Below are positions 1 through 64,000 of a stretch of DNA of 64,000 nucleotides, in pieces (position 1 is the stretch's first letter; every line of letters begins with the position of its first letter). The stretch spans positions 217,501-281,500 of the forward strand of contig JACATO010001527.1 of assembly GCA_018389105.1 (NCBI GenBank), in the 5' to 3' direction. Position numbers and translations under genes: made by a program. This DNA is from Nautilus pompilius (Eukaryota > Mollusca > Cephalopoda > Nautilida > Nautilidae). The notes beneath the pieces are model-generated. The model had not been told where the DNA came from, made no database searches, and was given only the letters and a program-made list of their open reading frames with translations.

Positions 1-2630
1 GCTTACTTAGGAAACAGTCCGGGGTAACTTGGAAGTTCCGATTCATTACTCCAGTTACCTGATATAAGCCCCAGAGCCAAATCAACCTGCCGCTAACTTG
101 AGAATGATCAATTGTAGCTTGTAGAAGGACAAGGGAAAGAAATCACTCCAGATACTACGGGGGAGAGGAGGAGGGGAGGTTTTGTTATGAAAGATAATGT
201 GAAAAAAAGAGAGAAAATGGAAAAAGAGAAAGAAAGAAAAAGAAAAAAAATCAGCATAGATTCAGTCAGTGTGCTCAGTTTGGTTGTTTGATAAAATATT
301 GCATTGTAAAAGGTTGGTCTCAATGGGCTTTGTTATATGCACACCATGTGTAACAAACGGCACACTCCGCGTCTTTGTTCGAGGCTGTCTTTCAATGGCT
401 GTTCTGAGCAGTAGCCACACCCCCCCTTCCTCTCTGGAAACCCTATCACCTGCCTAGTCCAGACTAGGGGCTCATGCTAGATTAGATAGCCTTATCAAAC
501 CAGAAGGAACTCTTTCCTCTTTACTCCCCCCCCCCCTCCCCAACCTCCTTTCCATGTGCACCTGTTGATTACAGCCCAGCCTTCACAATTGGGTGACAGT
601 AGCCACTGGGGAAAAAACAAACAATCCGAATAAGTGGCATTCTTAAACAGTCCCTTTAATTTCCTTTGTCTTCAGAGAGGCAGAATCACAGGTGAGTCCC
701 ATCAACACTTTCATCCAATTCTTGCAGGGAGCAGGCCCGTTTATAAATCCACTACCACAGTATCAAAAACAATACCACTTCCCTTTGTCCCCTCCCCGAA
801 AAAAGAAATGTTTATTTGTGTTTTCCTTTCTTTTAATTATCTGCTGGCATGTGCAGGTAGATGAAAATAAGCTGGTGTGGATAGTTTGCATGCAGGTGCA
901 AAATGCTTAAGTTTGAAGCATGCCGCTAAAATTGTATTTATTCACAACAAAACTTTTCCGTTTTGCACAGCAACTGGTTGTTTCCCTTTCATTTTACTTC
1001 TTCTTCCTTGCGCCAAATGGTAGTTAAGTGTTTAGCCAATGGCTCCATACAGACAAAAAAAAACATTGAAACAGAAGAAAAAGAATCACATTAAGGTGCC
1101 CCAAGCCCAACTGACCTTTCACCTGTATGGTCTCTAACTTTGTCAAGATGCAAATAATAATAATAATAAAGAAAAATATTTTTAAATGCTAACAGATGTA
1201 TGCCTCAACATTGAAAGATCTTTACAATTTTAGTAATTAAGAATTGAATTATTGCACCTCATACTACAAACCTGGAACTAAAATGGAGATACTCTTCATT
1301 TTTCTGTTCTCAGCACAAAAGGAAACATTTTTTTTTACACACAAAAACTGCAAATAACACAACCATATATAGTTATACAGTGTATCATACTCAAAATCCG
1401 GAAAGCCATTAAAACTATGGAGATTCAAGTTTTGGTGGACACATGCCAAAGCTATATTATTGGATCTAGCAACAGTGGAGAGGTACAAAAGTACTGCATC
1501 AAGAGGCTGAGACCATGAATTACTTGACTACAGAAAAGTAGGAAAAGATACGTACATTTAGCCATACATACTATAGATGCTCAAATGAAGCGAGTCTGAT
1601 CAGATACTATCACAGCACTGCCATTTAAGCCAGGTATCATTTGAATGTCTTCAGTATATGTTTAAATACAAAACACTGATCATTCTAAAGAATGGCTAGT
1701 TTTTTTTTTGTTTTTTCTTTTCAAAATGTAACACTGACAACAAAATTAAACATCTGTCTGTATATCCAAGAACATCATGCATTCTAAGAAAAACAAATAA
1801 AAGCATTAAAAACATAATAGTTGCATCTAGAATGCTAAGAATGATCAGTCACAAAGTAAAGAAAAAACAATGGAACCCACTTTTCTGGTATTAAATGAGA
1901 TGCATTCACACTTAATCGAAACAAGAGCAGGTGATTTCATAAAAATGATGAGTATTTCTCACTAACTTGACAAACAGATATAAACCATTCTTGTAGATTA
2001 TAATTCCATGTTATATCCCACCCTCTGAGGTCAATGGCAACCATCAGTTTCCTGATTAACAGCAGCATAGTCTTTACCTAATAATTTTTCATGGATGCTG
2101 CTGGTGATTTGAAAATTATTCAATTCAATGTTGTTTAAACAATTTTAAACCCGTTCCACTACTGAACGGCTTTACTATAGACCTGATACTATATTATAAT
2201 GCAAAGGAACCATGTGACTTAATTAAAGGCATTTCATTGGTTTTTTTTTAAATTGAAAATGCCAGGTGGTAACAGAAATCAATCTTAGCCATATGAACTG
2301 GGTAAATCTTGAGACTTTAGGAAACAATTCTTAAACCGTTGATGTGAAACAACACTTTAGTAAAACCAATCTTTAATAAATACTAAAAGGCATAGTTTCC
2401 TCCCACCTCTGCAAAAACGAAGAATTCTAGTAGGGATTTACTTGTGGCCTACTACATCGAGAAATGTCATGCAATCCATTCAGTATGTAAGCATACAAGA
2501 AAGGAAGAAAAGATAATGTTTGATCACGCTGCCCTTCTATCATCCCATACTCTTCATTCATTCAATGCTAACTCTAAAAAAGAAATGGGTGGAGATTATA
2601 AACTAACTAAAGTTCTGAAAGATTAGTATT
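1..2630. other. Gene-free AT-rich stretch
   Basis: No coding frame with recognisable similarity is present. The sequence is AT-rich with short purine runs (about 180-250), a C-run near 527-540 and several A/T homopolymers. The only gene-like signal is a 16-nt segment at 676-691 bounded by good splice-site sequences, listed separately. Nothing else can be supported here. Confidence 0.6.
676..691 (+). other. Candidate 16-nt micro-exon (splice-site pair)
   Basis: A pyrimidine-rich tract ending in CAG at 673-675 is followed by 16 nt (AGAGGCAGAATCACAG) and then GTGAGT at 692-697. Both flanks fit metazoan U2 splice consensus well. An exon this short would rely on splicing enhancers, and no neighbouring exon can be recognised. 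It may be a chance pairing. RNA-seq junction reads would decide. Confidence 0.15.
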
Positions 2631-2654
2631 CACACACACACACACACACACACA
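2631..2654. repeat. (CA)n microsatellite
   Basis: Twelve uninterrupted CA dinucleotides. A simple sequence repeat with no other visible role. Confidence 0.95.
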
Positions 2655-4394
2655 TGCACTTTTGTATTCATCAGAAATTTAAGTATATAAATTGTATAGT
2701 TTAACTTGTCTGGGGAGCCATCCTGAATTATCCTGTTTTGAGAGATAGGCTTAAGTCAAGAATCCTTAGCTACAACATAAGAAACTTTCTTTTCTTATTC
2801 ATTCGTTCGTTAATTTTTGTTACCTCACCATCCTATAAATCAAAAGCACCCAATGAAACTCCATTCCATAAAAACTTTTTTTCCTCTCTCTCTCTCTCTT
2901 TTAGATGAGTCACCCATTTTTACAGATAGCTGCAGAAGTAATAATTAAATAAAATGAAGTCACTTAGTATTAGAAATTAATCCAATGTACTCACCTAAGG
3001 AATTTACCAGTTTAGCTTGAGCCTGTAATATAAACAAAAAAAGGAAGTCAAGTGTACCTGTAGCATGTAATCAAGATATACAAACTGAAGAGCAACACAT
3101 ATAAATAGTTCTGACTCAAGTTCTATAAGGGCGTGATTTAGTAAAGAAAGCTAAAATGAGATCTTTTCACTACTCAGCTTAACATTTAATAATAGTCAGT
3201 CAACTATTCCATTTATCAAAAATGTTAACCAATTTTCTTTTTTTTTGTTTCATCTAGAGAACACGATTACAATATTAGAGCTCAGTGTTTAATGTCTGAA
3301 AAAGTGAGCTAGTTCACACAACACACACGCTCACTCTCCCACACAAGCACACACATTCACTCTTACACACACACTCTCTCATTACCCATTTGAGCTGTGT
3401 GTGTTCACCAAGCAGTTTTGAATAACAATGCCTAGTATAAATGATATTACTGGGGAAAGTGTTATAGGAATAATGCCTCAAGCAACTCAACTAATACCGC
3501 ATGTTGTAAAACAGCTAAACTGTCACCATGTGATCACTGTTGGGCAGAAGGGAAAGCACACTGACATAGGTTCGGCTTTCTATTACACATGTAACGGGCA
3601 ACCAAGGGCGACAACTGCTGAGCATGATTGTTACATTTGCAAAAGATACCTAAAGAGCAGGTTCCTGCCTGAAATAGTTAGAGCCCCAGAAATTCAGCAA
3701 ATACAGCCCAATACAGATTGTGTGTGTAACTACTTATAGATGAGATATAGTTGTCTGAAAGATGTCCTCATGTTTAACCCATTCTTTTGCCAAGGCACCG
3801 TGCCCTGCAGCTGCATATGCACACAGTAGCAAAATAATCATCTTTTTACATACTGATAAAAGACTAAGGATATGGAGTTGCAGGTGTGAATGTCAAGCAG
3901 ATTACTATGTAAATGAGAAAAATCACTGAAATGGTGTGTAGATCCCTTCAAGAATAGCAAATTGCTATTATGCCATGGCCAGCACTTTATTTGGATATGA
4001 TACCAACAGAGCAAGCATGGAATGATTGGCATGCCAAGTTTATCAAGGCCCTGTCCACAATCTTCAGAACCTCAAGCTAACTCCCCCCATACCACAGTGG
4101 GTGCTGATACTACAGGCCTTCTTCAGAAGACTTATGGACTTGATGAAATGGTGCTGGTCATCTCTTGTGGAAAGCCACAGCAGACACACTCACCACTGAT
4201 GCCAGTCAAGACAGTCGCCACATGTAGCAAACTGCTTTTTTTTCTTTTCTTTTTTTTTTATGCATTAACATTTTTCAAAAAGGTCCTATAAAATGTTTTC
4301 GAGTGGTCAGTGGTCAATTGCCATGGTTGAAAGCTCAAGGTCAAATCCAAATTGGGACTAAAAAAGAAGAGTTCTAATAGGTTGGTTTTTTTTT
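2655..4394. other. Gene-free stretch with CA-rich low complexity
   Basis: AT-rich unique sequence. It holds a CT run near 2885-2900 and a degenerate CA/CT-rich block at about 3317-3382. A 103-codon open frame at 3428-3739 (+) has no recognisable domain and is not called as a gene. The minus strand holds a candidate 28-nt exon, listed separately. Confidence 0.55.
2995..3022 (-). other. Candidate 28-nt exon on the minus strand
   Basis: Read on the minus strand, a strong 3' splice site (long T-rich tract, then TATTACAG) precedes 28 nt, followed directly by GTGAGTAC, a near-perfect 5' splice site. One frame is open through the segment and reads AQAKLVNSL; the other two are stopped. I do not recognise the peptide. 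If real, it places this end of the window inside an intron of a minus-strand gene. Chance occurrence cannot be excluded. Confidence 0.25.
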
Positions 4395-4505
4395 TTGAGT
4401 ATCTGTGGTGGAAGTTCTGAATAATTCTTGACTGTTTTGAACCTTGATCAGCACTCAAAAGTCCCCAACTATACCTTTGTAACTTGCTTGATTACCAAGG
4501 TTATT
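4395..4505 (+). repeat. SINE body, family II copy
   Basis: This segment matches the copies at about 38090, 21655 and 54145. It opens with a stretch like GTATCTGTGGTGGAAGTTC and closes with CTTGCTTGATTACCAAGG, in the same order and spacing. No tRNA-like head is clear. It is a diverged, probably truncated SINE insertion. Confidence 0.5.
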
Positions 4506-4509
4506 AACT

Positions 4510-4690
4510 CATATCTTCCCTTCTAGCTATGAGATTCCCGCAGAGAACTAACTTGGTTTAGTGCACCTTCCTTGACATGGTTTCTTTTCACCCTTCTTCA
4601 CCAGCAGGCTATGTGGCTTTCCTTCCGCATTTATTAAAGAAACATTCTACTAAGACTTCCCCTGCCAAAGTCAGAAGTCCCAAACCCCTC
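4510..4690 (+). repeat. SINE body, family I copy
   Basis: The segment carries the family I order of blocks: CTTGACATGGTTTCTTTTC, then CCAGCAGGCTATGTGGCTTT, then a purine-rich tail. The same blocks occur at about 31480 and 43750 on this strand, and inverted at 39430, 51345 and 58960. The sequence just upstream could be a weak B-box (ATGAGATTCCCG). Four separate sequence blocks support family membership. Confidence 0.55.
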
Positions 4691-4990
4691 ATAGCGCAAG
4701 ACTGGCAGCATTTCTATCAGTCAACCATAGCACTACACTTCCTCAGCAGAGTTGTATCTGTTGAAGCCATTGATACATAACACAACTGCTGTGAGATATT
4801 CTTAGTTGAGAAAAAGTCAGGACAAAAGTTCACCAAAAAAAATTAACCATTCAAATATTACATGACTCCAAAATATATAAATTAATAAAAATGAAATTAT
4901 TTAAAGTTGTTGTTTTTGTCATTTTTCATAAAATTGCTACATTATAAAATTCTAAATAATTATGTTTAATTTATTTTAGTTTAGTTTTAT

Positions 4991-5341
4991 AGTTACAAGG
5001 ACGCAGGAAGTCATCACGGCTTATACAAGGCTACTTTAGCAGTTACAAGGACGCAGGAAGTCATCACGGCTTATACAAGGCTACTTTAGCAGTTACAAGG
5101 ACGCAGGAAGCCATCACGGCTTATACAAGGCTACTTTAGCAGTTACAAGGACGCAGGAAGCCATCACGGCTTATACAAGGCTACTTTAGCAGTTACAAGG
5201 ATGCAGGAAGCCATCACGGCTTATACAAGGCTTACTTTAGCAGTTACAAGGATGCAGGAAGCCATTACGGCTTATATAAGGCTACTTTAGCGGTTACAAG
5301 GACGTAGAAAGGCACCACGGCTTATACTAGCTTACTTTAGT
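4991..5341 (+). repeat. 50-bp tandem repeat, seven copies
   Basis: Seven consecutive copies of a 50-bp unit begin AGTTACAAGGACGCAGGAAG and end GGCTACTTTAGC. Copies start at 4991, 5041, 5091, 5141, 5191, 5242 and 5292. The first two are identical and divergence grows toward the right end. A broken eighth start (AGTTACTATTTAG) follows. The core of the unit (GGAAG, CATCACGGCTTATACAAGGC) is shared with the degenerate ~85-bp array at 14931-15390, so the two arrays are related. Confidence 0.97.
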
Positions 5342-6325
5342 AGTTACTATTTAGAAAACTTGTGTAGTGCCATAGTGCCAAATTATGTGTCTGCACCAGA
5401 ATTCATGGTCTAATTTAACCTTTGCTAATCATTTTCCTTTGTTCGCTTCATTCCAGGAATTTTTTTTTCTTTTTTCTATGAGTACATCGTCAATCATTAA
5501 CAAGACAGCAAACATCTCTGACTGGTAAGTTTATTTTTATCTTTTCAAATTATATTGTTTGGGATAGAGGAATAATAATGAAGTAAAGTATTTATTTTGC
5601 ACAATTTTAGCACATTAAAAATACCTAAAAGTTCAAACTAATGTTTATTTTTTTAATTAGCTAAAGAATAATCTGCATCTTCAATTAATCTGTAAACCAA
5701 AAATTAAAATAAGGATGGTCTTGCTTATATAAGCAGAATAAGTCAACACATATTGGCAGCCATGCATTCACCAATGCAACATCCCGCATATTCCACACAA
5801 TCAATTTTTAGTGCATAGAGTTACATGTATATTGGCATGACTACCAGAAAATATATGCATGACAAAATGTGATACAGAAAATATCTATTGTCAATCCATA
5901 AATCATTTTTAAAATGCCCACCATGCATGTACCAAGATGAAATAGCAAAGGCCGTAATAGCATCCAGCCGAGTTCCATTTGAATGTCTCTAGTATAATAC
6001 TCAAAGAAATCAATGACATGTTTAAATATACAGTAACCAAGGAAACTAAAAGAGTTATCTCTATCTGGGGCAATCAAAGAAACAGCATTACATGAATGCT
6101 GTGTGCAACATCAATAACATGGAAATGTTTTACTGCCTTATTACTACTGCATGTTCATGCTTGGCTGATACCAGAAACTTAAAAGTTAAAATTAATGTGC
6201 TGCCACGTCAGCACAAGTGAAAATATTCTAATTGGCATAATTAAATGTTGTTTGTTTTTTGTTGTTGTTTTTTTTATATACCTAATTGCCTCCTCTAGGT
6301 TAAAAGAAAACTGTCAGTTTATTTA
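5342..6325. other. Gene-free stretch, possible exon at 5457-5524
   Basis: AT-rich unique sequence. A segment at 5457-5524 (+) follows TTCATTCCAG and precedes GTAAGT. It stays open in one frame, containing MSTSSIINKTANISD. This is a plausible but unsupported exon candidate. Nothing else was recognised. Confidence 0.4.
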
Positions 6326-6368
6326 CCTGTGCACAGGTGAAGAACTCCACCACTAGAGAGTGGTGGTG
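6326..6368. other. Two adjacent perfect palindromes
   Basis: ACCTGTGCACAGGT at 6326-6339 is a perfect 14-bp palindrome holding two E-box-like CAGGT cores. Ten bases later CCACCACT and AGTGGTGG pair across a 4-nt AGAG loop (6349-6368). They could be a transcription-factor site cluster or a short RNA hairpin. The function is unknown. Confidence 0.4.
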
Positions 6369-9216
6369 AAAGAATGTCTCATCGTTACTCTCCGCTGAAA
6401 TTGTATGGAAAGACAGGTCCTTCCAAGACAGGCAAACAAACATAATCTGTCGAAAGACCCTACTACTGGAACTCTTCAATTTTCAGATGTGGGTGGGAGG
6501 CTGAAACAGCCTGCTTGTGATGAAGGAAAAACTCTACCAGAACCAAACAGAATTTGTGGGGGGGCGGGGCAGCAGACATATAACACAACTGAACAACTAA
6601 GTTCAGCAGAAAAATAAAAACCACTGGAAAGGGCAACATTTAAGAAAACAAGCCTGCATTTAGAACCTTACTGAGTTGGCAATCATCGAGTCAAGGCAAA
6701 AAATTGTTTTCCACTCTCTACAACCTTCTAGGAATTCTTTCACTGTCACATCACTGACATTTTAAGTTGTTAATTTTTATTTTTTAAGGGCACATCACAA
6801 ATCATTACTGAAGATTCCACTGCAAATCATAGATCATGGGAACTACGTTGCTGAACAATGCACACCCATTGTTTTGTAGAATAGTCATATTTTCTGACAC
6901 ACACAAAAATCCACTGAATATATATATATAAACAAATAGCAATAAGAAATTCATAGCATGGCATTGAAAAAACCAAATCAATTAAAACCATTTATTTTCT
7001 GTCCTTTTAAAAGAAGTGCCATCCTCAGATAGCGATCCCCTCCCCCTCCTCAACCACATTATGAATGGAGTCTCCGCAATCTGCACAAATGGTCAAATCA
7101 GGCTCGGCAGAAGAGGGCTCACACCCCACCCTGCAAGGTTCAGAGAGAGACAGGGGGGTCACTTATGAAAGCCAGCATTCACTAAACAATACCCCGCATT
7201 GCAAATTGCATCCCCACGACCCATCTAAATTCACTTTATTGTTGCTAAAGACAAAAAAAAAACAAAGGTTTAATTGTTCCACAAATGTATTCTTTCAAAA
7301 TCATTTCTTTTCACCATTTAAATGCTGCTTTCATTATATAAAAGCAAAAAAAAACAAAAAAAAAACAAAGTCATTATATCCAATGACAAATATATTATTT
7401 TGTACAGATCTGATCAATCTTTAGGATTTTAATTTGAAAAGTAAACAAAACAGACTTCACGAGGAAGATTCACTTATTTTTTTGCTTTCTCAAATAAAGT
7501 TATCCCCCCCTCCCACCTCGAGTTTTAGTCATAATATAATCTGATACATTACACATACTTAATTTTAATTAGTTTCACCACAACATCTTTATTTCTTTCT
7601 TAAAAATTTGAATTTTTTTTCTTTTTTTTTTGCCTTTAAGAAGCTCCCGAATCGATATTTGGCATGGACTTTCTCACTTCTGTTGTGCTCTGTATTTTGT
7701 CTCATATTCTAAAAATACGAGATTCGCATGAATCAGCAGCAAGTAGTCTTATCCCCACACCCCTTTAAATCCCAAATGAAAATCAGAATTGTATGCACAC
7801 CACTAAGCGATTTTTCTTTTTCCTTTACATCCCTAAAAAAACAGAAGAAAAGATTAACCCTACAGTTTCCACGGCTAACCTGATTGCCGTTCTCTTCTTA
7901 TAATATTTTATTTTTTTTTTCAGCTTTCCGTCGCCATTACACCACAACACGTTCATCCGCATCATCCCCAACTCCAAGCTGGTTTTAAGAGAGAGAAAAC
8001 CTCTTTTTTTCTGTGTTTGAATGCTGCTGCTTCTTCTTTTTTTTAAATATTTTATTTTTATTTAACGAAATTAAAAGGAAAAGTGAAGCTAATGGGAATT
8101 TCTCGGATACAAAAACATAAGCAAGTTTTTTTTTTTTAAAAAAAAAAAAAAGGATCCATTGGGCAATCAAGGAATTGCAAGTGATATCTACAAAACAGCT
8201 CAGGTAGAGACACAAGCAGCGCTGATAAAGCTTCGGCTGGCAGTTCCATGAGAGAAACTTGTTACATTCATACTGGCAAGCTACCCAATAAATCACAAAG
8301 GACTACTCTCCTCGTATCCCCACCAATATACTAATAGCTTATTTATTAGAGATGCTGGAAGGGGGGGTTAGGGGGAGAGAAACTTTTCTAAATAGACATT
8401 CTAAATTAACGCAGACAGACAAACAAACACCATCATGGGAAAAGAGAGCCATTTGACTGTTGCCGACTAATTCCAAGAATCGCTTCTATTGATCGCAGTC
8501 CTCGGTGGGACAATATTTACAATATTACAGATAAACAAAACGCACACAAGGGCCATTTCAGTCATAATCAAATAAAACCAATGAAATCCATATTAGGAGC
8601 TGCTGCTACTGCATTTTTTTATTCCCCCCTCCCCTTTAAAGCAAAATCTTTCTTCTCATGAAAACCTGATTATGGTAATAGTAAAAGATGGGGGGGGGGG
8701 AGAAAAATCATTCGTTAATCAAAACATTTGTAAAATATTCTGCTAACAAAAGATTAATTGCCAGAAGGCAGTGTTCTGACCAGCGTGCAAGGAGGGGGGG
8801 GGGATATGAAACACTGGGGAGTGTGTCCAAAGAGCAGAACAGCCCCTTCAACCCATTACCCATCCTGCCACCTGTCCTCACTCATTATATATTCAAAGGC
8901 AACTCCATGCAATTAATAGTGGATAAATATAACATTTCAAATCAGGCCTTTGTTAGAACAGGTCTCCTGCATGGGCACAAAGCCCCCAGCAGTTGACTTG
9001 ATAGGGTCTTGTGTGTAGAGTGACGCTGAATGGAGACAGAGAGAGAGAGAGAGAGAGAGGGGGGGGAACGACCCTTCTCTCCTTTCCAAACCTTTGTGGG
9101 GTCCTTCTATGGCTTAGGACACACCATGACTGATGGTGAGCAAGACAAACTCTGTTGCTGACATGTTAACTAAATCAATAGCCTGGCTGAACTTAACTAG
9201 AAACATCAAACATGAT

Positions 9217-9253
<37 letters not shown>

Positions 9254-11129
9254 ATATACCTTTCTTTTTCTCCCTGTCTGTCTTTTTTGTGTGTGTGCTC
9301 TCTGCAGTGCTGATACTTGGTCTCGTAAAATTATCCAAAGTTTGTTGAGCCTCTTCCGTCTCCAATATCAAAAACGACGGAACTTTTTTTAGCTTTTCTT
9401 TAGCTCACCTCATCCGGCTATGTACATTTCCCCGCCACACCAATCAATACAGGTTACAGAAAACAATTTCTCCTGCCTGTAAACCAAACAGAATACTTCC
9501 TGATAAAATAATATTGCCTTTTTTGATTCAATCCATGGATGGAGGGGGGGAGGGGAGAAAGCTCTGATTAATCAAACGAGATAACAAACAGTCTGGAGAC
9601 ATACGCCTTAAATCACTCCGGCCAGCCCTTGTCAAATCTCCCAGCTGGGAGGGGGAGCTCCAGGTAAAGTAGAAGCCATAGCCAAAAACTACATGGCTAC
9701 AGCTTTGGTTTTGTTTTTCTTTTTTTTTTTTTAATCAAAATCAAACTGCATCACCTCACTCCTACTCTTCTCCTCCCACCAACCCTTGGAATGGCAATTA
9801 ATGGGGGAAAATTAGTTTCTGTCACCCAGAGGAGCCTGTTTCTAACTGAAAAAAAAAATAAAAAATAAAAAATAGCAAACATGAGGTGAGCTAAAGGGGG
9901 TGGTTAGGGGGGCCCAGAGGCACCAGTTTTGAAAGCTCCCATAGTGTGCAGGGTTAAAAGAGGAGTTAGCAAAAATGAACAGTAAGTACACTGATAAATA
10001 GGAAAAACAAAGGGAAGGAAAAAAAAAAAAAGAAGCAAGAGAGCAGGTTTCAAACCTGAATCCACCCCCCCTTTTTGAAACACGCTGATCTCGTTCAGAA
10101 CTTTAAGACCATCAAACTTCACATTTTCAAACCCCCTCTCCTGCCAAAAAGCTGAGCCCTCATCCCCACGCCCATCCCTCCATAAGTATACGCAGTTCTC
10201 GGTTTATCGTGCTTAAACTGAAAATTAAGCATTTCTCGTTTCATTCTCAGTCAGGGAAACATATATATATATATATAATATTAGGTGTCCGATGTTTAAA
10301 GAGCATCTATCAAAGTTTCAAGCTCCTTTTCAAAGATGCTGGGCCATGGTAAGTTGTGTGCGCGCTGTGACTCATCCATGTATCAGTTCATTTGACAGGG
10401 GAGTTAGCTCAGTTCCTTCCCAGCTGACTCTCCGATCATCTCCTGCTTTTAAGCAGATGATTTCTAGTGGGCAGGTTCTTCATTAGGTTCGCTAAAGTCA
10501 AAATACATCAGGTCTGGCAGGGTTAGGTAGACGAAATGAGGAGACCAAAACCCAAAACGTGAAGAGATCCTGAAGAAAGTAAACCTTCTTAGAAGTCACC
10601 ATGGCAATGTCAGGGCTTTAGATGAAACATCCAGTTGTAGTTAGGGAGTTTCTTTGTGTACACACACACACACACACGACAATGGATAGAGGCAGTGAAG
10701 GTCTAGCTTGGCTTAGCATATTTCTGGACGAGAAATTATAAAACTATTGGGATATCTATTAACAAAATTATCCTGTAAATAAATTAGCAAGAACAAGAAC
10801 AAAAAAAAAATGGCATTGCACTTATATACACCAGAAAGTTTTAACAAATTTTGGTTCAGCAATATTAATGAGAATTGGGCATTAAGACTTAAACAAGCAC
10901 CCACTCGCACCCACACACACAGTTGGAGAAACATTTATTGTAGAATTTTGGCTAACAGCATTTAATTCCATTCAGTGTTGGTAAAATATTTCCCAGCATA
11001 GCTACCAACATGAGCAAGTAAAATGCAAACAGAAAGATCTATAGTGATATAACCCACCATTAACAAGTCAAATTTTATCTGATTTGTGCTAAGAGCCACA
11101 TAGAACCAACAGTTGATGGACAAAAATAA
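6369..11129. other. Gene-free stretch with many homopolymers and palindromes
   Basis: No coding frame is supportable. The stretch is denser in G-runs and C-runs than most of the window (for example 6557-6566, 8690-8700, 8795-8804, 9059-9067). It has (GA)n at 9034-9060, (TA)n at 9221-9249 and (CA)n at 10660-10677. CTCCCAGCTGGGAG at 9638-9651 is a perfect palindrome around an E-box. The sequence at 8400-8600 is complex and could be conserved non-coding DNA or untranslated exon. Its texture could fit long UTR or promoter-distal DNA, but nothing proves this. Confidence 0.4.
9398..9896. repeat. Perfect 16-bp inverted repeat pair
   Basis: CTTTAGCTCACCTCAT at 9398-9413 recurs as its exact reverse complement at 9881-9896, about 470 bp away. 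Similarity stops sharply outside the 16 bp and no target duplication is evident. It may be the ends of a small element or a chance match. Confidence 0.35.
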
Positions 11130-11555
11130 TGAGAGAAAGAGAAAGAGAGAGAGATGGAGAAATGATGTCAGTACAGAGAGATGACATCAGTACACAGAAA
11201 TGGAGAAGGGAGATGAGAACATAAGCAAGTGAGATAAAGGGGGGAGGCACACTGAAACAAGAGGGAGAAAGAGAGGTGGGGGAACAAAGAAACAAGCAAG
11301 GGAAAGACAGGGAACAAAGAAACAAGTGGGGGGAAAGAGAGAGACACACACACACAAGTGCCAGAGATGAGGAACAAAGGGACAAGTAGGAAAGAGAAAG
11401 GAGGGAGCAAAAAAAACAAGAGGGGGACAAAGAGATAAGTGGCAAGAAAGGGGCAAACAAAGAAAAAAGTGGGAAAGAGAGAAGGGACAAAGAGACAAGA
11501 GGGGAAATAGAAACCAGAGAGAGGGAACAAGATGGTAAATAAAGAATGGTAACAA
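11130..11555 (+). repeat. Polypurine minisatellite
   Basis: About 425 bp in which the + strand is almost entirely A and G. Degenerate tandem units of roughly 30-36 bp look like GGGAACAAAGAAACAAG followed by GGGGAAAGAGA. The opposite strand is therefore almost pure pyrimidine. This creates long Leu/Ser/Phe/Pro frames in all three minus-strand phases, which are composition artefacts and not genes. Mirror-like polypurine DNA of this length can form triplex (H-DNA); that is inference. Confidence 0.85.
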
Positions 11556-14500
11556 AATGCTTCGAATAAAACCACTCCATTAAGCAAAAAAATTTTTGTT
11601 GTTTCATCAACAAAAAGATAATACACATCTAAATATATATATCTTTTTTAATTGCATTCATTTTAATTACAAACTATCTACTAGGAAACATTGCTAACTG
11701 AATGTACCAAAACGTGCTGGAATTTGTTTATTTGTCTCTTGACAATAATATTGTTTCATTTTGTTCTTTCTGCTTTTATCATTAATGAAAATACAACAAA
11801 AGAAAAGGCTGACACATTTGTGATAACTAAAAGAGAAAAGAAATGTTTTTCTTTCTGTTCCTTCGGATTTCAGTCAGAGTTCTTGGCCTTGTTTCAAAAT
11901 GGCACACTTTAGTGCCGATTTTTACCTTAATGTTAATTATTAAATGCTAATTGTTTTGTTATTTTTTTCTGCTTGAAAAACTGCAGAATCTAACCTAATC
12001 TGGTAACAATAATTATCAATGCACTCTGGAATAGTACGGTATTTCCAATTAGGAACCTTTTGTTCTAAAGTTTTTAACATACATCTTTTTCATTTTCTTT
12101 CATTTTCTTCCAATGTCTCTTTCTAGAAGCAAAAATGAACAAGAATTTTAACAAATATTAATGCTTTTGTCCTGAAAAATTTAAAAACAAATTTATGCAG
12201 TCATTGCTATTGTTCACCATAAACCATGTAAGTGCAGGTCCAATACTGAACAATAGGTATCCATAAACAAGGTTGTATTTTGACAAAATAGCAACATGCA
12301 ATGCTGTGTTCAATACAGCACCCTGGCTTCTTGTAAGCTTAGCAGCAAGCAACAAGAGACAACTGAACTGCTTAATAAAGAAAGATACACCCGTATGGCA
12401 AACCAATCATCACACTTCACGCAAATTTCAGCAATAATACTACATCCGTTGGACATAGCGGATACTAACTAATTTCAAAACACAAATATGCTGCCTTTTT
12501 TATTACTGCCAAATATAAACAAAATTTTTTGCAAAACCTTTTTTTAAAATTAATAATAAAGATTTGAGCAGCATCCACTGTAATAAATCTGGTGTTTGTG
12601 CATTAATTCAGAATTCCATCCACCGAAAACACTAATAGTGCACAGAACGTGGAAGGATACAAGATGCATAATGGATAATCACTACAATGTAGTCATAAAT
12701 AAATATCACTACATGATGCCATGCCAAATTTCTCAAGCGCTGTGTATAGAGTCAACAAATTTTTGTTTTCCTTACTTTCGCTGTCCACAGGTATACCCTG
12801 ATTTGTGTGTGTGTGTTGGCTTCTAGCACCTGATATCATTAAAGACAGTGTGTGTTGGGTGGAGGGGAGGAAGATATCCATCCATGCATATGAATCCAGT
12901 GGTGCTGGGAATCTTTTGTTTTAAAAAAGGAACCTAAACCATAGTGTAGTGAATGAGTTTAATCTTTAAAAGGACAAGTAAATTTAGTGTTTCAATAGTT
13001 TGTACAGTTTTAAGAAAACAACGGGATCAATTCATTGAGTTTCCTGACATTTATCTACCTCCAGCAAAAGTATATTTTTTCTTTAAAGACGAGAGGAGAG
13101 AGGGTTCTGTACTTAGTTTCTGTTATTAAAACAAAACAAAAAAGGGGGGAGAAATTGCAGAAGAACACAAAATAAGAAAATAATTTTAAACAAAAACAGT
13201 AAACGGATGCAGTTACTTTTTGGCGGTAAAGAAAAATTGAAAGCTGTGTAATCCAACACGGCATGAAAGAGGTGCACAAGTCTGCTGTGTGCCCAGTAAA
13301 TGGAGCAATTAGTATGATGTGCAGAGACACTAAGGGAAAATTTAAGTCTGAGATTCCCTTTTGTCATCGTTGTTTTGTTTCATTTTTTCTTTTCCCTTCG
13401 TGGATGCAAAGGATGTGCATTATCAGAACTGACAAACAAACAAAAAAAAAAGATAGCCTGTTATTATGTAGGGAAAGGGAGGGGGGAGAGACGACAAAGA
13501 TAAACCTGCAGTCCTCTTTGTATTGCCATTCCCACATTTTGGTAATTCCAGTCTAATAATAAGACATCAATTTCAAAGACGAGTAGTCGCATCCCCCCGT
13601 TAACAACTCAAAAACAGGGGGATGAGCTAGCTGCTGCTCTCAATGCAGGTCACTACGGGCTTGGCAATGAAGCAAGAGAAAAAAAAAACATTAAAAGAAA
13701 GACAAGCCCCCCCCCATTCTCGACAATTCCCCAAAATAAAGCAATTACCTTCAGAAAGATGTCCTGCGGCACGAAGAGAAAAATGCATAAATTGAACGAG
13801 CCAGGCACAAACTACTTCCTCCAAAATACGAATGGCGGCAGAGTAATGTTTTTATGACTTGTCTCCAGCTCAAGGCTAAAAAAAAAAAAAAAAAAAAAAA
13901 GAGAGACAGACCCAGGAGGACTATTACGTATAAAATGGTCTGCAATATCATAGCTGGCATTGGGCTGGTGAACGATACATAATTTCCTCCGCCCCGTCTT
14001 TAATAACCATCATTTGTCTGCTTGTTCCGAGACTTGGCGTTGTTGGTTTTTCGCGCAATTCATTTGTTGTCCTGGCTCGGTCGAGGACAGAGATGCGTCC
14101 ACTTAATTAAATCATCTGTCCAAACACAATATTCGTTTGCAAGCAATATGATTTATTATCATCAACATTACCACCATCTACTATTATCGAATTTCCCATT
14201 AGGGCCTCAGCAAATAAGAACGTAAAAAGAACACACCAGATGGGAAGCATTTTCCAGATCTGTATATAAATGTTATGATACTCAATTATAACCCATTAGA
14301 AAACAAAAACAATAAAAAGAGGATAAAGCTTGTAATGTCCTTTAATTAAAGCTGTAATGCCTATGAAAAACAAGTTTATATTTTCCTACGAAAAATATTA
14401 CCTGAATGCATATATTCTAAATATTATCCTTGAGCAGGCTGAAGAATGAAAAAAAACTTTAATTATTGATTATTAATTGTTTATTGCCACCACCTATTTT

Positions 14501-14930
14501 ACTTGTAAAACAGTTTTATCCCTTATTATTAAATTCTGGTAAAATACAAATACTAATATTAAGTATATGGTCTCAAATAAACAATATTTATCTTTCTTAA
14601 AGTACAAATGTAGAGTGATAATTTCTGTGCATTAAAAAAGATTAATTATCAATGGTGACACACTGGTAGACAAGGTTTCTTCTGTTAATTATAATCATTT
14701 AACAAGGTTAGATACAGATGACTACACTGTTGTAAATCATAATTACAAAGGTTTGTCAAAACTTCGTGCAGCCCAAAAGCAGAGATTTTTTCTCATAAGT
14801 ATACTGAGTTTAAAAACCTGAAATTGAAGATATCCACATTGTTCATCCATACTATTTCTTAACATTTGTTTCCATAGCTCAAAATTGTTTATGCTCGTGT
14901 TTCAAAGAATATCGACTAATTTATGCTGCC
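11556..14930. other. Gene-free stretch, CpG-bearing patch near 14 kb
   Basis: Mostly AT-rich with no supportable coding frame. A poly-A run of more than 20 bases lies at 13878-13900. The patch at 13960-14110 carries several CpGs (CCGCCCCG, TCGCGC, GGTCGAGG), unusual for this window. It is followed by TTAATTAAAT at about 14103 and a CTTTAATTAAAG palindrome at 14340-14351. This could be a regulatory element or a non-coding first exon. Confidence 0.4.
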
Positions 14931-15390
14931 ATTACAGCTTATACAATGACCAAAAGTTTGTAAAATATGAGAGAGTGCAGTATAATGGTTACAAAGAAGC
15001 AGGAAGTCATCAGAGCTTATAAAGCAGCACAGGTTTGAGAAGTGTCCATAAATAGTAAAGTATAGTATGTTACAAGTAGTCAGGAAGTTAGATCAAAAGG
15101 TTTGAGAAGTTTCCATAGATATGTAGTATGGGAGAAGAGATGTCATCACAACTTATACAAGGCTCCAGCTTTGAGAAGTATCCATAGATAGTACAGTGTA
15201 GTGGCTACAAAGAGGTACAAAGCTATTGTGACTTAGACAAGGCCCCATCGTCCATAGTTTAGAATAGTAGTTACAAGGAAGCAAGAAGAAATCAAAGCTT
15301 AAGCAAAGACCCCAAATTTATAAGCATTTATAGATATAGTATATAGTACAATGATTACAAAAAATAGCAGCTCATACCAATAAGTTTAAT
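14931..15390 (+). repeat. Degenerate ~85-bp tandem repeat
   Basis: About six degenerate units follow one another. Each contains a block like TTACAAAGAAGCAGGAAGTC, then CAGCTTATACAAGG, then TTTGAGAAGTATCCATAGAT, then AGTA/AGTGTAGT. Some units are shortened (about 60 bp). The first two blocks match the 50-bp array at 4991-5341; the TTTGAGAAG...CCATAGAT block is missing from that shorter unit. Divergence shows this array is older. Confidence 0.75.
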
Positions 15391-15903
15391 TTTACAAATT
15401 TTCATAAACTGGTGGTATAGTTTACTACATGTGAAATATAATGATCTTCCATTAATTTCTTATAATAAATAACATTTTTCTTTTTTACTATACTTGCTAT
15501 TGTTATGGTATTTACATGCATAGAAAAAATTGTTTACATTTAAGAAAAACCCACTTAGAATATCTGATAAAGCAACTCGAGAATTCACTTTAATTATGGA
15601 GATTTTATTCCTGGAATAAAAATAACCTAGAAGCCTCAGACATGTACAGAATACAAGCCTTTGATTCCTTACAATGTGTGGCATAAATAAAACTTATTTT
15701 CTTAATAAAAAATTTTATAATATTCTTTTCATAATATTTACATGTCAATGAAAATGTTTAAAATCTGATGCTAGATGTTAGGTTGCTATAGCATGTGTCA
15801 AATGGCAAAAGGTGTTTGTTCACCGACAAGTAAATGCGCTGACACGAGCAATTTGCCAATGGCCAGAGTATGAAGCAGCTTTAAAAAGTGTATCTTTGCA
15901 CAT
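15391..15903. other. AT-rich stretch without features
   Basis: Nothing was recognised. The sequence is A/T-dominated with scattered short frames and no repeat structure I could assign. Confidence 0.6.
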
Positions 15904-18177
15904 ATCATCGTTAGGGTACATCAAACGCCCCATGATTTTTAAAAGTGTCTGTTTTTGACTTGACCCTAGATTAATTTTTCTCCATTATGTAAAAAAATAA
16001 TTCCTGCAAAATTTCAGAAAAATTCACATTTGTTTGTGTGGGCCACCTGATGTTTGAAAATTTGAGCTGTTCGGCAGGTTCAGAGACCCGATCTTTAAAT
16101 ATTAAAATTTTTCATAGCTACTTGCCAGATATAGCTATTTTTTTTAATGGCAATATTTTAGCCCAAATGACATGATTTTTTACCACTTTACCAACATTTT
16201 TATGCATTTTTCATCTATATATATTACATTAACATTACGTCAACTTACGTGTACGGTACACTGTACATAAAGACAGCATCAATGTTATCAGATATGCAGA
16301 TATGCATAAATAATCCATGTGGAAAAGTTCTGTTCTGCTTATTTACAACGTTCAGATTGTTCATTTAGCTGTCAGTCTTTGCCTTGCATTTTCGCAGATT
16401 TGGAAGAGACTGATCTGTCTTCTTCCACAACTCAAAGAACATTTTGGTGGAGATCCTCACTTCTTGATGCAGAGAGAAAATCAGAACTTAACTTCACTCC
16501 CAACTCAGCACAGTCACTGATGACATTAAGTGCATCAACATGAGCTAGGAAGGCTTGATAGGCAGCAGACTCTGGCCATGCTTCAACAGGCTGTGCGCTA
16601 GGAACTCATGATTTATCTCAAGAATGTTCATTGTGAACCACAAGTCCCTCGATACTAAGTCAGCAAGTGTTGTAGATTCTTAGATGTCTGAAGGAAATTT
16701 TGGCATCTCCTTAATTCTGCTTCAGCACATTCTTCACTCTGCTGAATTCTTTGAGCCAACACCTTATCACTGGGTCCAAATATAGCAGTACAGTCTGTCT
16801 TCATTGACTGCAGAAACTGCAAGTCTTCAGGATTTTTTGTCAGTTTTTCTGCATTAGCTGGCCACAGCTGAAAAGTTTGATCAAGTTTAGTTTCAACTTG
16901 TTCAAATTTAGAGAGGAGAGCTGGTGAAGAATGACGATTAACAGGTATGCTTCTGAGTTTGTTGTTATCATCCATGAGCTTTATTATTTTTTCACATGCC
17001 TTGTGCTCTGTGATCATGGGAATATTGGCTTTCCCATAGAATGGCACAACTTTGAGAAGTACAATTTTTGCACACTCCCACTTTGTTTGGTTCTTCGATA
17101 TACCCTTTTAAAGATGGTACATCATACAGCGTAGTACTTGTCAACATGTTGGGAGTCGTGAGCAAGTTATTTGTGAATCATCATCAGTAATGCCTTTTCC
17201 AAGCCCAAATATGGTTTTTGCTTTACATGTCCCAGGAATTGATTGTGGCATATTAGTTGGTCTTGCTTTACAGTCTGACTCTGGATTTGATGAAGGTCCA
17301 GGTTCTGCTTTATCAACCATGGTTGACATCAAGAAAAAACACCAATGTGCAAAAGGATGTAGATATTATAAATTGAAACCTAAGTTAAAATATACCAAAT
17401 CAAAAAAATGCTACCAAACACTTTGAAAATATACCAAATTTTTGATTTTTGGTATATAAATATACCAGTTGGCAACCCTGCCTTGATCAGTGACTAATTT
17501 TAGCAACATAATTATGCAATGGAAATTCCCACTTCTTTAGATCGCATGTATGTTGTGCAATAGGCTCTAATTTTAGTAATGTTTGTATTAACCTTAAAGG
17601 CAATAGGAAATCCCAATTTCTAGAAATTTCTCCTTAGTATTTGTAAGACTGTGTGAAGATGCTTTAATGCGTTGTTAATGGGAAACACAAAACCAAAAAG
17701 AAGAATTCAGCTGTAAGATTGTTTCATTTCAGTTTTATTATTGTAAACAGCAAGTTGTATATTAAAATTATGTAGGAATGCAACAACAATGTCATATTAT
17801 CGGACATCAGTTTGGCAGCAACACAGTATCCAATGATATACATCTGGAATGTTAGTCATTTTTCTGTAAAAATATTGTTTTGAATAATCATATTCATTTC
17901 AATTAGGACTATCAATATCAGATGTAGAAATCATAGTTTGACAATTCAGTAACTTTTAATTGACTTTTATGGTATGGATTTGCATATTACCTTTTAAGCC
18001 TGCCGAATTCGACAACCTTGCGGTCAAAATTTTCAAACACATGGTGGCCCACCTAAACCAGCTTCAAATTGCCTAAGATTTTACTGTTAGTATTTTTTTT
18101 TTCACAAAGGAAAACTTTTAGAGTAGGGACAGAAAAAAATCTGATGGAAGGGGCGTTTGATGCACCCTAATCATCGT
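15904..18177. mobile_element. Complete DNA transposon with hAT-like ends (2,258 bp)
   Basis: The element spans 15912-18169 and is flanked on both sides by the 8-bp duplication ATCATCGT (15904-15911 and 18170-18177). Its ends are inverted repeats: TAGGGTACATCAAACGCCCC on the left, and TAGGGTGCATCAAACGCCCC when the right end is read inward. A second inverted pair lies inside: left 16039-16083 and right 17996-18045 share TGGGCCACC, TGTTTGAAAATTT and TTCGGCAGG blocks. An 8-bp duplication together with TAGGG termini is typical of the hAT superfamily. The interior holds a minus-strand pseudogene (16365-17332). A ~27-bp imperfect palindrome near 17430 and about 500 bp of AT-rich DNA precede the right end. 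Confidence 0.9.
16365..17332 (-). pseudogene. Broken transposon-encoded protein of unfamiliar family
   Basis: Reading the minus strand, one protein can be followed for about 320 codons across at least four frameshifts and one internal stop. The pieces are: MMSTMVDKAEPGPSSNPES onward (17332 to about 17155); NMLTSTTLYDVPSLKGYIEE with a CKNC...C cluster (about 17155-17045); FYGKANIPMITEHKACEKII through RIQQSEECAEAELRRCQNFL (17047-16660); LVSRDLWFTMNILEINHEF (about 16655-16590); VEAWPESAAYQAFLAHVDAL...GVKLSSDFLS (about 16590-16435); and a basic tail LPNLRKCKAKTDS ending at 16365. The even texture across breaks shows this was once a single coding frame. It lies wholly inside the TIR-bounded element, so it is probably the transposase or an accessory protein. 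I see no BED finger or hAT C-terminal motif. The family is not identified; the E of CAELGVKL could be a catalytic Glu, which is speculation. Confidence 0.8.
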
Positions 18178-20429
18178 GTTAAGTGGCCACACCAGAACGC
18201 CATAAAGAAAAAAAAGTTGCTTCGCTAAAACTGATTGCTGCCAGACATTACACCTTTTCCCTGTTTTGCAAGGAGGCATTACTGGAAAATGGGTGTACAG
18301 TGAATCCACGCAAAGTGGGCCTTATTATAGTATATGGGAAAAAATGGGGGTGTCTTCCTGACATCTCCCAAAGTCCCTCTTTCTTTGCTTGCAACTACAC
18401 CTCCACTTCCTCGTCACTCTCAAGCTGTTTGATAATTTCATTTTTTTTCTATGTCACCATTACCTTTGGTTTCTTCAAAGGGGGGGGTGTCACAATGCAA
18501 GAATATAATCCAGGAAATGCATAAAAACACAATAGATCCATGCAAATCACAAGCATGAGAGAAACAGGCTGAAGTCAACAACAAGGCTCCACTTGAGTCA
18601 CGGTTTGCGAGCTAAGGCAGTGTTCCACTTCTCCTGGCCCCTGCTCACCCAGTCCCATGCAAAAGTTGGGGGGGAAGATGTGGTTTTGCTTCTTCAAATT
18701 TGCATGTTGCTGTTGGCACAGAGAGCATCAGTGCCCTCTCCTCTCACCCTTCAGTTTCCTAAACCAAGCCATGGAGAACGGGGCACCAGGGTTAGCTGCA
18801 TGCCTACCACAAAAAAGGGCCCCTACTGCAACCCTTCAGTTCTTTTTTTAGGCTGGTGAAGAACAAGAAAAAACCCAGCCAGACAGGTATGCTGAGCCAA
18901 GCCAGACATGGTCGGGACTCGAGCTCCTTACCTTAGCACCCCAGTAGTCTACTGCTGAAGCACCATGCAGCCCATGTACGTGACTATGCACGACTATTAT
19001 TTCAATATCTTCTGGAAATGTTTTTAAATATTTTTCTTTTTAAGTTATTAAATTTACTGTTTAGATTTCCTTTATTTGTGGTCGCCCGCTAGAATACATA
19101 ACATTAAATTTAAAACAAACATTTTACTTGCAGCCAATGCCTACATTTTATACACATTATCCTAAGAAACATAATTCTTGAGAATGAAAATAATCTTCCA
19201 ACTCTCCTGTTCTCCAAAAATGCCAGGAATCTTGATAAATTTTACAATGCATTCTGAAGCATTTCGTGCAAGTAAAAAAAAAAACAAACTGAATACCAGA
19301 AACTCTACAGTCAGATCTTAATTTATGCAGGCTTCTTTCCTCCAACAATTATGTTTTCTTCACCAAGGCCAATCTACAGTTATTTTATAAGAGTACTTTC
19401 CAGTGCTTTAATATTGTAATGTTGGTCCAAATGCTTTAGGCATCTTGATGAGAACAAAAAAAAATACAATCATGGGTATAATGTAATAAAACATTTATCT
19501 GTGCTTTAACAACAATACAGCTTCTGGTTCTGAATTGCATCCTTTCGAGAGTACTACAAGAGTAATAACGCAGAACATCGAGTAAGGGAGGACACACATT
19601 AAGCAGGCAAGCAAACCTGTTTATAAACAAAGCTATATACGTTCGTTGACAATAACCCTGCAGGACAAACGGGTGAGTCCACATAACAAGTTTATCGTTA
19701 TTTATAACTTAACATTTTACCTTTTTGTTTGCGATTGTGTGTAAATGTTAAATGTAAAGTCACTATCTCAAAAATTAGCCATGGTAGGTATAGAAAAATG
19801 CTGGAAACAGAGCTAACATGAACACAGAGTAGCCTCCCCGCCCCCCCCCCATTTTTTGACAGTACTGCAAGCTGTCCCTCCATCCAGACTTTGCTGCATT
19901 AGTTCATTCAAATACTGAACAGTAGCTTTCTTTGTATATTAGTGAACATATAAATAAGATAAACAAACTCATCTGTAGTTCAAAGTTTATTCTTATGACA
20001 GCAACCTATCTACTCCCACCATCAACAGATTGGAACAGTCACTAGTCTTCTTTCTTACCACAGCTAGAGTTGTAATTTATATAATAATGTTCTTTGTTTC
20101 TAACTTGCAGATAGAAAAAGGTATATTTTAAGGTTTAAGTTCTTTATAGTTAAAAAACACATGGTTATGCCACACAGACACACATGCACACAAATTTATG
20201 AACCCACAATTTCAAATATTGTTAATGCCCTTTCAACATTTTATTGTTAATGAAAATGCCTTATTCCTCAGAATACACCTCATTAATTGTGATGGTGTTA
20301 TTTTTTTATCAAAACTAAGCCACCTTTAAAGTGAATAATTATTGCAGCTATTTAGGACCTGTTCAGAGACTTCTTAAAATGCTGCCTTGTATTGCAAATA
20401 CTTCCATAGCTAACTGATAATATTGGTCA
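18178..20429. other. Gene-free stretch with SINE head
   Basis: No gene. The part at 18580-18880 is less AT-rich and may be an old repeat, but I could not assign it. A tRNA-like SINE head lies at 18880-18975 (listed). The part at 19984-20062 resembles 60137-60215 and may be a dispersed repeat. A C-run occurs near 19840-19850. Confidence 0.45.
18880..18975 (-). repeat. tRNA-derived SINE head
   Basis: On the minus strand the segment reads like a tRNA gene promoter: TGGTGCTTCAGCAGTAGAC in the A-box position, then GAGCTCGAGTCCCGACCA, which fits the B-box (GGTTCGANTCC). It does not fold as a full tRNA cloverleaf by eye and has no clear anticodon arm. It is best called the head of a tRNA-derived SINE. 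Confidence 0.5.
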
Positions 20430-21240
20430 GTCAGGTTATTTTTCTTCTTGACTCTTCAATCTGGTTTATCCCACACAAGTTCAGTGGAGTTGAGATATAG
20501 AGACTGATAGAACCAAAGCATAGTTTTAAAAAGTCCCAATTATTTTCTAGCAAGGTATTATGTGTCAAGTCTGACAGCCAGCTTCAGATCTGTATCATTT
20601 ATCATCTATCAAACAACACCCTGACAGAATTGCAAGACAATGTAAAATGTGATGATATCTTTCTTTTGCACAAATCCCATCAAGTTTTATGAAATCATCA
20701 GCCAAATAAACAGCAAAACAATCCCATACTTTCACATTTCTACTGCCATACTTAATAATTGTAGAACAAGCATAGATCACTACATACTTTTCTATAGCCT
20801 TTCTTCTAACTTACTGCTGTTGCTTAGAACCAAATATTTCAAACCTGCTCTCATCTAACCAGAATACATTACGCCATTTCTTCAAGGTTTACTTCTGATG
20901 TTGTCTATCCCAGCCAAATTGCTTTTCTCCTTTCTCATTGCCATGTCTAAACAGGGACTTTCTAGCTACTACTTTGCCAATTAATCCAACTTTTCTTAAC
21001 AACCTTTGGTTGAGATGCTAAATATTGCAGAGAAATTGCTACCTGTCAAAAAATGTTTTGCTCTAGAGTTTTTTGAACCAGCAACTTATCTTCCCATTCT
21101 GTGGTATTTCTCTTTCTTCCTCAGCCATTTAAGTTCAAGTCTAAATCAGTTGACTTCAATCTATCAAGGGATGTTCACACGCCACCCATTTAACTTCCTC
21201 TACAATTTTCCATTGGGAGTAACCAGCTTTATGAAGGAAA
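20430..21240 (-). pseudogene. Tc1-like transposase fossil
   Basis: The minus strand carries the Tc1/mariner (Tc1 branch) transposase in order but in several frames. The parts are: KAGYSQWKIVEEVK (helix-turn-helix side, about 21230); EDKLLVQKTLEQNIF; GLIGKVVARKSLFRHGNEK (about 20960); WLDESRFEIFGSKQQ, which holds the first catalytic Asp (about 20850); IIKYGSRNVKVWDCFAVYL with DDFIKLDGICAKERYHHIL (20760-20650); a degraded second-Asp region near NDTDLKL; and LYLNSTELVWDKPD with RVKKKNN near 20480. In living relatives the last motif is SPDLNPIE. Here the Asp-Leu-Asn-Pro part is eroded. Multiple stops and shifts make it inactive. Terminal repeats were not located. Confidence 0.85.
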
Positions 21241-21654
21241 ATAATTGATGATAGGTTTGTTTCATCTGCCAAACAAAGCAATAGCAATCACCAATAATGA
21301 ATTCCATTAATATTTATTCAAGAGGACAGTATCAGCTAACAATTATTCAGATTAGTAGTACGAAATGATATTGGGTAAACATGATAACATCAGCTTTTGG
21401 TATAAACTAAATTTAACATTCATAGAAATAATTTTATGGGGCCACAATTATGCAAAAAAGCTTTAAGTAATAACAAAGCAGTGGTTGGTGTGTAGTACGT
21501 TAAACTGCCATGGATAACGGCCCAGATTTGGTTCTCTTGGGAAGAATCCAACTTCAGTTGGCAACCTTCCACAGCATGGATTCTTTTCACTCTTTTGTAC
21601 AAATCAGTCTGCTTGCTTCCTCCCATATCTAAAAACAAAGATTTCCAGTAGGGG
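21241..21654. other. Featureless stretch
   Basis: AT-rich sequence between the Tc1 fossil and a SINE copy. The missing right end of the Tc1 element could lie here, but I could not find an inverted partner. Confidence 0.45.
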
Positions 21655-21790
21655 TTTCAGGTACCTGTGGTGGAGATTTCACAGGTATCTCAACTGGCTT
21701 GCTCCTTAACCGCTGATCAAGAGCTCCCCACAAACCGTACACAGGTAATTCTCTCAGTCACCAAGGCTCAAACAACTCCCCCTCCAATAT
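21655..21790 (+). repeat. SINE body, family II copy
   Basis: It shares with 38090-38230 the order GGTACCTGTGGTGGAGATTTCACAG (read as two blocks), then a CTGATCAAGAGC block, then ACACAGG and GTCACCAAGGCT. Spacing between blocks is preserved. It lacks a recognisable tRNA-like head, so it is a truncated or diverged copy. Confidence 0.55.
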
Positions 21791-24513
21791 CCAGAGGGAT
21801 CCACAAAGAAAAAAGATGTTCATATATGTAATTTATCTGATCTGTGGTGGTATTTTTTGCAGGTGTTAGCATTTTTATTCCCAAAAAAGTGTTGAAAAAC
21901 CAGATAAATAGGCTAAAAAATTTTAAATTTTTAATTTTAAAAATAAAAAATGGTAATAAACATAATTACACACAATACAAATGGAAATATTTCTAACTTT
22001 ATCTGTTTTGTTTGCTAATATATATTTTTTCCTTTAATACCCTATCACATTTATAATAATAAAATAATATGAAGAATAATGTGGCACTAGAAATCAGACT
22101 TCATGAATTTACAAAAATGTATACATTATTTAAATGGTAACAATCAAAGGAATCAGATATTGTTTTGTTTAAATTGTTATCCAGAGTTCTTGTATATTCA
22201 ATCCAACAAACCCGAAAAAGACAGGCTGTGAGGGCATTGAAATTTTATCTACTAGGCATAACAAATAACGATGGCATGATACCACTGTGGTGCAGACCCT
22301 TAACAGGTTCATAAACTATTTTAAACAAAAAAATCAAGGTGCAACAACATAAAATACTAGGCTGTATGGTCTAACCTAAAATGTCTCCCTTTGTTTTATA
22401 CAAACAACAGAGTTTGAAAGAAACCAGAATCTGAAGCAACTTTTTCCAAACAAATGCATCAACAGAAAAACCTTTGGCGGAAGTTTCCTAATTGCAACTA
22501 AAAGGGGGCCAATATGGCCCTTCATTTGGCTTAGAGAAAGTAATAATAAAAGCTGAAAAGTCCCTTGAATTCTCCTCCAAAAAATATCATCAACAAAAAT
22601 AAAAACTGGCTAACAAAAACTTTCTGAAGGGCCCTATTTATTTCCCCTTTTTTTTTTCATTTCACTACACTAGATAAATTTTATTCCATGGAGATTATAG
22701 TATTTAAGTATCCACTTATCTAAATATCAGGGGAAGCTTTTTTTTCCTCTAAGATTCAGAGAGAGAGAGAGAGAGAGAATCATTCAGCTTTGAAGTCACA
22801 ACACAAAAGGCCTACTGCAGAATCAAAACTTCTGATACCAATGGAGACCAAGTTAATTGAGACAAAGTTAATATATTTTTGATGAGCAGGCATTAATGCT
22901 CCAAAATACAAGCGATGCATTAACATTGTGATGAAGCTGATTAATTCAACCGTGAAAATACATCAGAGCAAAATGATTTCATTAAAAGTGCATCAAAAGC
23001 TTAAAAGCCATCTGATAACTTTGCTTCACTGGAGACTTCTGAGAGTGAAATATAGTGTCCAAGGAATTGGAGAACATGTATTTCACTGTTTCAAACAGTC
23101 TCCAGGGATTGGAGGAGAGAAGGAGAGAAGTGGGGGTCGAAAGTGTTTGCAAATGCACTTTGTAAAGTGAAAGGAAACAACACTGCACTCTCTGGAGCCA
23201 AGCGCAGTAGTGACAGGGGACTTAATGGGAATGGAAAATGAATGCATTCTGCACACTGCCTGTCATAATCAGGCCCATCAACAAGAACTTCACTGAACAT
23301 CGCAGTGGCAGCAGCATTTCCATCGACTACAAGAGATTACCAAATGACAAGCAGTTTTTAAATCAAATTTAAAAAAACAACAACAACATGAGACCACCCT
23401 GAACTCTGAGCAGACATACAGAGAGGAAAGTTTCTGTAGCTGGTCAGTTTTAATTACATATATTTCATGTTAATAGCTTAAAATATTACACATTTAAGAC
23501 ACAAGGATATTATTATTTTTTTTTTTGTAATGCAATATAATTCTCTGACAGAATAATTAAAGAGAAGAAAGCAGACAGAATATCATGCAAATGGAATTGA
23601 TAAAGGAAGAAAAACAAGAAAGGAGGGAAAAAAAACCTTGTTTTGATCAAAAATTTATAAGTTCGGTTCCAATTCAGGGGAGGTTGGGATTATCAAACTG
23701 CAAACTTTCACAAAATCAACTATTAAAAAAAACAAAAATAAAAGGTTTCAAATAATTATCATCATCTAGGGAATTACCAAATACAATACAATGCATAAAT
23801 GCTGTTTAATTAACTTAATTCACAATTAATTATAAGATAAAGACAACCATCCCATCAAATTTGATAATTTCAGTTGTTTTTGCCCAGACTGAGAACCATA
23901 CAAATGAAAAACAGTTGACTCATTGCTACTTCCAACATCAATCGTTTCTGGGGCTACAAAATTTTTTTCTGAATAATTAATAGCTTTTTAAACAATAATT
24001 TACTTAAAAACCATATTCCTGGATTTTGTCAAAGGTAAAATAAATTAGTTAATGAATAAATACGTACATACATCCACTATTTAAACCTGGTAAGGCCAGC
24101 AACAAAGCAATACAAAAGAAATTTGATCTTTTCCCTTTTTTTTAGCATCCATTTACCTTATACAATAGATGATAAAATTATCAAAGATTAGACATGTTTG
24201 TTTTTAAAATATAATAAAAATCTGGTTGCACCAATGAAATTTGTCCCAAATGATTTTAAATAATTGATTACATTGCAGACTAATTTTATTACCTCTGGGA
24301 GGAGGGAGAGAGTGAAGGAAAGATGTTAATTCAATGTGTAAAAGTGATCATCAATTATTCAATACTCTTTACATAATGTTTAGAGAACACACTAATTCAA
24401 CAGATCTGGATCCATCAGGTTTAATTACAAGGTTCCATTAGCAAGGCCAAAGTGCAGACACTGAATTTGTATCTGATAAATTTTCCTCTTTGAACCTTTT
24501 CATGTTGTATTTA
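21791..24513. other. Gene-free stretch with possible conserved non-coding blocks
   Basis: No coding frame can be supported. (GA)n lies at 22761-22779. Two stretches, 22890-23340 and 23750-24480, are complex, not repetitive, and dense in ATTA/TAAT homeodomain cores (GGCATTAATGC, GCTGATTAATTC, GTTTAATTAAC, GGTTTAATTACAAGG). This is the texture of developmental enhancers, but no comparison was available. Confidence 0.4.
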
Positions 24514-24790
24514 CACACACACACACACACGACAAGACAAGAGCTACACAATCAAAAACACAGACATACACATATGAGATAGAATCAGACACTCAGACAC
24601 ATAAGAGATTCATCCAGATGACATATACATGCACACACACACACACATATATATAGAGATAGAATCAAACACTCACAGGAAGAGATGCACAGACACAAAC
24701 ATACAGAGATAGAGATACATGCAATCATGCATGTACACGCACACACAGGTACAGAAATAAAAAGACACAAAAGAAATACATGCGAACAAG
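24514..24790. repeat. Degenerate CA / AGATAGAATC low-complexity block
   Basis: A (CA)n core at 24514-24529 passes into a degenerate mixture of ACACAC, GAGATAG and ACATACA. The phrase GAGATAGAATCA followed by ACACTCA occurs at about 24575 and 24655, indicating an internal ~80-bp duplication. Open frames on the opposite strand here are Cys/Ile/Val-rich artefacts. Confidence 0.75.
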
Positions 24791-27439
24791 CAAGTAAATT
24801 AGTTACATAAAGTTGTTTGAGAGGACTAGTGTGGAGAGATGTTCCTGGAATAAATCATTATTAAAAGTCAGGTTGAAAAAATGTGCAATCAATGGTCACA
24901 ATCAGTTTATGAATGAAAGATTTATAACAAAGAACAGTCAGGAAGCAGAGGATGGAAAGAAAATGAAGCAAGTTCATGAATGTGTTTCCTATGTCATTAA
25001 TAATTTTGCTGCCAGTATGATTCATTTTATCATTTTGTAGCAGACAAAAAGAACACATGAATCAGAAAAAGTAAAGCATCTCTGTAGCATTTGTGTGTTG
25101 CTAAAGATTTGGTTTTGATCAGTCATTCTGCACCTGTTGCTTTTAGGAATGAAAGATATATCAGACTTTTCCTACCACCACATTATTAGTAGCAGAACTA
25201 GTTGCTAAACCCTAAATTTTGATGTTCATTCCAGGTTCAGTCCTCTGCAAACACCAGTGTCTGTTTTTCTTCTGTAGGTACTGTGTTTTTGGAGTATAAG
25301 TCAAACTGGCTAATTTTCTTATTTTTCTTTCTTCATTCACAGAAACCTCAATGTGTAGTCACAAGGCCAGATCAACCACAGTAGTTAGAGAACATTACCA
25401 GTCAAAACAATATTCATATCCTTCGTAAAAACTGTCCGTCACTACGCATCTCTGTCTGTGGTACATACAGGATCATGAGCATTGATGAGCTATATTATGC
25501 CTATAACTGACCTATTTTGTGAAACAATCTTCCAGATAAATGAGGTGTTGAAATAGTTTTTCAACATGTTTGTAATCAAGGAGAGAGATTTGAAACAAAC
25601 TGCAAACATTATCATCAGTTCTGGTATTGAAAGCCCAATGTCTATTTTCAATCAGCAATCATCAAGTGATCCTGTATTATTTTTGCATGTTGAAACACCT
25701 ACTTCAAAAAGCCAAACACGTCAGTTCTGGCTATGTTTGACACTTTTATTTGATTTTGAGATATTACAATTAAAGCACACTCAAATTCAGAAATTCAACT
25801 CCCAATTTCATTTTTGATAGCACGAGTTAATCAGTTTGTTTTCAAGTTGACCAACACTTTGGATTCCTACCTAGGCCAACACACAGTTCAATATGCTCAG
25901 CTGTTCTCTAATTGGATGATATGGTTCACATTTCCAAAAAAACCACCATGGTGAATACTGTACACCAGTGAAAGAAAGATAAGGAGAAATGTGAAAACAG
26001 CAATCATAAGGTTGCAATTTGTTTGGCCTTTAGTCTAGTTGTACAAGTACTAAGTCCACAATGCTGGCATCCACCTAGCTTTAAGGCCATAATTTGCCAT
26101 CTCAGTTTTCTTCATTGTCCTTAACATCCTTCCCTTTACACCACTCCCTAAACATTCCTCACTGTCACCACATTTCCTGTGCATGGCCATATTACCATCA
26201 TTTACTTCAGCAAGTTTAATTCCAGCTTAAAAAGATTTTATATTCAACTTGCGTGACTTTATGGGAGGCATTTTGAGATGAGGTAGAGGATTTGTTGGGG
26301 TATTTATACATATAATTAGAACTAAAAAGGATAAATAAAGTAATCAATGAGCTTGCACTTGTTAGAGTAGACAATTTCACACGTTTCATCCCAATCAGAA
26401 AATGTTTCAGGTACTAATTTCTGTCTGTTTCAAATGAACAATTTCAGTTTATTTCAGAAAATAACACACTTTGGCATTTTTTTGTTTTCATAAAAGCAAT
26501 TTCAGTGGCTCTATCCATAGACAAGTTGATTGGAGTATAAGGCGAAGCCTAGACTTCCAAAGGAAAAATGTATTAACTTATTTGTCAAAAAATACAAGAA
26601 TCTCCTCAGTGTCAGAAGCTGATGTGGAAACCAAAATCTGTTCCTTGCTAAGTTGTTGATTATTGACCAGATGATACTATTTAGGGTTCCTTCAGTTTAT
26701 CAGTTAACAGGGATACTGAGATTTTCCTAATCTCCACACTGGGGATTACTTAGTGATATTAGGTTCTAGATCCGTGTGGATTGCCTCTTTCTCCTTTTCT
26801 GGTAGTTGCAGTGCTGAGTAAGTTTGTTCACATGACATAGTAATCACTTAACCATGTGTGCCATCTCCTAATGCTGAGTTTTCTATCAGATCTCCTATGC
26901 ACTTCTATTCTGGCTTAGGTGAGTTTCTCTCGTTTCACCAGTGCATTTCTCACAACAGCCAAGTTGCCTGCTAATGTTAAAAATTCTAAACAAAAGTATA
27001 GTAAGAGATTACTCATCATCACCTGCTTTCTTGTCTAAGGCTAAAACAAGGCCATGCTACCAAGCAGAAATGGAATCCCTATATGTAGCACAGGGGAAAC
27101 AAACAAAAAAAATTTTGATCCCTTTGCCTAAATACAGATTTGTATCAACAACAGACAATGTTAATGGCAAGCTGTGTAAACTACCAGTCTCATCTGCTGT
27201 GCTACAAACAGGCAATGTTAGAACATTTCAAGAAAAGCTTTTAACTTTCTCAAAGAACAAGATTTCAACATCAACATTTCTACGTGTTTCACTCGTAGTT
27301 ATTAGAACAAAGATTGCCTACTAGAAGCCACAATTACTAAAGAAAAAAGTAGCAAAATGAGATGGGAGGAGTGAAAGTGTCAACTAGTGGAAAAAAATCA
27401 AGTATAATGTTCAGATTACATGGCAATGCCATTTCCAGA
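24791..27439. other. Gene-free stretch
   Basis: AT-rich unique DNA. A 127-codon open frame at 26941-27324 (+) has no domain I can recognise and is within chance length for this composition. No repeat or RNA gene was seen. Confidence 0.5.
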
Positions 27440-27680
27440 AATGTAGATGAAGAGTGATCCAGCAGTTAAGGTTATCCTTGCTTCACATAGTGGCTGCATG
27501 AATTCAATTCTCATGTGGTTGACTCGGCCTGCTTTAAAAATAAGTTTCTGGCATGAACTAGGGATGATAGGTAGTGAAGAAGGACACTACCTACCTATCC
27601 CATCTCATTATTCCTTGGTGTTAAAAAGTGACTCTGAACAACCCACCACAAAAGAGGTCAAGTGCTTGACAGCGACATTT
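27440..27680 (+). repeat. tRNA-derived SINE with distinct tail
   Basis: The head reads GTGATCCAGCAGTTAAGG (A-box-like), followed about 35 nt later by GAATTCAATTCTC (B-box-like). The tail differs from families I and II. It includes GGTAGTG and CACTACC arms around an 8-nt spacer near 27571-27592, and ends with ACCTATCCCATCTCATTATT. It is probably a third SINE type in this window. Confidence 0.45.
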
Positions 27681-28379
27681 AGTATACTTGCAAATTGTTC
27701 CTGCATATTTTGTGACTTTTAATGACATTTGTTTGGTGAGAATGGTTAAAGGCGATCAATTCTTTCACACAATTTGTGAAATTTCTTGTACAGCAATTGT
27801 AGCTAAATAATCCAAATTCTCTAAGACAAAAACATGTCAAGATTTTGTTCCACAAACAGGGGTCTTGTGCAAACCTGCTTCTCTCAATTCCGTGCTGCTA
27901 TTGTCTATACTGTCTTTGTATGCTATGTTGGTATAAGTTGTTTGTGACTAATATAATCTCAGCTGTGGAAATACCTCAAGTAGCCACTTTTGCTGAATGG
28001 TGGTGGTGGGGGGGGGAGAAATAGTTCTATCATCAGTCAAACCATAGAGAGATGGAAATTTAACATAAAAAACCCCATGTCAAAAGAAGGTCGAGAAATG
28101 GAGAGTGCTAGTGTCAACAAAAACATGACAGACAAAGAAAATGGGGATGTAAGTCGGTCAGCTGAAATATGTCAGAACAATTTAATCATCTGGCAGATAG
28201 GACATCAACCACTATACTGAAAATAGGACAAAGAAGGAAATCAAAAAATAATGTCAGAGCAGTAAACAGAAAATTGTTTTAAGACAACAGTAGGTCATCC
28301 ATAATACCAATGGAATTGGAATGCAGGTAAATAACTATTTACCCACTAAGTTTTAAATAATGACACTATGGATATGTAT
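27681..28379. other. Gene-free stretch
   Basis: AT-rich DNA between a SINE and the mariner element. A G-run lies at 28008-28016. Nothing else was recognised. Confidence 0.55.
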
Positions 28380-29680
28380 TACGAGGTGTACTCAAAAGGT
28401 ATCCGATCTTTGGCCAAAAAAACAAGTAATAGTAAAAACTCACCATTTTGATTTAGTTTCCTTCAAAGTATTCGCCTTGGGAGTCTACACACTTCTGCCA
28501 GCGTTCCTGCCACTGCTGAAAACATTTCTGGAAATCACTTTTTGGGATGCTGTAGAGCTGTGTCGTCGAATTTTGCTTAATGTCCTCTGTTGACTCAAAT
28601 CTTCTCCCTTTGAGTGTTTTTTTTAGCTTTGGGAATAGCCAAAAGTTACACAGGGCCAAGTCTGGGGAGTAGGAAGCCTGATGAACAAGTGGTGTGTTAT
28701 GCTTGGACAACGTGGGCGGAATGAGCAGGTGTGTTGTCACGGTGGAGTTGCCAGTTCTTTGCTGCCCACAGGTCGGGTCGTTTTCGCCGCACAGCTTCAC
28801 GAAGGTGACGAAGAACCCCCAGGTAGTATTCTTTGTTAATTGTCTGACCTTGTGGTGCATATTCATGGTGCACAATACCTCTGTAGTCAAAAAAACAGGT
28901 CATCATCAGTCTTGCTTTCTTTGGTCTTGGCGAGGATGGATGCTTCCATTGGGATGATTGCAATTTTGTTTCAGGGTCATAGCCGTACAGCCATGTCTCA
29001 TTGCCAGTGATGATAGTGTTCATGAAGTTTTGATCTTGGCTAGCACACTCCAGCATGTCCTGGGAGATTTCCTTTCTGTTTTCTTTCTGCTGGTCAGACA
29101 GAAACTTTGGTACGAATTTGGCCGATACCTTCCTCATGCACAAATCTTCTGTTATAATTGACTGAACTGACCCATGGCTGATTCCAACTTCAGCAACAAT
29201 CTCCTCAATAGTCACACGATGGTCTTCATAGACTATTCCTCGAACCTTTACAATCATTTCGTCGTTTCTGCTAGTCGATGGTCTGCCACAATGTGGCCCA
29301 CTGTCCACTGAGGTGCGGCCATCTTTGAACCAGTTGTACCACTCCTTTATTTGTGTTTTTCCCATAGCATTATCTCCAAAGGCCTTCTGAATCTTCTCGA
29401 TAGTCTTGGCTTGCGTATCACCAAGTTTTTGGCAGAATATGATACAGTATCTTTGCTCAATGCGCTCGGTCATCTTGAATCAAAAAGAAAAATCGCACAG
29501 CACACTTCACGTCTGTACTCAACGCGTCACTGCGGGCGACTGGCGCAACCTACAGACACGAAAATTTTTGTGCATGCTCAGGAAGGACGTGGCCACCTAA
29601 TACCCTTGCGGATTTTGCTCACGCATTATTATTTTGTTCAAACAAATTCAAGGTCGGATACTTTTTGACTACACCTTGTA
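28380..29680. mobile_element. Complete mariner element (1,297 bp) with TIRs and TA duplication
   Basis: The element spans 28382-29678, between TA dinucleotides at 28380-28381 and 29679-29680. The left end reads CGAGGTGTACTCAAAAGGTA; the right end read inward is CAAGGTGTAGTCAAAAAGTA. Similarity continues with TCCGATCTT/TCCGACCTT, giving TIRs of about 29 bp. Length and TA target site are standard for mariner. It encodes one transposase on the minus strand. CpG dinucleotides are far denser inside the element than outside, which suggests fairly recent arrival. Confidence 0.97.
28453..29473 (-). pseudogene. Mariner transposase, inactivated (DD34D type)
   Basis: The frame opens at MTERIEQRY (29473) and runs 258 codons; after a frameshift near 28700 it resumes at KHNTPLVHQ and ends at SQGEYFEGN (28453). 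The total is about 340 residues, the usual mariner length. The N-terminal helix-turn-helix region includes QIKEWYNWFKDGRTSV (41-56). RKVSAKFVPKFL lies at 114-125. The first catalytic Asp, in the usual TGDETW, is Asn here (residue 158, TGNETWLYGYDPETK). The second survives in LHRDNTPAH (Asp 246). The third, in the usual CDFWLFPK, is also Asn (CNFWLFPK). Both changes are single G-to-A steps in the codon. With two of three metal ligands lost and a frameshift, the protein cannot catalyse transposition. Related proteins include the mariner half of SETMAR. Confidence 0.97.
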
Positions 29681-31390
29681 TGCTGACCACTGAAGCCAGA
29701 TAGTTATTTACAACATTCACATTTCCCATGCCTTCTAGATGACAAAATTTCAGGACTTTTCCAGAATTTGACACTAAACTTAAGATTGTATAAAACAAGT
29801 CTCCATTCTACCAAAATTATCTTTCAGAATGACAAAACTAAATAAGTTATGTAAAACCATAAATTAGCTATTATTTGATTCCTTTTTACAACGTTATATT
29901 ACCCAGAATTTTTTATAATTTTATGAAAATTAAGATGTACTCCCACTACCTAAGCCAATGGACAAACAAAGTTAATCAAAAACTGATAATAAAGCAAAAA
30001 GTAGCAGCACATGTGTAATACTTAATGTTTTATCATAATATAGCCTTAAAAGGTAACAATAAATCCTCAAGACTTTACCAACCTTATTTAATAACAGTCT
30101 AAATACCCTTTATACATTCTCACATGATGTTTTATCATAATGACGTGCTTGATGATGATGTTGATTCACAGAATCTTGTAACCTTCACAAATATTTTCCT
30201 CAATAAATTTATAAACTACTGCCCATTTTTATTTTCTTATATAATCTAATAAAATTAACAAACCATATTTACCATTCAAACAGTATAGTATTCAGAGGCT
30301 TCAGAAACAAAATGGCAATTAGCAGTCAGGTGGTGGCAAGTTGTAATAACAATTTTTGCCATTTTGTTATTTAAAATGAACTCAAACAAATTGAATACAG
30401 ATAACTGCAAGCGTGTTGTATGTACAAGAGTGTCTGTGGCTGGTGAAACGCACTACATATTCTTTGTGCACATGCATGTGAGTATTAGTTATTAAAAGCA
30501 GAGCTTGAATGAAAATTCCACCCCTCCCTGATTCCCTTATCAGACATGGGGGTTAGCAAGTTCAACAGTAAAATAATATAATTTTCAATAATATGGTTAT
30601 ATGCAGATGTTCACAGTCATATACTGAACTCTGCTTTTAGCCACATTTGCCAACTAGAATCACGAGATTTTTGATGCAATGTTGGACCACAAAGTAACTG
30701 ATCAACACAACAGTAAAATAAATCACTTTACTTTTTTGGATTTTGCTTAATTTTTTTTTTATTTCTTATATCGGGAACTTTTCCAGTCCAGGAGTATCAT
30801 TTTTTTTCCTCCTTTCCCTGGACTCCCAAATCTGTAAACAGGTGAACTTAAACACCCGGTGCACCTGATGGTTTTATCAGTGGGAAAGCCACAAAAAGGA
30901 TGCACCAAACTCTACGCCAGATGCCATTTGATAACATCAGACAGTTTCATCGTAATACTAGAGACAAGGAAATAAAGCCGCACTGAATAGAGAAATGCAG
31001 TAATCGTATCCAGACCTTGGGATTACATCTGAACCACCAAAGTAGGTCACAAATCATGGTTAATTTTATGCTAATACATGCATAGCGACAACAAAGCAAT
31101 AAAGTTCCCAAAATTAATCCTGCATATTAATTCCAGTAAACATATCAAAGGACAGAGCAAGGTAGATAGTTTTCTAGACAGAGGATAAGTAAATAAGTAA
31201 ACTACAATAAAATTCGGGTTGAGTATTCAGATTATTAATGGCTTGAAACTTGAAATCCAGATTAGGGGAACCAGGCCCAGATTCTTATAAGATAATCATT
31301 GCCAATCATTCCTTGAAGCTTGATGAAAAAGTATTAGTAAGTTTCCCCTCTTAAACTTATAAAATTATTATTATAATCCAAAATCTTGGG
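29681..31390. other. Gene-free stretch with possible conserved non-coding blocks
   Basis: No gene. At 30300-30400 a complex stretch includes ATGGCAATTAGCAGTCAGG and GTAATAACAATTTTTGCC (homeodomain- and SOX-like sites). The part at 30840-31160 is also complex and contains GGTTAATTTTATGCTAATAC. Both could be enhancers. Evolutionary comparison would be needed. Confidence 0.4.
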
Positions 31391-31394
31391 TTAT

Positions 31395-31630
31395 GCAGTA
31401 TTCAAGTGGTTAAACCAATGGATGCTAAAGCTAAAGGGCTAGGTTTGCAAAACCAAACTGCTATCATTGGAAACAAACTGTCCTAGCATGGTTTCTTCTT
31501 ACTCATTTTCCTCTCACCATCTATGTGAGTTTACTCCAGATACTCTGGATTTTCCCACAAAAACTCTCATAGGAATTTCCCTGCTAAGTCTAAAAGGCGG
31601 GCCCCCATGTAGAGCAGAATCGGCAAAAAC
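31395..31630 (+). repeat. tRNA-derived SINE, family I, with head
   Basis: The head has TTCAAGTGGTTAAACCAATG in the A-box position and AGGTTTGCAAAACC in the B-box position (31441-31454). The body then follows family I: CCTAGCATGGTTTCTTCTTA and CATCTATGTGAGTTTACTCC. It is one of the few copies here with head and body joined, so it ties the body to a Pol III-type promoter. Confidence 0.6.
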
Positions 31631-33301
31631 AATCATGGCATTAAGCTTTTTTTTTTCACCAGGGTTGTCTGCCCTAAAGACAACAGTATATGGCACCAAT
31701 AACAACATTAAAAATCTTAAAAGAAAGCTGCTTCAATAAGCAATAAATTTCCTTTTTTAAATTTTTTTAAGGAGTTACAAAATCACAACTTTAATAATGA
31801 CTGCATTCTACAAACAATACATAAACTTTAGCTATGACCAAGGATGCAGTCTAAAATGGATGCCATAAAAAGAAAAGAAGATAACATTCATGGCTCACCA
31901 GGGATTTCTGTGATTCATTCCACTGATGCAGCCTTCCACATTCCAACATCATAAATCTCAGTGGTTATGTCCAGCAGTTGAGTCGTGGCATCGCCATTGC
32001 AATTATTAACAGGAATTATCTCCTCCAAACAAAAATGGCAGTTGTAGAGCTTGGTCTTTAGCAAAAGCATTTAGCTGGATGACTCAGGCATTAGCAGCGT
32101 ATAGTGTCTGTACCCAGTGATGTGCAATGAACCATTTCTAGATTACAAACACCTACTCACATTAGCAGTCTTTTACATCCACATAAAATATTTACACAGG
32201 AGGAATTCTAATTAAACCATTTTTTTAAAAAATGCTTCTAATTTTCCTTTCTTGGTACATATTTTCAAACTATTCATGCGAAGTTCAAAATCTATATCTA
32301 AAAAAATTATTCCATTGTCTAATCATGACTTAAATTAAAAGGTAACTTAATAAATCTGATTTTGAGGTATTAATTTTACTTAACAAGTATCATTAATAAT
32401 CACAGAGCAACTCTGATAAAGCTACTCCAGGGTTAAAAGCATTTTTATAGTTATTTACATGCATTGTTAACCATTTGAAGAGTATGCACACATTTCCAAA
32501 AATTCTCACTTTTTAATTGTATAAATTAAAATGTGAGAAAATGTCACAACAGTGATTTCTATGGATTTAAAATAAATTTAAACTTTTGGCATTGCATTGT
32601 TAAAGCATCTATGGACAACACTATGGCTCTCCTGTCAAGAAGACCCAAAAAATGTCAAGTGCATTATAGTTATGTAGGATGTGTTGTATGTTTGTGAAAA
32701 CTTTGATGCCACTACTTTTCTACTTTTACTTCAAGCTACAAGAGAAAATAGCAGTTATGTAAATCATAAATAGTGGTGATATAAGAAAAATATATGCTGA
32801 CTTACATACTCCTTTAAATAATAAAATTATTTTAAAAAAATTTATCAGAAGCTGACAACTATATGCACAATAGGAACATTTAAGGAAACCCAGCCATTGC
32901 TACAGCTGAGTTTCAGTTAAATGCTCATGTTTGTTCTATGAGATTCTTATAAAAAGATGCAGAGGCAAACTACAAATACAGAGGATGCAAATAGTTAACT
33001 CTTCACCATTTCAAACATAAATAAACTAACTTCCTATTGAAGAAATAAAGAATTGCCAAAAATGCCAAAGGACATTTAATGGCAGTATCTGCTGTCAGGC
33101 TGACAATTAACTTACTCTCCCTTAATGGATACATCTCATGCCCTTTCCATATCTCTAATGTTATTTAATCTGACAGTAAAAAAATACCATTTTTCTTTTT
33201 ATAATATTATGCACTGCTCTCTGATAGTAATCCATGTATAATTAATTTTCCTTTACTTATAAATGTTTGTACAACATGATCTCAACATAGATCTCTCCAA
33301 C
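31631..33301. other. Gene-free stretch
   Basis: AT-rich unique sequence without coding frames, repeats or RNA genes that I can support. Confidence 0.55.
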
Positions 33302-33535
33302 AGGGGTGCTACAATAGTTTGTAAGCAGAAAGGGAAGAGTTAAATCCTCAAAGGTTAACCCTTTTTCCATCGGGACTAGTAAAAGATAACTTTTGAAAGC
33401 CCTTATGTCAAAACCTTGCATGGGGGCACTACAATAGCATACAAGTAGAACAAGTAAACTCCTCAACCTTTTGTCCACAAGGGATAGTCAGAGAAAGATA
33501 ACTCTAGAAAGCTCTTTTGTCAAAACCTTGCATCA
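33302..33535 (+). repeat. Two-copy tandem duplication (~115 bp unit)
   Basis: Copy one (33302-33420) and copy two (33421-33535) share, in order, CACTACAATAG/TGCTACAATAG, a CCTCAA block, AAAGATAACT, GAAAGC and TGTCAAAACCTTGCAT. Overall they match moderately, with small indels. A local duplication, now diverged; no coding sense. Confidence 0.8.
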
Positions 33536-35120
33536 GAAGATGCTATTTAAAGCATCAAGAGACACTAATGTAAAAACTAAAATATTTAGACCATCAAATA
33601 GATTTTCACAAGTTTAAGAGACTCTGTGGATGTGACATTGTTGTTTTGTGGCAGTCAGAGACTATTATGTTATGTAGTCCCTTGAATCAATGCTCAATGT
33701 AAACATCATTATTTCTCACAGTCAGTTATTTAGTTTCTTTCTCCCTCTTTAGCAAAGTTCTACTCTCTCCCACAATGCATTTCCTTTCATCCTCAGAATT
33801 TTTCATTTTTCCTATAAAATTCAAAAAAAAAAAACTTTTATTTACATAATTCATACTTTGTTACCAATAAGTGTGTGTGTAAAGTAACAGTTATTTTTAA
33901 GGAAAGACCAGTATTCAAAATCCTAGATTCCTTATTTTTGAATATAACTGTATGAAATGATGTATATACCATCTAGGCATCCAACAAATGTTAAAAAGTA
34001 CAAAGTATTTCTTTCAACAAGGAAATTGTTACCACAGTAATAGTGGCCATGTTCAATTTTTGGATAAATATTTGCTACAACTCCCTGAGCAAACTGAGTA
34101 TATGTACACCAAACAAGACGCAGAATTTGTTCAGCAATGTAATTACTATAGTTTTGTATGAAAACTGTACATTTTAAGAAAACAAATATATTTCAGATTA
34201 CCTGGTGTTTTTCTCTTTTCAGGATACAAGGCTCCCACTGCATTCCCTCCAATATCAATTGACATATTGCAAAATCACCAAATTTGAATGTCTGTAAATG
34301 CTTCAACTTGTTATGCTCAACATTTGAGCAGAAAATGTTGAATAGTTCCAGAGATAAGACTGTTCAAAATTCAATAAAACTGAGAATTTTCCTTCAGAAA
34401 ACAGCATCCAAAGATGTACAAGTATACACTAAATCATTTCAAATCATTTTCCAAATGGAAAGCTACCAGAAAGCACTTGGACTCATACAAATCTGTCTTT
34501 AGAGCTTTCTAGCTATTCAGTCTCACAAAAATAAGCCTGGTCATCAGCGTTAGATTTAACTCACTCAATTCCTTCAGTGCCCTTCACATAAGCAGTCTGC
34601 ACTATATGCTCACCTGCACTGACTGCCATCAAGTCCTACATCCTGCAAGCCACTTCTGTCCTCTATTGAACTGGAACGCAGCCCTGCCAAGCCTAGTAGC
34701 CATGCAAAAACTGACACATAATTCTGTTTACTCTTCAGTCAAACTATGCTATTGTTATTCCCATATACTGCCAGGGTTAAGTGTGGGCTTCACAATTTCC
34801 AATGTTGCTTGGTGCATCTAGATTTGTTTACAAGAAAACATGTAAATGATTGGCTTGGATTTGTAAACAAAGGCCTTTACTTAGACAATTTCAAAGTGAA
34901 GAGCTATGATGGGACCATACAAAATATACTCTTTCATTGTGTGATTGGCAAATTTGATGAGGAAAATTTACTTTGGAAAGGTAGTTGGAATTTTCAGTCA
35001 GTCTACATGAAAACTGGAAATTAGTCAAAATGTTTTCGTGTCTGCTGCTGTTTTCGTGCCATTGTCAAGTGAAAAGTTGGTCTCCCCTTAAAATACTGAA
35101 AGCAGGGTGATATTGTAATG
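33536..35120. other. Gene-free stretch with an isolated strong splice acceptor
   Basis: At 34201-34223 (+) a textbook polypyrimidine tract ends in TTTTCAG. The sequence after it has no recognisable product and no convincing donor. The remainder is AT-rich unique DNA. Confidence 0.45.
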
Positions 35121-36860
35121 CAAAGGTTCCCAACCTTTTTCTAATTTTGTACTCCTTCTGTCTCATGGTGGCAGCTCAAGTATCCCTTTACTATGTTTGC
35201 CCTCAACAAATGTTACTGCAGTTTCGTTAAAAGCCATTTGCAAGCTAAAAAGGTCTACCCCCTTATGTACCAAAATCATAGTTATATCACTGGTTCATAT
35301 TTAGCTAAACAAGATAGTCTGTAAAACACATCACTTCGGCCTGAGGCATTTAGCTAATCAATCCCAGGTGCAATGGAAAGACAAACATCTTTCTCATCCC
35401 ATTCATCATGTCGTTTTCCTGTATTGTTTTAATGCTAGCCAAAGCAAAGAATCCAGCTTCACATAAATATGTAGTTGCAAATGATAGCAAGGCTCCTTCT
35501 TTGCTTTCCATGTCAGCTCTTCATATTCATTTGAAATATCCAACCAAAGGATTGTGTTGTTTCATCCACAAATCTCATATTTCAGGCACGAAAAACGTCA
35601 TTGCTTAGCTCAATCAATTTATCTTCTTCCTCGATATTCAGGTTACGTAGCAGGTGCTTTTTCATAGCATTGTAGGCAGTCCTGATCAATTTCCAGTGGT
35701 TTCCATATCAATGAAGTACACACTGAATTGGGCAACAAGCCCTAAGAGATGGGTGTTGATTACACTGAAGATGTCCACTGCCTCAGGTTGTGCATCAGTG
35801 TAGTCAGTCAGATGAGTAAACACTGAAATAACACCTGATCTCCCATGCTCATTTGTTCTGCTTTATCAGTGAACCCTTTGATTTCAGCACAAAGATCAAT
35901 TATATTGGTTTCTGACCCTTGCATGCTCATGTTCAGCCTGCTAAGTTCATCAAATGCATCTGCTGAGCATGCAAGTTTTGGAATCCATTTAGGATCACCA
36001 AAGTAATCCATCGTGGCAGAATTTTGCTGTGTCAGGAACCTGGCTACCTCAGATTGCAAATCAAACACTCTTTTCAGTGGTCCACTTTGGAGTGGGGCAA
36101 AAGACCATGGTATTCAACATCCATTTCTTTACACATGACAAGCAAAATACGTGTTAAGGGGTCTGGCTTTGACAAAATTGACTACTTTCATAACAGAGTT
36201 TAAAAGATAGGTCTTCACTTCTTTAGATGCCAATGCCTCTCTGTACAGAAGAGTCGGTTGCAATTACCTTTGGTGCCACCTCTTTAGCTTGCGTGGGTTG
36301 AGACATTTAAAAATCTCTGTGATGGCAGTGTCAGACAACAATAATCTTCAACCTTTTCTTTTCCCAAACACAGCAAGCAAACACTAAAAGACATCAGCTG
36401 AATCATCAATCTGAAGTGCATCAGCAAGAACTGCTTGTATTTGGTCAATCAATTACCATCAATTGAGATTCCATGCCAACAGCAATCTCAGAAATTCTCT
36501 GAGAAACAATGTTGTTTGGCAATGGTGTCTTTTTTAGTTTCTCTGCCTGCTTGCTACCATACATAACTTTGTGTATGTCCACAGTGGCAGGAATAATTAA
36601 AAACTCTCCAATTGTATGTGCTTACCGGCACACTGCAATGTGCAGTGATACGAAGTACGAAGCAAACAGGCTGACAGTGAAATTCCGCTCGGAGTCTACT
36701 GACAAGACCAGGATGTTTTGTTTCTAAATGCCACACTAATAAAGATGGCTTAATGCGCTATTTAGGAGTTCTTCCAAGCAAATAACAGATTTTGGTATCA
36801 ATCTGCTGTCTTGCCCGTGCAAGTAAATTCAAACTCGGGTAAACAGCATTGGATTTATGC
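35121..36860 (-). pseudogene. hAT transposase pseudogene (BED-finger, ZBED5/GTF2IRD2-like)
   Basis: Minus-strand pieces in the order of a hAT transposase. The end of a BED zinc finger reads WHLETKHPGLVSR (about 36735). Next comes PATVDIHKVMYGSKQAEKLK with PNNIVSQRISEIAVGMESQL (about 36595-36460). REALASKEVKTYLLNSVMKV with VNFVKARPLN follows (about 36240-36150). MCKEMDVEYHGLLPHSKVD sits where relatives have the EEMG...LLLHTEVRW motif. Then come FDLQSEVARFL and GDPKWIPKLACSADAFDEL (36068-35900). The hAT C-terminal dimerisation motif reads YLCEAGFFALASIKT (about 35470-35425). Many frameshifts and stops separate them. The left end at 35121 reads CAAAGGTTCCCAACCTTTTT, a typical hAT terminus (CAGTGGTTCCCAACC in relatives). 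No matching right end was found, so the insertion is truncated or eroded there. Confidence 0.9.
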
Positions 36861-38004
36861 ATTCTCTTAGTCAGAGTCACTTTTCTTCTGGAAAAAGTTG
36901 TCTATTTTTATATGAATTTTATAAACAAAGCTTTTTTTTTTAATCAGGTGTAAGGGGTCTAAGTCTACTGAAGAACACATCCATCTTGCGCAGTACAGGT
37001 TTTTCTACAGAACAAGTCACTATGCAATAAAGATGAATTTAAAATCTACTGAATATATTATCTTCAACCATTATTTTCCTTAATCCTGTGTATTGCCTGC
37101 AATCCATTGATGTACCCTAATTTGGAACCTTGGTTATAATGTGCCACATGCTCTCTGCTCATGATGGTGAGCATGAGACCCATCCAATGCCCAGATTTCT
37201 CTTGATCTTCTGTACTGGCCCAGTTTAACATGGGTTTCCTCCCAGATCTTAATCAGAAGAGTTCTGTCAGCTATGTCACTGCTGATTAAGCACACATTTT
37301 AAGGGCTGTACCATTTTTAAAATCACTGCCACACAATCTGCTTTATACTTCAGCATTCTATAATCCCACTACAAAGTTCATGCTTTCTAGGGATCCCTGA
37401 ACAAAACAACAACAACAAACCAGTTCAATTTAGGTTAACACTAATCTAAATCAGTCAAGAAAGCATAACTATAAATATTAGTCGAGCTTAACGGGGATAA
37501 CATGTTAAGCTTTTGATAATAATATGGTTCAGTGAGAGGGCATCCTGGAAAACAAGTTTTATCGATTTCTTGCCCAAGTAAATGTCATCAAACCTATCAA
37601 TTGCTTGCTCATGCATCATTTTAGTTGTAAAACAACTGACAGCCTCTGCCCTGTGAAAGCTACACCAAAATTAAGATGTCAAGAGGTAATCATGGGTAAA
37701 TGTCATACCTGCGCTATTAGGCTAATAGGAAACTAATTGCCACAGGTACTAATACACAGGGCAAACTGCACCATTAGTTTGCAGTTGTCGGAAAAATTGC
37801 TGTGGTATTTATGATAGCTAGCATTCAACATATTAACCATTGTTGTTGTTGTTGTCGTCATAACCACTATTTCACTCCACCGTCCAGGACAGGGCCTGGA
37901 ACACTATAGAGGGGTGGGGAATAAGATTGTATGGCATAGCAACAGTGATGCAAAGGTCCCCCAGTGCAATCCCATTTCAAGCAAACTAATATATATTAAC
38001 TAAC
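36861..38004. other. Gene-free stretch with SINE traces
   Basis: About 37140-37260 carries a short family I-like block (AACATGGGTTTCCTCCC). A (GTT)n run lies near 37842-37853. The remaining sequence is unassigned AT-rich DNA. Confidence 0.4.
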
Positions 38005-38230
38005 TCTGGTGGTAGAAGGACAATGCACAGCACACTTGTCTGCTATGGACAAGGACCTGGATTTGATTTTTGCTGTGATCTGCTCAATCCAGGTACTTGT
38101 GGTAGAGGTTCCACAGTTAACTTTGAACCTTAGCCACTGTTCAAGATCACTTCCACAAATGCACCCAGGAAACTTGCTTGGTCACCAAGGCTGATGACCC
38201 AAACCTGACCCCTTCTAGCAACATTTTTGC
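38005..38230 (+). repeat. tRNA-derived SINE, family II, with head
   Basis: The head has TCTGGTGGTAGAAGGACAAT (A-box-like) and GACCTGGATTTGATTTTTGC (B-box-like). The body follows: GGTACTTGTGGTAGAGGTTC, a TTCAAGATCACTTCC block, and CTTGCTTGGTCACCAAGGCT. The same body occurs at 4395, 21655 and 54145. This is the most complete family II copy in the window. Confidence 0.65.
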
Positions 38231-39429
38231 AAGATGTTCTCAAGAACTCGAAGTCAGGGAAAAGCTTTGCAATGAAAAAAACTGATGGCCTGAGTAACAC
38301 AAAGACAGACAGAAATTGTTAAGAAATTTAAACTTTTAATGATCATAAAGATTATCAATAATCAAAAACAAAGATGCTCATGCATCTCATCTGAAGGATT
38401 TTGAATAATACAACCATATCTACAGAATGTATAGTTTTTACAAGAGTTAATTTGGACGAAACATCAAACCATTATATGAAACAAGCTGTATTTGTACAAA
38501 CACAAAAAAATTCCTTTTAACTTGTACTGATTGTCCTTCCTTACATCAAATTCCTTAGTTTCAATAAACTTCAGAATATTTAGCAATGTTTATTCATTGA
38601 AAATTTTGACAGATCATGCTTACAAAAGCAGTCTGGCCATCTTGAAAGGTAGCAGCTCCTAGTTAAATGGGAATTTGACCATGTTTGGCCAATCAAAGAC
38701 ATCATACATGATGTATAATAAAAAAAAAAAAAGTAACTTTTTTTGTTTTTCTTACTCACAAATACCACCTTCAGGGTTGAGAAATGTGAATATTTAACCC
38801 CTCTGTATGCGATGTCATCAGTTTTTACCCATATCACCTGACCCCAGCCGAAAAGCACTAGTTAGTATTTATGCTGAACTGGCTGTATATTATTTAGTCA
38901 GCCCACTAGTAATACAAAATGTGTGGTTAGAAAGATGAATGAATTTGTCATTACAAAAGGTTATAATGACAAAGATGCTGTGTGTTACAGCCCTTATTAC
39001 TTGACATGTGCTGAGAAATATAGATTTGAAGGGCAGTGGAATGCAAATGCACCCCAGATGGTTTGAAGGGTCAACAAAGATAGCATATAAACTTGTAACA
39101 AGCTACCAATAAAATTTAATCAACAACAACCTTGCACTTTTCCATATCCAACCATTTATCTTTGCTTGCCTTGTTATTTTTCAAGAGTTTTTCATAGTTA
39201 AACTGCCCCTTCTATGCTGGAACCATCAAAGTTACCTAATACACAGTGGAAATTTATAAAAGTAAAATGAAAATCACCTTGTTGGCATAAATTACGTGCA
39301 TTTGACCAGAAGCCATGAAAACACAACATAAAAATAGTTGTTACTTACCCATCCATCAGATGCATGCAACTATTAATGTAACCCAGGATCCAAAACACAA
39401 GGTATGTAGGGAAAAAAAGGGGCTGCGTG
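38231..39429. other. Gene-free stretch with a 10-bp-arm inverted repeat
   Basis: No gene. TTTGTCATTA (38944-38953) pairs with TAATGACAAA (38964-38973) across ten bases; each arm carries an ATTA core. A possible minus-strand splice donor (GTAAGTAAC) lies near 39350. Nothing else was recognised. Confidence 0.5.
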
Positions 39430-39645
39430 ATACTGGAGGCTATGGTCAGCCTAAAGGTGCCCATCAGACTTTCACCAAATGACCTAAAACCTAGCGAAGC
39501 CCCTGGTGGAAACCCATGTGGAACCAGGCTGGTGAATACTGAGAAGAAATCATGTCGGGAAGGTAAGCCAGTTCAGACTGGGATTCAGACTTGACCTGTC
39601 ACCCTTGGAAGTGCCATAGTCTACCAATGAGCATCACCAACACAA
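39430..39645 (-). repeat. tRNA-derived SINE, family I, inverted
   Basis: Read on the minus strand, the head has GCTCATTGGTAGACTATGGC (A-box-like) and CAAGTCTGAATCCCAG (B-box-like). The body follows with ACCTTCCCGACATGATTTC and a CACATGGGTTTCC block. It agrees with copies at 51345 and 58960 on the same strand. Confidence 0.65.
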
Positions 39646-39934
39646 GCACTCTTTGAAAAGTCTCATTTAAAAATTTAGATAACAGTATTAGCATTAAAAA
39701 AAAAATTATAGTTTTCTTCAGTTAGTTTCAAGTGTGTAGTATTGCAGAAATTGTTTGTTAGTTTTCAAAATTTAATCTTCAGTCATGAAGAATAAACAAG
39801 AAAAATTTAGAGAATTTAGATAATACAAGGGCATACACTGGTAGCCAGAAATGTGCACCCATGTTTGCAATAAAATAATTCATCAAGCAAAAGTGGCAAT
39901 AACTGTTGAGCTCTGACTGATTTAGACAAATTAC
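39646..39934. other. AT-rich spacer
   Basis: Short unassigned sequence between a SINE and the first copy of the A/B/C repeat. Confidence 0.6.
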
Positions 39935-40800
39935 ATATTTAGTGCAAGGGTCATTCAAATGAAACTTGGCCAAATGCAATTAAAGCAATACTGTTTTCTG
40001 CTGGGTTTCATTTGAACATCCAACTGAACCTACACTGACTCCGTATTCAGCTTTACAAAGTGATAAGATGAAAATAGAATAATGGAACAAAATACTCAAA
40101 ATGGGGGGAAAAAAGTATGTTTGATGATTTTTGAGCTGGACTGATAATGTGTAAACAGAATTTTTTTAAATCTGTGAATCCTTTTTCTAACTTGAGTGTG
40201 GAATTTTCGTTTTGTTTTAAATTGAAAAATCAAACATCATCTATTCTAAGAGCCTCATTTTTATTTACAATGGTACCAAGTAAAGAAATGAGCAAATTCT
40301 TTGACTTCCCTCAGATTTCTGTTGGATTCATACCCTAACAATTTGCTGACAGACCAAATGGGAAAACTGTTATGATATATTGTTAACATAGAGGCAGATG
40401 CAGGTTTGATATCATTGCCCTCACAGACAAACTTCTGTGCTTGAAGACCCTAATATTTAAAGGTCGCTGTGTTTGACTAAAGTAGACTTGTCCACAACTA
40501 CATGGAATGGATTAAATAGCAGGGATGCATTTAATTTCTGTGGGTCTTTCCCTCATACAAATGAAGATGTCTCAAACTCTGGTCGTCAAAAGAAAACATC
40601 AATGGTGAGTTTGTTGAGCATTCCTGAGATTTTGTCAGTAGTTCCTGGAATAAAAGAACGTGTAACATTTGATTTAAATTGTTGTATTTTTCCTTAGAAG
40701 AGCCTGACTTAGTTTTAATTAACGATTTGTTAAGTTTCTTTAGCATAAGAATTTGTTTTTAATACTTCACGAACATGTTTGATTCTGTTGAGCAAATTTT
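39935..40800 (+). repeat. Unclassified repeat, copy A
   Basis: Copy A matches copy B (47496-48360) at about 98%: roughly 15 substitutions and a few small indels by eye. It starts abruptly at ATATTTAGTGCAAGGG; the sequence further upstream is unrelated in the two copies. It begins with the 73-bp palindromic MITE. The right edge is at about 40800, where A diverges while B continues. Short frames on both strands are conserved only because the DNA is; I cannot assign a product. Confidence 0.9.
39948..40021. mobile_element. 74-bp palindromic MITE (copy 1)
   Basis: The left arm reads GGGTCATTCAAATGAAAC. The right arm ends in GGGTTTCATTTGAACATCC, giving GGATGTTCAAATGAAACCC when read inward. The arms take up half the element. 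Two further copies lie at 44716 and 47511. The ends resemble mariner/Tc1-type termini, but the parent element is not present here. Confidence 0.7.
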
Positions 40801-41404
40801 CTGTTAAGCACAGACTAACCAGGAAGTTTGAGGTTTAGTTCATGGCTACCTCAAGTTCTCGCACAGAAAAAAATCAGCACTTCTCAGTGATGACATCACA
40901 AATTGATTAATCTGTTTTTTTTTTTCAATTTTTTTTAAAAAGTTGACCTGTCTGTTCTTAACGAAGATCTGAAATTCCCTAAACTATAAACATCTACCAA
41001 TTTTAGATATTGTTTCTAATACTGAGGCTGCTTTTTTGCACTAACATTGAAAGTAAACTCAAGGTAATCGATATTCTCCACAAATCAAAACCACCTTCAT
41101 CAAACTTATCTGAGAATAAACAAGAAACCATATAACAACTGAAGTCTCATTCCAGTTTTGTATAACTTGCTACCAATAAAGAAATTCTATTGTTTTTTCT
41201 AACAAACAAATTAAGATATCAAAGTCACTTCTTTGTTAGGCTTTCATATAAATACAAGTAAACAAACATCTGATTCTTGCTCTTGAGGCTAGCCAGAACC
41301 GCTATATAAAAATTTAAATAACAAAGGACTGATTATCAGTAAAGTTAAACCATTGTTCTACAGTACGCAAATAAAGTATGGTATCTCAAGTTTACAACGC
41401 TTTT
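40801..41404. other. Spacer between inverted copies A and C
   Basis: About 600 bp of unassigned AT-rich DNA. In a folded transcript it would form the loop between the two inverted arms. Confidence 0.55.
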
Positions 41405-42080
41405 GTTGTGTGGCCACATGGTAATGATTCTTTACAGTTGTTTTATTCTCACCTTAATTCCATCAGGCTGTTCATACAATTTAGTATGGCATAGGTTAAT
41501 AGCTCACTTTTCTTTTTGGATGTGCAAATTACAGAAAGATTTTCAGGTTTCTTAAAACTGTCAGCACACAGAAAAGATATACACACAGATAAATATTTAG
41601 ATTTCCATAGCAATCATTCTGCTGACTGCAAAGTAAACTGTTTGCTCTGCTCTTTGTCAACAAACCTTTCAAATTTGTCATTCTTAAAGTTTGCTCAACA
41701 AAATCAAACATGTTCGTCAAGTATCAAAAACAAATTCTTATGCTAAAGAAACTTAACAAATCGTTAATTAAAACTAAGTCAGGCTCTTCTAAGGAAAAAT
41801 ACAACAATTTAAATCAAATGTTACACGTTCTTTTATTCCAGGAACTACTGACAAAATCTCAGGAATGCTTAACAAACTCACCATTGATGTTTTCTTTTGA
41901 CGACCAGAGTTTGAGACATCTTCATTTGTACAAGGGAAAGGCCAACAGATATTAAATGCATCCCTGGTATTTATTCCCATTGGTCATCATCAGTGTAAGG
42001 GCATAAATCTGAAACGTGTATTTGCGTCACTGACAAACGTGACAATTCTCCCATTTGGTCTGGCAGCAAATCTTTAGTGA
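41405..42080 (-). repeat. Unclassified repeat, copy C (inverted)
   Basis: Copy C is inverted relative to A and B. It matches B from the GGCCACAC block (41411; 48625 in B) through 41973, at roughly 92%. After a gap it matches again where CCCATTTGGTCTG and CAGCAAAT align with B near 47895-47920. It lacks the MITE end. The open frame at 41710-41955 (+) corresponds to minus-strand frames in A and B. No known domain is recognised. Confidence 0.85.
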
Positions 42081-42887
42081 ATGAATCCAAGCCTGAAAAA
42101 TGAGAGAGACCAAAGAATGTGACATTATTTCCTCGTTATTAACAAAAATGAAGACCTTAGAGAAATTTTTTTAAAAAAAAAAAACATCTTCAACTTGAAC
42201 AAACTTAAACATTCTGTCCATACTTTATCAATTTTCTTTTTTCACTTCCAGCTAAATTTGGGGCTTCTTTTCTCCTCACAGCTTTGAAGAAGCTGAATAC
42301 AAAGTCAGCAAATGCCTAGGTTTTTCAATAACTTAAATTGTTCTATTTCTGTTAAAAGATTACACTATTACCATATAGCACCAGGAAAGTCTCAAGGACT
42401 CATAGGCAAAGTTATTTTGATACACATATATGTTCACTGGTGGCCATAATTATGGAATCAGCCATAAAATTAATTATTTTCAAATTTTATTTCTAAGTTC
42501 TGTCATTCATAATAAACACTGCATTCAAAATATTTAGGTGCATTTATTTATTTTTGTTTCAACTTAAATTCTAAACTTCATTCTGCCAGTTTTTTCTCGC
42601 ATTGACGTGAAAAAAGAAAATTAGAAGTCAAAACAGACACTAATTCTGAAGATCCATTCAATACTGTGACAGTGAGTGATGGAACATCAATAAAAATGTA
42701 TCTTTTATACCATCAAAAACAGTTATGTCCACATCAGGAGGCTATTTCTGGGTGCATAATCAGAAAAATTCTAACCATCAATCATGGCATGAAGCAGATT
42801 GTCAAAGTAGTAATCCTTAAGCAATTCTTCTGATAAAAGCATTTATTTCATTAAATGGAAGGTTCACCATGTGTGCACGCGCTTGAC
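42081..42887. other. Gene-free stretch with a Tc1-type end
   Basis: AT-rich sequence. At 42434-42460 the phrase CACTGGTGGCCATAATTATG resembles the terminal repeat of Tc1-like elements (CACTGGTGGCCAAAA type). No inverted partner or transposase was found nearby, so this may be a solo remnant. Confidence 0.35.
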
Positions 42888-43012
42888 TGTGTAGATGTGT
42901 TTGTGTGTGTACATGAGACTTTGTGTGTGTGGCGTGTACATGAGACTGTGTGCGCGAGCACGTGTACATGAGGACTGTGTGTGTGTGTGTGTGTGTGTGC
43001 ATGTGTGCATGT
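42888..43012. repeat. Degenerate (TG)n tract
   Basis: TG-rich tract with interruptions such as GTACATGAGACT, which recurs three times. It ends in a pure (TG)n run at about 42975-42997. Confidence 0.9.
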
Positions 43013-43729
43013 GCTTCACTGTATGAGTAATTGTGTTGCATTTGTTCTACGGACTTTTAATCAGGTTCAAATTAACTGCACAGCTCAGAAAGAAACTGCC
43101 ATTTTTTTCCAAATTAAACTTATCTATTCCATATTTAGGAAAAATGTTTTTTAAGAAAAGAAAGTGATTTAAACTGGACTGTCTGAAAAATCATTATGAC
43201 TGGCTTGCTTTTTTAAATAACACTAAAACTGTGTACTTTATTTATTTTGAACATTTTTGTGGTTGTACTGTTAAGAATAAGTTAAGTTTGAAATAATACT
43301 TATCATAATGACCTGCCAATTGGTGTACTGAAGATGCTATCAAGAGTTAGATATTATATTACTATTAATCTTACCATATTTCCTTTTTGTTAGTTAGTAG
43401 GCCTAGACAACCACACTCATCTTCAGAAATGGCCAAATTATTATTTACATTAATTCCTAGGGTGAAAATGAATAGGGATAAATGTGTTATACATCAGTGA
43501 TGATCAAATCATCAACAATGCATGCCTTATTGCAAATTACTCTATTTTTCCACTGTCAATCATTGATGTGTGAGATGTTTGCTCTTGATATGCATTATTA
43601 GTATTAATTTTTTTAGGTAATTGGTCCATTGAAATGAATAAGTTTTTGAACTCATCTGCTGTGCTTTAGTGAATACAGAGGCATATTCATCATTGTAAAG
43701 AAACCTAAAGTTCTAATAATGATCAGGAC
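43013..43729. other. Featureless AT-rich stretch
   Basis: No coding frame, repeat or RNA gene was recognised. Confidence 0.6.
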
Positions 43730-43930
43730 CCGCTTAGTTTGGCTGCTGTACCTTCCCGGCAAGATTTCTCATTTCCTTTTACCAGCTGGCCATGTAGGTT
43801 TCCTTGCATGACCAAAAAATGAAGGGCTCCAGTAAGGACTTCAGTTAGGTTGGCTAACGCCCGAGTACACCAGGAAGTTTCATACTGACCATGGTTTTCC
43901 GCGAAATGCCCCCCTCTCTTCCCTGCCTAG
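43730..43930 (+). repeat. SINE body, family I copy
   Basis: TACCTTCCCGGCAAGATTTC is followed by a TTTTACCAGCTGGCCATGTA block, then GGTTTCCTTGCATGACC and a CAGTAAGGACTTCAG block. This matches the order at 4561-4690 and the reverse complement of 51420-51540. No tRNA-like head is clear at its left edge. Confidence 0.6.
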
Positions 43931-44715
43931 CTAACAACAACAAAATTAACTAAGAAGTCTAAATGCACAAACTAACATCAAATAAATAAATGCAGCCATT
44001 AGTCATAATTATTGATCTATTTAGTTTCCTTCTACTGAAAGTTTTGCTGAAACTTCTTTAACTCTTTAATGCCTAGAGCCCCTAACTCATAATTAAGAGG
44101 TGGACATTTAAACAAATAGTCTTTGTAATGAAAATGCATGTAATAGGAGAACAGAAAATTGACTGTCTTAACCCCATGTGCATCCTGCTGGGTATAATTT
44201 CAGTTCAGGAGCCAGTGCATCACTAAGACAAAAAAAGGGGGGGCAGGGTTGGGTTGCTGAGTAACTCTTCTTATAAGCAAGTTTAGAAAAAATAATAATA
44301 AAATTTGTTCTTAAATTCATTTACATATCATCCAGTGTATGAATAAACAACCTCATCCAATCAGCTTCTGAATGTTTATCAACATACACGTCCATCCAAT
44401 CTTAGCCCCCCCCCCAATCTATGCAAATGCTGGTGAGATCCTAAAAAGATTTGTTATCACAGTGATGTAAAAGGGAGACTTATAAAGCATCTCATCATTC
44501 AAGAAATTTCTAACAATGTGGTCCACTAATACCCAACCATTTTTAAAAATTGGATTTAATTTAGAGACATGGGTTTTGCGTAAAGGCACAAACGTTGCCA
44601 ATCAGAGTAATTTCACCAATGGATTTATCGTTTCACCTTCGGAGCAAACGTTTTCTACATTATTTCTCGCCTGAAAGGCTTTGAGGGGGAGACAGTTAAG
44701 GTAACTGTAGCAATA
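43931..44715. other. Featureless AT-rich stretch
   Basis: A G-run lies at 44238-44244 and a C-run at 44406-44414. Nothing else was recognised. Confidence 0.6.
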
Positions 44716-44788
44716 GGGATGTTCAAATGAAACCCAGCTGAAATATCATTGCCACATTGATATCCAGCTTGGCTTCATTTGAACATCC
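44716..44788. mobile_element. 73-bp palindromic MITE (copy 2)
   Basis: GGGATGTTCAAATGAAACCC on the left, and GGATGTTCAAATGAAGCC when the right end is read inward. It is flanked by TA on both sides (44714-44715 and 44789-44790), as expected for a Tc1/mariner-type target site. It stands alone, without the A/B/C repeat, which shows that the MITE is a separate element. Confidence 0.75.
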
Positions 44789-45483
44789 TAGCATTTTTAG
44801 TTAAAAACATGTTGAAAATAAAATAACAACAACAACAACAACAAAAGAGAAACAAACAAAATGGAAAAAAAAAAGCAAGAAAATGTTTTTTTCAATTATT
44901 TCAGGTCTTTTGTTGTTTCTGCTTTGCTGCCCAATTTTCACCCTAAACTAAACTGGCCTAATGAATTAATAAAGACGTGCAGATGTCAAGCCTGGAGTCC
45001 AGTCCATCAGGCAAATTTTTTTCAATGGATAGCGCAGGTGATTGACTCTGTGTGAGAGTGTGTGTGTGTGGTGTGTGTGTGTGTGTATGATGTAGTCACG
45101 GAACAAACACAGCTGGTCAAACAAACTCCCAGGATTTCTTTCTTTCTTCTCTCTTCTTCTTCTTCTTCTAATATATGGGATTGATTGTCAAATAACAAGC
45201 CATAAAACGAAAACCTCTCGGCCAGCGACTAGAAAACGATGTGGAAAATAACAACCAATCTTAATCTCATTCCAACTGCATATCGATCGGTTACAGCAAT
45301 AACCGTCACAATAAACCACCTTAAAATTTGTAATATTTTTCCCTCCTCCTCATCTCCAACGAAATTGTGAGATGTATTGGTAATCTATAATTTGCTTAAC
45401 AAATGAGCCAGGGTCCAAACAGAAGATGAAAGAGCTAGAATCGCCATTATGGCGGCTTTAAATGTTGTCGCCATCAACTTCCT

Positions 45484-45514
<31 letters not shown>

Positions 45515-47495
45515 ACTCTTTGATGTTTTAATATCTGCCAGCTTCAATTTCCACAGTCACTAAAACGAAACCCCAGAAACAAAGTTTGCCAGCAAATGGT
45601 TGCAATAATGGATGGATGCCCTCACAAGACATTAACTTGCTTTAGCAGTGACATCGTGACTGGAGGACAACAGGCGATTAGTATCTGACAAAGTATTTCT
45701 GATCAAGTTTATACACACACAAAATAGAGGATGATGTCACAAGGAATGTTGGACTTGGGAACAACACTAGTAGAAAGTCCCAAACATATTATTATTGAAA
45801 ACAAATTGAGAGGTTTTTAAAAATTGTCCTGCCACTTTCTAAGTGCAAAATAAGGCTGATTTGAGTTACGGCCGAGCATAAAAACACGCAAACATTTAAT
45901 CCTGACAGGCACAGAATAATATCTTTCCACTAAGCCTAGGTGACTCCTATGCAGTTCAAAAACCCATAAAACCTGTCAACAAACCAAGTTAGCTTACTCT
46001 GGAACTAAAATGGATTTTGTACTAACTCTTATGCATTGTTAATTTCAGAGGGAATACAAGACATTTAAAGTTCCAATACTTTGCGAACATCTGTGGACAG
46101 CACTATACTTCTGTTAAGATGATCATTTAAAAATATCAGCTATGATCAGAGTCTTTGCTGGGTGAGTGGACCATAGTGGAATACCTGTTATTTCTGATAT
46201 CAGACAGACATAAAGCTAATGGCTGTAACAAGTGAAGTTGAGTTATAACCTGCTTAAGCCTAGCATATTTGTCTCTTCTACCAAGGACAACTATAGAATC
46301 AATGTGTCTGGCCCAAAGTCTGATATCATTAATTTTGTTCTAAGAAGAAGAAAATCAGTCCTGAAGCAGCAACAGAAAGTATCCAATTAATTACGTCCTA
46401 CATACATTAGATTGCTAATTCACGATTAGCACTGCAATAGAATCATGTGTAAACATTAAGGAAAAGATTTCATTTCCTGTTAACTTAAAAGTGTTCATAC
46501 AAAGTATATACAAAAAGTGGTATAAGATGTAAAGATAATAAATGGATTGCTTTATTCGACTTTTCATTATAAGAAATTTTTTTAATAATGTAATAAAAAT
46601 ACAGATAAGCTGTTGAAAGAACTCTTTTCAGTCAGTCAATGGACTTCAAGGTTTCTGTAGAGTAACTTATAAGAAAAACTGCTAAGGAAAAGGATACAGA
46701 TAACGTGAAATACCATTGTGATTATTATTTTTCAAAAATGCTGCTACTGAACAGATAAAAACTTAATCTTAGCAGATATGACTGAACAAAAAGTTCATCT
46801 AAAAATGTCGAATGATGGAACAAGTTTACAATAGGTAAAAACCTGATGCTCTGACAATTAATCACATATATGCTAATTCAAATCCAAGTGTGCGCCATTC
46901 AGCACTAGTCTCATCTTTTAAAAAAATACATTACTATTAGTGGGGTCTCAGGCGGTCTTAAGGAAGGAATTCAGATGGTCTAGATAAAACTTAGGAATAA
47001 ACTCTACTCAAACAGCAACAGATTTATTTAAATGGAAAAACGGGACAATGTTATTGAACAACCTGAGAGGAAAAAAAACACAGGATACCCCTGAGAAACT
47101 CAGCAATTTATTTTATTGTTTTATCTGCTATATGTTACCAGTGTCTGATTTATGTGATATCGAAAAAAGAAAGATAGACAAAAAGCAAATTCATTTTAAA
47201 AAGTTTAAAACAAAACCAATCATGCAGCATGGATTTCTGCATAATTAACATAGAATTCAAAGCCTTTCATTAAAAAATATATACATACACACAAACAGCT
47301 ATTAATCTTCTCAGCAAACATAGAGGGAGAGATCCCGGTTCCTCCACATAGAAGGAAATGAAAGCAAAATCGACATGCCAACTGGATCTCCAAATTGCCA
47401 TAACCACCAGTGGTTTAGCTTCTGAAACACTTCCACCAGCTCGAACTGGACCCAAAAATGATGATGATAATCGTTTGATTGATATAAAACATTCC
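44789..47495. other. Gene-free stretch; complex block at 45.1-45.7 kb
   Basis: (TG)n lies at about 45049-45087 and (CT)n at about 45484-45509. Between and around them (45090-45660) the sequence is complex, with GGGATTGATTGTC (PBX/HOX-like), GCCATAAAACG and GCCATTATGGCGGC. This may be conserved non-coding DNA or a short untranslated exon. The rest is AT-rich and unassigned. Confidence 0.4.
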
Positions 47496-48645
47496 ACATA
47501 TTTAGTGCAAGGGTCATTCAAATGAAACCTGGCCAAATGCAATTAAATCAATACTGTTTTCTGCTGGGTTTCATTTGAACATCCAACCGAACCTACACTG
47601 ACTCTGTATTCAGCTTTACAAAGTGATAAGATGAAAATAGAATGATGGAACAAAATACTCAAAATGGGGGGAAAAAGGTTATGATTTTTGAGCTGGACTG
47701 ATAATGTGTAAACAGAATGTTTTAAATCTGTGAATCCTTTTTCTAACTTGAGTGTGGAATTTTCGTTTTGTTTTAAAATTGAAAAATCAAACATCATCTA
47801 TTCTAAGAGCCTCATTTTTATTTACAATGGTACCAAGTAAAGAAATGAGCAAATTCTTTGACTTCCCTCAGATTTCTGTTGGATTCATACCCTAACAATT
47901 TGCTGACAGACCAAATGGGAAAACTGTTATGATATATTGTTAACATAGAGGCAGATGCAGGTTTGATATCATTGCCCTCACAGACAAACTTCTGTGCTTG
48001 AAGACCCTAATATTTAAAGGTCGCTGTGTTTGACTGAAGTAGACTTGTCCACAACTACATGGAATGGAATAAATAGCAGGGATGCATTTAATATCTGTGG
48101 GTCTTTCCCTCATACAAATGAAGATGTCTCAAACTCTGGTCGTCAAAAGAAAACATCAATGGTGAGTTTGTTGAGCATTCCTGAGATTTTATCAGTAGTT
48201 CCTGGAATAAAAGAACATGTAACATTTGATTTAAATTGTTGTATTTTTCCTTAGAAGAGCCTGACTTAGTTTTAATTAACGATTTGTTAAGTTTCTTTAG
48301 CATAAGAATTTGTTTTTGATACTTGACGAACATGTTTGATTTTGTTGAGCAAACTTTAAGAATAACAAATTTGAAAGGTTTGTTGACAAAGAGCAGAGAA
48401 AACACTTTACTTTGCAGTCAGCAGAATAATTGCTATGGAAATCTAAATATTTATCTGTGTTAATTTCTTTACTGTGTGCTGACAGTTTTAAGAAACCTTG
48501 AAAACGTTTTGGTAAATTGTACATCCAAAAAGGAAAGTGAGCTATTAATTTATCCCATACTAAATTGTATGGACAGCCTGATGGAATTAAGAAAAGGAAA
48601 ATACTGTAAAAAGGAATTATTGCATGGCCACACAATTTTGTATTA
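47496..48645 (+). repeat. Unclassified repeat, copy B
   Basis: Copy B is the longest of the three. Its left two thirds equal copy A. Its right part (48360-48640) continues into sequence shared only with inverted copy C, ending near the GGCCACACAA block. It therefore bridges A and C and gives the best estimate of the parent unit (at least 1.15 kb). Minus-strand frames of 105 and 112 codons (48088-48405 and 48297-48635) overlap in different phases and resemble no known protein. Confidence 0.9.
47511..47584. mobile_element. 74-bp palindromic MITE (copy 3)
   Basis: It is nearly identical to the copy at 39948-40021, since it was carried with the A/B duplication. Arms are GGGTCATTCAAATGAAACC and, read inward, GGATGTTCAAATGAAACCC. 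Confidence 0.7.
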
Positions 48646-51344
48646 TCAACAAATCTGATTTGCTTTTATTTGCTTTGAATTCTTTGAGTCTTAGTTCCTA
48701 CCCTGTCAAAAAGGCATCTTCTACCATAGCTGCTTATTTATAGTAAATGTTGCAGGTCTTCTAGTGCTGATTTTTGTTCTCAGAATTTCAGTATTTTGCA
48801 TTTCTCATTCAATCTATCACTCAGAGCATAAAGAGATTTGTTTGGTAATTTTGACAATCTGAAACCAAAGGAAGAGTTTTTTTTCTTATAAAGAAGAGTC
48901 TCTTCTGTCTTCACTGAACGAAGGAAGATAATCTATCAGAAATATTCTAGCATTCTTCAAATTGTCTACCCCAACTCAAAGGCATCAAAATGTTAAATTT
49001 CACAGCTCGATTCAGGAATTTCTTTTCCCACTAAAACCAAGCATCTCTCACACCTGTGTTATTAAGTGCACAGATGTCAGATAACCAGTGAAATGAAATG
49101 GTAGTCAAAACAAGCAATTCTTAAGGTTACATTAAAATATAGACTCAAAATGTCACTGGTGGTAAAGTGGGAAGGCAATCAGACTGACCCCTGTCTAATA
49201 AGTATATTAACACAACACAGGAAGTGCATGTATATCACTCACTCTTGCCATTGGTGGCAGCTTCACTAAACCACTTCATAATCCTATCCTTTCTCTAGAT
49301 AAACAGTACAACTCAAAAACAGCAGTGAAATTAATGGACAAACATTGTACAGGTGTGACATAAAACATGATTCATTTGTCATGGCAAATTTCATCATTTC
49401 TGGCTATCCGTGTCTTAAAACCTGTCCTCAAACTAGGAAACTCACAAAACAGCCTACTCATAGGAAACTGTTCACTTTTTTAGGAAATCTGTAAAGAAAA
49501 TTCACACACATTCTTGGTCAAGAAAATCAAATTTCCATTAATGTTCTTAACTGCAATGATGTTTGTAAATTTTGCTTGAGGTCATGTGCTGACTAATTCT
49601 GTTTGTGAATTTTAGTAAGCATTTTGCAAAATCATTCATAGATCCTACTAATTATACTTTAGTTCAAGAACTTTGAAGTACAAATTTCAATGAACATACT
49701 TAAGCTAAAAAATGTATCTAAAATATTTGGGTTTATGAATTTTCATGAGTAATAAATATAAAATAGCATTCTGAAGCTCATGAAGACATAGTTTTAGAAC
49801 ATGCATACATGGCAACATAATATGCAAATTTGAAATGCTACAAATAATAATAATGATAAACAAAATAACAAATTTTTAACATTAAAAAGAAAATTAATCT
49901 TGAACTTGTATTTAAACATTAAAGGATTAACACACAAGTATATTTTATTACAATAGTTATATCAGTGTTTGGATAACTTGACAAACAAGCAAATCGGTCT
50001 ATCTCAATAGACATCGAACATCGCCAAAGTTTATATGGATCTAGATTTCAATTAGCAGTAGAAATTTCATCTTCACAGAAACTCATCTTCTCCTGCATCA
50101 AGATAGATAGCTATAGTGTAAAATTGTCAGCTCTCAAGATAACCACTTAGTAACTAAGCAAGCATCAAATCTGTGCTCAATATTTCAGCTGGCATCTGTT
50201 TGAACAAAAGAATGCAATATGCAACTACTAAAAAATATACATAACAGATTACTCTGAATTTTAGTTACAAGTGATTATCTGTTCTACATACTAATCAACC
50301 ACGTTGCCACCAATCAACCTGCTAAGTTAAGAATGGAACGTTATAAAAATTGGAAAGCTGTGTATTTTAGGATTTTCTCCAGTGCAGTAGCATTAGTAGA
50401 AGAAACAATCAGAAAATCAACCTACACTTCAGAGATCCTTCACCAATGCCATCATCAGTTGCTCTTGAAGACTGTTTTGTATACAGGAATGAATGACAAA
50501 ATGTAAGTTGATCAGCCAGGGCCTTTTCCCCTGTCCTGAACCCTGGCTGCTGAAATTACAGAATCTAAAACAAGTGACCAGAGGTTTCTTTCAGTCAGTT
50601 CTTTGTATTTAAGATGTTTATTGCTAAAACTCACTTACTTTTCTGTCCTAATTAATCTCATTCCTTTTCCCACTGCATTAGGTGAGATAACACTGAAATT
50701 TTGTTGTTGTTTTTTTTAAATTCTGAATCAAGCTGCACTACTTAAATTTATCCTTTAATGCAGGTAGCCTTGTGCATTTGGGGCTCAAATCTTAGCAGAT
50801 ACTGGTGTCTGGCTCAGACCTATTAAGCCTCTAGTCATTACTGTGGATTTTGGATTGACTTTAAATGGGATACACCTTTCAGAATCAAAATTTTTAAGCA
50901 AGCAAAAGAGTTAAACTTATTATTATTATTATTATTCAGGCTTGATATAATATCTCAATATACTAATCATTTCAATGGCAGTTGTAATAGCTCTTCTTTT
51001 TATTATTATTATCTATATGAAGCTATTTTCTACTGGAGAAAAGCATCATCAAAGACACTGATGAAGTACTGATAGTTCTTAGACCAATCCACAACTTTCA
51101 CCATTAAATGAGTCATCTATATAGCATTTTTCTGTTTGTTCTTTCAAATACTTAAAAGAGAATCAATCATTTGACATGGCTTTCTTTTTAAATGAATGCT
51201 GATCACTCAATGAAAAGGATACATATCCTACTGTTTTTCTTTCTTCTGGTATAATAGAAAATTTACAGGACAATAGTACACATGATTCTTTGTTTCATCA
51301 ATGATTTTCTTTCATTTTTTAGGTTTTTCTATTGTTCATCAGCC
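48646..51344. other. Gene-free stretch
   Basis: AT-rich unique DNA. A (TTA)n run lies near 50918-50936. A possible minus-strand donor (GTAAGTGAG) lies at about 50627-50635, but no convincing exon accompanies it. No repeat family was assigned. Confidence 0.5.
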
Positions 51345-51632
51345 TCTATAAGGGAGACTACCCTGGCAAGAGAGCATGATATAGCAGTTATTCACTAGAG
51401 AACGCAATCCTATGTCACGATGGCCCAACAAAACCAGGGCAGGAAAATCATTTTTAGATGTGGGGAAAAAACTAGAAAGCTCAGAAGAAACCCACATGGC
51501 AGAAGAGCAAGAACAAACCATTGTCAGGGAGGTATGGCAAGTCAAGACAACTCCAACCAGGATTCAAACTCAGGGCTTCAGCCTTGGCAAACCAGTAATC
51601 TAATCAGTGACCAACTGGCCGTCTTTCAGCAG
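51345..51632 (-). repeat. tRNA-derived SINE, family I, inverted, near full length
   Basis: On the minus strand the head has GGCCAGTTGGTCACTGATTA (A-box side) and CTGAGTTTGAATCCTGGTTG (B-box). The body has ACCTCCCTGACAATGGTTTG, then TTCTTGCTCTTCTGCC and ATGTGGGTTTCTTC. The tail continues to 51345. About 288 bp, the most complete family I copy in the window. Confidence 0.75.
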
Positions 51633-53019
51633 GTTTAAAACTACTTAGAAAAATCCATTATAGACAGCACACATTCATATGTAGAGAGTTTATACTCAAT
51701 TCATATCATACAAAAGAAAGAGAAAAAAAGATTACTCTAACAATTTTTTTAAAGAATGAACAGAATCACCATTGCAAGCTTTCCACTACCAGTAATCTTG
51801 CTGTTTCATGAATTTATAACCATAGGCTCAGATAGATAGATATGGATGAACATAGTTTAACAAGAAGTTCTGCTTATTGGATAGGTAATAAACATGAGAA
51901 ATGCTGGTAAGTAGCAAAGCAAAGAGATAACAAGGTAATGTCATCTGTGGTAATATAAACTGCTCTACTGGTTTTACTTCATAATTCTTTGTTATCCATT
52001 AAAATAGCAGCAGCAACAAAACAATTTTAAAATAATCATTAGCAACTGTTGCTAATTATGGAATCAAACTGATTACCAGTTACTTCAGTGGATTAGCAAG
52101 AACTTTTAGAAATAAAATAGTTACAGGGAGGCAGAGAAACAGCAGGACTCATGTCACAGAGTGCCAGAGAAAAGAGATGATCATCACTACAATTCTTATA
52201 TTGATCACAATGATGCTTTTAACTCCATTTATCACTAATACATTCCACTCATCAATAATTCTAGTATTTAGGAAAAGAAAAGTCAGTATCCAATAATGTC
52301 AAGAAATCCCAGATGATTCGTAAATGTTATTTCTGGTATTAGTAATGGTAAAACTGTGGGTACATGCATTTCAGGGTTTAAATTAAGTAATATTAACCTT
52401 TTAGAAAACATTTTGTTACCCAATCTCTCTTCTGCCTTACTTTCCAAAGCAAAAAAAAAATATATTTTCATTGCCTCTAGTATGAGAATGATATTGCTGC
52501 TCATTTGCATACATATGAAAATCTCCATGACAAACGTGATGAACACTAATGCATAATGAGCTTCATGTGTTTGAAATTTAAAGCTCACTTTACATGAAAT
52601 GGGAGTGTTATTATTGATTTGCAAAAGTTGCTAACAGAGCCGGCATCCTGAATCACTAACCACTATGTTTTGCATCATATTTTATGGCGTGGCACAACTT
52701 AATTTCACTTTCAGGATGATAGGATGAATATATTCCAGTTTCCATTAACAATTCTGCACCATTAGCTGCACAGTTAGACTACAACGACATCAATTAACAG
52801 TAAGATGTCCTCGTGCAAAAACAAAGCTCAAGAATTATACTTTGTTTTATTAGGCTTAAGTTTATCGCTGAAACACTGGAAATGAATAGAATCCACCCAT
52901 ATATTACCAACTGCAGAGTAAATTAAAAACAAATAATTCTATTTTCCCCCTCAACAAATAAAGAGATTCATTTTTTTTTTAAACAACAAAGCAAAACAAT
53001 GTCTTCCTTCAAAGATTTA
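51633..53019. other. Gene-free stretch; complex block at 52.5-52.9 kb
   Basis: No gene. At 52490-52930 the sequence is complex and rich in possible factor sites, including CTCATTTGCATACATATG (octamer-like), CACTAATGCATAATG, GTTATTATTGATTTGC and CACCATTAGCTGCACAG. This is a candidate enhancer. The rest is AT-rich. Confidence 0.4.
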
Positions 53020-53869
53020 TACAGGCTGGCCACTTTATTAGGACCTATGTATCCTTTTAGACTTTTGCCCGATCTGAGCTGCAGATACAGCATTCAAGAG
53101 TTTGCCAGAGTGGACAAGACAGCTCCATTGATGGGCAGCTCCGAAAGATTGGTCATTCAAGTTTATTAGCAAAGGAGCAAAGTGAGGAAAATTCCTGCTG
53201 CAAAGGGAACTGTAGCACTAAGCACAGAGTGACGAGAGAAGGAAAAACACAGTTATAAGGATAGTAAAGGCCAACGATCATCAAACAAGAGACCAACAGA
53301 GACATTCAATGCAGAACAATCCACAGCCATCTCCAGCTGTACTTTGCAAAAAAAAAAAAAAGCATTGCAATGCATGGACTATGGCAGTAGGAAGCCATTA
53401 GATAAACCACTGATCATAAAGCGCCTTCTGTGGTACAAGGAGAGCAGACATTGGACCGAGGATGACTGACTAGAGGTGATATGGTCCGACAAGTCAGGTT
53501 CACCCTTTTATACTCAGATTGGAGAAAGCCACATGAATTATTTGACTCCACTTTTATGCCTACCCTTGGCCACTTTGTCCCTTAAGATGCTTCATGTGTA
53601 CCCTGATGGAAATGGCCATTTCCAAGAAAATGCTCTTGGAAACGTGCCTAAAGTGTGTTAATGGTTTCAACTAGCAGAATCCAACTGAGTATCTGTGAGA
53701 TGAACTTTAAAAAAAAAAAACAAAAAACAACACATTCTCCATCACTCACCCAATATATTAATGACCGAATATCAGAACCTTGTAGATTTTAAGCTGTGGC
53801 TATTATTTGGGTAAAAAGTGGCCAAACCTGTTATTAGTTATAGGTCCTAATAAAGTAGCCACCAAGTTA
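53020..53869 (+). mobile_element. Deleted Tc1-like element with TIRs
   Basis: TA dinucleotides at 53020-53021 and 53868-53869 flank ends that read CAGGCTGGCCACTTTATTAG and, inward from the right, AACTTGGTGGCTACTTTATT. Both continue with AGGACCTAT. The interior keeps + strand traces of a Tc1-type transposase: IWSD (first catalytic Asp; relatives have IWSDESRFTLF) near 53480, SDWRKPHE near 53520, and PDGNGHFQENALGNVP near 53600, followed by WFQLAESN. At about 846 bp it is shorter than intact relatives and riddled with stops, so it is non-autonomous and inactive. Confidence 0.88.
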
Positions 53870-54144
53870 TGTTCAGTAATGGAAGATACCTGATTGGAAA
53901 AGAAAATAAGGCTACAGGTGCGATATCCAATTCATATGACAACCAGTGAAAAAAAAAAAGAGAGCAAACCAAAAATTTTCTGTATCATATTTGGCATATG
54001 GTTAAGATCATTACATATCTTTACAATATCGTCAATGATTTATAATCGTGGATGATGTTGCCATGTTACTATCCACACATTTTTTGCTAACATTTTCTTA
54101 TGGAAAAATATTTTAGAATTTAAATTCTAATATAGATTTTCTAG
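53870..54144. other. AT-rich spacer
   Basis: Short unassigned stretch between the Tc1-like element and a SINE copy. Confidence 0.6.
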
Positions 54145-54300
54145 GTATAAGTGATGGAGATTCTACAGGTAACTTGACTGACTTTTACTCTGACCATCAC
54201 TAGCCCCTTCCGAAACATACCTAGGCAGCTTTCTTGGTCACTAAGACCAATGCTCACCCACTCTTTGCCTTCAGGGGTCCACAGAACCCTAAAGTCAGGA
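54145..54300 (+). repeat. SINE body, family II copy
   Basis: It carries AGTGATGGAGATTCTACAGG, then AACTTGACTGAC, then CTAGGCAGCTTTCTTGGTCA and CTAAGACCAATGCTCACCC. This is the family II order. No head was recognised. Confidence 0.5.
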
Positions 54301-57300
54301 TATGGGTCCACAAGCCAAGCAAAAACAGAAAAAAGGCATTGAATAAAATGGTTTTGCAAAACGTTCAGATGTATCTCAAGACATTGAAGTTTTTGAGAAA
54401 TGCTTTTCTGACATTTATACTGGCAATCATTAACTTCCGTTATAGAAACAACTGAGTCCACAGGTATTTCTTATATCACTACTATTTATGGTTTGGTTTC
54501 AGTGACTAAAATCAACCACCAAGCAGATATGAGATAATAAACTACGGCTGTATCGATACATTAAAAAGTGCTACAACAGAAGCAAAGCCACAACATATAC
54601 ACCATACCATCTTGAAAACACAAATAAATACCACCCAGCACTATGCACAACTATGACTCATGTGCAGTCATTTGTGGTTTTCTTTATATGAAATGCATGC
54701 ATGGAGAGCTTTTTACAAAAAAAAAATGTTTAAGTGAAGAAATAAATTTTTTTTTTTTTTTTTTCATCAAACTATAATGGGGTCTCTAAAATGCTGGGCT
54801 TGAATGCTACAAAAATCCCATCTAGCATTATGCTGAAACAATTCTGGGATGGTGAAAAAAAAAACTTGAAAATCAAATGTCGGAAATCAGTCCATTAGTT
54901 TTTGAAGCAAAGCTTTCTCAATGGAGACAACCGTTTTCACATTTTCTTCATTTAATATCATTCTTAGAGAGAAAGATGGAAGAAATGTAAAAGAACAAAG
55001 CAGTCTTAAAAGCACCATGATGAAATGCCATTAACCTTTGCTTAGTTTTTTTTTTTTTTGCTTTAAATTTAGAACAAACATCTACTGCTCAACAAGGCCT
55101 GCTGGGAATGTATCCAAATCCATCAAACCTAAGGTTCAATCCGAAGAGTAATTCAATTACGAATCTGCAAAACACTTGCTTTCAAGAATGGCTCCTCTTC
55201 TCTTGTCAAACAGGATTATTTCCAACATTTACAAAGAATATTTCAGACTTGTTTACTAAATTATCTCCATAAGATGTTAATTAGTGTCATAATTTCAGCT
55301 GGAATGCACTTTAAAGAATTATTTAATTGAATAGGAAAATGCAATCGGGATTTTCTTTTTATTAATAACAGATTTACAGCAAAACATTTGTCAGTTAAAG
55401 GAGACATCAGCTGACAGCATGAAACATTAGATTAGTTCAGACTTGTATAAATCCCTTTTTTAAAAAAATAAAATTTCAAGTCTCTCTACTTTTTTGAATT
55501 ATCATCAACATTGTAATCTTTAAGTCAGAAGCTTGTTTTTTAACTATAAATAGATATATAATTCTTCTATCAGATGTTTCTTAATTGCCAATTTTTCAGC
55601 TTAACAATATTTTAATTAAATTATTCATGCGCATCATTATTTACTAAATCACAAGCAGGGTACGCCAGATCTACTCAGCCTAGCCATTTTGCTGAGAAAA
55701 AACTTATTCTATCACACAAACATACAGATTTTCAAAAAGTAAAGTATAATGAAACAATTAAACTAAAATTGTTTTACCTAAATTCAGCAGGAAATGACGA
55801 CTTTTAAATTTACACAAGGCAGGATTTGTTCAGACTATTAAAAGAATACAAATGAATAAAGCAGAAGTATGCTGCTGCACATGAGAGTCGTATTTTTCTT
55901 ACATGGGAGAGACAACCCTGTTGAAGGAACACACTGTGGTCATCCATTGGTAAGTGCTATCCTGCAACACACAGGGTCTAGGATTTCGGACTTTGCCAGG
56001 AAAGTGCTCACCAAAATTCTTCTTTGCTTAGATGAGGGAAGAAACTGGAGGGAATCTATATCGCAATCTGGTGACGAGCAAAACAAGCCATGTACACTAC
56101 TTAACCAAGTTAACCCTGACTTAGCCAGTGTGCCACCAACCTTATTTTGATAATGATAAATGTCCACAATGATTTACATTTACAAATACATACATTACTG
56201 GCCTCACTTCAAGGTATACATTTTCTAGTAAGAAACAGTGTTATTTACATGCACGCATAATCTGTCCATGTACCATGTACTGGAGTAACCTTTACCGGAA
56301 ACACTACAAAGTCTAACCTGTTTCTGCTTTAAAGCATACAGATCCATCCACAGTAAAGAACTTTGTTGCAATTTTAATTCGCTTTGCATTCCATGAAAGA
56401 TCCAGAACGTAAATTTGCTTTTGTTTGCCACTTTTTATCTTGTGGCTCAACACAATAAAACAAATAACTTTATTTTATTTAACCTATCCATTCAGTCTTA
56501 AAACCATTGATTTTTAGACCCAGGGGGAAGTGAAATATTGTAAACAAATATTTAAATTTGTCTCCATGTTGTCTTTTATTAACTTGAAGCTGTTTTAGCG
56601 ATAATAAATGAACGAATAAATCAAACCCAAACTGTCGATATTCAGAGAGGCCAACTTTCTGATGAAAGGCAACACAGTCACTGAATTACAAGCTAAAGGC
56701 CAGGTGTGAGCATGCATCATTAAGTGCACAGTGATCTGATTAACAGGAGGAGTTTGCTAGAATGCCTGTCGAAACTTGCATAACTTCCTGCATTCTAAGC
56801 CTAAAATTGACATCATTTCCCTGGTGAATGACGTTATATGTTCAAAACCAGGTAAAGTATTAAACTTATCTATATAATTTTTCACACTTACATGTTAATT
56901 AGTAAGCATTTTTCAATATTTTTATTCAAGTCCTTCAGACAAATTATCATATCAATGATCAAAGAATGGGATCCAGAAGTAAAGAAACAAAAATCTACTA
57001 GATTCCTCTATATAAATATACATTTAACAGGTATCCACAAAATCTTAATCTCAGTAGATTGTTTTTTGTACCCAATACAATATCTATCTCCTGACGTGTT
57101 TCTAGTAAGAGAGTTTATTCTGCAGCCTCCTGAGAAGGGTGTGACACTTATGGCTGTTTTCAAAAAATTCTCCATCACCATCATGAGTTGCCTCCCCTTT
57201 AGCAGACATAAATACCTTATATGGCACAAAATTACTAGTGTCAGTTCAAAGTTTGGTCAGAACTGGATCTTTGTCTTCATTTCCAGGGTAAAGATCTAAA

Positions 57301-58959
57301 TGTTCTGCAGATATCTTTAATTTGCTAAGTGAATTTTTTTTGGATTTGATGTTTTGCAAATCCCTTTCCCCCCTTGCATGTAATAACACTTAAGTCTGCA
57401 CCACATACAATGCAAAAGTTTTGCCATGACTTGATGTCCCAAAGCACAAACATGCTTCAGTATATTAAGGTAAAAATTACTGGTTATGTCCAGACATTTT
57501 ATTTTCACTTGTTCAATTCCAGATATTGCAACAACATAAAACACCTGGTTACAAGTAGCTAGTGGAAGTTTTCGAATTACTAACCCACAACAAGCCACCT
57601 TCAACCTGCTTCTGGCATTTGTTAATAGCCATCTCAGATTATTCATTCAGTATCCAAACTCTTCCTATTTTGCATTTTTCTTTAGACTTCTGTATTTTCG
57701 TTTTGTTAGGCATTCATTCTTGATTTTTCTCATCTTCAAGTGTTTTTTTTTAATAATAATAATAATAATAGTCACCAAATGAGTCATTACTGAGAAATGA
57801 CTGTGTATGTGTATGAATGTGTGTATATATATATATCAATGTCATTTACACTTTTGAAAGGTGGATATTATTCAAAGATCACTGCTCTCCTTTTTCCTCT
57901 ATTCCCTATGTCTCCTTTCTTCTCTAACTGTATCAGTCACTTATTTATTTAAATATATTCTCCCAGAATGGTTTAAAAGCCAGAAATAGATCTTTTTTTC
58001 CTTCTTTTTTGGTTTGATGTTAGACAAGCATCTACATAAAGTGTGAAGGACAATCATAAATAACACAGAAATCCTATTTTTACATTATTTATTCTTATTC
58101 TATTTTAACAACAGTGAATATAAATTTCTCCCCATGGCATGTCCTTCCGTGCACTTAAGACACGCATTAGCATTTCTTTCTTCTTTTACTTTTAATATCA
58201 GTGCCACCACCTTTTTTTTCCCTAGCTGAGACAGTGACTAAGTAATGAAAATGAGGTGAACTGTGCCAAGTCAGATGGATAGTCAGGAATAAATTAGTGT
58301 TTTCCAAAGTACAAAATGTGACATTCCATCTCCACCTCTAGCTTGAAGGGCCAAGCAGCATCATATCCTATTTCAATTCAGAATTTATGAACATATTGGT
58401 TTTGGGATGTTGTACGAAATTGTCCCTACAGCAGAAAAAAACAGTGTCGGTCAACTATTAGAAAAACTTGCTGTTCTAAAGAGTATATAATCCTACTAAT
58501 AAGCTAAATAATCACATTATCATCAGCCAGATACCACTGCACTGATGGTATTTCAGCCAGCTTTTATTTGAAAATCCTTAGTATTTATCCCCATCCTAAT
58601 TTGAGAAAGGCCATTGACCAATTAGAGTTCATATTAGACTTATTTGAATGCCTTTTATCTCCAGCATTTGGAATACACATAAAGATCAAAAATTTGACAT
58701 CCTCCCCATTTTAATTTTAGGTGTTGAAGATCAGACCCAACAGAAAAATTGTAATTAGGTCAACTCAGTGAGTGAACAGCAACACATTTTTTTTTACCTG
58801 CCTAATAATAAGAGTTGTAATTACAAATTAGCTAAAATTCTGGCATGATAGAAGAATTTTTTTTCTGTACACAATGTCCACAATGGAGACAAAGCTGATT
58901 AGGGCAAAGTAGGCTGCAATTGTCCACTAGGAAAAAAAATTGCCAATCCTGTGGAAAAT
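54301..58959. other. Gene-free stretch; two complex blocks
   Basis: Long T-runs (54748-54764, 55049-55060) and an (AAT)n run near 57752-57770. Complex, non-repetitive sequence at 54890-55440 (AATTTCAGCTGGAATGC, ACATCAGCTGACAGC) and 56570-56860 (ATAATAAATGAACGAATAAA, GCATCATTAAGTGCACAG) could be regulatory. Open frames of 135 codons (56892-57299, +) and 109 codons (57317-57646, -) match nothing I recognise. Confidence 0.4.
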
Positions 58960-59185
58960 AATAGGGCCCAGCAATTCTGGCCAACTTTGGCAGGGAAATC
59001 CCTACTATAATTCTTCCAAGGGGGGGGGGGGTATAGATGTGGGAGGAAACCCATGCAGTTGGCTGGCAAAGAAAAGCCAAAGAAACTGTGCCAAGGTGAG
59101 GTATGTTAAAACAAGTCAATCCCCTGCAGGTTTAGACTCCGGACCTTGACCTTAACAGTCCAGTAAACAAACTGCAGCACTGCCC
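58960..59185 (-). repeat. tRNA-derived SINE, family I, inverted
   Basis: On the minus strand the head has CTGGGCAGTGCTGCAGTTTG and a B-box-like CCGGAGTCTAAACCTGC. The body follows with a TTTCTTTGCCAGCCAACTGC block and ATGGGTTTCCTCCCACATC. It contains a 12-base G-run on the + strand near 59020-59031. Confidence 0.65.
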
Positions 59186-59330
59186 AGTAATAGAATTAAT
59201 AAGTGGAATAAATTACCTGGAGGTGTAGCTAAACTTGGTATTGATAAGCATTTCCCTTCCCCAGAAGCACTTGAATATCCCCGATGGCTTCCAGCTTCCT
59301 TATAATAACAGCTATTTAAAAATATTTCAA
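59186..59330 (+). pseudogene. Retrotransposon protein C-terminal fragment
   Basis: One + strand frame reads NKWNKLPGGVAKLGIDKHF and shortly after EALEYPRWLPASL, then a stop. A WN-x-LP motif followed by a VDAF/IDKH-like helix is the usual C-terminal tail of many non-LTR retrotransposon reverse-transcriptase proteins in invertebrates. The fragment is only about 40 codons, directly abuts a SINE and has no upstream domain. The family assignment rests on this short motif. Confidence 0.45.
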
Positions 59331-59429
59331 ATATGGCAATTCTCATAAGTCAAATAAAGAATAAGCATTTAAACAAATTTAATGTTCAAACACTGTACAA
59401 TATACGCAGTCATTCTGTTTGTGCCATAT

Positions 59430-60098
59430 TACAGTAAACTCTGGATATAGCGGCACTCTATCTAATCACAATGTCTATCTAATGGCATATGTCACAGCTC
59501 TGGTGGCAGATACGGCAACCAACTTAAGCTTGTTTATAGTCACCATCTTGGAAGTGCACATAGCTCATTTCTCTCGTCTTTTATCATATGATAACTTTTG
59601 CACTCCTCAATAATGGCTCCTAGATTTGACAAAGCAAGTACTGGAGAAAAACAAAGGAGGACTACACTTAACATTGCTGATAAAATTGAAATAGTCGAGA
59701 AATTAGAAAAAGATGTAAGCAGAAATGTTTTGGAATGAGAGTACGATGCTGGTTCATCGATCATTCTCCAGATGCAGCAATTGAAACACCACCACCAGAG
59801 GAGCGAGTAAACAATGTTGTGTAGCGTATAATTGTTTTTTACACGTATGTAACATGTTGTGCATACATTTTTGAAATATAATTGTTTTATTCACGCATAT
59901 TTTCCGTATACAATTTGATGTAAATGAGTTTTTTTGAATATTTTGATTCAACTGGCAGTACATACATGTCCATTTTATATTCTACTTATTTACACTTCCC
60001 TTATACCTTACTTATATGGCCGCTCCATATAACAGAATATTCGATATAACGGCATCCCTGATTCCTCGAGGATGCCGTTATTTACAGAATTTACTGTA
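59430..60098 (+). mobile_element. pogo/Tigger-like deletion derivative (665 bp)
   Basis: The element spans 59432-60096 between TA dinucleotides (59430-59431 and 60097-60098). The left end reads CAGTAAACTCTGGATATAGC and the right end, inward, CAGTAAATTCTGTAAATAAC. Both continue into CGGCA. Near 60050 GGATGCCGTTAT and its mirror ATAACGGCATCC add an inner inverted pair. The interior keeps the start of a pogo-type DNA-binding domain from about 59612 (TTLNIADKIEIVEKLEKD), soon stopped. Most of the transposase is deleted. CAGT ends plus TA duplication fit the pogo branch of Tc1/mariner. Confidence 0.85.
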
Positions 60099-63000
60099 CT
60101 GCATAAAATAATAATCAAAACTAACCTTTACAAACGAGTTTATTCTTATAACAAGCAACCTTTTTACTCACTGCAACAGTTGCAAATAGCCATCAGTCTC
60201 TTCTTTCATTATTAGATGTGTCTTATCTAGAGATGAACTTTATTTGTTATTGTATTGGTGAAACAAAAGCATCTTTTCAAGACCTCCATCTTGAGCATCA
60301 ATGTGCCTTGCCATTTAGAAAGCATGGCGATTGGTTGAAAGACTAGAAATGTATAAAACTTTCAACTGAAATAACTAGTCTCAAGGTGAGTCAGAGAATG
60401 CAGTTAATGGATATGCCAAGCATCACTGTTTGTTTCTGCATCAATAATCTGCAGCTATTAGGTGGGAAAGTCCACAAAGGTATCTCAAATCTTTTTTATG
60501 TAGATGATGATCAGCAGATTTGTTGAAATATCTGCAGAACAGCACAGAGCAAAGCAGGAATGAGATACTATCAGCCACAGCATCTGAGAACCCATGATAT
60601 GTGAACTAATGATGACTGAAAAAATGGTACCACCTGATAACCTTGGATCTGCAGTCAGAATAGATACAGTAGTAGATAATATAGCTTCCAACCTATGCAC
60701 ATAATATGTATAAGCCTTTACTTTCTACCATTAGCACAAACTCCACAAGACTTTAATAGTATCTAAATTGAGATGCACCATTTCCACTTTATGCACTATA
60801 TAGTGTATATACACATACATATAATACAACATGACCAAAATGTTATTTCGCACAGTCAGTTGGGTTTAACTCCTAAAGACTAACAGATGTATAAGTTTGC
60901 ATACTCAGGGGTTCATGAGAAATGCAAGCCCAAAGTTTGCAGATTTTCCAACTGAAGGGAGATCAACACTAAGCTGTGTAACATCATGTTGAAACAACCA
61001 TGTCAATTGTAAAATTAAGTTACAAACAGCTCCATAAGTTCACATATGGTAGAAAATATTTCAGAGATGGAATCGAATAGCGTAAGTGGTACCCCACTGC
61101 CAGTGGCAAAAAATGTAAATTCTAAGTCCATGATTATGCACGCTTACGTCAGTGTGTTATGGTTTGAAAGTTATAAGCAACCAACTCCACGAACTTCATG
61201 GTCACCCCGTAGATAGTTATGTTCTTCACTCTACAATATGAGATACTTCATGAACGTATACTTATGAACAAACGTGTAAAAAATACTTTCAAATTCAACA
61301 TGACTTTTGGAGGGTTTTATCACTATTAAATCTTTTTAAAATTAACCTTTTGATGAACTTATCCTGCTGTAGTCTTTATAATAGGGCTCTGCTAGGTATC
61401 ATCCTGAAGATGGCAACATTACTACCAGAAATATCAATAAAAGCCAAGATCATTTTAGTGACAAAAAGCGGAAATCAAGTCTAACACAATAACACCGCCA
61501 TCAATGTATTCTTAATTGTTCATCAGAGAAACTTTTCAAGATAAAACAAAGAAATACATATTTTGTCTTAAATGAAATACCATAAAAGTCATTTGGGAAA
61601 TTATTTAAACAAATAGCACTTAACCATTCAGTAGCATAATAAATCCAAGGAAAGCAACTCTTAACTGCTCCAAAATATCCAAAGTTCTAAAGTTTTAATC
61701 TAATAAAAAAAATTTAAAAAAACTAATGAACACTATAAATATAGCTTCTGTTCTTTAATAAACTGATTTTTCTTAAATAAACTCGGCAGATTATCTTTTC
61801 TGGGCATTTAGAACAAGCAAAAAGGTTAAATGTATTAATCCAACCATTTCTGGATTGCTCATGACTATTTCTTGATCAGCTTGCATGTTTATTTGTCCAT
61901 TGTTTTTTTGTTAGTGTCTTTTAAGCACATGGTCATTGTTAACTTACAAATAATAATTTAAAAAAGTACAGGGTGGTTGGTTTTGTGATCACCAACTACA
62001 GATTGCTATTAAACTTATTAAATGTCAAAAAACAAAATTTTAAATTTACAAAGCAACAACAAAAAATAATTAGTCAACAAATGCCAAAACCAGACATTGA
62101 TTTTCTAATTTTGTTCACTGTCAACAAAAATAACGATACTCAAACAAAAGGAAAACAAAGTTCTAAGAAGGAAATGAAAGTAGAGCCACCATTCAGCTGA
62201 ACCTATTGTATGGAAGTCGCTGACAGATGTTAATAATGTACTAAAACTGCTTTTGTTGTTTTTTTTTTAATGCAATGCCAATAGAAAAGCAGAAGAGCTC
62301 TACACATCTAGATAAGGGTTTCTGATGCTAAACTAATAGAGATTCCATAGTGTTCTTCCTCAAATCAGCAGGAGATCCAGCCAAGAGCCTTATGTCAACC
62401 AGATGGAAGTTAATGTACTGTAACAGCCGTCAAATAAGCCTATCGTCTCACCTCAACAGATGGGAACAACTGTGTAGAGATACACTGATTTTGTACTTAC
62501 ACTAATTGCTGTGTTCTTTTTGTTATTTCTGCTTAGCAGTGGAAACAAAAAAGCAGTCTGAATACACTTTATATTTTAAAAAATAAATTTAAACAAACCT
62601 AACCTGGCAGATATAATTGTGGACTCATCTACATACTTTTCTCGTGTGACAAAACCTCATTTAAAAATGTTTTTTCCTTTTAACACATATGAACATTTTA
62701 AGTTATATTCTTATACACATCAACACTAGTAAATTGATTTAAGTATGAAATATAAGCCATTTCAAAGGCAAATCACAAATTTAAGACTGCCATCTGCATA
62801 GCCTGATAAGTAAATATGGCTAGGCACTTCAGAAGTGAGCATATATTGTGCAAGAGCAGCTTGTGATCTGCTCCCATACAAATAAAATAAATAATAAACA
62901 GATAAAGTTTGCACTAAATATTTTAAGTAAAGCCTACACAATTAAAAAATGAAATGTCTGAAAGCTTTTTCTTCATAGTTAATGTATATGTTAAAATCTC

Positions 63001-63424
63001 CATCAATTCTATAATTGTGTTCATGAGGATTTATGATAAAGCCTCTAATTCTAATCAAAATTTGTCCAGAATAAATCAGAGCAAAATATTTGTTTTTTGT
63101 TCAAATTTAGTTTCAGTCACTGAAAGTCAAGAATCCATTGTTACCACTTGGCAGTATACGTTATGAATGATGGTGCATTAAATGCTAACCAACCTAGGAT
63201 TCAGCCCAAGCATATATTTATTAAATAATACAATTCTTTCCACCTGAAGCATCACTTTCCTACCTTCCAAGAGTAAGAGGAAATCTTGTTATCCCACCTT
63301 AACGATAACTGTTTCAAACAATTAGCTTTGTTGAAAGTCTATAGCACTATGCACATCAACTGTGGCTGACTGGGCAAGTGAACCCTAACCCTTGCCTCTT
63401 TCCCAGTAAACAATAGAACAACAT
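60099..63424. other. Gene-free stretch
   Basis: AT-rich DNA. The part at 60137-60215 resembles 19984-20062 (TTTATTCTTAT...CAACCT...TACTC), and 62447-62475 may hold a further trace. This suggests an old dispersed repeat. No coding frame is supportable. Confidence 0.45.
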
Positions 63425-63645
63425 AAAACAGATCAGTTGGCTTAGCGGACATGGCATGCTGGGTAATCAAGACACCCTGCATGAATTAATATCACTTGTA
63501 ACGTGGCAGGAGATTCCTTTCTCTTTAACCCTTCTACTTCAGTGCATGCAGACATATGCAGTAGTGATCCTGCTATTATTTGAGTTTCCTGTGAGGGGAG
63601 AATCATTTTGGGAGGTCAGGTGGCCTGGCAGAGCAGATGTATCTG
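63425..63645 (+). repeat. tRNA-derived SINE head with unassigned tail
   Basis: AGATCAGTTGGCTTAGCGGA (A-box-like) is followed by CTGCATGAATTAATATCAC (B-box-like) about 45 nt later. The tail (TGAGTTTCCTGTGAGGGG and onward) is not clearly family I or II. The head lacks a proper anticodon stem, so it is not called as a tRNA gene. Confidence 0.45.
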
Positions 63646-64000
63646 CCCTTCTAAAAAAAATTTTTTTTTAAATTTAATTTTTTTTTGCGCAGACAAGTGG
63701 ATGTTGGGGATTATGATCGCTGCAGCTTGAGGGCCAAACTTATGACATCTAATCAAATAGAAGCTGCATTGTTTCCAATGTCAGTTGTGGTTGTAAATCT
63801 TTGATAAAAGAAAATTCACAGAAAGTCCAGAGCGGTGGCATCGAGACCTGTACATAGAGCACACAGAGCAAACTCTTTGTTATCCACTTTTGGCTCAGTT
63901 TGCATAACAGTTCCAGAAGCTGCTAATGGTTGGATATAAGATCTTCAGGGTTTACAAGTTCTTCAAATTTGAAGATGAGACCAAGTCATGAAAGTAGTGC
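63646..64000. other. Featureless end of window
   Basis: A/T homopolymers at 63650-63690, then unassigned sequence. Any feature running off the right edge cannot be judged. Confidence 0.5.

Follow-up and report, generated by a model that had tools for sequence, protein, structure and literature searches.

The element at positions 15904–18177 of the window, the 64,000-nucleotide stretch of Nautilus pompilius DNA analysed here (C1454:217501-281500), is very probably a non-autonomous, internally deleted derivative of a ~3.8-kb cut-and-paste transposon that codes for an 837-aa transposase of the RNase-H-type D...D...CxxH kind. The ends of the element, its target site duplication, its family, its deletion, and the presence of the same or similar deletions at unrelated sites have been observed directly. 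As in non-autonomous derivatives in general, the ends are kept and the catalytic core is lost, while a parent is found in the same genome and the deletion is recurrent. An autonomous window copy has been rejected because of the absent catalytic core. As an internal-deletion derivative the window copy is ordinary, and the interest sits in the parent lineage.

The element is flanked by two identical 8-bp copies of ATCATCGT, read directly at 15904–15911 and 18170–18177; the length of 8 bp is backed by other copies of the family. The terminal inverted repeats, TAGGGTACATCAAACGCCCC on the left (15912–15931, plus strand) and GGGGCGTTTGATGCACCCTA on the right (18150–18169, minus strand), have been defined by direct reading and repeat comparison and match at 19 of 20 positions. 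The commonest left-end form among the other copies is TAGGGTGCATCAAACGCCCC. Imperfect subterminal inverted repeats follow on the inside, with a left arm at 15932–16100 (plus strand) and a right arm at 17991–18149 (minus strand), the outer limits of both being approximate. Their ungapped cores, 15991–16063 and 18027–18099, are 73 nt long and 73% complementary, and the inverted similarity reaches ~150–190 bp inward from each element end when gaps are allowed. The inverted TAGGG ends, the second inner inverted pair and the identical flanks reported in the preliminary description have thus been confirmed by reading. A chance pair of repeats has been rejected, since 19/20 inverted ends with identical 8-bp flanks at a span of up to 5 kb have an expectation of ~2.4e-6 per 64 kb under a model of base composition alone. 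The window has a GC content of 35% and a CpG ratio of 0.28, holds a single copy of the element, and gives no match in an Rfam scan.

Two remnants of a transposase gene lie between the arms, both on the minus strand. The 3' remnant (16368–16703) corresponds to residues 727–837 of the consensus protein described below, as determined by tblastn with that protein and by translations, and is frame-shifted and carries a stop. The 5' remnant (16706–17329, tblastn) corresponds to residues 1–208 with 91% identity to the consensus, and in-frame stops separate its open stretches of 63 aa and 150 aa. At the junction between them (16703–16706), ~1.55 kb of the full-length element is absent, namely residues 209–726 with the catalytic core, or consensus 845–2390 in window orientation. 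The stretch upstream of the transposase start (17330–17990) is without a match to the consensus protein. The internal gene had been called unfamiliar, which holds in that its protein cannot be recognised as one of hAT type; the gene nevertheless consists of two pieces left over from the transposase gene of the element itself.

Several other features of the window have been observed. A decayed mariner transposase is found at 28453–29479 on the minus strand, in two overlapping open frames (Transposase_1, 4.6e-13; HTH_48, 4.6e-8). One repeat family occupies 39933–40800 and 47496–48357 as well as 41406–41977 and 48066–48635, in direct (97% over 869 bp) and inverted (92–96%) orientation. At 4991–5347, a 50-bp unit is repeated 7.1 times in tandem, with 93% matches. 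The stretches 21658–21768 and 38090–38192 are 70% similar, and the latter resembles a tRNA-type SINE by reading. A true hAT remnant had been placed at 35–37 kb; Pfam has not confirmed this assignment, which was made by reading: the three minus-strand frames of 35401–36902 (with stops written as X) have no match.

The family has been followed in a 727.6-Mb assembly of 2558 contigs. A DNA search with the element gave at least 88 matching stretches (the best 40 of 152 candidates were scored), and at least 150 matches were obtained with the 150-aa fragment of the window copy (the best 150 of 226 candidates were scored). Thirty-nine copies were taken with their flanks, together with pieces completing several longer copies. 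Four full-length copies with both ends, on C365, C300, C1276 and C2, measure 3751–3828 bp. The full-length parent, ~3.8 kb long, has TAGGGTG ends and long imperfect subterminal inverted repeats. A 3874-bp majority consensus was built from ten longer copies and the window element, to which the right part of the window copy is 94.7% identical and the left part 88.5%. Another window-family copy, C1675:51919-52269, seemingly has a tandem array of ~70-bp units in its left part, as judged from repeated matches to query 299–372.

Once the reading at two indel spots had been decided by eye, the consensus codes for a single 837-aa protein on one strand, and this protein has a transposase-like D...D...CxxH core formed by HWD, FDTTSSNTG and CRHH. 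Both its fold and its enzymatic role as a transposase are predicted. None of the window-family copies read has an intact full-length frame, and the 837-aa protein is that of the consensus. The ten longer copies match it piecewise or with low-identity stretches, which is the pattern expected of decayed copies.

The catalytic core is full in 8, partial in 3 and absent in 30 of 41 loci, although these were mostly picked by similarity to the deleted copy and the share of deleted copies is therefore overstated. Five deletion classes of 2–5 loci each have been distinguished, grouped by eye with approximate breakpoints and not on the basis of junction letters. The exact junction of the window copy is also present at L076, which is at another site and has a different right flank. 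Among 16 pairs of loci within the same class, 15 have no shared left flank (blastn, up to ~290 bp), and the remaining pair is a segmental duplicate. Since the deletion classes occur at unrelated sites, the gutted copies appear to have moved after the deletion. Without a catalytic core of their own, the deleted copies were most likely moved in trans by a full-length transposase, as judged from the copy patterns. In the mechanism proposed here, the deletion of ~1.55 kb that removed the catalytic core of the ~3.8-kb parent left the ends that the enzyme presumably requires, so that a full-length transposase could move the deleted copies in trans. Insertion at 8-bp nTnnnnAn sites would then proceed as in hAT elements.

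This arrangement is comparable to Ds, the internal-deletion derivative of a hAT element in which the ends are kept, the transposase core is deleted, and several deletion classes are found at new sites. The window family is alike in its kept ends, its deleted core and its several spread deletion classes. It is unlike Ds in that its parent transposase belongs to a lineage without a Pfam model.

The target sites have been read in 31 of 42 sequences, the window included; ten were dropped for a missing or unclear end and one as a segmental duplicate. The ends of each copy were set from the terminal motif only, with the flanks ignored, and the window's own ends were entered as read. The 8-bp flanks are identical in 14 of the 31 copies, differ by one mismatch in 10, and show two to eight differences in 7. 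Consequently, 24 of 31 readable copies share both the ends and an 8-bp duplication at no more than one mismatch, compared with a mean of 1.7 and a maximum of 7 when the right flanks were reshuffled 2000 times. These counts bear out the view that the TIR transposon in the window is real, that its ends and its duplication are of the hAT kind, and that other copies should show the same. The pooled target consensus is RTGTACAY, of the form nTnnnnAn. Of the 62 flanks, which are two per copy and hence non-independent, 50 carry the T of position 2 and 49 the A of position 7. In the window duplication, ATCATCGT, the T of this pattern is present and the A is absent. Hermes is reported in PMC10368747 to favour 5'-nTnnnnAn-3' targets, and the pooled flanks of the 31 copies show this Hermes-type preference.

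Relatives of the family are present in the same genome. The 80-aa core was searched against the assembly, and the best 150 of 338 candidates were scored. Besides close decayed copies, three groups occur among the matches listed: 22 places of equal score, whose open frames of 488–801 aa run through the match without a stop; 3 places whose frame measures 755 aa; and 53 places that share another equal score and have frames of 195–452 aa, often 436. One place was read for each of these three groups, and these will be referred to as L105, L107 and L106, respectively. The element L105 (C340) measures 2885 bp, ends in TAGGGTGGTCCAT, is flanked by a duplication of GTATAGAT, and has an intact 744-aa frame. 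A register one base leftward also gives 8 identical letters, and GTATAGAT is the one that fits the TAGGG...CCCTA ends. Over 529 aa, the L105 protein and the consensus have 32% identity (E 2.5e-70), and the 755-codon frame of L107 (C1009) is 37% identical to the L105 protein (E 1.5e-133). L106 (C360), which is less closely related and is predicted to have several exons, retains NTG and CxxH; its element ends were not found within 4.4 kb around the locus. The place C360:2827519 and the 52 others of equal score make up a numerous, more distant family within this transposase lineage, for which several exons are predicted. At ~340 bp from the L105 element, an open frame on the plus strand (L105:1-417) resembles a BED-type hAT/ZBED gene fragment by reading.

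The end motif of L105 occurs 55 times in the genome (26 + 29), against 13 + 8 for a backward control, and 48 of these occurrences form 24 convergent pairs 2.75–2.90 kb apart. By eye, each of the 24 pairs encloses a listed core match, and 21 of the 22 equal-score matches lie inside such pairs. The scores of the L105-type copies are equal, their lengths nearly so and their frames open, which suggests that they moved recently; the duplication has been read in one of them.

The preliminary description had also considered a hAT element with a replaced gene. hAT-like ends around a non-hAT protein are what such a captured host gene would produce. However, the protein sits at the same place in many copies, and in the relative L105 ends of this type enclose a protein in which D, D and CxxH are conserved. 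The internal gene is the same family's transposase gene on the minus strand with its catalytic middle deleted, so that host-gene capture, which the L105-type pairs also speak against, has been rejected and is extremely improbable.

By its ends, duplication and target choice, the window lineage works like hAT. The end letters of hAT elements are TAGGG or CAGGG. Their terminal inverted repeats are given as short, 10–25 bp, in PMC3942097. The ends of the window element, at 20 bp, are of this short type, and the long imperfect inner repeats are additional. Apart from the 8-bp duplication found in 24 of 31 copies, the L105 duplication GTATAGAT is also of the hAT type. The lineage further resembles Hermes and the Ac group in the nTnnnnAn form of the duplicated site, its TAGGG-type ends, the D-D-CxxH order, similar D-D spacing, and an element length within 2.5–5 kb. 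On the other hand, it differs from hAT in its subterminal inverted repeats, which are long and imperfect, in N- and C-terminal regions peculiar to it, and in being without a detectable BED finger, Hermes DNA-binding domain, Dimer_Tnp_hAT domain or SERxF motif.

The missing domains emerge from Pfam scans of the 837-aa consensus, the L105 and L107 proteins and predicted exons 1 and 2 of L106, with Hermes as the control. The protein fragments of the window have no Pfam match. The best-scoring model is DUF2630 (E 0.022) for the consensus, and the best E is 0.21 for the L105 protein and the two L106 exons; neither in these nor in the L107 protein does any model reach its cut-off. In the Hermes control, DBD_Tnp_Hermes and Dimer_Tnp_hAT (4.1e-25) were matched and zf-BED, at E 0.0013, fell just under the curated cut-off. 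Dimer_Tnp_hAT was not matched by any of the scanned lineage proteins, and in the same genome 150 of 150 scored places pass its cut-off (the best 150 of 3065 candidates). The lineage proteins do not match zf-BED either, which is a weak test given that the Hermes control is also under the curated cut-off. A regular expression for SERxF finds the motif in Hermes and in none of the lineage proteins. These results agree with the original statement that the internal protein lacks a BED finger and the hAT C-terminal motif, now for the full-length consensus as well as the window fragments, and the proposed comparison of the consensus protein with known families has likewise yielded no Pfam model at cut-off.

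Profile alignment to Hermes with hhalign gave nothing significant, the profiles being so shallow that a distant homology may have been missed. The best run had a probability of 2.5% and a score of 27.5, versus 11.3–21.6 for five shuffled copies and one reversed copy; this alignment is not taken as homology because the CxxH region was paired with the BED end of Hermes. Further runs gave probabilities of 0.2–0.3%, one of them inside the range of 20 shuffles. Searches of the PDB by sequence and by profile found no transposase. The two D residues and CxxH are conserved in four lineage members. The D-to-D spacing is 70 in the consensus, 68 in L105, 64 in L107 and 84 in L106, compared with 68 in Hermes, and CxxH lies 29 residues past the second D in all four members versus 17 in Hermes. 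As candidates for the third catalytic acid, the acids near HLWYLTSEMV / HLWYVSEELV / HLWYLAEDLV form no single invariant column and are absent in L106. A consistent domain set of an N-terminal region, the core, and a C-terminal AERGV region is shared by the consensus, L105 and L107 proteins.

We have withheld hAT membership because two of its hallmark domains, when tested for, were not recognised by sequence. A divergent branch inside the hAT superfamily, with the same mechanism and with BED and dimerisation domains that have diverged past recognition, has in our estimate roughly an even chance of being correct. The 8-bp nTnnnnAn duplication, the TAGGG ends, the CxxH after the second D, and the D-D spacing of 70, 68 and 64 against 68 in Hermes all argue for such a branch, while the lack of a match to Dimer_Tnp_hAT, zf-BED or any other hAT model in the consensus, L105, L107 and the first two L106 exons, the lack of a significant profile alignment to Hermes (though from shallow profiles), and the missing SERxF motif argue against it. 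A separate DDE superfamily of the CxxH group, which would have in common with hAT only the length and letters of its targets and the letters of its ends, is a serious possibility to which we give somewhat less credence. The consistent domain set of the consensus, L105 and L107 proteins, outside all Pfam models, is in its favour. However, that target preference and ends agree with those of hAT speaks for a shared descent, and a lineage missing from Pfam may still be present in Repbase or Dfam. In its fuller form, in which the lineage would be a separate and still mobile CxxH DDE superfamily of animals with N- and C-terminal domains of its own, converged on or descended from the 8-bp targeting of hAT and missed by protein-domain libraries, the proposal is tentative and rather doubtful.

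Other superfamilies have been compared through Pfam models. Kolobok and Dada differ in the length of their duplications. PMC10045372 describes a C/DxxH motif between the second D and the last acid in the CxxH group of Kolobok, Dada, MuDR and P. The lineage proteins resemble this group in having CxxH past the second D and are unlike it in that they reach no family's Pfam cut-off. P elements have 8-bp duplications. Such duplications are also reported for Merlin and Zisupton in PMC10045372 and PMC12730594. An element of the P, Merlin or Zisupton type would account for the duplication length of 8 bp, but it is very improbable, as no Pfam model reaches its cut-off in the scanned proteins, a comparison that is indirect.

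The window protein fragment had no relative among phages and viral contigs, and neither did the consensus core among viral contigs. A scan for the motif FDTT..NTG gave 2 matches in viral contigs and 29 in prokaryote contigs, and in none of these 31 is CRHH found within 90 residues downstream. On the other hand, the window fragments resemble the ends of what we take to be an abundant group of unnamed "uncharacterized" invertebrate proteins with FDTTASNTG, CRHHI and AERGV. The FDTTASNTG...CRHH middle was predicted before the genome copies were read, and was found in them at the expected place as FDTTSSNTG...CRHH. A composite sequence of this invertebrate family, independent of the window fragments only in its middle, is 33% identical to the consensus over 507 aa (E 3e-79) and 48.6% identical to the L105 protein over 693 aa; in Pfam it gives nothing above cut-off. 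The lineage is presumably widespread in animals. No title or abstract naming it was found, with Repbase Reports and most subscription journals outside the scope of the search, and six lineage motif strings are absent from the papers searched, although the lineage may still be published. Some of its members are likely listed in Repbase or Dfam, perhaps as hAT.

The annotation of transposons depends on domain models, and a lineage with many copies, and with one intact frame between good ends, escapes Pfam. Since no Pfam cut-off is reached, genes of this lineage could be mistaken for uncharacterized genes of the host, and the deletion derivatives for unclassified repeats. L105 is an intact element suited to a direct transposition test. 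If the lineage is truly hAT-like without the dimerisation and BED domains, it would show which parts of hAT can be spared in 8-bp nTnnnnAn targeting.
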